Assembly: GCA_014874455.1 (NCBI GenBank)
Contig: JADBJL010000094.1
Location: 1-64,000 of the forward strand
DNA: 64,000 bases
Reading direction: 5' to 3'
From: Thermomicrobiaceae bacterium
GTDB taxonomy: Bacteria > Chloroflexota > Chloroflexia > Thermomicrobiales > Thermomicrobiaceae
Below are positions 1 to 64,000 of this stretch, one piece after another (the stretch's first letter is position 1; each line of letters begins with the position of its first letter). The notes below the pieces were generated by a model, which saw only the letters and a program-made list of their open reading frames with translations, was not told the DNA's origin and searched no databases. The position numbers were made by a program, and so were the translations under genes.

Positions 1-99
1 CTACCACAGCCACGCGCATGCTGGTGATGACTACCCCGTGCCGCCCCCTGGCCCCTCTCCTGCCAGGCAGGAGAGAGGTGCCCTCGCCGCACCGCAGCC

Positions 100-200
100 C
101 CCACCCCGCCCTCACCCCGGCTTCGCCACTCCTCTCCCGCACGCCGCGGGAGAGGGGTCGGGGGTGAGGGCTGCTCTGGCGGGAGAGGGGGTAAGGGGAT
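100..200. repeat. GC-rich palindromic intergenic repeat, copy A (ccctcacccc..cctctcccgc..gcgggagagggg..gggggtgaggg)
   Basis: Nested inverted repeat; a closely similar copy lies at about 3249-3345. Confidence 0.7.
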
Positions 201-207
201 CCAACTC

Positions 208-240
208 AGAAGCCCCGGGGAACTCCCTGGGGCTTCTGAC
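208..240 (-). terminator. Intrinsic terminator-like hairpin downstream of the surface protein gene
   Basis: Perfect arms AGAAGCCCC / GGGGCTTCT just 3' of the minus-strand gene stop at 260. Confidence 0.7.
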
Positions 241-259
241 AACGATCCGCGCACTGGAT

Positions 260-3097
260 CTAGCTTATCCCGCCGGGCGCATCGATCGGAGAACCAGCCG
301 CCTGCACCTCGATCGTGCCGTCCCCGTCGGGATCCCAGCCGCCCTGGAAGGCATCGGGAATCGTGTCGAGACCGCTGGAGCCGGGATCGGCCCGCCAGTA
401 GAGCGACCGCGTGAAGGTGCCAGCGCCAGTGGTCTGCCCGTGCTCCTCGTTGTCATCGGCTGTCCCCGAGAAGCTCCAGTCGTCGTTGGAATTGCCGTCT
501 CCCTCGATCCGCAGCGCCACCCGCACGCCCTGCACGTTGCTCGTGCCGAAGGTCGCGGCCACCGTGGCCAGGCCGTCGGCGGTCGTGTCGCCAGCGACGG
601 CGGCGCCGCTGGCGTCGGTCACCGCGAAGTCGAGCGTGCCGACGAAGACAGTCTGGCTGGCCAGGAGCTGGTCGGCGCTGTCGAAGCTGCCCAGCGTGCC
701 CTTGTCCAGGTAGCAGCCGACGACGAACGTGTTCCCGTCAGCGCCGTCGTCCAGCGTCAGCTTGGCGGTGAAGACCCCCTGGGAGTTGGTCTGCCCGGCG
801 ACGACACCGCTCTGAGCGGATGCCGAGCTGCCCCAGTGGGCGGTCGCCCCACCGGTGCTCGTGAACCGCAGCAGCACGCGCACGTTGGCCTGGTTCGGCG
901 TCAGGTCGCAGGTGACGGGGTCAACCGGCCAGCTCGCCGCTCCCGCGAGCGCCTGCTCGGGCACGAAGTAGCCGGTCTGGGCGCCCACTGTGACCTGTGG
1001 GCCGAGGTCGTCCAGCGTCAGCGTCGCGCTGTACCACGTCTTGCTGGCCGTGGCCGAGGGCTCGCCGGGGTCGCAGGTGCCGCTGCCGTCCACGTCCCAG
1101 CAGGCCGTGATCGTGTCCGTCCCCGCCTGGTCGTTGGTGTACGCGAACGTCGCCTGGCCGTTCGTCCCGGTGATGACCGTGTCGCTCTCGACCAGCGTGT
1201 TGCCACGGGTCACTCGGAACAGGATGTTCCGGCCCCGCAGGGGAGAAGTTCCGGCGCGCAGCTCGGCAGTGACCGTGTGGTCGAAGTTGACCGCGTTGCT
1301 GGCGCTCGCGGGCGTCAGCTCCAGTGTGACGCCGCTGAGCGTCAGCGGGCCGTGCACGCTGCTGGCCAGCGCGTAGACGGCCGAGCCGTCGCCGTTGACC
1401 GCGTAGTTGACGTTGTTCGAGATACCCACCAGGAAGCCGCCGCTGCCGCCGCCCTCGTCGTCCACGCCCACCAGCACGGTGCCGGTGAAGTCGCGCGGCA
1501 CGCCGCTCCAGGCGGCGTCGTAGGGATAGACGATGGCGTGGCCGCCGGCCGGAACCAGCACGCTCAGCGCGGCCGGCGCCTCGGCCGAGCCGGAGGCGGT
1601 CGGCGCTTCGGGTGCGCCGCTCGCTCGCAGGAACTGCACGTAGGCCCGCTGGGCCTGGCCGCCCGGGTTGAACAGGTTGATCCCGCTGACGTCGCCCAGC
1701 CCGCTCGCGTCGCCCACCTGGAACAGCGGCAGCGCCAGCGTCTGGGTGTACCAGTAGCGGCCGCTCACGTGGCCGAAGGTGCGTGCCTCGGTGGTCGAGC
1801 GGTCGTAGACCTCCTTGCTCACCTGCTGCGGCCGGCCCTGGGCCAGGTAGCTCATCGCCTGTCCCTGGCCCGGCCCCGCGCGGTACTTCACCTCGTCGAT
1901 CGCCACCGCCAGCGGCCGGCTGCCGCTGATCACCACCGCGTTCACCCGGCTGCGGTCGAGGCTGGGCACCGCGCTGATATCGGGCCGGTAGATGAAGGCG
2001 CTGGCGCCCGGCTCGAGCGTGATCTGCGAGACCTCCGGCGGCACGCTCTGGATCGAGCCGTCGGCGGCGTAGTAGGCCAGGGTGACCGGGTTCGCGTTGA
2101 CCGGGTCGAGGTTGACCAGGTTGACCCCGGTGTTCCAGCCGTTGTACTCGCGGAAGATCAGCGGGCCATACAGTATCGTCGGTGCGCCGTCGCGCGGGGC
2201 GGCCTCGGTGGTAAGCGCCATCTTCCAGGAGGGCTTGTAGCGCTCGGCCACCGCCACCACCGCGGCCGACGCGTCGATCCAGGCCGAGCCGACCCACTCG
2301 GGCGGCGCGACGCTGCTGAGGTCGAGCGTCCAGCTCTGGCCCCGGTTGAGCGTCTGGCTCAGGGTGTAGACCGGCTGGCCGGCGGTCAGCCCCTGGTTGC
2401 GGCGCAGGGTGAGCGTGACACTGAGGTCGTCGCGCCGGGAGACGTTGACGACTCTGATGACCGTGCGCCACTCGTTGTTGGTCTGGATCACCGGGATGAC
2501 CCAGCGGGTACCGTCGGCGGCCTGAGCCAGCGTCTCCTCGCGGACGGCCGTCTGGCCGCTCACCGACTCCTGGGCCGGGCCGGTGCGCGCGTCCATGCCG
2601 ATCGCGGCCGGCCGCGCGTGCTTCTCGACTGCCGCAATCGCCGGGTAGAGGCAGTCGGAGCCGTCGAAGTCGGTGCCGCAGAGGCCGAGCTGGCCGAGGA
2701 TGTCCTGGCTCTCGTCGACGAAGTGGCCCTCGATGATCAGCCCGTTTCCGGTCGTTCCGCCCTCGAAGAGGCCGAGCGCCTGCAGCTCGCTGGCGGTGAA
2801 GGTGCGCGCGCCCCGCGGGCCGAGAGCGATACCGGAGCCGAGCCGGCGGCCGTCGGGTCGGATGAGCCGTATCTCGATCGGCAGCGGCTCCAGGTTTTGC
2901 ACGGTGACGGTACTGTAGAAGGGGCCGAAGTTGCCCGGCAGCACCTCGCCGTTGTAGACCCAGGGCAGGTAGACGCGCCCCTGAGCGGCCTCGACGTAGG
3001 GCGTGGCCGCGCCGGCCGCGAGCGGCAGGCCTGCGAGCGTGCCCAGCGCGAGCGCGAGCGCCAGCAGCAGCCTCACCCCAGCCCGTTGTGGACTCAT
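260..3097 (-). CDS. Secreted protein with bacterial Ig-like repeats
   Basis: ORF 260..3361; likely start at MSPQRAGVRLLLALALALGTLAGLPLAAGAA (signal peptide) with a G-rich SD; Ig-like repeats containing 'CWDVDGSGTCDPGEPSATASKTW'. Confidence 0.75.
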   Translation of the reverse strand: MSPQRAGVRLLLALALALGTLAGLPLAAGAATPYVEAAQGRVYLPWVYNGEVLPGNFGPFYSTVTVQNLEPLPIEIRLIRPDGRRLGSGIALGPRGARTFTASELQALGLFEGGTTGNGLIIEGHFVDESQDILGQLGLCGTDFDGSDCLYPAIAAVEKHARPAAIGMDARTGPAQESVSGQTAVREETLAQAADGTRWVIPVIQTNNEWRTVIRVVNVSRRDDLSVTLTLRRNQGLTAGQPVYTLSQTLNRGQSWTLDLSSVAPPEWVGSAWIDASAAVVAVAERYKPSWKMALTTEAAPRDGAPTILYGPLIFREYNGWNTGVNLVNLDPVNANPVTLAYYAADGSIQSVPPEVSQITLEPGASAFIYRPDISAVPSLDRSRVNAVVISGSRPLAVAIDEVKYRAGPGQGQAMSYLAQGRPQQVSKEVYDRSTTEARTFGHVSGRYWYTQTLALPLFQVGDASGLGDVSGINLFNPGGQAQRAYVQFLRASGAPEAPTASGSAEAPAALSVLVPAGGHAIVYPYDAAWSGVPRDFTGTVLVGVDDEGGGSGGFLVGISNNVNYAVNGDGSAVYALASSVHGPLTLSGVTLELTPASASNAVNFDHTVTAELRAGTSPLRGRNILFRVTRGNTLVESDTVITGTNGQATFAYTNDQAGTDTITACWDVDGSGTCDPGEPSATASKTWYSATLTLDDLGPQVTVGAQTGYFVPEQALAGAASWPVDPVTCDLTPNQANVRVLLRFTSTGGATAHWGSSASAQSGVVAGQTNSQGVFTAKLTLDDGADGNTFVVGCYLDKGTLGSFDSADQLLASQTVFVGTLDFAVTDASGAAVAGDTTADGLATVAATFGTSNVQGVRVALRIEGDGNSNDDWSFSGTADDNEEHGQTTGAGTFTRSLYWRADPGSSGLDTIPDAFQGGWDPDGDGTIEVQAAGSPIDAPGGIS

Positions 3098-3248
3098 GGA
3101 CGTCCCCCTTCGCTGTGTGGAACCTGATCTACTCTGGCTCGCCCACCCCGAGAGTATAGCAGCGCACGGACGGCGTGTGAACGTACACCTCCGGCGGTGG
3201 TGGGGCCACTCTGCTACCTGAAAGACGCGCAGGCTGCCAGAGATGTTC

Positions 3249-3345
3249 CAGGAGCCCTCACCCCGCCCTTCGGCACCCCTCTCCCGCGCCGCGCGGGAGA
3301 GGGGATAGGGGGTGAGGGTTGCTCCCGCGAGAGAGGAGGAGGAGG
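3249..3345. repeat. GC-rich palindromic intergenic repeat, copy B, followed by a short GAG/GGA microsatellite
   Basis: ccctcaccccgccc...cccctctcccgcgccgcgcgggagagggg...gggggtgaggg; similar to copy A. Confidence 0.7.
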
Positions 3346-3362
3346 AGGAGGATGAGGGCACG

Positions 3363-3398
3363 CGGAGAAGCCCCGGGAAGATCCCCCGGGGCTCCTCA
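3363..3398 (-). terminator. Intrinsic terminator-like hairpin downstream of second surface protein gene
   Basis: gaagccccgggaagatcccccggggctcc, similar to the hairpin at 208-240, 3' of the minus-strand gene ending at 3433. Confidence 0.65.
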
Positions 3399-3432
3399 TG
3401 TGCGTGGGCGCGGGGCAGGTGTGCCTAGACTG

Positions 3433-5241
3433 CTATGAGGTGATCGAGAACGTGCGGGTCGGCCCGATCTGCGGCTCGCCCGGGTCGCGCACGCCGTTGT
3501 TGTCCACGTCGTGGTAGGCTCGGACGGTGAACGACGTGCCTGCACTGCCGCTGCACGCGTAGATCGGTGTACTGAAGGTGTTCGTGGCGCCGCCGCTGGT
3601 GGTGTCCGCAATCTCGTCCTCGTCAGCCGGACACGCCGCGAACGAGCCGTTCGCCGTGCCGTCGGTGATTACTAGCACCACTGGCACCCCAGCCGTCGTG
3701 CCGCTCACGGTAACGGTCGCCGTGGTGTCCGTCGTGGTGTCGCCGACGTTCCCGGCCCCCGTGCTCGTCGGGGTCAATGTGAGGGTGCCGGTCACTGTCC
3801 ACGTGACGCTCACGATATCGTTGGGCTCACCAGCTTCCCGACTCGAGTTATTGTTGAGATCGGCCCACACCTCTACCTGATCCACGCCGGGGGTATCGCC
3901 CGTATACTGGCACGTTCTCGTCCCGTTGCTGCCGGTCGTCCCGCAGTCGAGCGTCTGCGGATTCACGCCGGTCACGCGCGCACGGACGCGCACGTTCGCC
4001 ACCGGGTTACCGAACTGGTCGGTGACTGTTGCCGTGATGGTGTGCTGAGTGCCGATCACCACGGTAGCCGACTCCGGCTCGGCATCGAGTGCCGATGGCG
4101 TGCTGACGACCCATTCCTTGGTCGCGGTGTCGCGGGGCTCGTCCGCATCCCGCACGCCGTCGTTGTCGAAGTCGATCCAGGCCTCGATGGTGTTGGTCGC
4201 TGCCAGGGTGTTGGTAAAGGTGAAGGTGGCCTCACCGGCGTTGTCGGTCACGTCGCTGCCGCTGGTAGGGCTGGGATTGCCACCACCGGTGACGCGGAAG
4301 CGCACCCGCTGGCCGGAGACCGGCGTGCCGTTCCGCTCCACCACCGCGGTCACCGTGTGGTTCGTGCCCACCGGGTTGGTGGCGCTCGCTGGCGTCAGGT
4401 CGATGCTCAGCTCGCCTGTCCAGGTCTTGGTGGCGGTATCCATCGGCTCGTCGGCGTCGCGCGTGCCGTCGTTGTCGAGGTCGACCCACGCTTCGATCGT
4501 GTTCGTGGCGGCGAGGGTGTTCGAGAAGCTGAACCGAGCCTGGCCGGCGTTGTTGGTGACATCGCTGCCGCTGGTGGGGCTGGGGTTTCCGCCGCCGGTC
4601 ACCCGGAAGCGCACGCGCTCACCGGCCGCCGGGCTCCCGTTGCGCAGCACGGTCGCGGTCACGGTATGCAAGGTGCCCACCGCGTTGGTATCGCTGGCCG
4701 GGGTCAGGTCGATGGTGAGCGTGGGGGTGGGAGTCGGCGCCGGTGGCGCCCCACCCAGTGCCAGCAGCTCGGCGCCGACGCGGCCTTCGAGCACGTCGAA
4801 GCGCGCGGGGATCACGCCGGGGTGCCACTCGAAGCGCGCCCGCTCGAACCACTGGACGGTGCGCCCGAGTACCGGGTCGACAAACTCCTCGGTGAGCGGG
4901 AAGCCGAACTCGAGCAAGCCACCGTAGGTCTCCCAGTAGGCGCGGAAGCCGGCGCACAGGTTGTGCTGGGTCTCCGGGAAGTAGCGGCAGCCGGGCTTGG
5001 GCTGCGCCGGGGCCAGCGCCCAGGCGGGCGGCTGGGCGAACTGGGCTTGCGGCGGGTCGGCCTGCCCCTGCTGGGGGCCGAGCACCGCGCCGGCCAGCCC
5101 CGGCCGGGCGATGAAGAGGGCGGTACTGGCCAGCAGCAGCGCCGAGACGAGCAGCGATGCAGCCGCGAAGAGGAACGGCCACCGCCTCGCTCGCCGGAAG
5201 AACCTCTCGGGATGGCGCGCTGCGCTCTCATGCCGCTCCAT
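3433..5241 (-). CDS. Membrane-anchored surface protein: N-terminal YFPETQH/GFPLTEEF module plus tandem Ig-like repeats
   Basis: N-terminal TM segment; 'CRYFPETQHNLCAGFRAYWETYGGLLEFGFPLTEEF'; about four repeats with 'D.DNDG.RD.DEP' and 'RVRFRVTGGGNPSPTSGSDVT'. Confidence 0.75.
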   Translation of the reverse strand: MERHESAARHPERFFRRARRWPFLFAAASLLVSALLLASTALFIARPGLAGAVLGPQQGQADPPQAQFAQPPAWALAPAQPKPGCRYFPETQHNLCAGFRAYWETYGGLLEFGFPLTEEFVDPVLGRTVQWFERARFEWHPGVIPARFDVLEGRVGAELLALGGAPPAPTPTPTLTIDLTPASDTNAVGTLHTVTATVLRNGSPAAGERVRFRVTGGGNPSPTSGSDVTNNAGQARFSFSNTLAATNTIEAWVDLDNDGTRDADEPMDTATKTWTGELSIDLTPASATNPVGTNHTVTAVVERNGTPVSGQRVRFRVTGGGNPSPTSGSDVTDNAGEATFTFTNTLAATNTIEAWIDFDNDGVRDADEPRDTATKEWVVSTPSALDAEPESATVVIGTQHTITATVTDQFGNPVANVRVRARVTGVNPQTLDCGTTGSNGTRTCQYTGDTPGVDQVEVWADLNNNSSREAGEPNDIVSVTWTVTGTLTLTPTSTGAGNVGDTTTDTTATVTVSGTTAGVPVVLVITDGTANGSFAACPADEDEIADTTSGGATNTFSTPIYACSGSAGTSFTVRAYHDVDNNGVRDPGEPQIGPTRTFSITS

Positions 5242-5647
5242 GGTCACGTCCTCGCTTCCCTCGTCGTTTCGGCGTGATACCTGTCCGTTCTCCAGGCGCC
5301 TTTCCTGGGGGCCCGCGTTGCTGGCCGATCACCTGACCAGCTCCTCTCTCGTTCTCCACCTACTGCTTGGACAGCGTAGCGAATCATTTGTGGTCGTGCA
5401 ACCGGCCAGGTACCGGGCGCGCTGGCTCGGTTCACGGCGAAGTCCTGTGTCGCGTTCAGGAGAGCGCGACAAGCCTGAAGCGACCTCCCACCATGAGATA
5501 CTCCCGAGCCAGCGAAAAGGTTCCGTCGAGCAACGCCTGAGGTCAGCGGCGAGGTGCAAAAGGGGAGGAGCCGGTCGGCTTAGCCTCCAGACAGGCCCCG
5601 AAGCGGTGCCAGGCCAGACACAGGGCCAGCGCTGCTCCCGCTCGCGC

Positions 5648-7111
5648 TCACTGCTCGCGAGTGTCCTCCGCCAGCGCGCGGCGCAGTTCAGCCCAATCGG
5701 ACTGAGCCGAGGCGAGGTCGTCGGCGCTCGCCAGCTCGCCGTACCGTACCACCAGATAGCGGCCGGTGAGGTCGCCTAGCGGGGCGGCCGTCGCCGGCCA
5801 CGTCTCGATGGCCCTGGGCAGGTACTCGAGCGGGGTCTCGTCCGCCCGGCGCGGGAGACCGCGCATCGCCAGCAGCGCCAGCGCGAACCGGTACGCCTCG
5901 CGCACCGACCGTGGCGCGCGGCCGAGCTGGGCTACATCCAGCCGGCGGGCACGCCGGCGGCCCGGGCGCAGGCGGCGCAGGGCGTCGCTGAGCTGCTGGA
6001 GCACGAGCTGGCCCGACCAGGTGCTCTCGTGCACCTCCTCCGCCGCCTGCTGCGCCTCCCGCAGGCGGTAGCGGCGCAGCGCGCGCAGCGCGAGCCAGAC
6101 GACCACGGCCGCGATGGCGAGGCCGAGAGCCACCTCCAGCAGGAGAAGCACCGAGTGCGGCAAGACCAGCCGGGCGCGTTCCGCCGTCTCCTGGAACTGT
6201 GGCAGCGCGGGCGGAGCGATCGGTTGTGGTTGCTCTCCCCCGCGGGCGCGCTGTACGAGCCAGATGATCGGTGTCACCAGAAGGAAGACGACGTAGGCGA
6301 CCGCCGCCAGGATCCAGAACAAGACGGTGCTGAGGCCATCGAGCGCGAAACGGAGTGGTGTCGCCAGCCAGCGCCACACGTGCGGGCCGGCGAAGGCACT
6401 GAGCACGGAGGCCAGGGCGAGGATCGCCACTGCCAGCACGAGTGCCGACCCGAGCCAGCCTGAACCGAGGCGTCCCCGGCTTGCCGCCGGTGACGCCGAT
6501 GCCTGTACCTCGGCGGCCAGGACTGCCGCGGCGCAGAGCAGGCGAGCGACGAGGAGGACGGGGACGGCCCGGGCGAGCGTCTCGCCGGCCGCGTTCGCCA
6601 TCGCCGGGCTGAGCCACACGAAGAGCCCCGCTCCACCCACCAGGGCAAGGTCGCGGACAAAGCTGAACCGGACGAAATCCGGGGTGAACGGTCGAGGGTC
6701 GGCCCCCAGCGAGAGCCCGCGCCACCAGGCTGCCAGCCCGAGCGCGAAGAGGGCCACGGTGGCGCCGTCGAGCGTAAGCAGCCGGTCGATCACGACGAGC
6801 GGCGCGCGTAACCAGGTCTCGGTTCGCACCGCGAACCAGACCAGCATGGCGCCGAGCCAAGCGAGCGCGCTCAGCGCCCGCGCTGCCCCGAGATCCCAGC
6901 CGGACGCCAGGAAGTAGCGCGTCGACCAGAAGGCGAGCAGCCCGACCAGCGCCAGCACGGCGGGAGACGGCACCCGAGCCTCCGGGTGGCCGGCCATCGC
7001 CGCCGCCATCCGCAGCCAGGGGGCGATGGCGGCCGCCTCCGCCACGGCGACGAGCGCGGAGACCAGCGGCTCAAGCGGTACCTCGCGCCACCGTGCCATC
7101 GACGCCTCCAT
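5648..7111 (-). CDS. Polytopic membrane protein with C-terminal DUF4129-like domain
   Basis: Many TM segments, C-terminal 'DETPLEYLPRAIETWPATAAPLGDLTGRYLVVRYGE'; next to DUF58 and MoxR genes. Confidence 0.75.
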   Translation of the reverse strand: MEASMARWREVPLEPLVSALVAVAEAAAIAPWLRMAAAMAGHPEARVPSPAVLALVGLLAFWSTRYFLASGWDLGAARALSALAWLGAMLVWFAVRTETWLRAPLVVIDRLLTLDGATVALFALGLAAWWRGLSLGADPRPFTPDFVRFSFVRDLALVGGAGLFVWLSPAMANAAGETLARAVPVLLVARLLCAAAVLAAEVQASASPAASRGRLGSGWLGSALVLAVAILALASVLSAFAGPHVWRWLATPLRFALDGLSTVLFWILAAVAYVVFLLVTPIIWLVQRARGGEQPQPIAPPALPQFQETAERARLVLPHSVLLLLEVALGLAIAAVVVWLALRALRRYRLREAQQAAEEVHESTWSGQLVLQQLSDALRRLRPGRRRARRLDVAQLGRAPRSVREAYRFALALLAMRGLPRRADETPLEYLPRAIETWPATAAPLGDLTGRYLVVRYGELASADDLASAQSDWAELRRALAEDTREQ

Positions 7112-8324
7112 CGATCGTGTACACCGTGAGGCTCGGGAGCGCCGGTAATCCGGGGTCGACCCCGACCCCGAAGAGGGTGATGGCGTGGCCTTCCCGGCGC
7201 ATGGCCAGCAGCGTCCGGCGCAGCGCCTCGGTCACGACGCTCGTGATGACGACGACCGTCGCTCCCCACGGCAGGAGCCGGGCCTCGGCCGCCACCAGTA
7301 GCTCGATGCGATACCCCGTATAGGGAACGAGGAGCGCGAGCGCTTCGAGGATCCGCTGGAGCTGGCGCGGGTGCCGGCTAGGCAGGAGCCGGATGAAGCG
7401 CTCGCCGCCGGCCCGTGGGGCATTGACATAAAGCCCGACCTGGTAGCGTTCCTCCAGCCCCCAGGCCGCGAGTGAGGCGCAGAGGGAGATGGCCCGCTCC
7501 AGCTTCTCGGGGTCGAGTCCCTCCCAGAAGTGCTCGAAGGTATTGATGTCGAGGAAGAGAGCCAGGGTCGGTGTCGCCGCCTGCTCGAACTGCTTGGACT
7601 GCACCTCGCCGGTACGCGCCGTGGCCCGCCAGTGGATGCGGCGGGGCACGTCTCCCGGGACATAGGGCCGGACGCCACGGTACCGCGTCGGGTCGTCCAA
7701 CAGCGGCTGCACGGGCCGCCACTCCCCCAGCGGCTGCTTGGCCGGCAGCCCGAAGGCCGGCAACGGCTCGATTGCCGGGTAGACGATCAGCTCGTCGGCC
7801 TCGGTGTCCTCGCGCGCCGCCAGCGCCAGGCCGAACGGATCGCTCGTGCGCAGCCGAACCCGGCTGAAGCGGTAGTAGCCCCGCCGGGTCGCCACCAGCC
7901 GGTAACGGCGCCGTACCCGCTCGTAGGGGCGCAGGGAGAAGAGCGTGTGGAAGACTGCGGTCTTCGGCTTCGGCGAGGGGTCGAGCTGGAGACCGGGGAA
8001 GGCGAGGTCGGCTGGAAACTCGTCCTCGACCTCCAGCCAGGGCAACGGCAAGAGCTTGTTGTTCTCGACGCTCAGCTCCAGCCACAGCTCCTCGCCCGGG
8101 AACGCGCGCGACTGGGAAAACCGGCGGCGGTACGTCACGGCGACCAGCCCGTAGCGCTGCCAGACGAGCCCCACGGCCAGTGTCAGCGCTACCGCGAAGC
8201 CGGCCACCGCCAGCACCGGCTGGCGCAGGGCCACCGCCGCCAGGCCGACCAGGACCGCGGCGACCAGGATCGCCCGCAGGTGCTCCTGGCGCTGGGCAGC
8301 GAAGAGCGCGCGCGCGTCGTCCAT
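7071..8324 (-). CDS. DUF58 domain-containing protein
   Basis: 'RGVRPYVPGDVPRRIHWRATARTGEVQSKQFEQ' DUF58 hallmark; two N-terminal TM segments. Confidence 0.9.
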   Translation of the reverse strand: MDDARALFAAQRQEHLRAILVAAVLVGLAAVALRQPVLAVAGFAVALTLAVGLVWQRYGLVAVTYRRRFSQSRAFPGEELWLELSVENNKLLPLPWLEVEDEFPADLAFPGLQLDPSPKPKTAVFHTLFSLRPYERVRRRYRLVATRRGYYRFSRVRLRTSDPFGLALAAREDTEADELIVYPAIEPLPAFGLPAKQPLGEWRPVQPLLDDPTRYRGVRPYVPGDVPRRIHWRATARTGEVQSKQFEQAATPTLALFLDINTFEHFWEGLDPEKLERAISLCASLAAWGLEERYQVGLYVNAPRAGGERFIRLLPSRHPRQLQRILEALALLVPYTGYRIELLVAAEARLLPWGATVVVITSVVTEALRRTLLAMRREGHAITLFGVGVDPGLPALPSLTVYTIDGGVDGTVARGTA

Positions 8325-8327
8325 GGC

Positions 8328-9332
8328 TCAGGCCCGCAGCTCGAGGTCTTCTTCGACCGGCACCGGCACCTCGGCGAGGATCGCCGCCAGGATCTCCTCG
8401 CGCGTGCGCCCGTGCAGCTCGGCGCGCGAGGTCAGCATCAGCCGGTGGCCGAGCGCTGGCACCACCAGCGCGCGCACGTCGTCGGGGATCACGAAGGGCC
8501 GGCCGTGCAGAACTGCCAGCGCCTGCGCCGCCCGTGCCAGGGCCAGTGTCCCGCGCGGGCTGACGCCCAGCTCGATCTCCGGGTGCTCGCGCGTCCGCCG
8601 GACGATCTCCAGCAGGTAGTCTTCGACCGCCTGTCCCAGATACACGCGGCGCACCTGCTCGATGGCCGCCGCAAGCTCGCCCGGCTCAGTCACCGGCTCG
8701 ACGTCGACGATCGGGTCGCGACGCAGGAACCGGCGCACCATGTCGCGCTCGTCCTCGTGCTCGGGGTACCCCACCTGCAACCGCAGCAGGAAGCGGTCGA
8801 GCTGGGCCTCCGGGAGCGGGAAGGTACCCTCGAGCTCCACCGGGTTCTGGGTCGCGACCACCAGGAAGGGGCGCGGCAGCGGATACGTCTGCCGTTCCAC
8901 CGTCACCTGCCGCTCCTCCATCGCCTCCAGCAGTGCCGACTGCGTACGCGGCGTTCCCCGGTTGACCTCGTCGGCCAGGATCACGTTGGCGAAGATCGGC
9001 CCCGGATGGTAGACGAACGACCCGGACTGCGGCTGGTAGACCAGCGACCCCAGGACATCGGTCGGCAGCAGATCCGGCGTGAACTGGATGCGCTGGAACG
9101 TCCCGCCGAGCGCCAGGCAGAGCGACCGTGCGAGCCTGGTCTTACCGATCCCCGGCACGTCCTCGATCAACACGTGCCCCTCGGCCAGCAGCGCGACCAG
9201 CAGCCGCTCGATGACGTCGCGCTTGCCGACGATGACCCGCTCCACCATCTCGCGGATGCGTCGAGCGAGCGCCTGGATACCCTCGGCCTCGTCGGTGCCG
9301 AGCCGCCCATCGTGGGCACGAAGCTCATCCAC
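8328..9332 (-). CDS. MoxR family AAA+ ATPase
   Basis: 'GHVLIEDVPGIGKTRLARSL' Walker A, 'VILADEVNRGTPRTQSALLEAMEERQVTV'; probable GTG start (VDELRAHDG). Confidence 0.93.
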   Translation of the reverse strand: MDELRAHDGRLGTDEAEGIQALARRIREMVERVIVGKRDVIERLLVALLAEGHVLIEDVPGIGKTRLARSLCLALGGTFQRIQFTPDLLPTDVLGSLVYQPQSGSFVYHPGPIFANVILADEVNRGTPRTQSALLEAMEERQVTVERQTYPLPRPFLVVATQNPVELEGTFPLPEAQLDRFLLRLQVGYPEHEDERDMVRRFLRRDPIVDVEPVTEPGELAAAIEQVRRVYLGQAVEDYLLEIVRRTREHPEIELGVSPRGTLALARAAQALAVLHGRPFVIPDDVRALVVPALGHRLMLTSRAELHGRTREEILAAILAEVPVPVEEDLELRA

Positions 9333-9765
9333 TCTGTTCCTCCCTTCGCAACGCGGCGAGCAGTTGGCTCGCCAGCTCCCGGACGCCGGCTGCCGGATCC
9401 TCGGCAGCCACCCGGGCCAGCACGGCGCGCGCCGTCTCCGGGTCGAGCCGGGCCAGCGCGCGGAGTGCAGCGAGGCGGACACCGGCGTATCCGTGGTCGA
9501 TGGCCCATCTGAGGGCCGGTACCGCCGCTGGATCCCCGATCTGGCCCAGCGCCTCGACCGCTGCGACGCAGACCGCCACGTCGCGTGGGCGACGCCGCAC
9601 CAGTTCGCCGAGCGGCCCCACCGCCCGCGCGACCCGGCGCTGGCCGAGCACCCAGGCACAGATCTCGGCTACGTCTGGCCGCTCGTCGGCGAGCCCGGCG
9701 ATGAGCTGGTCGTCGTAGCTCGATCCGGCCACCTCGCCAGGTGTCGAGCGATCAGTCGCGGGCAT
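9325..9765 (-). CDS. HEAT-repeat protein
   Basis: In-frame ATG (MPATDRSTPG) with AGGAG upstream; 'AVEALGQIGDPAAVPALRWAIDHGYAGVRLAALRALARLDP'. Confidence 0.75.
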   Translation of the reverse strand: MPATDRSTPGEVAGSSYDDQLIAGLADERPDVAEICAWVLGQRRVARAVGPLGELVRRRPRDVAVCVAAVEALGQIGDPAAVPALRWAIDHGYAGVRLAALRALARLDPETARAVLARVAAEDPAAGVRELASQLLAALRREEQSG

Positions 9766-9796
9766 CACTGTGGCTCCTCGCTGCCTGGCTCCTATC

Positions 9797-10999
9797 CTAC
9801 TCGTCGCATCGGCCCCCGGGCGAACCGGGGAGCGGATCGTGCAGCCCGACGCCCGGCGTCTCTCCGGCGAAGCGGGCCACCACCTGTTGCCAGCTCCGCC
9901 GCTGAGCCGGCGTGAGCTCGCCGGTAAAGCGGTAGTCGGCACTGGCGATGAAGGCTTCCAGGTCGTCAGCGAGCCGCTCCAGATCCCCGAGTGCGGCCCG
10001 CAGCGCCGCGCTCGACCCAGTGGTGACGATGGCGCGGCGCAGGTGCCCCAGGCAGAGGGGAGCGACACCTGACTCCGGCCGTGCCGACGGCGTACGACTG
10101 CCGAGCCGGCCGTTCGGATGCAGGCTCTCCCAGCCTAGCGCCTCACCGACCCGATCCGGCGCGTCGAGCCAGGCGACCCAGGCGTGCAGCCGCGACTGCC
10201 GCCAGCAGCCGCCGTCGAAGAGGGAGCGGCGTGCCCGCGCGCAGGCGGGGCACGAGACCCGCTGCGGGGGAAGCTCGTGCGGCTTCCGCCCAACGAGCAG
10301 GGCGAGCCGCTCCTCGGCCGTGCCCTCGCGGAGCGCTCGTTCCGTCCGCGCAAGGACGCGTCGTTCGAGCGCCGCTCGCCGCTCGGCGGCGGTGCTCTCG
10401 AGGAGAGCGGCGGCATGCGGCCGGCAGAGCGCGGCCGGGCCTTCTCCCAGCAGATCCGGGTCACGCTCGCCGAGCCAGGCCAGGGCCCAGAGCAGCGTCT
10501 CTTCCGCCGCCCGGTTCCACTCGCAGGCCGGACAACGCGCCTCCGGGCGCAGCCACCGCTGGGCGGCCTCGACGCCCGCGACCGCGCGTGCCAGGAAGTC
10601 GCGCAGCAGCCGGTCGAGGACGATCGCCACGCCGTAGTGGCTGTGTACCAGGCGCCCGGCAGGGATCAACGCCCAGGTATGCTCGAAGCAGAAGCCGCGC
10701 GAGGCGAGCAACCGCCGGTGCGTCAGCGGGTCGGTGACCTGCTCCCAGAGCAGCGCCTCGAGCCCGCGCAGCTCCTTGCGGGCCAGCAGGCGACAGACCG
10801 GGCAGCCGGCCAGCTCGATCTCCTCTTCGATGGTGCGCAGGAGGTAGCGATCGGGAACCGGCTCCCGCGCGCCCAGGAGCCGGCGGACGCGGGCCAGCAG
10901 CTCAGGGCCTCGGGTGGGCGGACGGAGCTGGTTATCGAAGTCGAATGGCAGACCCAGTGACCCGAACACAAAAGCCTCCACGCACCGACCGGAGGTCAC
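9797..10999 (-). CDS. DUF6062-like cysteine-motif protein
   Basis: CPVC, CPACEW and CPACARAR motifs and 'RGFCFEHTWAL'; co-oriented with the MoxR cluster. Confidence 0.65.
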   Translation of the reverse strand: MTSGRCVEAFVFGSLGLPFDFDNQLRPPTRGPELLARVRRLLGAREPVPDRYLLRTIEEEIELAGCPVCRLLARKELRGLEALLWEQVTDPLTHRRLLASRGFCFEHTWALIPAGRLVHSHYGVAIVLDRLLRDFLARAVAGVEAAQRWLRPEARCPACEWNRAAEETLLWALAWLGERDPDLLGEGPAALCRPHAAALLESTAAERRAALERRVLARTERALREGTAEERLALLVGRKPHELPPQRVSCPACARARRSLFDGGCWRQSRLHAWVAWLDAPDRVGEALGWESLHPNGRLGSRTPSARPESGVAPLCLGHLRRAIVTTGSSAALRAALGDLERLADDLEAFIASADYRFTGELTPAQRRSWQQVVARFAGETPGVGLHDPLPGSPGGRCDE

Positions 11000-11253
11000 G
11001 CGTAGAGGCTATCAGCCACGATGGCGGTTCGGCGGCCGACTCGCCGCCAGGCGAGCCTCATCGCCTCGCTGCAGACGAGTATACCACAGCGACGCCTGCT
11101 CCCCGCGAAGGAGATCAAGCTCGGGCAGGGCTGGACGGCTTCGGCCTCCGCCAGCGCGATCGGATCGGCCGCACGGCGGGTAAGATGGTGCGGGCCGCGG
11201 CGACTGGCGCACGGGGCCAGCGCACCGGCCAGGCTCTGGGTAAGGAGGGCGAG

Positions 11254-12393
11254 ATGGGCGCCAAGAACGAGACTCTGGCAGACGTCATCGTCGTCGGCGG
11301 CGGGGTGATCGGCACCGCTATCGCCTACGCGCTGGCGCGGCAGGGGATAGCCTGCCTGTTGTTGGAGGGCGGTACGCTCGGTCGAGGAGCTTCGGAGGCT
11401 TCAGCGGGGATCGTCAGCCCGCCTTCGAGCAGCGCCATCCCCGCCGAGCGGCTGGAGCTGGCCCGGCGCAGCTTCCAGGCCTACCCCTGGCTGGTCGCGG
11501 CCGTGCAGGAGGACAGTGGACTGGACGCTGACTACCGGCAATGGGGTGAGCTCCTGGTGGCCGAGACAGAAGACGAGGTCGCCTCGCTGCGCGAGCTGGC
11601 TGCCTGGCAGGCAAGCGCAGGCTTCGAGAGCGAGTGGGTCGACGGGAAGGCCGCCCGGGAGATCGAGCCGCTGCTGCCTGAGGGGATCCTCGGCGCGCTA
11701 CTGGCCGACGAGGGCGGAAGCCTGGTCGTCCAGCGGCTGGTGCGGGCGCTCGCGCTCGCCGCGGTCAAGCGCGGCGCGCGGGTCGTCGAGCGCGCGCCGG
11801 TGACGGGATTCGAGGTCGAGGGCGAGCGGGCCAGCGCCGTCCGGACGCCGCAGGGACGGTACGCAGCCGGACAGGTCGTGCTAGCGGCCGGCGCCTGGAC
11901 GGGGCAGCTTGCCGGGCAGCTCGGGCGGCCGCTCCCGACATTCCCGGTCAAGGGGCAGATGACGCTCGTCGCCGGTGGGATGACCATGCTCCGCCACATC
12001 CTCGGCCGCGCCGACGGGGCGGGTTACCTCGTGCCACGTACCGACGGGCTTGTCTGGGCCGGCTCGACCAAGGAGCGCGGTGAATGGGATACGCGGGTGA
12101 CGCCGGCCGGCATCGCCCGTTGCTTGTGGCTGGTCGAGCGGCTGGCCCCGGAGCTGCTGGAAGGCGAGCTCCTGAGCACCGGCGCTGGGCTTCGGCCGGG
12201 TACGCCGGACGACGAGCCCGTCATCGGCCCGTTGCCTGGTTACCGTAACGTCTGGATCGCGGCTGGCCACTACCGCACCGGCGTGCAGCTCGCGCCGGCC
12301 ACCGCCGACCTGGTGGTGCAGGGGATCCTGAGCGGCGCGCCGGATCCGCTGCTCGCGCCCTTCAGCCCCCACCGCTTCGACCAGGCGCCGTAG
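11254..12393 (+). CDS. thiO: Glycine oxidase-like FAD-dependent oxidoreductase
   Basis: 'DVIVVGGGVIGTAIAYALARQG' Rossmann motif; 'GLRPGTPDDEPVIGPLPGYRNVWIAAGHYRTGVQLAPATADLV'. Confidence 0.8.
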   Translation: MGAKNETLADVIVVGGGVIGTAIAYALARQGIACLLLEGGTLGRGASEASAGIVSPPSSSAIPAERLELARRSFQAYPWLVAAVQEDSGLDADYRQWGELLVAETEDEVASLRELAAWQASAGFESEWVDGKAAREIEPLLPEGILGALLADEGGSLVVQRLVRALALAAVKRGARVVERAPVTGFEVEGERASAVRTPQGRYAAGQVVLAAGAWTGQLAGQLGRPLPTFPVKGQMTLVAGGMTMLRHILGRADGAGYLVPRTDGLVWAGSTKERGEWDTRVTPAGIARCLWLVERLAPELLEGELLSTGAGLRPGTPDDEPVIGPLPGYRNVWIAAGHYRTGVQLAPATADLVVQGILSGAPDPLLAPFSPHRFDQAP

Positions 12394-12400
12394 CCACGAT

Positions 12401-12943
12401 CTACCCTGGCCCGATCCGCTTCGCCAGCCAGATGTCCGGCTTGCCCGGGCCGTTCGCGTCCGGGAGCACGCCGATCACGACGAAGCCGAGCCTGCGGTAG
12501 AAGTTGACCGGGTGGTTGCCGTGCACGGTCAGCCGCCGGGCGTGCTCCAGCACGTCGGGGAAGAGCTCGACGTTCGCCACGCTCGTCTCGCCCGTCTCGT
12601 CGTCGCTGCCGACGAAGAGCGTGAGGCAGCCCCGCTGGCGGAGCAGCCGCTCCAGGTCGCGCACCAGCGCCGTGCCGATCCCCTGCCGCTGGCGATCGGG
12701 GCGCACGGCCAGCGGGTGCAGCTCCCAGGCGTGAGAGTAGCGCCGGATCGCGCCGATCCACCCCAGCACTTCGCCGCGCTCGTCCACCGCGACCCGGCTC
12801 AAGCGGCCGGGCCCGAACGACTCCCAGACCTCGGCCCGGGCCGACTCGAAGGTGGGCCAGCCCTGCGGCAGGGTCTCGTGGAGGATCCGGGCCGCGTGGG
12901 CGATCCAGCTCAGGCGTCTGGGTGTGAGATCGATGATCTCCAT
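12401..12943 (-). CDS. GNAT family N-acetyltransferase
   Basis: 'LAVRPDRQRQGIGTALVRDLERLLRQRG' acetyl-CoA binding motif. Confidence 0.8.
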   Translation of the reverse strand: MEIIDLTPRRLSWIAHAARILHETLPQGWPTFESARAEVWESFGPGRLSRVAVDERGEVLGWIGAIRRYSHAWELHPLAVRPDRQRQGIGTALVRDLERLLRQRGCLTLFVGSDDETGETSVANVELFPDVLEHARRLTVHGNHPVNFYRRLGFVVIGVLPDANGPGKPDIWLAKRIGPG

Positions 12944-12978
12944 GTTGCCCCCACCCCCGAGCCGTCGCCCGGCGCGGC

Positions 12979-14001
12979 TCACCTGGCGCTGGCGGTCGCG
13001 ACCGGCGCCGCTGTGGGCCAGCGTAGGTGCGGGATCACCCGCTCGCCGTACGCCTTGATGAACTCCTCCTGGTTCCGGCCTACGTTGTGGACGTAGACCT
13101 CGGTGAAGCCGAGGTCGATGAAGTGCTGGATGTGCTCGCGATGCGCTTCGAGGTCGGCCGAGATCAGCACGCGGCCGCGGAAGTGCTCCGGGCGCACGAG
13201 CCTGGCCATGGCCGCGAAGTCTTCCGGGTTGCGGATATCGCCCTTGGGGAACGCCATCCCGCCGTTAGGCCACTCGCGCAGCGCCGCCTCGGTAGCCGCC
13301 TCGTCGGTCTCGGCCCAGGAGACGTGGAGCTGGATCATCCGCGGCATCTTCGCTGGATCCTTGCCGGCCTCGCGCGCGCCTTGCTCGAAGCGCCCCATCA
13401 GCGTGCGCAGCTTCTCGTCGGGCGCGCCGGGAGTGAGGATGCCGTCGCAGAGTTCACCGGTGCGCCTGGCCATGATCGGCCCGGCGGTGCCGACGATGAT
13501 CGGCGGCGGGGTCTCGGGCATGGTGTAGAGCTTGGCGCTCTCGAGCCGGAAGTACCTGCCCTCGTGCTTGACCACCTTGCCGGTGAAGAGCTTCTGGATC
13601 ACCTCGATCGCCTCGACCAGCATCCGCACCCGCTCGGCCGGCTCTGGCCAGTAGCCGCCGACGATGTGCTCGTTGAGCGCCTCGCCGGCCCCCAGCCCCA
13701 GCCAGAAGCGGCCGGGGAACATCGCCTCGAGCGTCGCTGCCGCCTGGGCCACGATCGCCGGGTGGTAGCGGAAGCCGATCGGCGGGGTGACGCCGGTGCC
13801 GAAGCGCAGCCGCGTGGTCGCTCCCAGCGCCCCTAGCCAGGCCCACACGAACGCGCTCTGCCCCTGCTCCGGCGTCCAGGGGTGGAAGTGATCGGCCGCC
13901 AGCACCGAGTCGAACCCGTAGTGCTCGGCGAGCTGGCACCAGCGCAGCATGTCGGTGGGGTGGAACTGCTCGAAGCTGGCCGAGTATCCCAGTCGGCTCA
14001 T
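12979..14001 (-). CDS. LLM-class F420-dependent oxidoreductase
   Basis: 'ATTRLRFGTGVTPPIGFRYHPAIVAQAAATLEAMFPGRFWLGLGAGEALNEHIVG'. Confidence 0.85.
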   Translation of the reverse strand: MSRLGYSASFEQFHPTDMLRWCQLAEHYGFDSVLAADHFHPWTPEQGQSAFVWAWLGALGATTRLRFGTGVTPPIGFRYHPAIVAQAAATLEAMFPGRFWLGLGAGEALNEHIVGGYWPEPAERVRMLVEAIEVIQKLFTGKVVKHEGRYFRLESAKLYTMPETPPPIIVGTAGPIMARRTGELCDGILTPGAPDEKLRTLMGRFEQGAREAGKDPAKMPRMIQLHVSWAETDEAATEAALREWPNGGMAFPKGDIRNPEDFAAMARLVRPEHFRGRVLISADLEAHREHIQHFIDLGFTEVYVHNVGRNQEEFIKAYGERVIPHLRWPTAAPVATASAR

Positions 14002-14112
14002 CGACTCCTCCGTCCCTCCGCACACGATCTGGCCGGCATCATAGCCCGAGTATGCCAGCCCGGCGCAAGCCGGGGCTCACCAGAACGGCCGGGGCAGCGA
14101 CCGGATCGCCGG

Positions 14113-15411
14113 TCAGCCGTCGCTTCGCGGGCAATGCGACGCCTCCGCAGTCGACAGTGCCTGCGACTCCAAGTGCTCGTCCCTGAGTGGGAAGCGGATA
14201 ACCGCGACCAGCGGGACAAGGCCAAGCAGGCCGAACGCCAGCCGCAGGTCGATGTCTGCCAGGTAGCCGGCCACCAGCTTCATCGCCAGCGCGTAGCCGC
14301 CCTCCAGCATTGAGATCACCGAAATCGTGGTCGCCCGGTTATACGATGCGATGTGCCGGTTCTGCACGGCCGTGGCCAGCGGGTAGCGAGCCTGCATGGC
14401 GCTGAAGGTCAGGACGCAGAGCAGCGGCGCCAGGTACGGCCCGGCAAGGCCGGCCATCGCCAGGTATCCGGCGACCGGCAGCAGGTTCGCCGCCAGGAAC
14501 GCCCGGGCCATTCCCAGCTTCCGCTCCAACGAGAAGGCTGCTCGCGCCACCAGCGCGCCCAGGGCTGCCGCCATCGCTGAGGAGAGGCCAAAGAGTACCG
14601 CCGGCGTCCCGGCGAGCTGGTAGTACGGTTGGAACAGGAACAGGAGTGCGTAGGGCAGCGGGTCGGAGAGGACGGAGCGGGCGACGACGCGCCGCAGCGC
14701 CGGATGCTCACGGATCAAACGGATGCCGTCTCGCGCCAGGCGCAGGCTACCTCGCTGCCGGGCCAGCTCGGCCTCGGCCTGCCGGTTGGGCACCGTGAGT
14801 ACCAATACGGTGCCCAGGAGCATCGCGCCCGCGCTCAGCTCGAGCGCCAGCACGAACGACGGCTCGCTCATCTCGCGTATCACCAGCGCCGCGAGCACGG
14901 CCGCGGTCGTGCGCCCGGCCAGCGACGCGGCCCAGAACGCGCCGTGTGCCTGGCTCATGCGATGCTCCTCGCCACGCGCCTTGAGCGTCTCGTAGATCCA
15001 GGCCTCGCTCGCTCCCGAGCGAAAGCTGATCGCCATTCCCAGCACCGCATAGCCGGCCAGGAACTGCCAGTACTCGCGCGCAAGCACCAGGAGACCGACC
15101 CAGACGGCTTGGAAGAAGAACCCCAGCGTGACCGATCGCTTCAGCCCGATGCGGTCAGCGACGACGCCGGTCGGCACTTCGAGCAGGATGGTGGCGAGCC
15201 CCATGAAGGCTTCCAGCGAGAGCACCTGGAAGAGCGAGAGGCCGCGACCGGTGTAGTAGAGCACCAGGATGGGCGAATAGATGGTGAGCGAGAGGAAGAA
15301 GGTGGCCAGGTCGAACCGGCCGAGCGGATCTCGCAGCACCGCTAGGGGTACCCCGAGTAGGCGGTTGGGGGGTAGGCTGCCGATGACTCCAGCCACGCTG
15401 CCGAGACGCAC
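14113..15411 (-). CDS. MFS transporter
   Basis: 12-TM-like pattern, 'LLEVPTGVVADRIGLKRSVTLG'. Confidence 0.8.
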   Translation of the reverse strand: MRLGSVAGVIGSLPPNRLLGVPLAVLRDPLGRFDLATFFLSLTIYSPILVLYYTGRGLSLFQVLSLEAFMGLATILLEVPTGVVADRIGLKRSVTLGFFFQAVWVGLLVLAREYWQFLAGYAVLGMAISFRSGASEAWIYETLKARGEEHRMSQAHGAFWAASLAGRTTAAVLAALVIREMSEPSFVLALELSAGAMLLGTVLVLTVPNRQAEAELARQRGSLRLARDGIRLIREHPALRRVVARSVLSDPLPYALLFLFQPYYQLAGTPAVLFGLSSAMAAALGALVARAAFSLERKLGMARAFLAANLLPVAGYLAMAGLAGPYLAPLLCVLTFSAMQARYPLATAVQNRHIASYNRATTISVISMLEGGYALAMKLVAGYLADIDLRLAFGLLGLVPLVAVIRFPLRDEHLESQALSTAEASHCPRSDG

Positions 15412-15624
15412 AGGGGTTCCCTCTCATCGCCACGATCTCACGCCGATCGCCCCGTTACTAGCGACCCGGGGCGGCCCCAAACCGCGCGAGCTCGATAGGT
15501 AGCTGGCGCAGGTGCGACAATGGAGGATCGTTGGGCAACCTGGCCGTGTCCCTGTCCGTTCGGACAGGCGGCCGCGCACTCAGCAGAGATGGATAATGAA
15601 AGGCCCGAGCCTGGAGGGGCAGCC

Positions 15625-16836
15625 ATGCGGGAGCGAGACGAGCAGGAAGTGGCGAGCGACCTGACCCGCTGCGCGCACGCCGGTGAGGGCCGGCTCCCCT
15701 CGGCGACCGAGCCGCTCGCGCCCCCGGTCTGGCAGACGGCGGCCTACGCCTATCCCGACCTGGAGACCCTCGACGCAATCTACGAGGGCCGGGAGCGCGG
15801 CTTCATCTACGGCCGGTACGGGCTGCCCAACCACGCCCAGCTTGAGCAGGCGCTGGCGGATCTCGAAGGGACTGAGGCAGCCCTCGTCACCGCGAGCGGG
15901 ATGAGCGCGATCAGTGCCCTGCTCTTCGCTCTCCTCTCGCCCGGCGATCGGGTTATCGCCAGCGAGCTGGTCTACCGTGGCACCCGGAACCTGCTCGACC
16001 TCGACCTCGCCCGCTTCGGGGTCGTCGTCGACTACGTCGACGCCACCGACCTCGCCGCTGTCGAGGCAGCTCTCCGGCGGCCGGGACAGCCGGCTCGGAT
16101 GCTCTACGTCGATGTCCTGACCAACCCGACGCTCCTGGTTCACGACGTGCCCGCGCTGGCCGAGCTGGCACACCGGCACGGCACGCTGCTGGTGGTCGAT
16201 AGCACCTTCGTCACCCCCTACCACTGCCGGCCGGCTCAGCTCGGGGCCGATCTAGTAGTTCACTCCACGACCAAGTTCATCGCCGGGCACCACGATGTCT
16301 CCGGTGGCGCTGTCCTGGGCCGATCTGAGCTGGTGGAGCCGGTGCGCCAGCAGGCGATCCGGATAGGCGGGATCGGCGGGCCGTTCGACGCCTGGCTGAT
16401 CTTGCGCGGCCTGCGTACCCTGCCGCTGCGGATGAGCCAGAGCAGCCGGAACGCCCTGGCGCTCGCCGCTTGGCTGGCGGAGCACCCGGCGGTCGAGCGC
16501 GTCAGCTACCCGGGCCTGCCCGGCCACCGGCAGCACGACCTGGCGCGGCGGCTGCTGGCGAACGGCTATGGGAGCATGCTGGCGTTCGAGGTACCGGGTG
16601 GCCGCACCGCGGTCGCCCGGCTGGTGCGCGCGCTGCGCCTGATCCGCTTCGCCGAGACGCTGGGCGGGGTGACGACCACCATCGTGCACCCGGCCTCGAC
16701 CTCGCACCGGTCGGTCGATCCGGCCACCCGCGCCGCTCTCGGGATCGGCGACGGCCTGCTGCGGCTCTCGGCCGGGATCGAGGCGACAGAGGACGTGGTG
16801 CACGACCTGGAACGCGGGCTGGCGAGCCTAGCCTGA
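15625..16836 (+). CDS. Cys/Met-metabolism PLP-dependent enzyme (cystathionine gamma-synthase/lyase family)
   Basis: 'LVVDSTFVTPYHCRPAQLGADLVVHSTTKFIAGHHDVSGGAV' PLP-lysine motif; SD ggaggggc before ATG 15625. Confidence 0.88.
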   Translation: MRERDEQEVASDLTRCAHAGEGRLPSATEPLAPPVWQTAAYAYPDLETLDAIYEGRERGFIYGRYGLPNHAQLEQALADLEGTEAALVTASGMSAISALLFALLSPGDRVIASELVYRGTRNLLDLDLARFGVVVDYVDATDLAAVEAALRRPGQPARMLYVDVLTNPTLLVHDVPALAELAHRHGTLLVVDSTFVTPYHCRPAQLGADLVVHSTTKFIAGHHDVSGGAVLGRSELVEPVRQQAIRIGGIGGPFDAWLILRGLRTLPLRMSQSSRNALALAAWLAEHPAVERVSYPGLPGHRQHDLARRLLANGYGSMLAFEVPGGRTAVARLVRALRLIRFAETLGGVTTTIVHPASTSHRSVDPATRAALGIGDGLLRLSAGIEATEDVVHDLERGLASLA

Positions 16837-16888
16837 CCAGCGGCGATCCGGCCAGACCGGAGCCGGGTGCAGCTATTCCAGAGACGCC

Positions 16889-16924
16889 ACGACCCCCGCC
16901 GGGTAGTCGCCCGCGGGGGTCGGC
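16889..16924. terminator. Hairpin between convergent genes
   Basis: GACCCCCGC ... GCGGGGGTC perfect arms between convergent 3' ends. Confidence 0.65.
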
Positions 16925-16949
16925 GTATCGAGTGTGCTGGTGATGAGCG

Positions 16950-17141
16950 TTACCGGATGTCGAGCAGGCGGAACCGCCGGATCCGCTGGACGAGCGGCTG
17001 CTCGGTCCGCTCGGCCTTCACCTCCTGGGCCGGCGGTGCGGCCTCGACGACCGAGGTCTCGATCCGGCGCGGCACCGGCACTGCCCGGATCACCGGCCGC
17101 CCATCCTGGTTGGTGATGGTGTAGCGGATGAAGGTCTGCAT
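16950..17141 (-). CDS. Small 63-aa protein of unknown function
   Basis: MQTFIRYTITNQDGRPVIRAVPVPRR...; strong SD AAAGGAGGTGGGCCG-ATG and a structured leader with promoter upstream. Confidence 0.7.
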   Translation of the reverse strand: MQTFIRYTITNQDGRPVIRAVPVPRRIETSVVEAAPPAQEVKAERTEQPLVQRIRRFRLLDIR

Positions 17142-17432
17142 CGGCCCACCTCCTTTCTTGCCAGGGTCGCGCTACTGACAAGTCGCCCCCGGACTGACCG
17201 GGGGCGCGGAGGTGCGAGCCTATGCCGTCACGCCAGAAGCACCCAAGCCGGTCAGCCCGTGGAGCAGGTACTGCGTTCTGGGACTCCTCCGGTATCCAAC
17301 GACGCACCCTCCACGATGAGCCTGACCCATGCCCTCCTCTGGAGGGCACATGCGCTGTGTCCCTTTCGAGACACAGCAATGCGGCGGAAGAGATCGCGCC
17401 GCACCTTCGGCCTGAGCGCTCCCGCGCTCAGC
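17142..17432 (-). ncRNA. Candidate structured 5' leader RNA (possible riboswitch)
   Basis: Promoter upstream; consecutive hairpins at 17412-17431, 17380-17403, 17354-17377, 17331-17347, 17184-17206; CACCTCC complementary to the SD GGAGGTG and alternatively to upstream GGAGGGTGCG. Confidence 0.6.
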
Positions 17433-17438
17433 ACTTGT

Positions 17439-17467
17439 AGGATACCCTATCCAGCTCGGCCTGTCAA
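17439..17467 (-). promoter_or_regulatory. Sigma70-type promoter for the structured leader
   Basis: TTGACA - 17 nt - TATCCT on the minus strand. Confidence 0.75.
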
Positions 17468-17501
17468 TGCTTGTACGAACGTCACATCCTCCGAGAAGCC
17501 G

Positions 17502-18728
17502 CTAGTCCCCCTTCGCCACCTGTTGCCGGGCGGTGGCTGGGCACGTTTCGTGTTTCCAGCGCGTCTCCTCGACAAAGAGCGCAAGAGTGCCAGCGGCGGC
17601 CAGGCCCAGGCCGGCAACCGCGCCAGCGGTGAACACCAGACCCAGCGCGTCGGCGACTGCCCCGATCACCAGCGGTGCGATCGCCTGCCCGCTGTCCCCG
17701 ATCAGTCGCCAGAGGCCCAGGAACTCACCGGTGCGGCTGCGCGGCGCGAGATCGGCTCCCAGCGTCATCATCGTGCCCGAGCCGATTCCGTTGCCGAGGC
17801 CGAGCACCAGCGCCGCTCCCAGGAGTGTCCAGTAGCTCGCGGTCAGCGGGATCAGCGCCATGCCCAATCCCAGCATGAGGAAGGACGGCACTGCAGCAGC
17901 CTTGCGCCCATACCGATCCATGACCATGCCGGCGGGCACGAAGAGCGACATGTCGACCAGCGACATCAAGCTGAGGATAAAGCCGACCTGCGCCCGATCG
18001 AGCCCGATCACCTCGCTCCCATAGAGCGGGATTACCAGTTGTCGGGCGGCCCGGATCATTTGGGCGAAGATCTGCGCTGAGCCAGCAGCCACCAGCTCTC
18101 GACGGCGGTCACGCACGATCTCGCCCAGCACGCTGACGTCGAGTCGGTGACTGAGGGGCGGGTTCCAGCCCGTCGGCGCTTCGACGGCGATGGCAGCGAC
18201 GATCAGCGCCGCCACAGCCATCATCCCGGCCACCAGGATCGGCACGTCCAGCCCGTAGAGTTGGCCCAGGAGCCCGCCCACTGCCGGGCCGGCGAACCAT
18301 CCGATCCGGTTGATGCCACCGAAGACGGCGATGGCGCGGCCACGTGCGCCCGGGGGCACCGCATGGGTGACATACGTATGACGAGAGAGCCCCCAGAGCG
18401 CCGTGCCGATGCCGGCAACGAAGCGATAGAGGATCAGCTCCGGTGCGACATGCGCGAAAGACAGCGCGATCGTTCCAGCTCCGAACAGGCCGCAGCCGAT
18501 GACCATCGAGCGCCGGAACCCCAGCCGGGGAAGCAGTAATCCCGTAGGAAGGTCGGCCAGCAGCGTACCGATCCAGGCAGCCGAGACGACGAACCCGGCG
18601 AGCTTGTACGAGTCGTCGAACTCCAGAGCGTACAGGGGTAGGATCGGAACCATGACGCCCTGCCCGCATGCGAGCAGGACAGTCGGCAGGTACACTGGGA
18701 GCAGGAGCCGCCGGTGCTCTCGCTGCAT
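17502..18728 (-). CDS. MFS transporter
   Basis: 'SAAWIGTLLADLPTGLLLPRLGFRRSMVIGCGLFGAG', polytopic. Confidence 0.85.
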   Translation of the reverse strand: MQREHRRLLLPVYLPTVLLACGQGVMVPILPLYALEFDDSYKLAGFVVSAAWIGTLLADLPTGLLLPRLGFRRSMVIGCGLFGAGTIALSFAHVAPELILYRFVAGIGTALWGLSRHTYVTHAVPPGARGRAIAVFGGINRIGWFAGPAVGGLLGQLYGLDVPILVAGMMAVAALIVAAIAVEAPTGWNPPLSHRLDVSVLGEIVRDRRRELVAAGSAQIFAQMIRAARQLVIPLYGSEVIGLDRAQVGFILSLMSLVDMSLFVPAGMVMDRYGRKAAAVPSFLMLGLGMALIPLTASYWTLLGAALVLGLGNGIGSGTMMTLGADLAPRSRTGEFLGLWRLIGDSGQAIAPLVIGAVADALGLVFTAGAVAGLGLAAAGTLALFVEETRWKHETCPATARQQVAKGD

Positions 18729-18865
18729 CCGTTCCCCCACCAGGTCGACACGCCGGATGCGGCCGATGTCTCGCCTCAGACGGCGACAAGCCGCATCCTG
18801 GCGTGCGTCCCGTATGCTATCAAACTGGGGGCGTTGTGGCGCCGTGCGCGAGGCCGGGAGGCAGC

Positions 18866-20005
18866 ATGACAGGCTCGATCGCTCGCAGGATCTTCACCGA
18901 CCAGGAGTTCGCGCGACGCTGGCAGGCGTTTCGGCGAATCATGACCGAATCCGAGGTCGATCTCGCGGTGCTGGTCGATGCCGACACGATCTCCTACCTG
19001 TCCGGCTTCGCCGGGGCACACTCCTCCTTCCAGGCGTTGATTGTGCCGGCTGACAACGAGCCAGTGCACGTGTTGCGCTACGCCGAGGAGCTGGCCTTCC
19101 TGAGCGCGTCCTGGCTCGATATGCCGGCCTTCTACAACGACTGGGACAACCCGGTCGTGTTGACCGCCCGCCTCGCGCGCAAGCTCGTCCCCCGGATACG
19201 ACGAGTCGGCATCGAGAAGGCTTCCTCCCACCTGTCGGCGCGTCGCTATGAGCAGCTCCTCGCCGAGTGGACAGGCGCACTCGGCGTCGATCTCTCTGAG
19301 GCGATCGAGTGGCTGCGGCTCGTCAAGTCCGGGGAAGAGATCGAGCAACACCGCAAGGCTGCGGCAGTCGTCCAGAAGGGCCTGGAAGCTGGCATCGCGG
19401 CCACGCGCCCTGGTGCCACCGAGCGGGAGATCGCGGGAGCGATCGCAGCTACCCTCGCTCAGGCTGGCGCCGATACCCCGCTCCCTGGATCCATCGCCTC
19501 CGGCGGGCGGCCGCGTGACTTCGATACCCAGCTCGGCGACCGCACTGTGGAGCCGGGTAACCTGGTACGCCTGGAGGTCGCGAACAGCGTTCACGGCTAC
19601 TGGGCCCGGCTAGCGCGGACAGTCTCGCTCGGCGCGCCGGGCGCGGAGACGGCCGAGCTGTACGAACGGATGCGACGCGCCCAGGAGGAGCAGATCGCAC
19701 TCCTCGTTCCAGGTGCTGTCCCCTCGGATCTCGACGAGCTGGTTCGCTCGCGGATGCCCGTCGGGATCTGGGCCATGCAGCTCTCCGGGTTCGCTCTCGC
19801 CTGTCACGCGTGCTGGGCATGCGGGAGCGACTTCGGCCGCTTTTGGATCGTACGCGGCGAGCACCGTCTGCTGGCGGCGAGCATGGTCTTCTGCATGTCG
19901 CTGGCAGCGAGCCCGGGCCTCTCTGTCGCCGATACGGTCGTTGTGAGCGAACAGGGTGGCCAGTATCTGACGACCTACCCACGAGATCTCATCGTCGTCG
20001 AGTGA
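18866..20005 (+). CDS. M24 (creatinase/prolidase)-fold protein, apparently degenerate active site
   Basis: N-terminal creatinase domain; C-terminal region aligns to M24 'GYxxDxTRT' as 'GYWARLART'. Confidence 0.75.
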   Translation: MTGSIARRIFTDQEFARRWQAFRRIMTESEVDLAVLVDADTISYLSGFAGAHSSFQALIVPADNEPVHVLRYAEELAFLSASWLDMPAFYNDWDNPVVLTARLARKLVPRIRRVGIEKASSHLSARRYEQLLAEWTGALGVDLSEAIEWLRLVKSGEEIEQHRKAAAVVQKGLEAGIAATRPGATEREIAGAIAATLAQAGADTPLPGSIASGGRPRDFDTQLGDRTVEPGNLVRLEVANSVHGYWARLARTVSLGAPGAETAELYERMRRAQEEQIALLVPGAVPSDLDELVRSRMPVGIWAMQLSGFALACHACWACGSDFGRFWIVRGEHRLLAASMVFCMSLAASPGLSVADTVVVSEQGGQYLTTYPRDLIVVE

Positions 20006-20066
20006 CCCGCAGCCGGCCACGACCCCGCCGTGGGTTGCCTGAAGCGCCCGTTCGCCCGACGCCTGG

Positions 20067-21182
20067 CTACTCGAGCCCATGTGAACCTGTCTTCAAACCA
20101 GAGCCGGTCAGGACGATGACGACCTCCCCTTCGGGGAGCGGGCGCCGGTGCGTGAGGGCCTGGAGGAACGCCGCCGCGCCGAGGGCAGCAGTCGGCTCGA
20201 TGTACAGTCCCTGCCGGCAGAGCTGGCGGAGCGTGTCGATCAGCAGGTCGTCTTCGATCGCCTCAGCCCAACCGCCACTGCCCCGGATAGCCGCCAGCAT
20301 CTGCCTGCCTCGCGGTGGCGCCGCGATCCGGGCTCCTTCCGCCACCGTGGGCGCCGGCACCACCGGCATCACCTCGGCAGCGTCGCGCTCGAGCGCCTCG
20401 ACGAGCGGCGCGCAGGCGCGCGGCTGGGCAGCGACGAGCGCGGGGTACGGGCCGGCGAGCGCCTGACAGGCCCGCCATGCGCCGACGAGCAGGCTCCCGC
20501 CGCCGACCGGGAGAAAACAGGCCGCCGGGAAGTGCCCGCCGAGCTGCTCCCAGACCTCGAGCAGCCAGGTCTTCGTCCCCTCGACGAAGACCGGATGCCA
20601 GTTGTGACTTGCGTAGGCGGCCGCAGGGTCGGTCGTGGCAGCGTGCTGGGCAGCCGCGGCGACCTGCTCCCGGGAGCCCTCGACCAGCGTCACCTGGGCA
20701 CCGTAGGCACGGGCCTGGGCCAGCTTGGCCGGCGAGGTCGCGGCCGGCGCGAAGACGTCGCAGCTCAGCCCGGCCGCGGCGCAATAGCCGGCGAGCGCGG
20801 CCGCTGCGTTGCCGGACGAGTCCACGACCAGCCGCCGGTAGCCCAGGCGACGGAGGTAGCTAACGAGCAGGGCGGCTCCACGGTCTTTGAACGAGCCGGT
20901 CGGGAGCAGAAAGTCGAGCTTGAACCAGACGGGGTGGCCCGACAGCTTCCCCAGGATCAGCGGCGTCATCCCCTCACCGAGTGAGACCGCGTCCTCGCGA
21001 GTGACCGGTAAGACCTGCTCGTAGCGCCACAGCGAGCGCTCGCTGGGGGAGAGGCGTGCCGGGTCGAGCCGATCGGAACCAGTGATGGCCCAGGCAGCGC
21101 CGCAACGCGGGCAACGCCAGCCAGCGTGATCGAGTTGCTCCAGAGCGCCGCAGTACTCGCAGAGGACAGTCCATTCGGTCAT
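20067..21182 (-). CDS. Threonine synthase-like PLP enzyme
   Basis: N-terminal zinc ribbon 'CEYCGALEQLDHAGWRCPRCG'; 'GSFKDRGAALLVSYLRRLGYRRLVVDSSGNAAAALAGYCAAAG'. Confidence 0.85.
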   Translation of the reverse strand: MTEWTVLCEYCGALEQLDHAGWRCPRCGAAWAITGSDRLDPARLSPSERSLWRYEQVLPVTREDAVSLGEGMTPLILGKLSGHPVWFKLDFLLPTGSFKDRGAALLVSYLRRLGYRRLVVDSSGNAAAALAGYCAAAGLSCDVFAPAATSPAKLAQARAYGAQVTLVEGSREQVAAAAQHAATTDPAAAYASHNWHPVFVEGTKTWLLEVWEQLGGHFPAACFLPVGGGSLLVGAWRACQALAGPYPALVAAQPRACAPLVEALERDAAEVMPVVPAPTVAEGARIAAPPRGRQMLAAIRGSGGWAEAIEDDLLIDTLRQLCRQGLYIEPTAALGAAAFLQALTHRRPLPEGEVVIVLTGSGLKTGSHGLE

Positions 21183-21330
21183 GTTCCACCCTGCTCCTCG
21201 AAAAAAAACCCTTCTCACCCCGGTGCAGTGTAGACGATGTAGCGCGGTACCGGGACACCTGCGCCGTGGAAAAGAGCCGCGTGGGCCACTTGTCCGGTTG
21301 CGTGCGCACCAGAAGGTAGATCACATTCTA

Positions 21331-21392
21331 TAGAGTGTTGACCTCTAGAGTGTTGACGCGCCACCGCCTTTCCCCTAGCATACGCATCAATT
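21331..21392 (+). promoter_or_regulatory. Promoter region with tandem tagagtgttgac repeats
   Basis: tagagtgttgac at 21331-21342 and 21346-21357; the second copy supplies TTGACG, 17 nt before TAGCAT. Confidence 0.55.
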
Positions 21393-21428
21393 TCGTGTCG
21401 CCTTACAACTCACGGAGGGAGGGGTTCT

Positions 21429-23078
21429 ATGGGTCTGTACGGCGCACCGCACTGGATGGCTGGAGCGCCTGTGACACGCCGCACGCTGCTCAAGGGAGCG
21501 CTGGCTGGCGTCGCGAGCGCCGGCCTGCATTTCTCCTCGAGTGCTGCTAGCCAGTCCTCAACCGACGACCGCGTGCTCAGCGATATCGAGGAAGCGACTA
21601 TCGCCGAGCTGCAGGCCGCGATGGAGGCTCGTCGCCTGAGCTCGAGGATCCTCGTGCGCACTTACCTGCACCGGATCGAGAAGCTGGATCCGCAGCTCAA
21701 GTCGATCATCGAGGTGAACCCGGATGCGCTCGATATCGCTCGGGCGCTCGACCGGGAGCGCCGCGAGCGTGGCCCACGAGGCCCGCTCCATGGTATTCCG
21801 ATCTTGCTCAAGGACAACATCGATACCGCGGACAAGATGTCGACTACTGCGGGGTCGCTGGCGCTCGTGGGGGCCAAGCCGCCGGCTGATTCGACCGTGG
21901 CCCGCAAGCTCCGCGAAGCCGGAGCGGTCCTGATCGGCAAGGCGAACATGAGCGAGTGGGCCAATTTCCGCGGCTTTCAGTCGTCGAGCGGCTGGAGCGC
22001 TCGAGGGGGCCAGGGGCGCAACCCGTACGCGCTCGACCGCAACCCGTGCGGTTCCAGCTCAGGTTCGGCGCAGGCGGTCTCGGCGAACCTGGTGACAGCC
22101 GCACTGGGCACCGAGACCGATGGCTCGATCGTCTGCCCGTCATCGATCTGTGGCATCGTCGGCATCAAGCCGACGGTCGGCTTAGTGAGCCGTACCGGCG
22201 TGATCCCGATCGCTCACAGCCAGGACACCGTCGGGCCGATGTGCCGCACCGTCGCTGACGCCGCAGCGGTGCTCGGCGCCATCGTCGGGCCCGACCCCGA
22301 GGATCCAGCCACCGCCGAGAGCGTCGGTCGCTTCCACACCGATTACACCCAATTCCTCGACCCCAACGGACTGAAAGGCGCTCGCATCGGCGTGGCCCGC
22401 CAGGTCTATTTTGGCTACAGCCCGGAGGCCGACCGGATCATCGAGGAGGCGATCCAGGTCATGCGTGACCTCGGCGCCGAGATTATCGACCCCGCTGACA
22501 TCCCAACTGCACGAGAGATCGCGACCTTCGAGGCGGAGCTGGAAGTGCTGCTCTACGAGTTCCGGCACGACATCGATGCCTATCTGGCCCGCCTCGTCGA
22601 GTCGCCGGTGCGCACGCTCGAAGATCTGATCGCCTTCAACGAGGCGCATGCCGATGAGGAACTCCGGTACTTCGGCCAGGAGCTCTTCCTGCTGGCCCAG
22701 CAGAAGGGGCCGTTGACCGACGAGGCGTATCTGAGGGCGCTGGAGAAGAACCGCCGGCTGGGCCGACAGGATGGTATCGACGCGGTGATGGATCAATACC
22801 AGCTCGACGCCATCGTGGCGCCGACCGGCAGCCCGGCCTGGAAGATCGACTTGATCAACGGCGACCTCTTCCTGGGGGCCAGCTCGTCGCCCGCAGCCAT
22901 CGCGGGCTATCCGCTGATCACTGTGCCAGCCGGTTACGCCTTCGGTTTGCCGGTCGGGATCACTTTCATGGGCCGCGCCTACAGCGAGCCGACGCTGATC
23001 CGGTTGGCCTACGCCTTCGAGCAGGCCACCAAAGTCCGCAAACCACCCCAACTGCCACCAACGATCGATACCGACTGA
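21429..23078 (+). CDS. Amidase family protein, exported (Tat-like N-terminus)
   Basis: 'TRRTLLKGALAGVASAG'; amidase signature 'NPCGSSSGSAQAVSANLVTAALGTETDGSIVCPSSICG'. Confidence 0.93.
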   Translation: MGLYGAPHWMAGAPVTRRTLLKGALAGVASAGLHFSSSAASQSSTDDRVLSDIEEATIAELQAAMEARRLSSRILVRTYLHRIEKLDPQLKSIIEVNPDALDIARALDRERRERGPRGPLHGIPILLKDNIDTADKMSTTAGSLALVGAKPPADSTVARKLREAGAVLIGKANMSEWANFRGFQSSSGWSARGGQGRNPYALDRNPCGSSSGSAQAVSANLVTAALGTETDGSIVCPSSICGIVGIKPTVGLVSRTGVIPIAHSQDTVGPMCRTVADAAAVLGAIVGPDPEDPATAESVGRFHTDYTQFLDPNGLKGARIGVARQVYFGYSPEADRIIEEAIQVMRDLGAEIIDPADIPTAREIATFEAELEVLLYEFRHDIDAYLARLVESPVRTLEDLIAFNEAHADEELRYFGQELFLLAQQKGPLTDEAYLRALEKNRRLGRQDGIDAVMDQYQLDAIVAPTGSPAWKIDLINGDLFLGASSSPAAIAGYPLITVPAGYAFGLPVGITFMGRAYSEPTLIRLAYAFEQATKVRKPPQLPPTIDTD

Positions 23079-23105
23079 CGTCCCCGGCCAGTGCTTACGC
23101 TCCTC

Positions 23106-23140
23106 GCCGGTACGCCCGCTCTTCAGACGGGCGTACCGGC
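23106..23140 (+). terminator. Strong hairpin downstream of amidase
   Basis: GCCGGTACGCCCG / CGGGCGTACCGGC, 13-bp perfect stem, 9-nt loop. Confidence 0.6.
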
Positions 23141-23260
23141 ATCTCGCCAAAGCGCCTACCGGGCGCAACCACTCAAGTACTAGAGCTCTCCTGCCGAAGA
23201 GATCTATAGAGCCCGGGTCGTTTTCGGCTGGTTGACCGTGTGCTGGATGGGGGATGCCAT

Positions 23261-23509
23261 ATGGATCCACTCGACGACACTGCGATTGACCCGTACCAGC
23301 GACTGGCTGCAGCGGTGATCTCCCAGGCGATCGAGGACGCGACGGTAAGTAACGTCGCGCTTCGGTGGCTCGCCAGCCCGGCTGCGCTCGGCTGGATGGC
23401 CCTGATCACGCCAGCCGAGCTGAGCCCACAGGACGTGCAAGAGACCGCCGTGCGGACAGTGCGACGCCGCCGCGCAGCCTTGAACCGGCGACTTGCCTAT
23501 GCGCGCTGA
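23261..23509 (+). CDS. Small 82-aa protein of unknown function
   Basis: MDPLDDTAIDPYQRLAAAVISQAIEDATVSNVALRWLASPAALGWM...; amphipathic helical composition. Confidence 0.55.
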   Translation: MDPLDDTAIDPYQRLAAAVISQAIEDATVSNVALRWLASPAALGWMALITPAELSPQDVQETAVRTVRRRRAALNRRLAYAR

Positions 23510-23571
23510 CCCTCGCGCTCGTCCTCGAGGAATCGACCGCCGCTCGGCTGGCGGGTCGGCGCTGTCGCCGC

Positions 23572-24642
23572 TCATTCGAAGACGATGACGCTCCGGGCGA
23601 CCTCGCCCGCCCGCAGCGCGTCGAACGCGTGGTTGATCTCCTCGAGCCGGTAGCGACGGCTGATCAGCTCGTCCAGCTTGATCCGCCCGGCGAGATAGAG
23701 ATCGATATAGCGCGGGAAATCGACATGCGGCTGCACAGAGCCGTAGAAGCACCCCACCAGACTCTTCGCTCCCCGCATGAGACTCGCCGGCAAATGCACC
23801 AGATCCGTGTCTTCCCCAAAGCCGACCACGACGGCAGTGCCGCCGCGGCGCACCATCTCGTACGCCTGCTCGATCGTCTTCGAGGAGCCGACGACCTCGA
23901 ACGCGTAGTCAGCTCCCCGGCCACCGGTGTACCGCCGGACGGTCTCGATCGGATCTTCGCGCTGCGCGTTGATGACGTGTGTGGCGCCGAACTGGCGCGC
24001 GAGCTCCAGCTTGTGGTCGAGCATGTCGATGGCGATGATCCGGGCCGCGCCCGCGAGCCTGGCGCCCTGCACGACGTTCAGTCCTACCCCACCGATGCCG
24101 ATCACGGCGACGCTCGACCCGGGCTCGACCCGAACAGTCTTCGTCGTCGCCCCGATGCCGGTCGTGACGCCGCAGGCGATCAGGGCAGCCCGGTCGATCG
24201 GCATCTCGTCGGGGATGGGGACGAGGTTCGTCGCCTCCACGTTGACGTACTCGGCGAACGATCCGACCCCGAGCAGCGGGGTGAGGGGTTGATCGCCCTT
24301 GCGCAGCCTGACATTGGTCGGCAACGGCTTCTCGCAGAGGTGGTCGAGGCCGCGCAGGCAGAAGTAACAGGTGCCGCACTTGGGGCCGAATGCGATGATG
24401 ACCCGGTCACCGGGCTTGACCCGGGTGACCCCCGGCCCGACGGCTTCGACGACCCCCGCCCCCTCGTGTCCCAGCACGGCTGGGAGGACGAGGTACGTAT
24501 CGCGCTGGATGTGGTGAAGGTCGGAGTGACAGACGCCGCTCGCCAGCACGCGAACACGCGCTTCGCCCGGCGCTGGGTCGGCAATCTCGACCTCCTCGAT
24601 GACCAGGGGGGATCGACGCTCCCACAGCACAGCCGCCTTCAC
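23572..24642 (-). CDS. Zn-dependent alcohol dehydrogenase (MDR family)
   Basis: 'GVCHSDLHHIQRDTYLVLPAVLGHEGAGVVEAVGPGV', 'CGTCYFCLRGLDHLCE', 'VAVIGIGGVGLNVVQGARLAGA'. Confidence 0.92.
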   Translation of the reverse strand: MKAAVLWERRSPLVIEEVEIADPAPGEARVRVLASGVCHSDLHHIQRDTYLVLPAVLGHEGAGVVEAVGPGVTRVKPGDRVIIAFGPKCGTCYFCLRGLDHLCEKPLPTNVRLRKGDQPLTPLLGVGSFAEYVNVEATNLVPIPDEMPIDRAALIACGVTTGIGATTKTVRVEPGSSVAVIGIGGVGLNVVQGARLAGAARIIAIDMLDHKLELARQFGATHVINAQREDPIETVRRYTGGRGADYAFEVVGSSKTIEQAYEMVRRGGTAVVVGFGEDTDLVHLPASLMRGAKSLVGCFYGSVQPHVDFPRYIDLYLAGRIKLDELISRRYRLEEINHAFDALRAGEVARSVIVFE

Positions 24643-24816
24643 GTCACCGCCTCCTTCGCTCGATCGTCGTCGCTGCCATGCCCATGCTAGCCGCCTCTGA
24701 CCCGTTCGTAAAGCGCGTCGCCGCTGCCGCGGGCACGGGGAGAGGATCGAGCCGCTCGCGGGCCGAGGGCGCGCCGTGAGCTGAAACGTGGCTGGCCCGT
24801 CCGGCCTGGATCGCAC

Positions 24817-25689
24817 TTACTCGAGCGGCACGAAGGCGGCCACGATCATCCCGTAGTAGCTGGGAGCCTCGTAGCAGAGCACCTCGCCACGCATCGGCAC
24901 CCGGCGCATCGCCCCGGCTAGCATCAGTGTCTGCCAGAGGCCATCGATGGCTGCGTTGGCGACCTTCTCCTCAGGGAGGTCGATCAGCCGGCCAGGATCG
25001 CTGTCGCGCAGCGCGGCGACGACCAGTTCGTCCACGACCGCGGCATCGGGGTGAAACCCGTACGGCCCATCAGCGCGGTGGGTATGCGCCCAATCGCACG
25101 ACGCGATGAAGGCGACGCGCCGACCGTCACGGGCGGCCGCTTCGGCGATCGCTTCCCCGAACGTGAGCATGGCCGAGCGCGGCAGCTTGCGCGATGGCGT
25201 CGCGATGACGACCGGCGGGCCGGTATCCTCGGCCGGAGGCGGAGCAAGCACGTCCCCGTGGCCGACCATGTTGCGGCCGTGGCCGAGGAACCACAGCGGG
25301 GTGATCGTTCCCCAGTCCAGGGGGATCACGCTCTGCTCTCGGCGGTTCCCGGCGAACCCGGCCAGCGCGATCGGCACCCCCATCGCCCTGGCCGTCGCGG
25401 CGATCAGGTCAGTCAGCCGGCCATCGACCGGTACGTTCATCTCGACCTGGCGCCCGTGCCAGCGTAACGTGCCGGCTCCGCGCGCCACGTTGGCCAGGCA
25501 GATGGTGTCATCGACACGGACACCGTGCGGCGTGGCGACGACCAGTACCTCTGGGTTCACCTCCGCGCAGCGACGCCCCAGTTCCTGCATGGCCGCGCGG
25601 GTGCTCAGTGCTCCCTCGGCGTCCTCGCTCAACTCCGGGATGATAGGAAAGCCGTGCGGCGCCACCGCCGCGAAGACGAGACCGGCCAT
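24817..25689 (-). CDS. Class III extradiol dioxygenase-like (LigB family) protein
   Basis: 'AVAPHGFPIIPE', 'LVVATPHGVRVDD', 'VAFIASCDWAHTHRADGPYGFHPDAAVVDELV'. Confidence 0.75.
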   Translation of the reverse strand: MAGLVFAAVAPHGFPIIPELSEDAEGALSTRAAMQELGRRCAEVNPEVLVVATPHGVRVDDTICLANVARGAGTLRWHGRQVEMNVPVDGRLTDLIAATARAMGVPIALAGFAGNRREQSVIPLDWGTITPLWFLGHGRNMVGHGDVLAPPPAEDTGPPVVIATPSRKLPRSAMLTFGEAIAEAAARDGRRVAFIASCDWAHTHRADGPYGFHPDAAVVDELVVAALRDSDPGRLIDLPEEKVANAAIDGLWQTLMLAGAMRRVPMRGEVLCYEAPSYYGMIVAAFVPLE

Positions 25690-25848
25690 TGCCCCCTCCT
25701 CGTCGGCCTCACGTTCCATCGCCGGAGTATCAGCGGGCGAAGCGCTGGTGTCAACCGGAGGACTTGCCAGTGGACTGATTGGGGCGCGTGGGGAGATTTA
25801 CGCAACCAAGGGGATGGGGAAGAGGATAGCGCCGTACGTGAGTTCGAT

Positions 25849-26169
25849 TCACCGAAGTACGTTGATCTGCACGCGCTGGGTAGCCAGGTCGAGGAGAATC
25901 GCCTCGGTGGTGAAGACTGCCGCGGGTACTGCTGGATCGGGCAGCAGCAGTGAGAGCAGGGCCCACAGCCCGGTGGTCACACCCAGGATCCCCGAGCAGA
26001 TCAGAACCCACAGGCCCAAAAGCTGGCTGCGGGAGCGGGCGACGACCAGCAGGCGGTGCGGCCCTTGCGGTCGCCAGGCAGCCCTGCGAGACACGAGCAG
26101 CCCCCCGAGCGAGACCAGGAGAACAGTCAAGAGGATATGACCGGCCGCGAGCTCCAAGCGCTGCTCCAT
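25849..26169 (-). CDS. Small membrane protein of unknown function
   Basis: Two hydrophobic segments: 'HILLTVLLVSLGGLLVS', 'LLGLWVLICSGILGVTTGLWALLSLLL'. Confidence 0.5.
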   Translation of the reverse strand: MEQRLELAAGHILLTVLLVSLGGLLVSRRAAWRPQGPHRLLVVARSRSQLLGLWVLICSGILGVTTGLWALLSLLLPDPAVPAAVFTTEAILLDLATQRVQINVLR

Positions 26170-26429
26170 CTCTATCCCCACCGAGCCGCAGCGATCTCTC
26201 CAGTCGAGCGAGGCAGGAACCACCGCTGGTGTATCGCCTCACAGCCTCTCCCGCTATCACCGAGGAGTACCGGCGAGTACCAGGAATTCCCTGCCAGGCC
26301 GCAGCTCACCTTACCTGAGTGCGTGCTCCGCCTCGCTGGGCGAGCGACCCGCGCCTGAGTTGACGCCCGTCTCTGATCTCCGTACGCTTGCCCCGGTACC
26401 GGCTGGTGACAACGCCTCCGGGAGGAACG

Positions 26430-27110
26430 GTGCGGCGGACATCTCCACCGAGGCTGGTTCTTTTCGACCTGGACGACACGCTCTGTGACCAGGCGCGCTC
26501 GTTCCGGCGGCGGGTCGAGCGCGCTGTTCAGGCTGCGCTCGCCGGGCAGCGGCCTGGCGACGCTGAGGTGATCATCGAGCGCGTGATCGGCGGGTCGCTC
26601 ATGCGGGCGGAAGACCTCGTCGATGTGCTCGCCGAGTTCGGACTGGCAGACGCCTGGCGGATCGAGCGTGCCATTCAGGCCTACACGAGCGACCGCTTCA
26701 TCGATCTCTGTCTCTTCGACGAGGCGATCGAGGTTGTCACTGCCGTGCAGCAGCGCGCGCTGACCGGGCTCATCACGAACGGCCCCAGCCAGATCCAGCG
26801 TGAGAAGCTGCAACGGCTCGGCATCGCCGACCTCTTTCCCATCGTCCTGATCTCGGAGGAAGTCGGCGTGGCCAAGCCCGACGCGCGGATCTTCCGGCTG
26901 GCGCTGCAGCAGGCGGGGCTGCCACCGTCGGAGGCCGCCTTCGTCGGCGACAACCCGGAGGTCGACGTCCGTGGGGCGCAGGCCGCCGGCCTGCTGAGCG
27001 TCTGGTGCAACCGCCAGGGGCGCCCCTGGCCTGGCGGCCCGCCTCCCGACGCGGAAGTGCGGGCGCTCAGTGAGCTCCTGCCAATCCTCTTCCCGACACA
27101 GACGAAGTGA
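26430..27110 (+). CDS. HAD family hydrolase
   Basis: 'LVLFDLDDTLCDQ', 'GLITNG', 'GVAKPDARIF', 'FVGDNPEVDVRGAQAAGL'; GTG start after GGAGGAAC. Confidence 0.9.
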   Translation: MRRTSPPRLVLFDLDDTLCDQARSFRRRVERAVQAALAGQRPGDAEVIIERVIGGSLMRAEDLVDVLAEFGLADAWRIERAIQAYTSDRFIDLCLFDEAIEVVTAVQQRALTGLITNGPSQIQREKLQRLGIADLFPIVLISEEVGVAKPDARIFRLALQQAGLPPSEAAFVGDNPEVDVRGAQAAGLLSVWCNRQGRPWPGGPPPDAEVRALSELLPILFPTQTK

Positions 27111-27287
27111 GGACGCGTGCCGCTCGCACACTCTGGCGACCGCTATACTCTACCCGGTGGACGCTCACTGCCGTTCTGCGCCCGCCCCCTCGCCACGCGC
27201 ACGACGGTGAGCGGCAGCGGGCTCGGAAACTCGCGGGGGCTGCGATCCAGCGACCTGACGACGACCTGGCAACGGAAGTAGGGAGCG

Positions 27288-28253
27288 ATGACGGTAACGA
27301 CGAGGGAGCGGCGGATCGTCCTGGCTGAGGTGATGGGCTACTGCTGGGGTGTCCGGCGCGCGCTCGAGATTATCCAGCAGGCGGCGCAAAACGGCGGGCC
27401 AGTCGCTACGGTCGGCGACGTCATCCATAACCCGCAGGTCGTCGAGCGCTTGCGCGCGCACGGGATCGAGCCCTTGCCCTCGGTGGCCGAAGCGAAAGCA
27501 CGCGGGTTCAGCCGGGTGGCCATCACCGCCCACGGGGCTGGCCCTGACCGCGCTCAGGAAGCGCAGGCCCATGGCCTGGCCCTCATCGACACCACCTGCC
27601 CGCTGGTCACCAAAGTCCAGCGCCTGGCCGAGAAGCTCGTCCGCCAGGGTTACTTCCTGGTCGTCTACGGCGACGCGCACCATCCCGAGGTGCGCGGTGT
27701 GCTGGGCTGGGCTGGAACGAGCCGGGCGGTGGCGGCGAAGCACCTGAGCGACCTCCCGTGGACAGGGCCGCGAGGCGCGCCGGGTGTCGTGGCGCCGCCG
27801 CGCAAAGTGGCGCTCGTGTCGCAGACGACGAAGCAGACCGACGAGTTCGTGGCCTTTGCTGTCGAGCTGGCGAGCTGGGTCGCGCGGCATGGCGGCGAGA
27901 TGCGGATCATCAACACCATCTGCCAGCCCACCTGGGAGCGACAAGAGGCGCTGCGAGCGCTCGCCGAGGAGGTCGACCTGATCCTGGCGATCGGGGGAAA
28001 GAAGAGCTCGAACACGGCCCGGCTGGCGGAAGTGGGGCGGGCGTGCGGCGTGCCGAGCTACCACATCGAGGGCCCCGACGAACTCGATCCTCGCTGGTTC
28101 GACGACGTCGAGGTCGTCGGGCTGACCGCTGGGGCCTCGACCCCGGACGAGGTTGTCTGGGATGTCATCGAGGCGCTGGCGGGAATGGGGTACCGCCGAC
28201 CGGACAAGCTCTGGCGGTACGAGGCGCCTGATATCGACGACTTCGCCGAATAG
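27288..28253 (+). CDS. ispH: 4-hydroxy-3-methylbut-2-enyl diphosphate reductase
   Basis: 'GYCWGVRRALEI', 'AHGAGPD', 'IDTTCPLVTKVQ', 'GDAHHPEVRGVLGW', 'GGKKSSNTARLAEV', 'TAGASTPDEVV'. Confidence 0.95.
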   Translation: MTVTTRERRIVLAEVMGYCWGVRRALEIIQQAAQNGGPVATVGDVIHNPQVVERLRAHGIEPLPSVAEAKARGFSRVAITAHGAGPDRAQEAQAHGLALIDTTCPLVTKVQRLAEKLVRQGYFLVVYGDAHHPEVRGVLGWAGTSRAVAAKHLSDLPWTGPRGAPGVVAPPRKVALVSQTTKQTDEFVAFAVELASWVARHGGEMRIINTICQPTWERQEALRALAEEVDLILAIGGKKSSNTARLAEVGRACGVPSYHIEGPDELDPRWFDDVEVVGLTAGASTPDEVVWDVIEALAGMGYRRPDKLWRYEAPDIDDFAE

Positions 28254-28411
28254 CGCCACCCAGTGCGGCGCCCGGTTTGCCCTCACCGTTTGCTGCGGAC
28301 GCTGAAGCGAGGAAGCTGCTTTACTGAGAGCAAGCTCAGTCGACGGCTGGCGCCCCTCGCCGGTCTTCAGGCGTGCGCGTCGGCCGGCAACGCTGTAGGG
28401 AGCTCCGGCGC

Positions 28412-29194
28412 ATGCAGACGCTCCAGCGGGAATCGAACCTGGTCGGGCCAACGACCGCACAACCAGTCAGCAGAGGCGGGAATGCTCGGTGCGTTCCGGT
28501 TGGAGCGCTCCTCTACAGCGCCTGCGCGGTCGTTCTCTATCTCATGCTGGCGCGGTACGTGCGTCGCCGGCCGGAATCGCCACTCGACCTCTCGGTGACG
28601 CTCCGGTTGCAGCGGCTCGACCATCCGTCGCTGAGCAGGGCGATGAATGCCGTGAGCTGGCTGGGGTTCCGCCCTCAGAGCCTGGTTCTGCCCGCGCTCG
28701 TGGTCGGTACATACTGGGTCACCCGGCGGCGGCTCGAGAGCCTGCTGCTGCTTCTCGCCTGGACGGCGAGCCTCAGCAGCTACCTGACCAAGCTGGTCAT
28801 CCGGCGGCCGCGCCCGCAACATCCCAGCATCCGAGTCACCCTGGCCAAGCTCCGCGATACCAGCTATCCGAGCGGGCATGCTGTCCACTACACGGCCTTC
28901 TGGGGCCTAGCGGCCTATCTGGCAGCTCAGGCTGTCCCCTGGCGACCGCTGCGGCGGGCCATCGCCAGCGCGGCGGCAGCGCTGATCGCGCTGGTCGGGC
29001 CGTCGCGGATCTACCTCGGGCATCACTGGTTCACCGATGTCCTCGGGTCGTACCTCCTCGGCTCGGCCTGGCTCGTCGGTCTGGTCACGCTCTACCGCTG
29101 GCTGCGGGATTGCCGGCGACCCGGCGCGCCGACCGAGCGCGAGGCACAGGCCGAGCTGGAAGAGCAGGTCGCGCTAGTGGAAGAATCGGTATGA
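28412..29194 (+). CDS. PAP2-superfamily phosphatase
   Basis: 'KLVIRRPRP', 'SYPSGHAVHYTAFWG', 'GPSRIYLGHHWFTDVLGSY'. Confidence 0.9.
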   Translation: MQTLQRESNLVGPTTAQPVSRGGNARCVPVGALLYSACAVVLYLMLARYVRRRPESPLDLSVTLRLQRLDHPSLSRAMNAVSWLGFRPQSLVLPALVVGTYWVTRRRLESLLLLLAWTASLSSYLTKLVIRRPRPQHPSIRVTLAKLRDTSYPSGHAVHYTAFWGLAAYLAAQAVPWRPLRRAIASAAAALIALVGPSRIYLGHHWFTDVLGSYLLGSAWLVGLVTLYRWLRDCRRPGAPTEREAQAELEEQVALVEESV

Positions 29195-30090
29195 AGGAGG
29201 GCTCTGTGCCGCCACGGCCAGTCGTCATCGCACACCGGGGTGGGGCACCGCACGAGATCGACAACAGCGCTGCGGCGTTCCGCCACGCAGTCACCGTCGG
29301 CGCCGATGCGCTCGAGTGTGACGTGCGCCAGACGGCCGACGGTGTGCTCGTACTCCTGCACGATGACCACGTGCGGCTGGACGACGGCCGGCGCCTCGTG
29401 GTGCGGCAGACGTCGTATCCTGCCTTGAAGAACGCGCTCCCCTGGCTGCTGACTGTGGAAGAGTTCCTGGCCGAATTCGGAGACCAGGCACTCCTCAATC
29501 TCGACCTGAAAGAGGCCGGGTACGAGGAGGAGCTGGCGCGACTGCTCCGATCCTGGGGACACCCGGCCCGCGTCTTCATCACCGCCCAGCGGCTTGCGAG
29601 CCTTCGCCGGCTGGCGGGCCTCGTACCCGAGGCCCTGCGCGGTCTTTCCCGCGGCCACGTGCTGAGCTGGTGGCCTCCCCACCTGGGTGAGCGAGGCACC
29701 ACGACGGTACGCTGGCCGCTGGCGCTCCAGATCGCGTTCGGCGCAGCGTACGCGCGGGCCAACGCCGTCACCGTGCACCACCGGGTCGTGTCGCCCTTGC
29801 TGGTACGCTGGCTGCGCCAGCGCGGCTACGTCGTCACCACCTGGACAGTCGACGACCTGGGCGAGGCGAGGCGGGTGATCGAGGCTGGCGTGTGGGCACT
29901 CACGACGAACGAGCCGGATGACCTGTTGCCGGGCCTCGGCTACCCGGCTCGCGCCGCCTATGCCTGCTCCGGCGACTGGCGAGAGGCATTCAACCGGATC
30001 GCTTGGCTGCCCCCACTGGTGGCTGATCGGCCGTGCCAGCCGAACGGCCTGCCCCGCGAGAACGCGAGCAAGCGAGACAGGCGTGCCTGA
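29191..30090 (+). CDS. Glycerophosphodiester phosphodiesterase
   Basis: 'VIAHRGGAPHEIDNSAAAFRHAVTVGADALECDVRQTADGVLVLLHDD'; ATGA overlap with the upstream gene. Confidence 0.9.
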   Translation: MKEGSVPPRPVVIAHRGGAPHEIDNSAAAFRHAVTVGADALECDVRQTADGVLVLLHDDHVRLDDGRRLVVRQTSYPALKNALPWLLTVEEFLAEFGDQALLNLDLKEAGYEEELARLLRSWGHPARVFITAQRLASLRRLAGLVPEALRGLSRGHVLSWWPPHLGERGTTTVRWPLALQIAFGAAYARANAVTVHHRVVSPLLVRWLRQRGYVVTTWTVDDLGEARRVIEAGVWALTTNEPDDLLPGLGYPARAAYACSGDWREAFNRIAWLPPLVADRPCQPNGLPRENASKRDRRA

Positions 30091-30115
30091 AGCACCGGCA
30101 ACGCAGTGAACATCC

Positions 30116-30144
30116 TTGACAGCGCGGCGTGATCCTGTTAGGCT
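30116..30144 (+). promoter_or_regulatory. Promoter of ilv operon leader
   Basis: TTGACA - 17 nt - TAGGCT. Confidence 0.75.
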
Positions 30145-30183
30145 AGTGCCCAGCATACAGGAGCGCGGGCGGAGGATCGCTGC

Positions 30184-30342
30184 GTGAGGACAGCCGGCGG
30201 ACAGCACAGGACGAACAGGGTGTCGGCAGTGTGCCGGCCTCTCGTGCTGCCGCGTGACCGCGCTCTCACTGTACGCGCGCTCATCCTCCTTATCGTAGGT
30301 CTCCTTATTATCCTTCAGCACGCCGGCGGTCTGGGAGGCTGA
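30184..30342 (+). CDS. Putative ilv leader peptide (attenuator)
   Basis: GTG start with GGAGG 8 nt upstream; 52 aa ending ...RALTVRALILLIVGLLIILQHAGGLGG*. Confidence 0.8.
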   Translation: MRTAGGQHRTNRVSAVCRPLVLPRDRALTVRALILLIVGLLIILQHAGGLGG

Positions 30343-30412
30343 GCGAGACCGAGTAGCACGATACAGATAGCGAGACTCGTGAGCCTCCCGAGACCGGGAG
30401 GCTCACTCGTTG
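30333..30412 (+). promoter_or_regulatory. Antiterminator arm and attenuator terminator of the ilv operon
   Basis: GTGAGCCTCCCG-agac-CGGGAGGCTCAC hairpin (30379-30406); upstream GGGAGGCT (30333-30340) duplicates its 3' arm and overlaps the leader stop codon. Confidence 0.8.
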
Positions 30413-30478
30413 TAACGATCGAGCCGTGAGCTGTCGCACCGGGATGCCCGGTGAGGTTGGGGCAAGGAGGGTAGTGCA

Positions 30479-32218
30479 ATGGCGGTCGAGACGCAAACAC
30501 GACGCGCGACCACGGAGCAGCACCAGACCGAGCCGCAATTGGGTGCTCGGCTGATCTGCCAGGCGCTCGTGCGCGAAGGCGTGGACCTGATCTTCGGGTA
30601 TCCCGGCGGGGCCGTCATCCCGCTCTACGACGTGCTCCCGGAATTCCCGATCCACCACGTGCTCGTCCGCCACGAGCAGGGCGCGGCGCACGCGGCCGAC
30701 GGCTACGCGCGCGCCACCGGGAAAGTGGGCGTCTGCCTGGCGACCTCCGGCCCCGGAGCCACGAACCTGGTCACCGGGATCGCGACGGCGATGATGGACT
30801 CGGTGCCGCTGGTGGCCATCACCGGCCAGGTGCCGCAGCACGTCATCGGGATGGACGCCTTCCAGGAGACCGACATCACCGGAATCACGATCCCGATCAC
30901 CAAGTACAACATGGTGATCCGCAGCGTGGACGAGATCGGCCCGGCCATCCAGAAGGCCTTCTACCTGGCGAGGTCGGGCCGGCCTGGGCCGGTGCTGATC
31001 GACATCCCCAAGGACGTCCAGCTCGCCAAGGGCTACCTCGCCCCGCCCCAACCCGTCAACCTGCCCGGTTATCGCCCGACGATCGTCCCGCACCGGCGGC
31101 AGATCCGCCGCGCCGCCGAGCTGATCCGGCAAGCCAAGCGGCCGCTCGTCCTGGCCGGCCACGGCATCCTGATCTCCGGTGCCACTGAGGAGCTCGTCAA
31201 GTTCGCCGAGCGGGCACAGATTCCCGTGGGGCTGACGCTGCTCGGGATCAGCGGCTTCCCGGCATCGCATCCGCTCTGCCTCGGGCTGGTGGGGATGCAC
31301 GGCTTTGCCCACGCTAACCGCGCCATCCATGAGGCCGACGTGATCGTCGGCATCGGCATGCGGTTCGATGACCGGGTCACCGGGCGCCCCAGTGAATTCG
31401 CTCCCAACGCCAGGATCGTCCACATCGACATCGACCCGGCTGAGATCGGCAAGGTACTGAAGACCGAGGTGCCGGTGGTCGGCGACGCGCGCGAAGCGCT
31501 GAAGCTGCTGCTGGAAGAGATGGAGCCGCTGCGCCACGACGAGTGGATCGAGACGATCCGGAGCTGGTACCGGCCGATCCGCACTGCGCCATCCGGCCCC
31601 AACGGCGTGCTCCAGCCGCAGTACGTGGTCGACCGGCTGCACAAACTGACCGAGGGCAAGGCGATCGTCACGACCGATGTCGGACAACATCAGATGTGGG
31701 CCGCTCAGCTCTACAAGTGCGATATCCCCAACCAGTGGATCAGCTCCGGCGGGCTGGGCACCATGGGCTTCGGCGTGCCGGCCGCGATGGGCGCCTCGCT
31801 CGGCCGACCGGAGGCGGAGGTCTGGGCGGTGGTCGGGGACGGCGGAGTGCAGATGACGCTGCACGAGTTCGCGACCATCGTCGACGAGCAGTGCAACGTG
31901 AAGGTCGCGATCATCAACAATGGCTACCTCGGCATGGTGCGGCAGTGGCAACAGCTCTTCCACAACCGGAACTACTCCGAGACGCCGATCAGTAGCCCCG
32001 ACTACGTGCTGCTGGGCCAGGCCTACCGGATGCCGGCACGGCGCGTCACCCGGCCGGCCGAGGTGGACGAGGCGATCCAGTGGGCGCGCTCGTTCCGGGG
32101 CCCGGCACTGATCGAATTCGTGGTCAACCAGGAAGAGAACGTCTACCCGATGATCCCGTCGGGCGGCTCCTTCCGGGAGATGATCGACGTGCACGACGCG
32201 CAGGATGGGGAGTGGTAG
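30479..32218 (+). CDS. ilvB: Acetolactate synthase large subunit
   Basis: 'FGYPGGAVIPLYD', 'GVCLATSGPGATNLVTGIA', 'VVGDGGVQMTLHEFAT...NNGYLGMVRQWQ'. Confidence 0.97.
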   Translation: MAVETQTRRATTEQHQTEPQLGARLICQALVREGVDLIFGYPGGAVIPLYDVLPEFPIHHVLVRHEQGAAHAADGYARATGKVGVCLATSGPGATNLVTGIATAMMDSVPLVAITGQVPQHVIGMDAFQETDITGITIPITKYNMVIRSVDEIGPAIQKAFYLARSGRPGPVLIDIPKDVQLAKGYLAPPQPVNLPGYRPTIVPHRRQIRRAAELIRQAKRPLVLAGHGILISGATEELVKFAERAQIPVGLTLLGISGFPASHPLCLGLVGMHGFAHANRAIHEADVIVGIGMRFDDRVTGRPSEFAPNARIVHIDIDPAEIGKVLKTEVPVVGDAREALKLLLEEMEPLRHDEWIETIRSWYRPIRTAPSGPNGVLQPQYVVDRLHKLTEGKAIVTTDVGQHQMWAAQLYKCDIPNQWISSGGLGTMGFGVPAAMGASLGRPEAEVWAVVGDGGVQMTLHEFATIVDEQCNVKVAIINNGYLGMVRQWQQLFHNRNYSETPISSPDYVLLGQAYRMPARRVTRPAEVDEAIQWARSFRGPALIEFVVNQEENVYPMIPSGGSFREMIDVHDAQDGEW

Positions 32219-32219
32219 G

Positions 32220-32738
32220 GTGCGCAGCCACACACTGGTCGTGCTGGTGGAGGACAAGCCGGGAGTGATGAACCGGATCGTGAGCCTCTTCCGCCAGCGG
32301 GGCTTCAACATCGACAGCATCGCGGTCGGGCATACCGAGACGCCCGGCCTCTCGCGGATCACGCTGGTGGCCAAGGGAGACGACCGCAAGATCGAGCAAC
32401 TGGTCAAGCAGCTCTACAAGGTGCTCGAGGTCATCAAGATCACCGATGTCACCGACGAGAACCTGATCCAACGGGAACTCGCGCTCATCAAGGTGAACGC
32501 GACAGAGCGGACACGCTCCGATATCATGCGGCTCGTGTCGGACGTCTACCGGGCGCGCATCGTCGACGCGGCGCCGGACGCGATGGTGATCGAGGTCACT
32601 GGCCCGCCGGAGAAGATCGAGTCGTTGATCACGCTGATCCGCCCGTATGGGATCAAGGAGCTGGCCCGCACCGGCGTGGTCGCGATGGCGAGGGGCAGCC
32701 GGGCTGTTGCCATCGGCCAGCCCGAAGTTGTAGCCTAG
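32220..32738 (+). CDS. ilvN: Acetolactate synthase small subunit
   Basis: ACT domain '[37 protein letters not shown]'. Confidence 0.96.
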
Positions 32739-32809
32739 CTTGGATGTTGCCGGGAAAGGCTTCACAGCCAGCGAGTGGCGTTTGGGTACAGGAGGGGGTC
32801 AAGAAGACC

Positions 32810-33817
32810 ATGGCGACGATCTACTACGATCAGGACGCGGATCTCTCGCATCTGGCGGGTAAGACGGTCGCGATTCTCGGCTACGGCAGCCAGGGGCACG
32901 CGCATGCCCAGAACTTGCGCGATAGCGGCGTCAGCGTCGTCGTCGGCTTGCCGGAGACGAGCCGGAGCCGGGAACGAGCCGCGGCCGACGGCCTCGAGGT
33001 GCTCTCAGTCCGCGAGGCGGCCCAGCGTGGCGACGTGATCTCGATGTTGATGCCCGACCACGTGCAGAAGGGCGTCTACGAGGAGCACGTAGCACCGGAG
33101 CTGAAGCCCGGCAAGGTACTGATGTTCGCTCACGGTTTCAACATCCACTACGGGCGTATCGTCCCGCCAGCCGAGATCGATGTGACGATGATCGCACCGA
33201 AGAGCCCTGGCCACGTCCTGCGCGATCTCTACCAGCAGGGCATCGGTGTCCCGGCGCTGCTCGCCGTGCACCAGGACGCGAGCGGCCAGGCCAAGCAGAT
33301 CGCGCTGGCTTATGCGAAGGGGCTGGGCTGCACCAAAGCTGGCGTGCTGGAGACAACGTTCAAAGAGGAGACCGAGACTGACCTCTTCGGCGAGCAGGCA
33401 GTGCTCTGCGGCGGTGTCAGCCACCTGATCCAGGCCGGCTTCGAGACGCTGGTCGAGGCCGGCTACCAGCCGGAGCTGGCCTACTTCGAGGTGCTCAACG
33501 AGCTAAAGCTGATCGTCGACCTGATCTACGAGGGCGGGCTGAAGTTCATGCGCTACTCGGTCAGCGACACGGCCGAGTACGGCGACTACGTCAGCGGGCC
33601 GAAGATCATCGACGACCGGGTACGCGAGACGATGCACCAGATTCTCCAGGACATCCAGACCGGCCGCTTCGCCCAGCAGTGGATGGCTGAGAACGATGCC
33701 GGTCGCCCGAACTTCTACCGGATGCGCCAGGAGGCCCAGCAGCACCCGATCGAGGAGGTCGGCGAGCGGCTGCGGGCCATGATGCCGTGGCTGAAGGCGA
33801 GGCAGATCCCGTCCTAG
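32810..33817 (+). CDS. ilvC: Ketol-acid reductoisomerase
   Basis: '[22 protein letters not shown]', '[17 protein letters not shown]'. Confidence 0.97.
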
Positions 33818-33976
33818 CAGGCCGGGATCGAGCCAGGGAGGCTACCGGGCCGGACGGAGCTTCCCGAGCGCACCGCGGTGGCTGCCCCTCCGGCCTGTCG
33901 AGGCTGATTGCCCAGAGGCAGGCCACGGTCACCAGTGGCCGGCAGCGGGTCGCCGGTGGTCTGGCCACCGGTTGGG

Positions 33977-34001
33977 CGTGGGTGATCATTTCTGCTATAC
34001 T
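33977..34001 (+). promoter_or_regulatory. Probable rpsO promoter
   Basis: tatact -10 with an upstream ttgggc-like -35 (spacing about 18); coordinates approximate. Confidence 0.4.
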
Positions 34002-34083
34002 GCCATCTGTTGTGTGGGCTTCCCCTCTCTGGCGAGGGGGAAGATTCGGGGTGAGAGCTGGGACGCGAGGGGACAAGCAGGGC

Positions 34084-34353
34084 ATGGCACTCTATAAGGC
34101 CCAGAAGGAAGAGATCATCCAGCAGTACCGCACGCACGAAGCCGACACCGGGTCATCCGAAGTGCAGATTGCCCTGCTCACCGAGCGGATCAACGCGCTG
34201 GTCGAGCACTTGCGCGAGCATCCGCACGACCATCACTCGCGCCGCGGGCTGCTCCAATTGGTCGGGCGCCGGCGGCGGTTACTGAGGTACCTGCGTGACA
34301 CCGATGCCGAGCGCTACCGTACGCTCATCAACCGTCTCGGACTCCGTCGGTAG
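34084..34353 (+). CDS. rpsO: 30S ribosomal protein S15
   Basis: '[50 protein letters not shown]'. Confidence 0.97.
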
Positions 34354-34442
34354 CGACGTGTCTGCTGAGGCCGATCGAGCACACCAGGACGTACCTGTCA
34401 AAGGCTTCAGGATGCGCCGCACTGGATGGCTGCGGCTTTTCG

Positions 34443-34469
34443 GCCCAGGGGCGTGCACCCTGGGCTTTT
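34443..34469 (+). terminator. Intrinsic terminator between rpsO and pnp
   Basis: gcccaggg-gcgtgca-ccctgggc followed by tttt. Confidence 0.8.
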
Positions 34470-34613
34470 GCATTGTGGCCCGCCGTGCTCGCTCGGCCTC
34501 GTGTTCGCCTCGCGGATGTGGCGAGCGCGGTGCCCCTGCCGTACGAGCACCCTGACCGCGGGGAAGCGTACCGCGTCGTGTCGACAGCATTTCGAGGATA
34601 GAGGAGTTAGAGT

Positions 34614-36980
34614 ATGCCACCTGTCATCCAGGAGCGATCGATCGAGGTCAACGGCCGAATCCTCACGATCGAGACCGGGCGAGTCGCCGAGCAGGCCGAT
34701 GGGGCAGTCATGGTACGGTACGGGGAGACGGTTGTCCTCTCGACCGTCGTGGGCGCGAGGGAGCCGGCCGAGGGGGTCGACTTCTTCCCGCTGACCGTCG
34801 ACTACGAGGAGAAGATGTACGCCGCGGGGAAGATCCCGGGGGGCTTCTTTCGGCGCGAGGCGCGGCCATCGGAGGCAGCGATCCTCGCCGCTCGCTTGAC
34901 TGACCGCCCGATCCGGCCGCTCTTCCCTAAGGGCTACCGAAACGAGGTACAGGTCATCTCCACTGTCCTCTCGGCCGACCAGGAGAACGAGCCAGACATC
35001 CTCTCGATCATCGGCGCCTCGGCAGCGCTGACTATTTCCGATATCCCCTGGTACGGCCCGGTCGGCGCGGTACGCATCGGCGAGATCGATGGTGAGCTGG
35101 TGGTGAACCCGACCAGCCGGCAGCTCCTCGAGAGCCGGCTGAACCTGGTCGTCGCCGGCACGGCCGACGCCGTGGTGATGGTCGAGGGGCAGGCGAGCGA
35201 GATCCCGGAGGAGCGGCTGGTGGAGGCGATCCTCCTGGCGCATCAGGAGATCAAGCGGATTGTCGAGCTCCAGCGCGAGCTGCAGGCCGTGGCCGGCAAG
35301 CCCAAGCGCGAGTTCGTCCCGCCTGCCGAGAACATCGAGCTGAAGCTCCAGATCGAGGCGTACGTCGGCGACCGGCTGGCGGCTGCCGTCTTCAACCCGG
35401 ACAAGGCTGCCCGGCTGGAAGCGACCGCTGCGCTGCGCCAGGAGGTGCTCGCACACTTCGCGCCGGCCGAACTCGTGCCAGCACCGGAGCAGCCAGCCCC
35501 GACTGCAAAGGAGGTCGGTGAGCTCTTCGACTCACTGGTCAAGAGCCTGGTGCGCGAGTCGATCCTCGAGCGCGGCGAGCGCCCCGACGGCCGGCGTCCC
35601 GACGAGATCCGGGAGATCTGGATCCAGGTGGGGATCCTGCCGCGGCCGCACGGCTCGGCGCTCTTCACCCGCGGCCAGACACAGGTGCTCACGGTGTGCA
35701 CGCTCGGCACCAAGGAAGAGGAGCAACTCCTCGACACGCTGGGGATCGAGGAATCCAAACGGTACATCCACCACTACAACTTCCCGCCCTTCAGCGTCGG
35801 AGAGGTGCGGCGCCTGCGCGGGCCGAGCCGCCGCGATATCGGCCACGGGGCGCTGGCTGAGCGCGCGCTCCTTGCGGTCATCCCGAGCGAGGAGGAGTTC
35901 CCCTACACCATGCGGTTGGTCTCCGAGGTATTGAGCTCCAACGGCTCGACCTCGATGGCCAGCGTCTGCGGGAGCACGTTGGCGCTCATGGACGCGGGCG
36001 TGCCGATCCGCAAGCCCGTCGCCGGCGTGGCCATGGGGCTGGTGACCGACGTGGAGACGGGGCGATACACCATCCTGAGCGACATCCAGGGGATCGAGGA
36101 CGCGCTCGGGGACATGGACTTCAAGGTGGCCGGCACGCGGGACGGCGTGACGGCCGTCCAGATGGACATCAAAGTGATGGGCATCACGCCCGAGATCCTG
36201 CGCTCCGCACTGGAACAGGCTCGTCGTGGCCGGCTCTACATCCTCGAGAAGATGACCGAGGTGCTCCCGGCACCGCGGCCGGAGATGTCGCCGTACGCGC
36301 CACGGGTGATCCGCATCAAGATTCGCCCCGAGCAGATCGGTGAGGTGATCGGCCCGGGCGGCCGGGTGATCCGCGGTATCCAGGAGGCGACCGGCTCCAA
36401 GATCGAGATCGAGGAGGATGGCACGGTCTTCATCAGCGCGGCGGATGAAGACAGCGCCCGCCGCGCTGTGCGGGAGATCGAGAAGCTCACCCGTGTGCCG
36501 CAGGTAGGCGAGATCTTCTACGGGCGGGTCGTCACGATCATCCCATCCGGCGCTTTCGTCGAGATCCTGCCGGGTAAGGACGGCTTCCTGCACATCTCGG
36601 AGATCGCGCCCGGGCGGGTGCGGTCGGTCGAAGACGTGCTCAAGGTGGGGCAGGAGATCAACGTCGTGGTGACCGGGATCCGGCCCGACGGGAAGATCAA
36701 CCTGTCGCGCAAGGCGCTGCTCGAGCGAGAAGCCGCCGAGCAGGAACGCGAGGCAGCCGGCGTGCCGTCCGGCCCTGGTGCCCGTCCGCCCAGACCGCAC
36801 GGGGGTGAGCGCGAGCCCCGTGGGCCCGATCGCCGCGGTGGCCCGCCCGGGGGGCGCCCCGGCGCCCGAGATCGGGGGCCTGACCGGCGGCCACGGCCGG
36901 GAACTCCGTCCCGCCCCGAGCGGCCGGGCGGGTACCGCATCGGCGACCGCTTGAAGGAGCTGCTCGACGACGAGTCGTGA
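34614..36980 (+). CDS. pnp: Polyribonucleotide nucleotidyltransferase
   Basis: RNase PH domains, KH '[31 protein letters not shown]' and S1 domains; follows rpsO. Confidence 0.97.
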
Positions 36981-37008
36981 GCCCCACGGATGCGTAGAGC
37001 AGGCACAT

Positions 37009-37031
37009 GACCCCGGCACAGCCGGGGTTTC
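37009..37031 (+). terminator. Intrinsic terminator downstream of pnp
   Basis: ccccggcacagccggggttt. Confidence 0.7.
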
Positions 37032-37058
37032 GTGTTCTCGCAGCGTTCGCGCGTGGCC

Positions 37059-38105
37059 TCAGCCCCGCTGGTGGTTCGCTGCCGGTGGCTCCGCCAGGCG
37101 GGATGGTGATCCCCCGGTGCCCGGTTCCGGCACGTGCCGTGCGAGCCGCTGCTGTACCCACACCAGCGCCAGCAGGCCCAGCGCGACTCCGAACCACAGG
37201 GTGGCGAAGCGGATGAGGAGCGTCGCGGCCGCAGCAGTGGCCGGCGCCATGCGTGGCTGGCTGAAGACGAGCAGGATCCCGGTAATGCTTGCTTCGGCCG
37301 CACCCAGGCCACCAGGGAGCAAGGAGAGCGCCCCGGCGATGGAGGCTGTGGAGAGGCTGAACACCGCCAGCAGGAGCACGTCGCGCGTCGATGGCAGACC
37401 TAGCCCCAGGAGAATGACCCACAGGGCGAGGCACTCGCCGAACCACGAGACCACGCTCAGCCCGGACACGGTGACCAGGTGCCGTGGCCGGAACAGTTCG
37501 TAGGAGGAGTTGTACAGCTCGTAGACAGCGCCGGCCTGGCGGCGAACGAGAGGAAGCTGGGTGCACCGGCGCAAGATGACCAGCATGAGCCGGCGTTGCT
37601 GGAGCGCGCTGATCCCGCCGAGCAGCAAGACCAGCACCAGCGCCAGGCCAGCCCAGCCGGCCTCGATGCCGGCGAAAGCACTGGTCAGCGCCAGCATCGC
37701 CATCGCCAGGCCGTCGGTCAGGCGCTCGGCGAGCACTACCGGGGCCGTGGTGGCCAGCGAGGCGCCGGTCGCCCGGCGGAGCAGGTACGACTTGAGGAAC
37801 TCACCAACTTTGCCAGGCGTGATCGTCATTGCGAAGCCAGCGAGGAAGATCCCCAGGCTGAGCGCACGTGGCAGCCGGTCGACGCCGACCCAGCGGAGAT
37901 AGAGCTGCCACTTGATGAAACGAAGTGTGTAGTTGAAGGCGGTGAGGCCCAGGATCACCGGCAGGAGCGTCCACTCGAAGCCGGTGAGGGACGCCACCAG
38001 CCGCCTCCCGTCGGTGATGATCGCCAGCGCGAAGACGACCAGCACGCCGATCGCGAGGCCAGCCAGCAGATGGCGCCAATAGCGCTCGATGCGTGCTTGC
38101 TCCAT
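37059..38105 (-). CDS. Lysylphosphatidylglycerol synthase TM-region-like membrane protein (UPF0104-like)
   Basis: 'GKVGEFLKSYLLRRATGASLATTAPVVLAERLTDGLAMA', 'LPGGLGAAEASITGILL'. Confidence 0.85.
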   Translation of the reverse strand: MEQARIERYWRHLLAGLAIGVLVVFALAIITDGRRLVASLTGFEWTLLPVILGLTAFNYTLRFIKWQLYLRWVGVDRLPRALSLGIFLAGFAMTITPGKVGEFLKSYLLRRATGASLATTAPVVLAERLTDGLAMAMLALTSAFAGIEAGWAGLALVLVLLLGGISALQQRRLMLVILRRCTQLPLVRRQAGAVYELYNSSYELFRPRHLVTVSGLSVVSWFGECLALWVILLGLGLPSTRDVLLLAVFSLSTASIAGALSLLPGGLGAAEASITGILLVFSQPRMAPATAAAATLLIRFATLWFGVALGLLALVWVQQRLARHVPEPGTGGSPSRLAEPPAANHQRG

Positions 38106-38268
38106 GAGATTCTCGCAGCTCCGTGGCTATCATCTACCGAACCCCGCTGGATGCTACCGAACTGGCTGGCGAGGTGCCACTCGCAGCGAGCATGCTATGC
38201 TTGCACGGGCGCTGAGGGCGTGGGTTGCGCAGGAGCCGGCCGCTGGCCGAGGATGCCGAGCGAAGTCG

Positions 38269-39114
38269 ATGGTCGAAGCGACGACGTGGCAGAAGTACGA
38301 GCGGCTGAAGCAGATCCTGACCGAGCTGGGGTCTGTGGTCGTCGCGTTCAGCGCCGGGGTGGACAGCACCTTCTTGCTCTTCGTTGCGCGCGAGGTGCTG
38401 GGCAACCGAGTGCTCGCCGCCACCGGGCTCTCCGATACCTATCCGGAGGAGGAGATCGCCGAGGCGCGCGAGCTCGCCGCCGAACTCGGCGTCGAGCACG
38501 TCATGGTGCGCACCGAGGAACTGACCGACCCTCGCTACGCGATGAACTCCCATCAGCGGTGCTACTTCTGCAAGGACGAGCTGTACAGCAAGCTGTGGGA
38601 ACTCGCCAGGGCGCGTGGGGTCGCGCACGTGGTCGACGGCACCAACGCGGACGACCTGGCCGACTTCCGGCCTGGCTTGCGGGCGGCGCGCAAGCTGGGC
38701 GTGCGCAGCCCGCTCCAGGAGGCCGGGCTGACCAAGGCCGAGATCCGTGCCCTGTCGCAGCACTTCGGCTTGCGCACCTGGGACAAGCCGGCGTACGCCT
38801 GCCTCTCGTCGCGGTTCCCGTACGGCACGCCGATTACTGTCGAGAAGCTGCGCCAGGTGGCGGCGGCCGAGCGGGCGCTCCGCGAGCTGGGCTTCCGCGG
38901 GTTCCGGGTGCGCCACCATGACGAGATCGCTCGCCTGGAGTTGCGACCGGACGATCTCCCGCGTGCGGTCGAGCTGCGCGCGGAGATCGTCGAGCGTTTG
39001 CGTGCCACCGGCTACCGCTTCGTGACGCTGGATCTCGAGGGCTACCGCAGCGGTAGCCTGAACGAGATGCTGGCCGAGACCGTGCGCCAGGCTGCGACCG
39101 GCCGGGCCAGATAA
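38269..39114 (+). CDS. larE: ATP-dependent sacrificial sulfur transferase LarE
   Basis: PP-loop 'VVAFSAGVDSTFLLFVA', 'HQRCYFCKDELYSKL', 'VVDGTNADDLADFRPGLRAA'. Confidence 0.93.
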   Translation: MVEATTWQKYERLKQILTELGSVVVAFSAGVDSTFLLFVAREVLGNRVLAATGLSDTYPEEEIAEARELAAELGVEHVMVRTEELTDPRYAMNSHQRCYFCKDELYSKLWELARARGVAHVVDGTNADDLADFRPGLRAARKLGVRSPLQEAGLTKAEIRALSQHFGLRTWDKPAYACLSSRFPYGTPITVEKLRQVAAAERALRELGFRGFRVRHHDEIARLELRPDDLPRAVELRAEIVERLRATGYRFVTLDLEGYRSGSLNEMLAETVRQAATGRAR

Positions 39115-39125
39115 CTGCCGACGTA

Positions 39126-39476
39126 ATGGGTGAGCACTCGACTGCCCCTGATGTACCGGAGCGCGGGGGAGTCGCGTCGCTCGAGCTCCGCGAGACGCCC
39201 CAGGGGGTGGAATTCCTCGCGCTCGTGACCCCGCGCGCGGGTACGAGCGAGGTCGCTGGAGTCGAGCGTGGGGCGCTCCGCCTCCGGGTGACCGCTCCTC
39301 CGGTCGAGGGCGCTGCGAACCGGGCACTGGTCGAGTTGCTCAGCGAAGCGCTGGGAGTGCCCAAGAGGCAGGTTCGCCTTCTCAGCGGGGAGCGGTCACG
39401 GCGCAAGCGCGTGCTCATCGAGGGGCTGCGGGCAGACGAGCTACGGGCGCGCATCGCTGCCCGGCTCGGGGCGTAG
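39126..39476 (+). CDS. DUF167 / YggU family protein
   Basis: 'VTPRAGTSEVAGVERGALRLRVTAPPVEGAANRALVELLSEALGVPKRQVRLLSGERSRRKRVLIEG'. Confidence 0.92.
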   Translation: MGEHSTAPDVPERGGVASLELRETPQGVEFLALVTPRAGTSEVAGVERGALRLRVTAPPVEGAANRALVELLSEALGVPKRQVRLLSGERSRRKRVLIEGLRADELRARIAARLGA

Positions 39477-39521
39477 CGGACGCCTGGGACGACGCCGCGA
39501 GAGGGCGTCCGCCGGCAAGAG

Positions 39522-40370
39522 TTACTGACGCCGTCCGCCGCGCCCCCGGCGAAGCAGCCAGGCGCCCGCTGCGAGCAGCGCTCCCAGCCCCACCGTCGCT
39601 ACGACAGCCGCGCGCACCACGAACAGGGTGGCCGGAATCGGTCGGCCGCGGGTCGGCACCGCCGGTGGCCGGTAGCCGAGCATGTGCCACCAGAGCCAGA
39701 TCGTCTCGCGCATGGCCCGCAGAATGACCCTGAGGCTGCCGCCGGACGATTCTCCAGTCGGCCGGGGGAAGTGCCGGACGCCGACCTCGACGATGCTGGC
39801 GCCGGCCCGTTGTGCCTTGACCAGCAGTTCGGTGTTGATGAGCGCGCCAGCCGTCGTGATCTCGATCGCCTTGAGCAAATCAGCGCGGTAGACCTTGAAG
39901 GCGCAGTCGATGTCGCGGACGTTCAGCCCGAAGAGGAGCCGCATGCAGAGGTTGAAGATGCGGGCGTAGAGCAGCCGGATCCAGGGGTCACGCCGCTTGA
40001 TCCGATAGCCGGCTACCACGTCGGCCTGCGGCACGAACGGTGCCAGGTGGGCGAGATCGGCCGGGTCGAACTGCTGGTCGGCATCCATGAACATGATGTA
40101 GTCGCCGGTCGCCGCTCGGAACCCGGAAGTGAGGGCGGCTCCGTAGCCACGGTTGACCGGATGGTGCACGACGTGCACCTTGGCCGACTCGGCGGCCAGC
40201 CGGTCGGCCAGCTCGGCGGTGCCGTCGCGGCTGCCGTCGTCGACGACGATGACCTCGAAGTCTTCGGTGAGTTCAGGCAAGACCTCGAGTGCCCGCCGTA
40301 CGACGGCTTCGAGGTTCAGCACCTCGTTGTGCGCTGGGAGAACCAGCGAGAGCTTGCCAGGGATCGCCAT
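39522..40370 (-). CDS. Glycosyltransferase family 2
   Basis: 'LSLVLPAHNEVLNLEAVVRRALE', 'VIVVDDGSRDGTAELA', 'YIMFMDADQQFDP'. Confidence 0.93.
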   Translation of the reverse strand: MAIPGKLSLVLPAHNEVLNLEAVVRRALEVLPELTEDFEVIVVDDGSRDGTAELADRLAAESAKVHVVHHPVNRGYGAALTSGFRAATGDYIMFMDADQQFDPADLAHLAPFVPQADVVAGYRIKRRDPWIRLLYARIFNLCMRLLFGLNVRDIDCAFKVYRADLLKAIEITTAGALINTELLVKAQRAGASIVEVGVRHFPRPTGESSGGSLRVILRAMRETIWLWWHMLGYRPPAVPTRGRPIPATLFVVRAAVVATVGLGALLAAGAWLLRRGRGGRRQ

Positions 40371-40470
40371 CGACCTCCTCCGAACGGTGCGCCCGCGGAC
40401 GACCCGGGGCGAAACCGCCAGCGTGATGCCGGCCATCGCACGGGCGCACCCGAGGATCGGCGCGGCTCGT

Positions 40471-42210
40471 CTACTTCGGCATGGCTTGCAGCGCGCGGTA
40501 GGCTGGCCGCGGGCTCCAGTCGCTGTTGAGCACCGACCACGGATACTTCTCGTCACTGGGTGGCACGACCACGCTGAAATTCAAGTTCCACACGGCCATC
40601 ACGCCTATCCAGGGCCACTCAGTGCGGGCGATCTCGAAGGCCCGCACGAGATATTGTGCCTGCTCTTCCTCGCTCGTGTACACGCCGTACTCGTAGCCCG
40701 GTGCCTGGTTCGCAGTCGTCCAGCCGAACTCGGTGAGCCAGATCTGCTTGGCGCCGTCTCCGTTGTCGAGCATGACCTGGCGGAGTTGCTCCACCCGGCG
40801 GAAGTAGAAGCTCGGGTGGTCACGCCAGCCTGGCCCCGGCCCGGGGTTGTCCGGCCACATGGTATCCGGCGGGTTCTGGTTGCTCCCCGGGTGGGCCGCC
40901 AGGTGATCGAAGTACTGCTTGACCTCGCCGTTGTTATAGGCGTAGGCCTGCCGCAGGTACTCGACGTCGTCGATCGCGATCGAGGGATCCATCACGCCGG
41001 TCGGCGTCAGGCCCCCAAACAGGACGATGGCATCCGGGTCACCTGCCTTGACGCCCTGGTAGCCGGCCTTCAGCAGCTCGACGTAGCGTCCGACGTCCAC
41101 CTGCTGCCCGGGTACCCAGACCAGGTTCTGCTCGTTCCAGATCTCCCAGGCCTGCACCTTGCCTCGATAGCGTTCGGCCAGGTGCTGCATCAGCCGGCGG
41201 AACGGCCCGGTGTCGGATGGGATGCCATGGTTGGGATCCAGCCAGGACGGCGAGTGCGAGACGCTGATGATCATCTTGATGCCGCTTTGGTATGCGCGGT
41301 CGACGATCTGGTCGAGGCCACCGGTGGAGTAGCGGCCCGGCTCCGGTTCGATGTCCGACCACTCGACCTGGAACCGGATCCAGGAGAACCCGGCGGCTTT
41401 GACCATATCCAGCGTCTTCTGGTTGAAGCTGTCGGCCTCACCGTCGCCACGCCAGTGGATATTGAAGCCGTAGCCGACGTGCGGGCCGTAGTGGCGGCCG
41501 GAGATCGGGTCGGGCGGCGGCAGAGCGGGATCCTGCCGGGCCAGTGCCTCCGGCGGTGCCCCGCGGTGCTGCAGGTACTCGCGGCCTAGCAGCCCCAGCA
41601 GTACCTCCCACTGGGTGCCGCGGTTCTCCGGGTGCCACTCGAAGCGCGCGCGCTCGAAATACTGCACCGTGTGCACCTGGCCGTCACCAGCCGGCGGGTC
41701 GGGGTTGCGCTCGTCGAACTCCTGAGAGAGCGGGAACCCGAAGTTCGGCAGACCGCCATTGGCGACCCAGAAGGCTTTGAAGCCGTAGCTGAGCGAGTGC
41801 TGCGTCTCGGGGAAGTACCAGTGGTCGTCCGAACTGGAGAACGCCGGGATCGGCTGGAAGGGCGCTTCACCTTGCCGCCCCTCGATCCGCCAGGCTCCGA
41901 GGCGCATCAGGAGCACCTCGTACGGCGTACCGGCGTTTTCCGGGTGGTACTCGAAGACCGAGCGCTCGAAGTACTGGCGGAGGTACCCGTCCTGCTCGAA
42001 GACTCCGGTGATCGGGTAGCCGTGGACGTAGAGGCCGCCGTGTGTCTCCCAGTATTGGCGGAAGACCCCCTGTACCCAAAACCCGGTCTCCGGGAAATAG
42101 CGGGGCATCAGAAGGTCTTCGGGCGCGTCCGGCGCGCTCAGTGCCGAGCTGGCTGGTACCAGGCTGCCAATGAGTAACCCTGCCAGGATCATCACGCGTA
42201 GCCGCGTCAC
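40471..42210 (-). CDS. Glycoside-hydrolase-like (GH39/cellulase TIM-barrel) protein with two N-terminal YFPET modules
   Basis: 'YFPETGFWVQGVFRQYWETHGGLYVHGYPITGVFE' and 'YFPETQHSLSYGFKAFWVANGGLPNFGFPLSQEF'; 'VQAWEIWNEQNL', 'IWLTEFGW'. Confidence 0.85.
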   Translation of the reverse strand: MTRLRVMILAGLLIGSLVPASSALSAPDAPEDLLMPRYFPETGFWVQGVFRQYWETHGGLYVHGYPITGVFEQDGYLRQYFERSVFEYHPENAGTPYEVLLMRLGAWRIEGRQGEAPFQPIPAFSSSDDHWYFPETQHSLSYGFKAFWVANGGLPNFGFPLSQEFDERNPDPPAGDGQVHTVQYFERARFEWHPENRGTQWEVLLGLLGREYLQHRGAPPEALARQDPALPPPDPISGRHYGPHVGYGFNIHWRGDGEADSFNQKTLDMVKAAGFSWIRFQVEWSDIEPEPGRYSTGGLDQIVDRAYQSGIKMIISVSHSPSWLDPNHGIPSDTGPFRRLMQHLAERYRGKVQAWEIWNEQNLVWVPGQQVDVGRYVELLKAGYQGVKAGDPDAIVLFGGLTPTGVMDPSIAIDDVEYLRQAYAYNNGEVKQYFDHLAAHPGSNQNPPDTMWPDNPGPGPGWRDHPSFYFRRVEQLRQVMLDNGDGAKQIWLTEFGWTTANQAPGYEYGVYTSEEEQAQYLVRAFEIARTEWPWIGVMAVWNLNFSVVVPPSDEKYPWSVLNSDWSPRPAYRALQAMPK

Positions 42211-42243
42211 GTACCCCCCTTCCCAGGTGCTTGGTCGACGCCC

Positions 42244-44100
42244 TCATCCCCCGGACGTCGGGCTCATGGCTGGCTCGTCGCTCGCCGGCGTCTCGTCGAC
42301 AGCGGGCTCCCCCGTGGACGGATCACCTGGCGTGGCTCCTTCTGGGGTGGATGCCGGCATCTCGGCTGGCGGCGTTGCTTCCTCAGCCGGCGCTGGCCCC
42401 ACCAGGTACTTGTTGCCCCACGGCTCATAGCGAGTGAAGAATCGTTCCGTCTCGACCACCTGTCCCCCACGCTTGAGGATGCGGGTAATCGTAACGTCCA
42501 TCCCGGACTTTGCCCACTCGACCTGTCGGCGCTCGCCAGGCGGTAGGCTCGGGTCGACCTCTTCCACATCCGGCGGCGGAGCCACCTCGTTGGCGATCTC
42601 TGGCCCCTGCAGCTCGACCTCGTAGCCGAGCGGGGTACCGTACAAGTAGACATAGAGCTTCTCCTCGGTCACCTCGGTCTGGACGAGGATGTAGGCGCCG
42701 GTGGTGTTCTGGAACTTGAGGTCGGCGCCCGGCTGGAAGATGGCGGCGTCGAAGCCGACTGGCCAGCCGCCCAACTCGTACCACATCACCCGGTAGCGGT
42801 GCGGGTGGCGCTCGACGAAGGGCAGGCCAGCGAAGAACGCGGCACGGAAGGTTGTCGTTGCCACCTGGCATACCCCGCCACCGATGCCCGGCACGGTCTC
42901 CTCGGCCAGGATCACGTAACCCTCGCGATAGCCACGCTCTTCGGTGATCGGGCCGATGGCCTCGTTGAAGGAGAACGTCGCGCCAGGCGGGATCAGGGTG
43001 CCGTTCAGGTAGCCCGCCGCGATGCGGATGTTGTGCGCCCGCTCTGGGGAAGAGCCGGCGAAAATCGTCTCGCCCACGCCGATCAGCTCGCGGATGCCCA
43101 GCCCCTCCAGGTTCTCCGATGAGATTGCCGGTTCGACGCGCTTGACCGGCACTGGCACTTCGGTGATGCCCTGCTCGATCGCTCCGTCGAGTGCGGCCAG
43201 TATCGCAGGCAGATCCAGCTCCAGCCCGTCCTGGCTCTCGGCGACCGCGACCACGCGCTCGCCGTTCCACGCAAGCTGGGCGTTCCTCGCCGGGCGCCAG
43301 AGATCGCTCAAGAGGGTTCCCAAATAGCTCGCTGTCTGCTCTTGGGCGAAGCGGACAGCGAGGCGCTGCCCGGCCGGTGCGTCGGGACGCTCGACGAGCA
43401 GCAGCAGCGAGGCCAGCGTCGCCGGATCGATTTGCCAGGAGCGGTCTTCGAACCTGAGCGTCAGGGGCTGCGCCAGGAAGCGACTCAGCTTCGCGGCAGC
43501 CGCCTGCACGTCCTCGTTGCCGTACGCTGCCGGTACCGCCTGGACTGGGATCTCGACCGTGCTGGGCTGAAGGCGTTGGAGCGCCTGAATCACCGCCTGG
43601 CGCAGCTCGTCCCGGTCGACGCGCACGCCCGGCTGCGGCTCGTGCAGCAGGAGTTGCCCATCGCGGAGCTCCAGCCGGGGAATGGCCGGCGGGCGGTCGA
43701 TCTCCCCGGCCAGCCGGCTCAGGTAGCGGTCGAGCTGCTGCTGATCGAGAGCGAGGTAGAGCGGTGCCGGTTCTGGTGCGGAGCCGAGCAGCCAGGTGCG
43801 CAACCGGGCGAAGAGCGACTGGCCTGCCATCGCCCGGTCGAGCGTGCGCTCGAGGTCGATGCTGCCGCCCAACTCGGCCAGCGTCGGCTGCCAGGTGCGT
43901 CCCTCGAAGGTGAGCGTGACCGGGGCTGTCCTCAACCGGGCGAGGTGCGTTTCCAGCACCTGCGTCGCCTGCTGGCGCGTGAGTCCCCCGAGGTCGGCTC
44001 CGGCCACCGTAACTCCGCGCGGGATCAGGTCGTCGCTGCCGGAAGGCGCGCGCAGCAGGCCGACCGCAAGTATCACTGCGGCCAGCCCGAAGGCCACCAA
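42244..44100 (-). CDS. VanW family protein with peptidoglycan-binding-like (PF12229-type) domains
   Basis: 'GATFSFNEAIGPITEERGYREGYVILAEETVPGIGGGVCQVATTTFRAAFFAGLPFVERHPHRYRV'; start uncertain. Confidence 0.88.
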   Translation of the reverse strand: MVAFGLAAVILAVGLLRAPSGSDDLIPRGVTVAGADLGGLTRQQATQVLETHLARLRTAPVTLTFEGRTWQPTLAELGGSIDLERTLDRAMAGQSLFARLRTWLLGSAPEPAPLYLALDQQQLDRYLSRLAGEIDRPPAIPRLELRDGQLLLHEPQPGVRVDRDELRQAVIQALQRLQPSTVEIPVQAVPAAYGNEDVQAAAAKLSRFLAQPLTLRFEDRSWQIDPATLASLLLLVERPDAPAGQRLAVRFAQEQTASYLGTLLSDLWRPARNAQLAWNGERVVAVAESQDGLELDLPAILAALDGAIEQGITEVPVPVKRVEPAISSENLEGLGIRELIGVGETIFAGSSPERAHNIRIAAGYLNGTLIPPGATFSFNEAIGPITEERGYREGYVILAEETVPGIGGGVCQVATTTFRAAFFAGLPFVERHPHRYRVMWYELGGWPVGFDAAIFQPGADLKFQNTTGAYILVQTEVTEEKLYVYLYGTPLGYEVELQGPEIANEVAPPPDVEEVDPSLPPGERRQVEWAKSGMDVTITRILKRGGQVVETERFFTRYEPWGNKYLVGPAPAEEATPPAEMPASTPEGATPGDPSTGEPAVDETPASDEPAMSPTSGG

Positions 44101-44268
44101 GGCGAGCCGGCGCCCGGGGGCCCGCCTGGCCGGCCGGCGCGACGTGCCGGCGACGCGCTTGCCGAAGGTGCGGATGCTCGCGGCACCGAGACGACCCTGG
44201 CGACGGACTGAGCGTGTCTCCCCGGCTGTGCCCAGCGTCCGATCCCTTCCCTCTAGGTCGGTCGCCCC

Positions 44269-44715
44269 CTAGGGCGAGAGGACGAGCCGGACGTCCCCCA
44301 GTTCGATGACATCACCATAGCGCAGGCCGGTGGGAGCCGTCACCGGCTGCCCGTTGACGCGCGTGCCGTTGGTGCTACCCAGATCGCTGATCCACCAGCG
44401 CCCCTTGTCCCAGGTCAACCGCGCATGCTCCGTCGAGACGAAGCTGTCGTCCAGCCGGATCGTGCACTGCGGGTGACGCCCGATCACGCTGACCGGCTCG
44501 AGCGGCAGGCGCGTGCCGGGCCGCAGTGAACTCGCCCCGGGCGACTGCACGATGAGGTGGCCGGCCGGCGAGCTGTCACCCCGCTGAGCCGCCGCGACGG
44601 CAGCTAGCTCCCGCAGCGTGACCCGGATCACCAGCAGCAGGAAGAAGTAGAGCAGGAAGACGAATACGAGCCGCAGGAGCAGGATGAACCACTCGAACGG
44701 GAGCGCAGTGATCAT
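44269..44715 (-). CDS. FHA domain protein with N-terminal TM segment (FhaB-like)
   Basis: 'SVIGRHPQCTIRLDDSFVSTEHARLTWDKGRWWISDLGSTNGTRVNG'. Confidence 0.92.
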   Translation of the reverse strand: MITALPFEWFILLLRLVFVFLLYFFLLLVIRVTLRELAAVAAAQRGDSSPAGHLIVQSPGASSLRPGTRLPLEPVSVIGRHPQCTIRLDDSFVSTEHARLTWDKGRWWISDLGSTNGTRVNGQPVTAPTGLRYGDVIELGDVRLVLSP

Positions 44716-45491
44716 GGTCTCGCGCTGGTGCTGGCTGCGATCTGGGACGTCGCATACGGCAGGAACTGCAGCCGAACCGTACCGAGCGTCAACTCGTCTC
44801 CATCGCTCAGGGGCGTGCGTGTGACCGCGACCCCGTTCACCAGCGTGCCGTTCGTCGATCCCAGATCCACGATCTCGAACGTGCCGTCATGGTACTCCAG
44901 CCGGGCGTGGTGCCGGGAGACCTCCGGTACTTCGAGGACGACGTCGTTGTCCGGCGCCCGGCCGATAGTGGTGACCTTCTGGCGGATCAGGAAGAGTTGC
45001 TCCGGCAGCGGCCCATCGACCACCCGGAGGAACTTGGGGGTAACGTTCCCGGTCTCCTCGATGGCCCGGTAGACCTCGGTGCGCTGCCACTGCTGCTGCA
45101 CTGCGGGGTCGTAGTCGGGGATCTGGGCGATGGATGCCTCGACCTGGATGGTGCGCCGGGGGACGTTGGAGTCAGCGACGATCTGGACGCGCACCTGGTC
45201 GATGAAGCCGTAGTCGCGCTCCTCGGCCAGGTCGAGCAGCCACTCCTCCATCTGGATGCAGAGCGGGCTGAGGAAGTCGGCGAACTGGACCATGTCCTCG
45301 GGGTTGAGCCGGACCAGGTAGTCGTTGGGGACGATCGGCCCCTCGACGGTCGAGAGCTTCTGGCTCTCCATCGCCCGCTCCAGCCGGCGGCCGATTTCCG
45401 CCGGCTGGATGGGGGTGCGGAAGATGCGCCCGACCGACCCCTCCATCAGGCGCTCGACGAAGTCTTCGAATCGCTGCAAGCTGCTGATCAT
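44712..45491 (-). CDS. DUF3662/FHA domain protein (FhaA-like)
   Basis: 'FEDFVERLMEGSVGRIFRTPIQPAEIGRRLERAME' plus FHA 'TIGRAPDNDVVLEVPEVSRHHARLEYHDGTFEIVDLGSTNGTLVNG'. Confidence 0.92.
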   Translation of the reverse strand: MISSLQRFEDFVERLMEGSVGRIFRTPIQPAEIGRRLERAMESQKLSTVEGPIVPNDYLVRLNPEDMVQFADFLSPLCIQMEEWLLDLAEERDYGFIDQVRVQIVADSNVPRRTIQVEASIAQIPDYDPAVQQQWQRTEVYRAIEETGNVTPKFLRVVDGPLPEQLFLIRQKVTTIGRAPDNDVVLEVPEVSRHHARLEYHDGTFEIVDLGSTNGTLVNGVAVTRTPLSDGDELTLGTVRLQFLPYATSQIAASTSARP

Positions 45492-45586
45492 GATCGCGTG
45501 TGCCCGCGTACCACCACTCCGACGGTCAGCGAAGTATACGGACTGGGCGCGCGCGGCGGCAAATAGGCTGAGGGCTGGGTCGATCA

Positions 45587-45622
45587 TATGGTAGGGGTGA
45601 ATGATCATTCGCCCCTACCATA
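45587..45622. repeat. 36-bp near-perfect palindrome (REP-like)
   Basis: tATGGTAGGGGtGAATGATCATTCgCCCCTACCATa; all positions pair except one T/G, which would be a U-G wobble in RNA. Confidence 0.8.
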
Positions 45623-46760
45623 CTATTGGGCCTTCGAGCCGCTCATGACAACCGGCTGCCAGCTCTGTCCGCCGTCGCGTCTGAGGAACACGCCGGTCGT
45701 CAGCCAGCAGTCGGCCTTCCCCTGGCGGCAGGAGCCGGTCCAGGTTCGAGCCCAGGCGACGCTGTCGCTCGCGGCGCGAAGGTCGACGACGCCCTGAGGC
45801 AAGCCGCTCGCCCGCTCCTGGACGAACCCTCGCCCGGCGTTGTCCGTTCGGTAGACGCTGGCGCCGCCTGGTTCGATGGCGAACCAGCGCTGGGGCGAGG
45901 CGACGGCAGCCGGCACCCTCGCCCCCGCGGGGCCAGGCGAGGCGTCGACCGTTACCCGGCCGGCCTCGCGCCAGCTCTTCCCTCGTCGGTGGTCACCAGG
46001 AACGCGACCGGCGGGCGTGGCTCCGTCTTCAGCGTAACCGGCAGCACGCCGTCGGTCTGGGAAAACATCCGGGGTGCCCCGAGCGTGATCGACTCTGCCC
46101 CCAGTCGCCGAGAGACACGCGCTGCCAGTCCGTTCCGAGCGTCTCGCTGCGCCAGAGCTCGTTTGTCTCCACTCCCCCGGCGATGAGCACGGTGCCGGGC
46201 ACGATCACCGCCAGGGAGCCGGCGACCGGCGCCTCGTAGCGAGACCAGTTCGCCCCATCCACGGTGACGAAGAGCTCCGCGATCGAGAACTGGGAGCTGG
46301 TCATCTGTTACACGAGGGCCGCCACCAGGCCGCCATCGATAGCCAGGGTCACCGTTCCTGGCGGTCCCTGGGGCGAGAGCGTGCTGCCGCTCCAGGGCGA
46401 CCCTCCATCGTCAGCGTGGTCGATGCGCACCGTGGCCCCCAGGATCGTGGCGACCCAGCGGCGCTGCGGGTCGAGCGCCGCTGCTGCGCGCTGAGGAGTG
46501 GCCGACCCCGGCAGCGGCACCGCTCGTCAGGATTCCACAGCGTCGGACGTGGTCAGCAGCTCGTCCTGGGTCAGGACCCAGCCGGACGTCTCCGAGACCA
46601 GCGCGGCGTCCAGCACCTCGCCGCTGACCGAGCGCGGGCCCGTCGAGCTCGGCGAGGGCACCGCCGCGGGAGCCTGGCGTTGAGCGAAGGCGGACGCCAG
46701 CAGGACGAGTGACTAAGCAAGCGCCAGGAACGTTCGGATCTTCAAGGCGTCGTACCCGTG
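45623..46760 (-). pseudogene. Degraded secreted BNR/sialidase-like repeat protein gene
   Basis: Consecutive fragments in shifted frames (SETSGWVLTQDELLTTSDAVES*, DPQRRWVATILGATVRIDHADDGG, AELFVTVDGANWSRYEAPVAG, VYRTDNAGRGF...RRDGGQSWQPVVMSG) and a stop inside the signal peptide (KIRTFLALA*SLVLLASAFA). Confidence 0.75.
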
Positions 46761-46822
46761 TCTCTCACAGCGTGATACGCCTCCCACCGGCGTCGGGGAG
46801 GCGAGCCCGGCACAGTCACGGC

Positions 46823-47875
46823 TCACGGGCTCCACGGGCGCAGCGTCGACGCAGCGTGCTGGAAGAGCTCCAGGTCGGGCGCGGCAATCGTGACCACGGT
46901 TCGCCCGAGCTGCGCCGACCCCTGCACGCCACCTGGTCCTGTCTCGACGTGCCAGCGGGTGCCGGCGACCTCGACCGTGCCGGGAGCCGGATCGCCGGGC
47001 ATCTGGCCAGGTTGGCTCGGCCCGCCCCCGGAGATGACCTGGACCTCACCGGACGCTGTCCGGTAGATCACGTAGACGCGGTCGCTCGTCAACCCTGAGG
47101 AGTTCGAGACCCGGCGGAACATGGCTACCGGTGAGGACCCGAAGTCGGCGACGTACACGTCGTATGGAAGGGTAGGGAGAGGGACGCTCAACACGCGATC
47201 CCAGTACTCCTCCGTGCTCGCTCCGGCCGGGATAGGGACGGCAGCGAGGTCTGGCGGCACCTGCTCCGGAGCGAGGTATTCGATCGTGTGGTAGGTGATG
47301 TCGACGACTTCCGGCTGCTGCCCCTGGCTGCTCTCCGTCCGCACGATTAGCCCAGTCGCGGCATCCAGTGTCGCGACGACCGGGATCCCTCCGGCCGTCG
47401 TAAAGCGAACGTGTACCGTCTGTCTTCCGCCGTCCGTCCCGGATCCGATGATCTGAGCTCGCCCTTCCTCGACCGCCAGCCGGACTCCCAGCAGTTCGTC
47501 CAGCAGTCGACCACGGAGCGGGGAGTTCGGATCGAGGTTCTGCCAGCGCACGAGGTGCGCCGCATCGGCGAGGTAGAACAGGTACTCATCGTCGTGGACG
47601 AGTTCGACGCGCTGGAGCGTCCCACCGGCGGCGCGTTCGATCACCTTCCCCTCACCGGTTGACAGGTTCACCCATGCCTCGAGCTCGGTGGTGTGCCCGG
47701 GCTCCGCGCGCGTTGCCTGGACGTGGAGAATGGGCTTGCCTGCCGGCGGCTCCGGGAACGGCGAGCGGGCCCGGCCGAAGTTCACCGCGGCGATCAGCGC
47801 CAGCGAGGCTATCGCGATCGCGACGAGCCCGGCGACAACTGACCACCGCAGGGCCACGCGAGCCCTGTACCGCAT
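46823..47875 (-). CDS. Membrane-anchored extracytoplasmic protein of unknown function
   Basis: N-terminal TM 'SVVAGLVAIAIASLALIAAV', beta-rich remainder, TTG/ATG start. Confidence 0.65.
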   Translation of the reverse strand: MRYRARVALRWSVVAGLVAIAIASLALIAAVNFGRARSPFPEPPAGKPILHVQATRAEPGHTTELEAWVNLSTGEGKVIERAAGGTLQRVELVHDDEYLFYLADAAHLVRWQNLDPNSPLRGRLLDELLGVRLAVEEGRAQIIGSGTDGGRQTVHVRFTTAGGIPVVATLDAATGLIVRTESSQGQQPEVVDITYHTIEYLAPEQVPPDLAAVPIPAGASTEEYWDRVLSVPLPTLPYDVYVADFGSSPVAMFRRVSNSSGLTSDRVYVIYRTASGEVQVISGGGPSQPGQMPGDPAPGTVEVAGTRWHVETGPGGVQGSAQLGRTVVTIAAPDLELFQHAASTLRPWSP

Positions 47876-48124
47876 GACACTCCTCCCCTCTTAGAGAAGG
47901 TCGATGTAGGCGAAGTATCCGTCACCGGCCACCCAGGACCCGTCGCACTGCTGGCTCGCCTGCGTTTTTCCTTTTTCTCACCTTCTCCAGAGCAGTCTAG
48001 CCGGGCTCCTCTGCTCGGTCAACGATAAATCCGGGGCGGCGACAGCGCCGTTGATGTGAACGGGAAGCCGGTGCGCCGTGCCGGAGGCCAGCGGCGCGCT
48101 CCGCCTCGCGGTGGGGCCTCTCGT

Positions 48125-49204
48125 TCAGGCGTCGTGCGAGCGGGCCGGCTCCAGGTGGGCGGTCGCAGCCTCGTCGCCGGCCTCGCGGTACCAGCCGGGC
48201 GGCCGCCGGGCGTGCTGGGTCTCGCTGAGCAGGCCCCCGTACCCGAGCTCGGCCAGCAGGTCGCGGGTGATCGGCTCGCCAGCGAGCGCGTAGGGCAAGA
48301 GCAGGTCGAAGACCGAAAGCCGGCCGTAGAGCTCGCAGGAGGCCAGCCCGAACATCGGCACCTCGCCGGCATACGCGACCCAGAACATGGTTCCTGGGTC
48401 GACCGGCGCGCCGATACAGGCAACCCGCGCCCGGATACGCCTGGCGGCGACGATGAACGGATCCTCGGGGTCGAGCATGATCGAGCCAGCGATGAGAACC
48501 AGCTCCGCGCCGTCCTGGAGGAGCGAACGATAGGCACGCGCGATCTCGCCGGGGTCGTCGTCATCGAGGTGCCGGGTCGCGACGAGCCGCGCGCCGAATC
48601 GCTCCAGGTGTGTCGCGAGGTGCCGGGTCGCCACCTCGAGCTGGGCCGGGCGGATGCGCGTCCCGGCCACCATGGCCACGCGCTGGACTCGGAACGGGGC
48701 GACGCGCACGACAGGTCTTCCCTTGAGCCTGGCCAGTGCGCGCTCGACCCTCGCCTCGTCGACGAACAGGGCGGGCGCCTTGACGATGGCGACCGTCTCG
48801 CCCTCCTGCACGACGCGACCATCCAGCGCGGTCGCGACCAGGGCGGCGCCGCTGCGGTTGAGGCGGGCGACGGCAGTCCCGTCGACCCTGAGCAGCCCGG
48901 CGATGGCTGCGCGGAGGTTGACCTGTCCCTGGTGGGGCGGCTCTTGTGCGACACCTGGGCCGGTCACCCCGCTCGCGAGCCGCGCTGAGGCGTCCGGCTG
49001 CGCGAGCTCGCCTTTGTCCGGCACCAGGACAGCGATCTCGAGCCCGTCGCCCCGCTGGGGCAGGCGTTGGAGGGCTTCGGCCAGCGGAACTCCGCGCCGG
49101 ATCGTCACCGGCTTGCCGTCGGACGGTACCGTGATGTCACGACAGAGCACTGCGCCAGCGAAGGCTGAGAGGTCGTCGCCGGTTCTGAAGATCCGTCGCC
49201 GCAT
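48125..49204 (-). CDS. Molybdopterin-binding (MoeA/MogA-like domain) protein
   Basis: 'VRVAPFRVQRVAMVAGTRI', 'DDDDPGEIARAYRSLLQDGAELVLIAGSIMLDPEDPFIVAAR'. Confidence 0.65.
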   Translation of the reverse strand: MRRRIFRTGDDLSAFAGAVLCRDITVPSDGKPVTIRRGVPLAEALQRLPQRGDGLEIAVLVPDKGELAQPDASARLASGVTGPGVAQEPPHQGQVNLRAAIAGLLRVDGTAVARLNRSGAALVATALDGRVVQEGETVAIVKAPALFVDEARVERALARLKGRPVVRVAPFRVQRVAMVAGTRIRPAQLEVATRHLATHLERFGARLVATRHLDDDDPGEIARAYRSLLQDGAELVLIAGSIMLDPEDPFIVAARRIRARVACIGAPVDPGTMFWVAYAGEVPMFGLASCELYGRLSVFDLLLPYALAGEPITRDLLAELGYGGLLSETQHARRPPGWYREAGDEAATAHLEPARSHDA

Positions 49205-49440
49205 GGCCAGCCCCTTTCCGGGATAGGTTCAGACGGCCGAATCCGGAGCCAGAGGGCCGTGTACTCGTCTCTGCGCTCAGGGCTCTCGCCAGGTCGCTTC
49301 ACTCTCTCAAGGATAGCGAAGTTGGCACGTACAGGCAGCGCTGGTACTGAACGGATAATCGCACTGTACACTCTACGCGACAGGAAGCCGGAGCCCGGTG
49401 GGGGTGTACCGGGCAAGGCGGTGATGCGAGGGGGAGCCGC

Positions 49441-50124
49441 ATGCTGGACTTACGAGCGCGCCGGCCGGCGCTGTCGCCCTCGATCCTCAACGCCGATTTC
49501 AGCCATCTGGCCCAGGTGTTCCGGCAGCTCGAGCTGGGCGGGGCCGACTACGTGCACCTCGACGTGATGGACGGGCGGTTCGTGCCCACCATCAGCTTCG
49601 GCCTGCCGGTCGTGGAGGCAGCGCGCCGGGCGACCAGCCTGCCGCTCGATGTGCACCTGATGGTCGTCGAGCCGGAACGCCATGTCAGTGACTTCATCGC
49701 GGCGGGCGCCGCGATCGTCACCGTCCACGCCGAGGCGTGCCTGCACTTGTACCGGACAGTGCAGCAGATCCATGCGATCGGAGCGCTGGCCGGTGTCGCG
49801 CTCAACCCCGCCACGCCGGTCACCGCCGTAGAGGAGATCCTCCCCTTCGTCGATCTGGTGCTCGTCATGACCGTCGAACCCGGCTATGGAGGGCAGGCGC
49901 TCATTCCGGCGACCCTGCGCAAGGTCGAGCGCCTGCGCCGGCTGATCGACGAGATGGGCCTGCCAGCGGTCATCGAGGTCGACGGTGGGGTCAAGCCGAG
50001 TAACGTGGCAGCGGTGATCGAGGCCGGCGCCGACGTGGTCGTGGCCGGGTCGGCGGTTTTCCCGCCGAACGGCTCGACCGTAGATGCCTTGCAGGCGCTG
50101 CGCCACGCCATGCGCCGCTCGTGA
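49441..50124 (+). CDS. rpe: Ribulose-phosphate 3-epimerase
   Basis: 'LSPSILNADFSHLAQ', 'VHLDVMDGRFVPTISFG', 'LVMTVEPGYGGQALIPATLRKV', 'IEVDGGVKPSN'. Confidence 0.96.
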   Translation: MLDLRARRPALSPSILNADFSHLAQVFRQLELGGADYVHLDVMDGRFVPTISFGLPVVEAARRATSLPLDVHLMVVEPERHVSDFIAAGAAIVTVHAEACLHLYRTVQQIHAIGALAGVALNPATPVTAVEEILPFVDLVLVMTVEPGYGGQALIPATLRKVERLRRLIDEMGLPAVIEVDGGVKPSNVAAVIEAGADVVVAGSAVFPPNGSTVDALQALRHAMRRS

Positions 50125-50138
50125 TCGGATCTGCGGGC

Positions 50139-51704
50139 CTATGGCTCCTCGTGGGCCGTCGTGGTGGCGATCGGCGACCAGCTTGCCCGATATGGGCGAC
50201 CGCGAGCGAGGAGCAGAGCGAGCCCCGCGCCCAGGAGCGTCACTAAAGCGGCTACCAGGAAGATCTCGTCGAAGGTGGCCCGGAGGATGGCCTGGTACTC
50301 CTCCGGGGAAGCGCTGAGGCCGCGCTGGCGGAAGAGCTCGGCGGCCCGCTGGTCGAAGCGGCCGATCCCCTGTGTCGCCAGCAGGGCCGTACCGACGATC
50401 ATGCCGGTGGTCTGAACCATCTGGGTGAGCGCAGCCGCCGTTGCCCGCTCGGCGGCCCGCACGTTGTCGAGCACGCTGCTGAGGATCGGCGCGTCGTTCA
50501 GGCCGATGCCCAGCCCGGCGATCAGGAGCGTGCCCCAGAGCGTTCCCGGCCCGGGTGAATCCGGCCAGCGGTACATGCTCAGATAGGCCAGCGCCAGGAA
50601 CAGGAAGGAGAGCGCCGCGGTCGGCCGGTAGCCGAGCCGCTGGGCGATCCAGCCACCCAGGATCCCCCCTACTGGCATCCAGACCATCATCTTCATCAGG
50701 TTGAGGCCGCCCTGCAGCGGGTCGCCGCCCCAGAGCACATTGGTCATCAAGGGGATGCAGATCATCAGCGTGATGGTCGCCGCGCCGTCGATGAAGTAGA
50801 GCGCCATCCCCGAGCTGACGGCGCGCTGCCGCAGCGAGCGCACCGGGACGAGCGGGTCGGGGGCGCGTCGCTGGCGGGCGACGAAGGCGGCGGTGCTGGC
50901 GAGCGCGAGCGCGAACCAGAGTGCGGTGATCCAGACCGAGCCGGTCTCGTTCGACTCACGGGTGAGGCCGATGGTCAGGCAGGCCAGTCCAGCGGCCAGC
51001 AGCAGCCCGCCCAGCCAGTCGACTCGGCGTGCCGCGAGGATCGGAGTGCGGCGGACAAGCAGCACGACTGCGAGCAACCACGGGATCTGGAGCGGGATGT
51101 TGAGCCAGAACAGGCCGCGCCAGCCGAGCGGCTCGACGAGGGCAGCCGCGTACAGCGGGCCCAGCAGGCTGCTCGCGTCGTCGAGCGCGGCGATGAGCCC
51201 GATCGCCAGCGCGCGGCGGCCAGGTGAGAGACGCGAGCCAGCGATCGCAATCGAGATCGGCACGATCGCGCCGCCGCCGACCGCCTGCACCGCGCGGGCA
51301 GCCGTGAGCAGCTCCAGGTTCGGAGCGAGCGCCACCATCGCGGAGCCGGCCAGGAACAACAGCGTACTGGCCACGTAGATGCGCAGGTGGCCGAACGCGT
51401 CCGCTACCCGGCCCATGAGCGGCATGGCGACGGTGTAGCCGAGCAGGTAGCCGTTCACGATCCAGGCCGCTCGGCCGAAGTTGTCGACGGTGATGCCGAG
51501 GTCGGGCATCATATCGGGCAGGATGGTCACCACGAACGTCTGGTCGAGCCCGGCGAAGAAGACGCCGAGGGCCAGCGCGGACACCAGCAGTCCTGGCGAG
51601 TGCGCGAGTGTTGCGGCCGGCCTGCGGACGAGTCCGGGCAGGAGGGCAGCTCGCCCGTGACGTGGCCGGTCTCCAGTTCTCTGCGCGGGTGACTTCCCGG
51701 TCAT
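50139..51704 (-). CDS. DHA2-type (14-TM-like) MFS transporter
   Basis: 'LDQTFVVTILPDMMPDLGI', 'ARAVQAVGGGAIVPISIAIAGSRLSPGRRALAIGLI'. Confidence 0.9.
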   Translation of the reverse strand: MTGKSPAQRTGDRPRHGRAALLPGLVRRPAATLAHSPGLLVSALALGVFFAGLDQTFVVTILPDMMPDLGITVDNFGRAAWIVNGYLLGYTVAMPLMGRVADAFGHLRIYVASTLLFLAGSAMVALAPNLELLTAARAVQAVGGGAIVPISIAIAGSRLSPGRRALAIGLIAALDDASSLLGPLYAAALVEPLGWRGLFWLNIPLQIPWLLAVVLLVRRTPILAARRVDWLGGLLLAAGLACLTIGLTRESNETGSVWITALWFALALASTAAFVARQRRAPDPLVPVRSLRQRAVSSGMALYFIDGAATITLMICIPLMTNVLWGGDPLQGGLNLMKMMVWMPVGGILGGWIAQRLGYRPTAALSFLFLALAYLSMYRWPDSPGPGTLWGTLLIAGLGIGLNDAPILSSVLDNVRAAERATAAALTQMVQTTGMIVGTALLATQGIGRFDQRAAELFRQRGLSASPEEYQAILRATFDEIFLVAALVTLLGAGLALLLARGRPYRASWSPIATTTAHEEP

Positions 51705-51718
51705 CCTGGCACGTGCCG

Positions 51719-52459
51719 TCACTGAGGCGGCGTGATCGTCACCGGAGCGTCGAAGGCGGAGAGTTCGATCGTGCGCTTCATGGTCGTCGGTTCCTTGAAG
51801 GTGAGCGCGCCGCTGACGACCACGCGACGCACGAGCGAGTCGTCCTTGCCGATCCAGAGGTCGACTGTGACTTCCAGCCCGGGCTCGGCACCGCTCGGCA
51901 CGAGCGTCGTCAGGTCGGCTGAGTCCAGCTTTCCCTGGACGTGATAGCTCGTCGCTCCGGCGAGGCGCTCCTCGCCGACCAGGCTCGGGTTCTTGAGCTG
52001 GCGCAGCACGTGGGGCAGTGCCTCCAGGTTGAGGACGTCGTGCGCCGCGACATCGGGCAGGGCTTGCCACTGAGTCGGATCGAACGGGTTGCTGAGCCAG
52101 GCCTCGTCGCCGATACCGATGAACTGGAGCTGCAGAGCGGCTCCGACCGCCTCCACGGCGAGCTGCGCCTTCATCTGGCCCGGCCGAGCCACGTCCCCCT
52201 CGGCCCGAGTCAGGAGCATGGTCTGCAAGATCGGTGTCCCCCCGCTCTCGTGGGTCAGCACGAAGTGGAACGAGGTGACGCGGTCGAGCCGGTCGGCCGC
52301 GGTGCTCACGAGGTCGGACGGGTCGACAGGAGGTTCGGCCTTGCCCCGCCGGCAACCTGGTGCCAGAAGCAAGAGCAGCGCGAGCAGAACCACGGGCGAC
52401 GAGCGCGGCACCAGGACACCACGGCGAGGTCTGCGAGCGGCGTGCGTGCGAGCGGGCAT
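51719..52459 (-). CDS. LppX/LprAFG family lipoprotein
   Basis: Lipobox 'LLLLLAPGC'; 'RLDRVTSFHFVLTHESGGTP', 'VTVDLWIGKDDSLVRRVVVSGAL'. Confidence 0.8.
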   Translation of the reverse strand: MPARTHAARRPRRGVLVPRSSPVVLLALLLLLAPGCRRGKAEPPVDPSDLVSTAADRLDRVTSFHFVLTHESGGTPILQTMLLTRAEGDVARPGQMKAQLAVEAVGAALQLQFIGIGDEAWLSNPFDPTQWQALPDVAAHDVLNLEALPHVLRQLKNPSLVGEERLAGATSYHVQGKLDSADLTTLVPSGAEPGLEVTVDLWIGKDDSLVRRVVVSGALTFKEPTTMKRTIELSAFDAPVTITPPQ

Positions 52460-52628
52460 CGAGCGTGATCCTTGCATCGGCCGGCCGGTCGTACCGGCAT
52501 TATACGGCCGCTCGACGGCGGCGAGCACCGGCTGGCACCCAGGGGGTTCGGTTGTCGCCCTGCGCATCACGCTCCATACTAGTCATACGAGTCGCGAGGG
52601 GTCGTGTGGGGGCCGGAGGAGCGAGGGA

Positions 52629-53531
52629 TTGTCGGTTCGACAGCGCGTGCGCGAGACAGTGCTGGTGGTCGGGGCTGCCACCGACCCAGGGCCTGTCCGC
52701 GAGCAGAACGAGGATGCAGTCCTCCTGACCGATCCGCAGAGCGAGCTGGCGCGCAGCCACGGCGTGCTGCTGGCGGTCGCCGACGGGATGGGAGGCTACC
52801 AGCGCGGCGAGGTGGCAGCGCAGCTCGCGATCGAGACACTGCGCGACGTCTTCTACAGTAGCCCGCTGGAGCCGACCGAGATCCCCCAGCGCCTGCGCAC
52901 GGCCATTCGCCAGGCCAACGAGCGCATCTACAGCGAGTGGCAGCCGCTGGGCGAAGAGCACCTGATGGGTACCACGCTCGTCGCCGCGGTCATCCGCGAG
53001 CATGACCTCACGGTCGCGAACGTCGGCGATAGCCGTGCCTATCTGATCCGCGCCAAGCGGGCGACTCAGATCACGCGCGACCACTCGCTGGTCGCCGAGC
53101 AGGTAGCCGCCGGGGTGATGTCCGAAGAAGAGGCCCGCGAGAGCCAGTACCGCAATGTGATCACCCGGGCACTCGGGCACCGGCATCGGGTCGACGTGGA
53201 TATCTTCGAGCTCCGGCTGCTGAGCGACGACCGGCTGGTGTTGACGACTGACGGCGTCCACGACTTCGTGAGCGCGGACGAGATCGCCACGACTGTACTG
53301 GCGCACTCGCCGGAGGAGGCGGCTCGCCGGCTGGTCGAGCTGGCGATCGCGCACCAGACGAACGACAACGCCACCGCTGTCGTCGCCTGGGTGAAGCCGG
53401 TCACTGAGGAGGAACTGGCACCGGTCGAGGCCGGTGGGCCGAACCGGCTGATGGTGGCGCTGGTGCTGCTCGGCCTGCTGGTCTTCATCGCCATCGTGGC
53501 AGTGATCCTGGCGCTTGGCTACGGCGGGTGA
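52629..53531 (+). CDS. PP2C-type Ser/Thr phosphatase with C-terminal TM
   Basis: 'TDPGPVREQNEDAVLL', 'LLAVADGMGGYQRGEVAAQLA', 'VANVGDSRAYLIR', 'LTTDGVHDFV'; TTG or nearby GTG start. Confidence 0.93.
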   Translation: MSVRQRVRETVLVVGAATDPGPVREQNEDAVLLTDPQSELARSHGVLLAVADGMGGYQRGEVAAQLAIETLRDVFYSSPLEPTEIPQRLRTAIRQANERIYSEWQPLGEEHLMGTTLVAAVIREHDLTVANVGDSRAYLIRAKRATQITRDHSLVAEQVAAGVMSEEEARESQYRNVITRALGHRHRVDVDIFELRLLSDDRLVLTTDGVHDFVSADEIATTVLAHSPEEAARRLVELAIAHQTNDNATAVVAWVKPVTEEELAPVEAGGPNRLMVALVLLGLLVFIAIVAVILALGYGG

Positions 53532-54394
53532 GCCCGGTGATCGTGGACGCCCATACCCACATCTTCCCGCCGGAGGTCGTTCACCAGCGCGAGCGGTTCT
53601 GCCAGCGCGACCGCTGGTTCGGCGAACTCTATGCCAGCCCGCGCGCGCTCCTGGCAACCGCCGAGGATCTCCTCGCGTCGATGGACATGGCCGCGATCGA
53701 CATCTCGGTCGCCTGTGGCTTTCCCTGGAGCGACCCCGGACTGTGTCGGGAGCACAACGACTACCTGGCTGTCGCCTGCCAGGCACACCCGGAGCGCATC
53801 GCCTGGCTTGGTATCGTCGTGCCCGGTGACCCGGGCGCGGCGGCCGAGGCGGAGCGCTGCTTCCGCGCGGGGGCGTCCGGCATCGGGGAACTGAACGCCG
53901 ACGCTCAGGGGTTCGACTTCGCCGAGCCCCGGGTGCTGGCGCCGCTGGTCGAGGCCTGCCAGGCGTACGCGAAGCCGCTGCTCGCCCATGTGAGCGAGCC
54001 GCTGGGCCACCTGTATCCGGGCAAAGGCTCCGCCTGGCCCCAGCGATTCATCCGCTTCTTGGAAGCGTTCCCCGACCAGGTGGTCGTGGCGGCCCACTGG
54101 GGCGGCGGCCTGCCCTTCTACGAGCTGATGCCGGAGGTCGCCAGGGCGGCTCGCAACGTGGTCTACGACTCGGCCGCCAGCACCTACCTCTACCGGTTCG
54201 AGGTCTTCCGCACCGTCATCGACGTCGCCGGGGCACACCGGGTGCTGATGGCGACCGACTACCCGGTGCTCCGGCAGAAGCCGTTCCTCGAGCGCGTGCG
54301 GCAGGCGGGGTTGACCGAGCAGGAGCTGGCCTTCGTGCTCGGCGAGAACGCCGCGCGCGTGTTCGACCTGCCGGTTCGGAAGGAGGCACCGTGA
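53528..54394 (+). CDS. Amidohydrolase (COG2159-type TIM-barrel)
   Basis: 'VIVDAHTHIFPPEV', 'VVAAHWGGGLPFYELMPEV', 'VLMATDYPVLRQKPF'. Confidence 0.85.
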   Translation: MSPVIVDAHTHIFPPEVVHQRERFCQRDRWFGELYASPRALLATAEDLLASMDMAAIDISVACGFPWSDPGLCREHNDYLAVACQAHPERIAWLGIVVPGDPGAAAEAERCFRAGASGIGELNADAQGFDFAEPRVLAPLVEACQAYAKPLLAHVSEPLGHLYPGKGSAWPQRFIRFLEAFPDQVVVAAHWGGGLPFYELMPEVARAARNVVYDSAASTYLYRFEVFRTVIDVAGAHRVLMATDYPVLRQKPFLERVRQAGLTEQELAFVLGENAARVFDLPVRKEAP

Positions 54395-54975
54395 TCCGGG
54401 GGATACGGGGCCGGCTGGTCGCCAAGCAGCCGGGCGCGGTGCTCGTCGACCTGCACGGCTTGATCCTGCGCGTCTACACGTCGCAGACCACGCTGGCCGA
54501 CCTCGGCCAGCCGGGGGAAGAGGTCGAGCTGGTCACGCACCTGCGGGTGCGAGAGGACGAGCTGGCGCTCTACGGCTTCGCCTCGGCTGCCGAGCTCGAG
54601 CTCTTCGAGCTGCTGATCGGAGTGAGCGGCGTGGGGCCCCGCGCCGCGCTGGCGCTGCTCTCGATCGCGCGGCCGGACGAGCTAGGGCAGATGATCGCGG
54701 CGGAAGACGTGGAGCGGCTCAGCCGGGCGCCGGGCATCGGGCGGAAGACCGCGAGCCGCATCGTGCTGGAGCTACGTGGGAAGCTCCCAGCGCTGGCGCC
54801 GGTCGGCGAGCGAGCCGGGATCACTCCGGATCGCGAGGTGATCGAGGCGCTGATGGCCCTCGGTTACACAGCGGCTGAGGCCCGCGAGGCCGCGGCACGG
54901 GTGAACCCGGCCGAGGCTCCGACGCTCGAGGAGCGGGTGCTGGCCGCGCTGCGCCTGCTGGCCCGCACCGGTTAG
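54391..54975 (+). CDS. ruvA: Holliday junction branch migration protein RuvA
   Basis: 'MIRGIRGRLVAKQPGAVLVDLHGLILRVYTS', 'GVSGVGPRAALALLS', 'APGIGRKTASRIVLELRGKL'. Confidence 0.95.
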   Translation: MIRGIRGRLVAKQPGAVLVDLHGLILRVYTSQTTLADLGQPGEEVELVTHLRVREDELALYGFASAAELELFELLIGVSGVGPRAALALLSIARPDELGQMIAAEDVERLSRAPGIGRKTASRIVLELRGKLPALAPVGERAGITPDREVIEALMALGYTAAEAREAAARVNPAEAPTLEERVLAALRLLARTG

Positions 54976-55062
54976 CCTCGCCTGGCAGTGGCAACCCCGC
55001 CGCTGCGAGAGCGGTCGATGACATGACTGCCCGGCGCCTTGCCGCATCCAGTCAGAGCACGA

Positions 55063-55155
55063 ATGGGGTGCACCGGCTACTCCACCGGGCCCCACGTCCA
55101 CTTCATGATCGTGAAGAACGGCGTGTACCAGGATCCGGGCCTCTACCTGCGCTAG
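55063..55155 (+). pseudogene. C-terminal remnant of an M23-family peptidase
   Basis: In-frame MGCTGYSTGPHVHFMIVKNGVYQDPGLYLR*; matches the M23 'GxTGxSTGPHLHFEI' block. Confidence 0.7.
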
Positions 55156-55161
55156 ACCGGC

Positions 55162-56517
55162 CTACGCCGGCCGGCGTCGCTCCAGCCGCTGCTCGATGGC
55201 GGCCGCGTGCGCGGTGAGCCCCTCGGCGCGCGCCAGCGTCGCGGCCGGCGGCCCGAGGGCCTCCAGCCCCTGCGGATTCACGGCCACCACGCTGATGAGC
55301 TTCACGAAGGTGTCCACGTTGATGGGCGAGGAGAAGCGGGCCGTCTGACCGGTCGGCATCACGTGGCTGGGGCCGGCCGTGTAGTCGCCGATCACTTCGG
55401 GCGAGGTCTCGCCGAGGAAGACCCCACCGGCGTGCCGCACGCGGTCGAGGTAGGCCCAGGGTTCCGCGATCAGCAGGCAGAGGTGCTCGGGCGCGTAGGC
55501 GTTGGCCAGCTCGAAGGCGGTCTCCAGATCGGGCACGACAGCGATGGCGCCGTTGGTCGCCAGCGACTCGGCCGCGATGCTCGCACGCTCGAGGTGGGCG
55601 AGCTGGCGCTCGAGCTGCTCGGCGACTGCCTGGGCCAGTCCGGCATCCGTGGTCAGCAGCACGGCGCTGGCCAGCGGGTCGTGCTCGGCCTGTGCCAGCA
55701 TGTCCGCGGCGCAGAGGGCGGGGTCGGCGCTGGCGTCGGCGATGAGCAGCGTCTCGGTGGGGCCGGGCAACTGGTCGATGTCCACGTCGCCGTAGACCAG
55801 GCGCTTGGCCAGCACGACGAAGATGTTGCCGGGGCCGACGATCTTGTCCACCCGCGGGATGCTCTCGGTGCCGTAGGCCATGGCCGCGATCGCCTGGGCA
55901 CCGCCGACCTTGAACACCCGGTCGATCCCGGCCAGCTCGGCGGCGACCAGGATCACCGGCGAGACGCTGCTGTCCGGCGAGGGTGGGGCACAGGCGACGA
56001 TCTCCGCGACACCGGCCACCCGCGCCGGGACGGCCGACATCAGGAGGGACGACGGGTACGGGGCGCGCCCGGCCGGGGCGTAGACGCCGACCCTCTCCAG
56101 CGGCCGGACGAGCTGCCCGAAGCCACCTGTCGGCTCGAAGTGGAGCCACGACTGGCGGGGCTGGCGCCGGTGGAACGACTCGATGCGGTCGCGGGCCAGC
56201 GCCAGCGCCTGGCATACCTCATCCGGTACCTGTGCCCGGGCCCGGGCGAACTCCTCCTCGGTCACGGCGAAGCTCGCGAGGTCGAGGCCATCGATCGCCC
56301 TGCCGTAGCGGCGGAGCGCGGCGTCGCCGTCTCTCCGGACGTCGTCGACGATGCGCCGGACGACCTCTATCGCTGTCAGGTCGGCACCGAAGACCTCACG
56401 CACCTTCTGCCGCACCGCCAGCGGGAGCTCCACCTGCTCGAGCCGCCGACTGCGCAGCAGGAAGGCTCGGGCCTGCTCGAGGTCCTCGAAGACGCGGACG
56501 GGCGATCCCGGGCTCAT
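55162..56517 (-). CDS. hisD: Histidinol dehydrogenase
   Basis: '[29 protein letters not shown]', '[41 protein letters not shown]'. Confidence 0.96.
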
Positions 56518-57533
56518 GCTTCCTCCTGGAGCGCAGCGCACAGGCGCACGAACGCTTCCGAACAGCTATCGAACACGTAGTCCGGCGAGGAGACGGTGAT
56601 GCCGCTGCTGCCGGCCCGGCGCAGGTGATCGACCGCCGCCAGGAGCAAGTCACTGGGCACGATGATGGTGACCTCGTACCAGCCCCCGTCAGCGTCACCG
56701 GCTTTCGGGTAGACCCGAGCGATGGTCGGCCCCCGCTCGCCAGCGGTGGCGACCTGCGCCGTCACGTGACGGGCGACGTCTTCCTCGCTGGCTCCCCGGA
56801 CGTTGGCGGTGACCACGCGGTAGCGCCGGGTGCGCAGCCGGGCTTCGATCAGCTCGACGATGGCCCGGGCGCGCTCCAGCTTGCCCGGCGCCGCGCGCAG
56901 GCCCCGGCGCGAGGCGATCAGGCAGGCCTGGGCGCGCAGGATGAGCCCGCCCTCGAGGACGCGCAGGCGGTTCTCGCGCAGCGTCACGCCGGTCTCGGTC
57001 AGGTCGGCGATGATATCGGCGTGCCCGAGCGCTGGCGCCACCTCGAGCGCGCCGTGGGAGTCGACCAGGGTAAAGTAGTTCACCCCGTGGCGGTACAGGA
57101 AGTCGCGCGTCAGGTTCGGGAACTTGGTGGCGACGCGCAGCGAGCGGCCGGAGCGTTTGAAGTCGATCGAGAGGTCGGCCAGGTCGGCCATCGTGGTGAT
57201 ATCGAGCCAGCCTTCGGGCACGGCCAGCACCAGTTCGCAGCGCCGGAAGCCCAGGTCGTCGATCACGACGATCACGTTCGGGTCGTCGCTCGCGTGCTCG
57301 GCCACCAGGTCGTAGCCGGTGATGCCGAGGTCGGCACTGCCGTCGGCCACCTTGTGGACGATGTCAGCCGTGCGCTGGAACAGCACCTCGACGCCCGATA
57401 GCCCGCTGACCCTGCCGACGTACTGGCGCGGGTTGGGCCGCCAGATACCGAGGCCGGCCGACTCGAGGAAGCGGATCGTCGCTTCCTCGTAGGAGCCCTT
57501 GGACGAGATCGCGAGGCGCAGTGGCTCACTCAC
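56514..57533 (-). CDS. hisG: ATP phosphoribosyltransferase with C-terminal HisG_C-type domain
   Basis: 'LRLAISSKGSYEEATIRFLESAGL', 'LGITGYDLVAE', 'GHADIIADLTETGVTLRENRL', C-terminal 'WYEVTIIVPSDLLLAAVDHLRRAGSSGITV'. Confidence 0.93.
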   Translation of the reverse strand: MSEPLRLAISSKGSYEEATIRFLESAGLGIWRPNPRQYVGRVSGLSGVEVLFQRTADIVHKVADGSADLGITGYDLVAEHASDDPNVIVVIDDLGFRRCELVLAVPEGWLDITTMADLADLSIDFKRSGRSLRVATKFPNLTRDFLYRHGVNYFTLVDSHGALEVAPALGHADIIADLTETGVTLRENRLRVLEGGLILRAQACLIASRRGLRAAPGKLERARAIVELIEARLRTRRYRVVTANVRGASEEDVARHVTAQVATAGERGPTIARVYPKAGDADGGWYEVTIIVPSDLLLAAVDHLRRAGSSGITVSSPDYVFDSCSEAFVRLCAALQEEA

Positions 57534-58998
57534 GGTCGTTTCCCTTGCCAATGATGGTTTCGGTCTGCACCTCGCCGGTCGGGTGAACCAGCACCAGCCG
57601 GTGGATACCCCGGCGGCGAGCGTAGCGCCGGTTGGCGCCAGCGGAGCGGTTGCGGACATCGAGCTCGACGACCTCTCCGGTCGCGCGCAGCGATTCGGCG
57701 ACCTCAGCCGCCCGCGCCAGCGCTTCCGGCGCGACCGGCGCGACCAGCGTGACTTCAGGCCCAGCCGGTGCCGGTAGCCCCGCGACTTCGGCGATCCGCT
57801 CCAGCCCGCAGGAGAAGCCACAGGCCGGCAGCGGCGCGCGCGCCCCGAGCACCTGCGCCAGGTCGTCGTAGCGCCCGCCGCCGCAGAGCTGGAGCGAGGG
57901 CTGGTCGGCGGCATAGACCTCGAAGAGAACGCCGGTGTAGTAGTGCAGCCCGCGTGCCATCCCCGGGCTCAGCTCGATCCGGTCGCGCTCGATGCCATAG
58001 GCGGCCAGCAGGTCGAGCACGCTCTCCAGTTGCGTCATCGGCGACGGATCCAGCCCGTGCCGCTCGATGAGCGCCCGCAGCGCGGGGATCGCCTCGCCCG
58101 GCGGGCCGTGGATGGCGGCCAGGTCGCGGACGAAGGCGAACGACCGCCGGAGGTCGTCCGCGTCGTGGGAGCGATTGAGCTTGGCGAGGACGCCGCTGAC
58201 GATCTCCTCGGGCGTACGCGAGCCGCCGGCCACCTGCACACCGGTCTCCTGGAGGATCGCCAGCACCCAGCGCTCGAGCTGCGCGCCGGAGACGTCGCGC
58301 AGCGACGCACCCAGCTCCTGGTAGAGGGTAGCTAGCCGCTCGCTGCCAGTGAGGCCGGCCAGCTCTGGCTCCAGCTCCACCGGCTGGCCCTTGCGCAGGC
58401 GCTCCATGCTCCAGAGCAGCCAGTCGCGCACCCGCTGCCGCAGCGGGAGGCGGCTCAGGAAGTCGAGCACGATGCCGACGTGGCCGACCACGATGCGCGG
58501 CCGGATCCCGACCGCGTCCAGCACCTCGGCGGCCAGGTGGATCACCTCGGCATCGCCGGCCGGCCCGGGAGCGCCGAGCAGCTCGCAGCCGACCTCGGTG
58601 AACTGCCGGCTGCGGCCGGCCTGCGGCCGCTCGTAGCGGAAGACGGGCCCGGCGTAGGAGAGGCGCAGCGGCAACGGTTCGGTCTGGAGGGCCTCGACAT
58701 AATAGCGAAGCACCGAGACAGTGTGCTCCGGGCGCAGCGCGATCTCGCGGTTCCGATAGGTGACGGCGTACATCTGCGCGATGCGCTCGGCCCCCGACTT
58801 GCGCAGGAACAGCTCGGTCGGCTCCAGCACCGGCGTCTCGATGAGCCGGTAGCCGTGGCGTTCCAGCACGTCGAGGAGGCGGTCGAGCACCTGACGCCGG
58901 GCCCGGTACGCCTCCGGGCCGACGTCCTGCATGCCGCGCAGCCGCTCGAGCGGCGCGGCAGCTTCACGCTGGGAAGAAACGGCGCGCGCCTCGGTCAC
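57526..58998 (-). CDS. HisZ/HisS-like class II synthetase-fold protein
   Basis: 'FRYERPQAGRSRQFTEVGCELLG', 'ARGLHYYTGVLFEVYA', 'CGGGRYDDLAQVLG'; next to hisG. Confidence 0.85.
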   Translation of the reverse strand: MTEARAVSSQREAAAPLERLRGMQDVGPEAYRARRQVLDRLLDVLERHGYRLIETPVLEPTELFLRKSGAERIAQMYAVTYRNREIALRPEHTVSVLRYYVEALQTEPLPLRLSYAGPVFRYERPQAGRSRQFTEVGCELLGAPGPAGDAEVIHLAAEVLDAVGIRPRIVVGHVGIVLDFLSRLPLRQRVRDWLLWSMERLRKGQPVELEPELAGLTGSERLATLYQELGASLRDVSGAQLERWVLAILQETGVQVAGGSRTPEEIVSGVLAKLNRSHDADDLRRSFAFVRDLAAIHGPPGEAIPALRALIERHGLDPSPMTQLESVLDLLAAYGIERDRIELSPGMARGLHYYTGVLFEVYAADQPSLQLCGGGRYDDLAQVLGARAPLPACGFSCGLERIAEVAGLPAPAGPEVTLVAPVAPEALARAAEVAESLRATGEVVELDVRNRSAGANRRYARRRGIHRLVLVHPTGEVQTETIIGKGNDRE

Positions 58999-61448
58999 CG
59001 GCGGAGCTCTCCCTTCACCCGCCGCCGGAGGTGCCCCTCGATCCGCTCGCGCAGGCGCGCCAGCTCCTCGTCGGAGAGCGGGCGGTCGGGCGCTGAGAAG
59101 GTCACGCGGAAGGCCAGGCTCTTCTTGCCCGCCGGGATGGCCGGCCCACGGTAGATATCGAACAGCCGGACGGAGACGGCCAGGGCTCCGGCGCCGGCCA
59201 TGATCGCGTCGGCGACCGCGGCGGCCGGCGTGGCCTCGTCCACCACGACCGCGAAGTCCTGGTCGACCGGCTGGTAGCGCGAGACCGGTCGCAGCCGCGG
59301 CGGCTCCAGGCCGAGTTCCAGCAGCCGCTGCAGGTCGATCTCGGCGAAGACGACGCGAATGTCCGGATCGATCTCGAACGCCTCGACGACTTCAGGATGC
59401 ACCTCGCCGAGGATGCCGACCGGCTGTCCCTTGACCAGCACCTCGGCGGCCCGGCCCGGGTGCAGGCTGGGGTGTGCGAGCGGCCGGAAGCGCATGTCGG
59501 GCGCGCCGATCCGCGGTAACAGAGCCTCGAGCACGCCCTTGAGGTCGAAGTAGTCGACCGGCCGCTCGTCGTGGTAGAGGTCGCGCAGGTGGCGGGCGCC
59601 AGCCAGCAGGCAGCCGAGCGTGCGCCGCTCGTCGGGCAGCTCGTCCAGCCCGCGCGGGAGATAGACCTTGCCGGTCTCGAAGATCGCCACCGCGCGGTTG
59701 AACTTCAGGTTCTCCGCCGCGTTGCGGAGCAGCGACGGCAGCAGCGACGGGCGCATGATGGCCCACTCTGGGCGGATCGGATTGAGGGCGCGCACCAGCT
59801 CGCGCTCCGGGCGCGGGTAGAACCCGTAGTGGTCGGGGAAGGTCGCAGCGCCGGGCAGCAGCGCGCGCAGCGCGGCCTCGTCGACCATCGGGTAGGTGAT
59901 CACCTCGCTCAGGCCGGCGGCGACCAGCGTGTCCTGAACCGCCCGCACCAGCCGGAGTTCCGGCGAGATCTCTACCGGCACCGTGCGGCCGAGCGGCAGC
60001 ATCTCAGGCAGTTCGTGGTAGCCGATGACCCGGGCCACCTCCTCCACCAGGTCGGCCGCGATGGTGACGTCGCTCCGGTAGGTCGGCACCTGGACGACGA
60101 TCACCTTCTGGCCGTCTTCCTGGCGCAGCTCTGGCTGGAACTCGAGCCGGTCGAAGACATCGAGCACCGCCTCGTCGGGGAAGTCGACGCCGAGTAGCCG
60201 CGGGATCTCGCTCCGCGGCATGCAGAGCTGGCGAGGCAGCCGAGGGTTCGGGTAGATGTCGACGACCGCGGTGACGCGACAGCCGGGGATGAGCTGCTGG
60301 AAGAGGGCGACGGCCCGGGTGGCGCCCTCCCAGGCCAAGTTGGGATCCAGGCCGCGCTCGAAGCGCGCCGAGGCCTCGGTGCGCAGCCGCTGCGCCCGTG
60401 CCGTGCGGCGGATGCTGCGCATCTCGAAGTTCGCGGTCTCGAGCAGCACCGTGCGCGTCTCGTCGGTGATCTCGCTCTCCAGACCGCCCATCACCCCGGC
60501 GATGCCGACCGGCCGCTCGGCGTCGGCGATCACCAGCGTCTCGGGATCCAGCTCGCGGAGCACCCCATCGAGCGTCTCCAGCGTCTCGCCCGGCCGCGCC
60601 CGGCGCACGACGATGCGTCCCTCGCGCAGCCGATCGCGGTCGAAGGCGTGCTGGGGCTGGCCCCACTCCAGCATGACGTAGTTGGTGATGTCCACCACGT
60701 TGTTGATCGGACGCATGCCAGCGGCCTGCAGCCGCTGCTGCATCCACCAGGGCGAAGGGCCGACGGTTACGTCCTCGATCACCACGCCGACGAACCGGTA
60801 GCAGAGATCCGGCGCCTCGATCGTCACCAGGCCCTCCGGCCCGCCGACCGACAGCGGCGCGCGCTCTGGGTAGCGCACGCGCTGCCCGATCAGCGCGCCC
60901 AGCTCGCGCGCGACCCCGACGACCGAGAAGGCGTGCACCAGGTTCGGCGTGATCTCCAGCTCCAGCACCTGGTCGCCGAGGTACTCCCGTAGCGGTATCC
61001 CGACCGGCGCGTCGGCCTGCAGCACCATAATCCCCTCGTGCTCGTCGGAGAGCCCCAGTTCCTTCTCGGAGCAGACCATGCCCTCGGAGCGGACGCCACG
61101 GATGGTGCTGGGCTTGAGCGTGATCAGCTTCGGCTCCACGCTGTGGCCGTCGTAGAGCGTCGCGCCTGGCAGGGCGAGCGCCACCTTCTGGCCCGGCGCG
61201 ATGTTGGGCGCCCCGGTGACCACGGTCAGCCGGTGCGCGCCAGCGTCCACCGTCGCCAGCACCAGCCGGTCGGCGTTCGGGTGCGGCTCGACGCGCTCGA
61301 CGACGCCGACATAGATGTTGTCCCAGGTCGAGCCGATCTCGGTGATCGCCTCGACTTCCAGGCCCGCCAGAGTCAGCCGCTCAGCGATCTCGCGGGCGCT
61401 CAGCTCGGTGGGAACCAGCTCCTTGAGCCACCTGACCGGTACCTTCAT
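58995..61448 (-). CDS. pheT: Phenylalanine-tRNA ligase beta subunit
   Basis: 'MKVPVRWLKELVPTELSAREIAERLTLAGLEVEAI', B3/B5 and FDX-ACB domains. Confidence 0.97.
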   Translation of the reverse strand: MKVPVRWLKELVPTELSAREIAERLTLAGLEVEAITEIGSTWDNIYVGVVERVEPHPNADRLVLATVDAGAHRLTVVTGAPNIAPGQKVALALPGATLYDGHSVEPKLITLKPSTIRGVRSEGMVCSEKELGLSDEHEGIMVLQADAPVGIPLREYLGDQVLELEITPNLVHAFSVVGVARELGALIGQRVRYPERAPLSVGGPEGLVTIEAPDLCYRFVGVVIEDVTVGPSPWWMQQRLQAAGMRPINNVVDITNYVMLEWGQPQHAFDRDRLREGRIVVRRARPGETLETLDGVLRELDPETLVIADAERPVGIAGVMGGLESEITDETRTVLLETANFEMRSIRRTARAQRLRTEASARFERGLDPNLAWEGATRAVALFQQLIPGCRVTAVVDIYPNPRLPRQLCMPRSEIPRLLGVDFPDEAVLDVFDRLEFQPELRQEDGQKVIVVQVPTYRSDVTIAADLVEEVARVIGYHELPEMLPLGRTVPVEISPELRLVRAVQDTLVAAGLSEVITYPMVDEAALRALLPGAATFPDHYGFYPRPERELVRALNPIRPEWAIMRPSLLPSLLRNAAENLKFNRAVAIFETGKVYLPRGLDELPDERRTLGCLLAGARHLRDLYHDERPVDYFDLKGVLEALLPRIGAPDMRFRPLAHPSLHPGRAAEVLVKGQPVGILGEVHPEVVEAFEIDPDIRVVFAEIDLQRLLELGLEPPRLRPVSRYQPVDQDFAVVVDEATPAAAVADAIMAGAGALAVSVRLFDIYRGPAIPAGKKSLAFRVTFSAPDRPLSDEELARLRERIEGHLRRRVKGELRR

Positions 61449-61536
61449 CGTGCGCGTGCTGTCCTCTCACGAACTGCTCGGTGTCCTGTGTCGATCTCCG
61501 GGGAACTCCCTTGTCCCCCTGCCCTTCAGGTAACCC

Positions 61537-62589
61537 TCAGGGGAGCGCTCGGTTGAACTGGGCCAGGAAGCGGAGGTCGCCCTGGTAGAACAGCCGGATG
61601 TCGGGCACGCCGTACTTCAGCATTACCAGCCGCTCGACCCCCATACCGAAGGCCCAGCCGGTATAGCGCTCCGGGTCGTAGCCCACGTTGCGCAGCACCT
61701 GCGGGTGCACCATGCCGGCCCCCAGGATCTCGATCCACCCGGTGCCTTTGCAGACCCGGCAGCCCTCGCCGCGGCAGAACATGCAGTCGATCGCGAAGTC
61801 GACGCCCGGCTCGACGAACGGGAAGTAGTCGCAGCGGAAGCGCACCTTGCGCTCGTGGCCGAAGAGCTGGCGGGCGAACTCGGCGAGCGTGCCCTTGAGG
61901 TCGGCCATCGTGATCTGCTCGTCGACCGCCAGGCCCTCGATCTGGTGGAAGTGCCACTCGTGGGTCGCGTCCACTGCCTCGAAACGGTAGCAGCGGCCGG
62001 GCACCACCACGCGCACCGGCGGCTGGCGTCGCTCCATGGTGCGGATCTGCATGGGCGAGGTGTGCGGGCGCAGCACGATCTCTTTCTGGTCGGAGACGAT
62101 GAAGATGGTATCCCAGACATCGCGCGCCGGGTGATCCTGGGGGATGTTGAGCGCGTCGAAGGCGTAGTAGCCGTATTCGACCTCTGGCCCCTCGACCGTC
62201 TGGAAGCCGAGGTGGTTGAAGATGGTCGTCACCTCGCGGATCATCTGGGTGACCGGGTGCAGCCCGCCCACGTCGGCCGCGCGGCCGGGCAGGGTGATAT
62301 CGACTGCCTCGGCTGCCAGCCGCTGGCTGAGTTCACTGCGCTTGACCTCCGCTTCGCGCTGCTCGAACCGGGCCGTGAGCTCCTCTTTAAGGGCGTTGAC
62401 CGCCTGCCCGTAGGCCGGGCGTTCCTCCGGCGGCACCTGGCTGATCCGGCGCATGAGCTGCGTCAGCTCGCCGCGCCGCCCGAGATAGCGCCCGTGCCAC
62501 TCGGCGAGCGCCGCCATCGTGCTGGCCTGCTCGAGCTCGGCCAGCGCCTGCAGCCTGATCTGCTCGACTGCCCCGCTCAAGACCGTCAC
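61537..62589 (-). CDS. pheS: Phenylalanine-tRNA ligase alpha subunit
   Basis: 'GLHPVTQMIREVTTIFNHLGFQTVEGPEVE', 'VVVPGRCYRFEAVDATHEWHFHQIEGLAVDE', 'GMGVERLVMLKYGVPDIRLFYQGDLRFLAQF'. Confidence 0.97.
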   Translation of the reverse strand: MTVLSGAVEQIRLQALAELEQASTMAALAEWHGRYLGRRGELTQLMRRISQVPPEERPAYGQAVNALKEELTARFEQREAEVKRSELSQRLAAEAVDITLPGRAADVGGLHPVTQMIREVTTIFNHLGFQTVEGPEVEYGYYAFDALNIPQDHPARDVWDTIFIVSDQKEIVLRPHTSPMQIRTMERRQPPVRVVVPGRCYRFEAVDATHEWHFHQIEGLAVDEQITMADLKGTLAEFARQLFGHERKVRFRCDYFPFVEPGVDFAIDCMFCRGEGCRVCKGTGWIEILGAGMVHPQVLRNVGYDPERYTGWAFGMGVERLVMLKYGVPDIRLFYQGDLRFLAQFNRALP

Positions 62590-62637
62590 CTCCCTGCCTG
62601 TCCCGTCTCGTCCCCGGCTGCGAGCAAACCCATCGAG

Positions 62638-62671
62638 CAAACAAACGAGCAGAGGCATGCACCTCTGCTCG
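62638..62671 (-). terminator. Terminator-like hairpin (possible attenuator) upstream of pheS
   Basis: Minus strand CGAGCAGAGG-tgcatg-CCTCTGCTCG followed by TTTGTTTG. Confidence 0.65.
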
Positions 62672-62699
62672 CCGACGTCGCCGGTTGAGGGCTACACGC

Positions 62700-62804
62700 T
62701 TACCGGGCCAGCACCGCGTGCCCCACCGGCAACGCCGGCGGGCTAAAGTGGACGTGGTGGCTGACGCACACCGTGCACTGGTACCGGCCACGTCTCGCGC
62801 CCAT
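62700..62804 (-). CDS. Putative leaderless 34-aa sORF in the pheST leader
   Basis: MGARRGRYQCTVCVSHHVHFSPPALPVGHAVLAR*; ATG lies about 10 nt downstream of a -10 element. Confidence 0.5.
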   Translation of the reverse strand: MGARRGRYQCTVCVSHHVHFSPPALPVGHAVLAR

Positions 62805-62813
62805 AACGCTACC

Positions 62814-62843
62814 AGCATAAGCGACGGCGCGAGACCATGTCAA
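62814..62843 (-). promoter_or_regulatory. Promoter of pheST operon leader
   Basis: TTGACA - 18 nt - TATGCT on the minus strand. Confidence 0.65.
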
Positions 62844-63115
62844 GCGACAGCAACGGTACGCGTCGTGTGTGCGTCTGTCTAGTTGACCGATGACCAGCCC
62901 CTCGTTATACTGCCTGGCGGGCTTCCAGGCGGGGCCGGTGACCCACGGCAAAGGGTTCGGTCGGGCCAGGGGCCGATCATCTTTTTGAAACTCCTGCCCG
63001 GGAACGATAGCTCGGGGCACCGTCGAGAGCCAGCCGAGTAGACCTGGCGCAGTTCCGTATACTCCTTGCAGCAACACGGGGCTGCCGGTGCCGTTGACCT
63101 GTAGACCAAGGAGGC

Positions 63116-63259
63116 GTGGCCACACTCAGCACGTTCCTACCCGACGACCTGCCTACAGATCGAAAGCGGCTGAGTCGCAGAGATGTGGTGAAGGGAGGTG
63201 TCGCTTTCGGGGCAACGCGTGAAAAGGAAGCAGGCGGCCGAGCGGCCGGTAGCAGGTAG
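63116..63259 (+). pseudogene. Orphan Tat-signal-like remnant
   Basis: GTG ORF VATLSTFLPDDLPTDRKRLSRRDVVKGGVAFGATREKEAGGRAAGSR*; SRRDVVKGG twin-arginine motif without a mature domain. Confidence 0.5.
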
Positions 63260-63365
63260 GCGAGGCTGCCGGCCTGGTGAGTGTGTTCGTTCAGTGGCGA
63301 AGCCGCAGCTCCCAACTGAGGCGGAGATGTATGGGTGACCGTGTTCAGCCTGAGGAGGAGAAACG

Positions 63366-64000
63366 ATGGCAGAGCAGAGACCCCAGTACGACGCATGGCT
63401 CGGCCGAACCCTGAGCCGGCGCGCGCTGGTTCGGTTGCTGGCCGCTGGCGCTGCCACGCCGCTGGTCGGCGGGTTGCTCGCAGGGTGTGCGCGCCAGGAA
63501 GCGACGCCCACCCAAGCACCCGCGGCGTCTCCGGCGCCAGCCGCGACCCCGACGGCGGCGCCAGGGGCCGCGACACCTGCCCCGGGGGCAACGCCGACAG
63601 CAGCGGCTACCCCAGCCGCCGAGGAGATCACGCTCGCCATCTTGCACTTCAGCGTCATCGAAGGGACGACCTGGTCCGGTGCCCACGACCGGGCTGGCAA
63701 ACGCCTGGCGGAGAAGTACCCGAACGTCAAGTACATCTACCGCGAGCAGGTCGGGCCTGACCAGTCGGTACCCTTCGCCGAAGAGATGATCGCGAAAGAG
63801 GGCGCGGATATCATCGTCGGCAACGCCGAGTTCATCGGCCTGCCACTGCTCGACATCGCCGAAAAGTATCCAGACAAGATCTTCGTCTCGATCGTTGCCA
63901 GTGACCTCACGCACACCGAGAACTTCATCCGCGTCTTCCCGCGGCAGTACCAGGCGCTGTATCTGGAGGGCCTGATCGCCGCCGCGCTGACCAAGACCGG
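63366..64000 (+). CDS. BMP-family ABC transporter substrate-binding lipoprotein (partial, runs off window)
   Basis: SD gaggaggag; 'SRRALVRLLAAGAATPLVGGLLAGC' lipobox, Thr/Pro/Ala-rich linker, 'EEITLAILHFSVIEGTTWSGAHDRAGKRLAEKYPNVKYIYREQVG'; ORF open at the window end. Confidence 0.85.
   Translation, partial: MAEQRPQYDAWLGRTLSRRALVRLLAAGAATPLVGGLLAGCARQEATPTQAPAASPAPAATPTAAPGAATPAPGATPTAAATPAAEEITLAILHFSVIEGTTWSGAHDRAGKRLAEKYPNVKYIYREQVGPDQSVPFAEEMIAKEGADIIVGNAEFIGLPLLDIAEKYPDKIFVSIVASDLTHTENFIRVFPRQYQALYLEGLIAAALTKT

Follow-up and report, generated by a model that had tools for sequence, protein, structure and literature searches.

A probable ribosome-mediated attenuator in the ilvBNC leader of a Thermomicrobiaceae bacterium, with candidate sister leaders at cimA, leuA and leuS

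The 5' leader of the ilvBNC operon in this Thermomicrobiaceae bacterium is very probably a ribosome-mediated transcription attenuator, a reading based on its sequence and on comparison with relatives. The leader lies in a stretch of 64,000 nucleotides that was analysed as a whole (hereafter the window). Its parts (Table 1), their conservation, the coordinated changes in its competing arms, its biased choice of codons and the pathway-matched sister leaders all point in this direction, and it behaved as such an attenuator in every computational test available, the U tract excepted. In the proposed mechanism, RNA polymerase would start near position 30151 and a ribosome would translate the 52-codon leader. 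When the supply of charged tRNA for Leu, Ile or Val runs low, this ribosome would stall in codons 33-44, leaving arm A (GGGAGGCT) free to pair with arm B (AGCCTCCC) before arm C has been made, so that the terminator would come too late and ilvBNC would be transcribed. When Leu, Ile and Val are all plentiful, the ribosome would reach the TGA codon and cover arm A, and the pairing of arms B and C would then stop transcription upstream of ilvB. Ribosome stalling, termination and the response to starvation are the steps that we infer.

Table 1. Features of the ilvBNC leader and operon in window coordinates, followed by the candidate sister leaders
Feature	Position	Strand	Remarks
Candidate promoter TTGACA-N17-TAGGCT	30116..30144	+	TTGACA 30116-30121, TAGGCT 30139-30144, 17-nt spacer
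Shine-Dalgarno sequence GGAGG of leader ORF	30171..30175	+	8 nt 5' of GTG 30184
Leader peptide ORF, 52 aa	30184..30342	+	GTG start; TGA stop 30340-30342
Putative control codons LILLIVGLLIIL	30280..30315	+	Codons 33-44 of leader ORF
Region 1	30277..30292	+	Able to pair with GGGAGGCTGAGCG, which would cover the antiterminator arm (moderate support)
Predicted antiterminator arm A (GGGAGGCT)	30333..30340	+	Overlaps leader stop codon TGA
Predicted terminator 5' arm B (GTGAGCCTCCCG)	30379..30390	+	Common to both structures
Predicted terminator 3' arm C (CGGGAGGCTCAC)	30395..30406	+	Followed by weak U tract TCGTTGT
ilvB, acetolactate synthase large subunit	30479..32218	+	TIGR00118, 772 bits, above cut-off
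ilvN, acetolactate synthase small subunit	32205..32738	+	TIGR00119 and NF008864, above cut-off
ilvC, ketol-acid reductoisomerase	32744..33817	+	TIGR00465, above cut-off
cimA leader, Ile-only, reads TAIIIGIIRPRV	G000:C36:4181 (L125, L223)		GCCTCCC/GGGAGGC hairpin; cimA TIGR00977 above cut-off
leuA leader, Leu-rich, ...LLRLSLSRPRGG, with hairpin	G000:C89 (L201); L193-L205		T-box 5' of leader
leuS leader, ...SLSRPRGG, few Leu codons, same hairpin	G000:C95 (L144); L241, L254	-	T-box 5' of leader

A sequence-only reading of this DNA had proposed a Shine-Dalgarno sequence, a GTG-initiated ORF, a run of Leu/Ile/Val codons, competing arms and a terminator hairpin, and all of these are present base for base in a leader of about 330 nt. 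The promoter that it claimed fared less evenly. Both hexamers and the 17-nt spacing are present, and all 18 family leaders have TTGACA-N17-TAnnnT at a comparable position despite differing spacers, but TAGGCT matches TATAAT at only three of six positions, and for this reason a consensus promoter scan called none at the ilvB leader. The short ORF lies between promoter and operon, and its translation is predicted from the conservation of the ORF, its Shine-Dalgarno sequence and its start codon within the genus: GGAGG is kept in both same-genus relatives, and the sole indel inside the ORF among the three same-genus genomes is 3 nt long and in frame. Judged by ilvB, the nearest named relatives are an uncultured Thermomicrobium (86% identity) and Sphaerobacter (79%). 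The start codon of ilvC may lie further in, as the TIGR00465 profile match starts at residue 23-37. Elsewhere in the window, a fluoride riboswitch (RF01734) is found on the minus strand at 10996-11074, with 38 bits, above the gathering score.

To follow the leader through related lineages, ilvB was located in 61 genomes of the order, in a class sample and in a phylum sample, and such upstream DNA as was available was read. Of the 72 upstream regions from the class, 60 passed an automated filter for a Leu/Ile/Val leader ORF with a terminator-like hairpin after it; among the 12 that the filter missed, L011, G037 and G059 show leaders by eye. For the window's family, a content of at least 7 of 10 Leu, Ile or Val was reached by 17 of 18 upstream regions in the sense orientation and by 1 of 18 in the antisense orientation. 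The class members examined also include families f12 and f6 and genomes G091 and G066, where the ilvB leader was absent or not found. Other Chloroflexota classes have it upstream of ilvB only sporadically, with 8 of 40 regions positive in sense and 1 of 40 in antisense, and the same holds for distant phyla (10 of 75 in sense, 4 of 75 in antisense). The predicted combination of a short Leu/Ile/Val ORF, an antiterminator arm at its stop codon and a terminator hairpin is present in nearly all of the family and in most of the order and class. An alignment of this kind had been suggested as a check on the attenuator, and relatives retain the hydrophobic codon run, the competing arms and the promoter, which, together with the pathway-matched candidate leaders at cimA and leuA and a related one at leuS, supports that interpretation. 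In the ilvB leaders of family f5 (for example L028 and L029), a conserved LPxGS motif in the peptide coincides with a local hairpin, CTCCC..GGGAG, which lies after the control codons and before arm A.

Across the six frames of the 64 kb, LILLIVGLLIIL is the only 12-codon window with 11 Leu, Ile or Val codons, and both windows with 10 overlap the same run. The hairpin at 30379-30406 consists of 12 perfect pairs closed by a loop of 4 nt, and it is one of just three perfect stems of at least 12 pairs in the window. The six-frame count, an antisense control and a test with permuted arms together rule out coincidence. In most relatives an arm A near the leader stop codon is complementary to arm B and similar to arm C, and the best arm A starts anywhere between about 36 nt 5' and 10 nt 3' of the stop codon, mostly within 27 nt. 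The three arms change together, reading CGGAGG/CCTCCG/CGGAGG in genus g3 (f1/g3) and TGCGGAAGG/CCTTCCGCA/TGCGGAAGG in G118. Across 33 distinct B arms, the scores of each arm A with its own arm B summed to 613; permuted B arms gave 544 +/- 12, and 0 of 2000 permutations reached 613. In some genomes of f5, f7, f11 and f13, arm A is weak and no better than shuffles. The conserved Gly-Gly at the peptide ends reflects the coding of arm A (GGAGGC), and the leader stop codon is placed such that a ribosome there would cover this arm.

Both the co-changing arms and folding with and without arm C describe mutually exclusive antiterminator and terminator structures that share one arm. The predicted probability of A:B pairing is 0.99 before arm C is made and 0 with a ribosome at the stop codon. 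With arm C present, B:C is the favoured pairing at equilibrium for all ribosome positions tested, and antitermination would therefore have to be kinetic. A stem in which region 1, where the control codons begin, pairs with arm A is part of the full-leader MFE structure, and corresponding duplexes are found in family relatives. As this stem has no population at equilibrium once arm B exists, we keep the 1:2 pairing as a possible third pairing of the leader, with moderate support.

A hairpin pattern search of the window's genome returned six GCCTCCC..GGGAGGC sites, including those of the leaders at ilvB, cimA (citramalate synthase), leuA (2-isopropylmalate synthase) and leuS (leucyl-tRNA synthetase). 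The sites at C46:8823 and at window position 46779 have no leader, and an attenuator at every such hairpin was accordingly rejected. The Ile-only leader and hairpin at cimA are conserved in the family (relatives L224-L236). In the 12 codons before a CGGCCCC hairpin, 11 cimA leaders together have 51 Ile, 8 Leu and 5 Val, while 12 leuA leaders have 60 Leu, 4 Ile and 2 Val. The putative control codons match the amino acids produced (Leu/Ile/Val at ilvB, Ile at cimA, Leu at leuA), and their identity follows the pathway branch of the downstream gene, a pattern that coincidence or a membrane-peptide function would not yield. The Ile-only and Leu-only leaders, which share genomes and hairpin type with the ilvB leader, serve as a natural control for it. 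The CGGCCCC-loop-GGGGC hairpin comes after the last control codons of the cimA, leuA and leuS leaders (L223, L201, L241), where the peptide has a conserved “RP”, and its role may be that of a pause or protector element opened by a stalled ribosome. Extension of this hairpin pattern to further operons was rejected, as the additional match in the same genome (C18:5483) is without an amino-acid run. Family f5 has leuA at a short distance 3' of ilvB, a gene order consistent with a single ilvBNC-leuA operon.

The choice among synonymous codons within the leaders is also unusual. GTA makes up 86% of the Val codons in family leaders but 2% of those in the ilvB genes of the same genomes, ATT 62% of the Ile codons compared with 15%, and CTT 37% of the Leu codons compared with 7%, while CTG falls from 45% of the Leu codons in ilvB genes to 8% in the leaders. 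Fisher p-values for these differences range from 1e-17 to 1e-65, with the relatedness of the genomes ignored. The predicted control codons are thus strongly biased towards the rare synonyms GTA, CTT and ATT. CUU and GUA have been named as control codons in Corynebacterium glutamicum (PMC11857589) and GUA as a regulatory codon in Mycobacterium tuberculosis (PMC13236596), and codon bias of this kind is addressed by selective-charging theory (PMC1183508).

At leuA and leuS, the leader is preceded by a second candidate sensor. In seven relatives at leuA and in one at leuS, the Rfam T-box model (RF00230) scored above its gathering threshold upstream of the gene; in the window's own genome, the T-boxes of the two genes reached 77.5 and 72.1 bits (E 2e-15 and 6e-14), less than the gathering score. 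In genera g1, g4, g5 and g6, a T-box lies 5' of the Leu leader wherever a Leu leader occurs. T-boxes precede branched-chain amino-acid genes, including leuA and leuS in the window's family and ilvB in four regions of other Chloroflexota classes (L281, L282, L294, L300), but not the ilvB leader described here, and they sense uncharged tRNA directly and without translation, unlike a leader peptide. We consider it somewhat more probable than otherwise that the Chloroflexia possess a regulon of branch-specific attenuators built on one hairpin type (Leu/Ile/Val at ilvBNC, Ile at cimA, Leu at leuA and leuS), in which the leuA and leuS leaders stand in tandem behind a T-box, so that charging of tRNA-Leu would be tested twice, by the T-box and then by translation of Leu codons, and in which leader peptide and T-box interchange at ilvB between classes. 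The succession of T-box and Leu leader at leuA and leuS, both outside the window, is the newest part of these results, and no description of such a tandem was found in the open-access literature searched.

The 12-bp hairpin that the sequence-only reading took for a terminator is confirmed as a stem, with a folding z of -7.4 against shuffles, but its U tract is poor: the ilvB hairpin here has the tail TCGTTGTAAC, and in the window's genus it is followed by TCGTTGT, which is not a proper U tract. Weak U tracts may be usual in the window's genome, because canonical terminators are no commoner in the window than in shuffles (13 in the window, about 13.6 in shuffles; 60 kb). Termination at the ilvB hairpin is nonetheless the weakest link for this genome, and it leaves some room, which we judge to be small, for a Rho-dependent or translation-coupled variant in which the leader senses amino acids and the hairpin itself is no terminator. 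The position of the ribosome would then expose or hide RNA for Rho, or alter the translation of ilvB. Such a variant would accommodate the weak U tracts, which recur at the ilvB, cimA and leuA hairpins of the window's genus and of Thermomicrobium-like relatives, and the resemblance of arm B (CCTCCC) to an anti-Shine-Dalgarno sequence. However, the same hairpin is followed by a true U tract of T5-T7 at ilvB in sister families, for example TTTTTT (GGGAGGCTTTTTT), and by TTTTTTT at cimA in genus g3. The hairpin also ends tens of nucleotides 5' of ilvB in the family, and arm B is not free to cover the Shine-Dalgarno sequence of ilvB, since it is always partnered by arm A or arm C.

Two further explanations dispense with a sensing leader peptide altogether. 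The occurrence of T-boxes before ilvB in other Chloroflexota classes and before leuA in the window's family raises the idea that the ilvB leader is a tRNA-sensing T-box or a metabolite riboswitch with an incidental ORF. We regard this as highly unlikely: a T-box or other Rfam cis-regulatory element was rejected at this site because no Rfam family matched the leader at gathering score, the best at E up to 10 lying far below the cut-off, and such an element would leave both the Leu/Ile/Val run and the codon bias unexplained. The leader peptide is very hydrophobic, as would suit a functional membrane micropeptide, with the hairpin as an ordinary terminator or mRNA-stability element. Yet counterparts of the ORF in relatives are poorly conserved in their N-terminal part, the amino acids vary with the downstream gene (Ile at cimA, Leu at leuA), and the residues conserved beyond the run (GG, RP and LPxGS) coincide with RNA stems, so that we give this possibility hardly any weight next to ribosome-mediated attenuation.

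Translation-coupled attenuation of amino-acid operons is known from Proteobacteria, Actinobacteria and some Firmicutes, and in the enterobacterial ilv, leu and trp attenuators the control codons fit the pathway and 2:3 and 3:4 structures compete. The ilvBNC leader resembles these in its pathway-matched candidate control codons and competing structures, whereas the firm 1:2 stem that is standard in enterobacteria is here a moderately supported possibility. The ilvB1NC attenuator of M. tuberculosis precedes the same operon and has an upstream ORF rich in branched-chain amino-acid codons and two exclusive structures; a ribosome at its UGA codon masks the antiterminator, and stalling at LVVI codons frees it (PMC13236596). 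The earlier view that the two-state layout of the present leader is simpler than that of enterobacteria does not set it apart, because the mycobacterial ilvB1 model has the same layout, and it is therefore not simpler than known cases. The mycobacterial leader is 166 nt long and has a U tract, whereas the present one measures about 330 nt, encodes a peptide of 52 aa with a run of 12 control codons and has a weak U tract; the present leader also belongs to a different phylum and has sister leaders on cimA, leuA and leuS. The Corynebacterium ilvBNC attenuator, or ilvB-II motif, likewise combines a branched-chain amino-acid leader peptide with a terminator and an antiterminator, which in C. glutamicum are supported by mutation, and its conserved control codons CUU and GUA are synonyms favoured here too (PMC11857589, PMC10272879). 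Unlike the present leader, it has a peptide of 15-17 aa, a leaderless start, a three-hairpin model and one site per genome.

Descriptions of ilvB leader peptides exist for Actinobacteria (PMC1262725) and Corynebacterium (PMC10272879), and the ilvB-OMG motif, described in “various bacterial phyla”, may include relatives of the leader reported here. However convincing, a layout does not prove function: in Streptomyces coelicolor a mutation of candidate control codons at ilvB had no effect, a result that we know through its citation in another study (PMC1262725). No report of leader-peptide attenuation in Chloroflexota (Chloroflexi) was found in the open-access literature searched. The mechanism is already known from mycobacteria and Corynebacterium, and as far as could be checked the phylum is new for this attenuator.

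Attenuation of amino-acid operons would thereby be extended to a deep-branching, partly thermophilic phylum, and within one genome each gene's predicted control codons correspond to its branch of the pathway. With a T-box and a leader peptide in tandem, leuA and leuS would have an unusual double sensor for a single amino acid. As CTT, ATT and GTA recur in these leaders, and CUU and GUA also in Corynebacterium and Mycobacterium, selective-charging theory may become testable across phyla.
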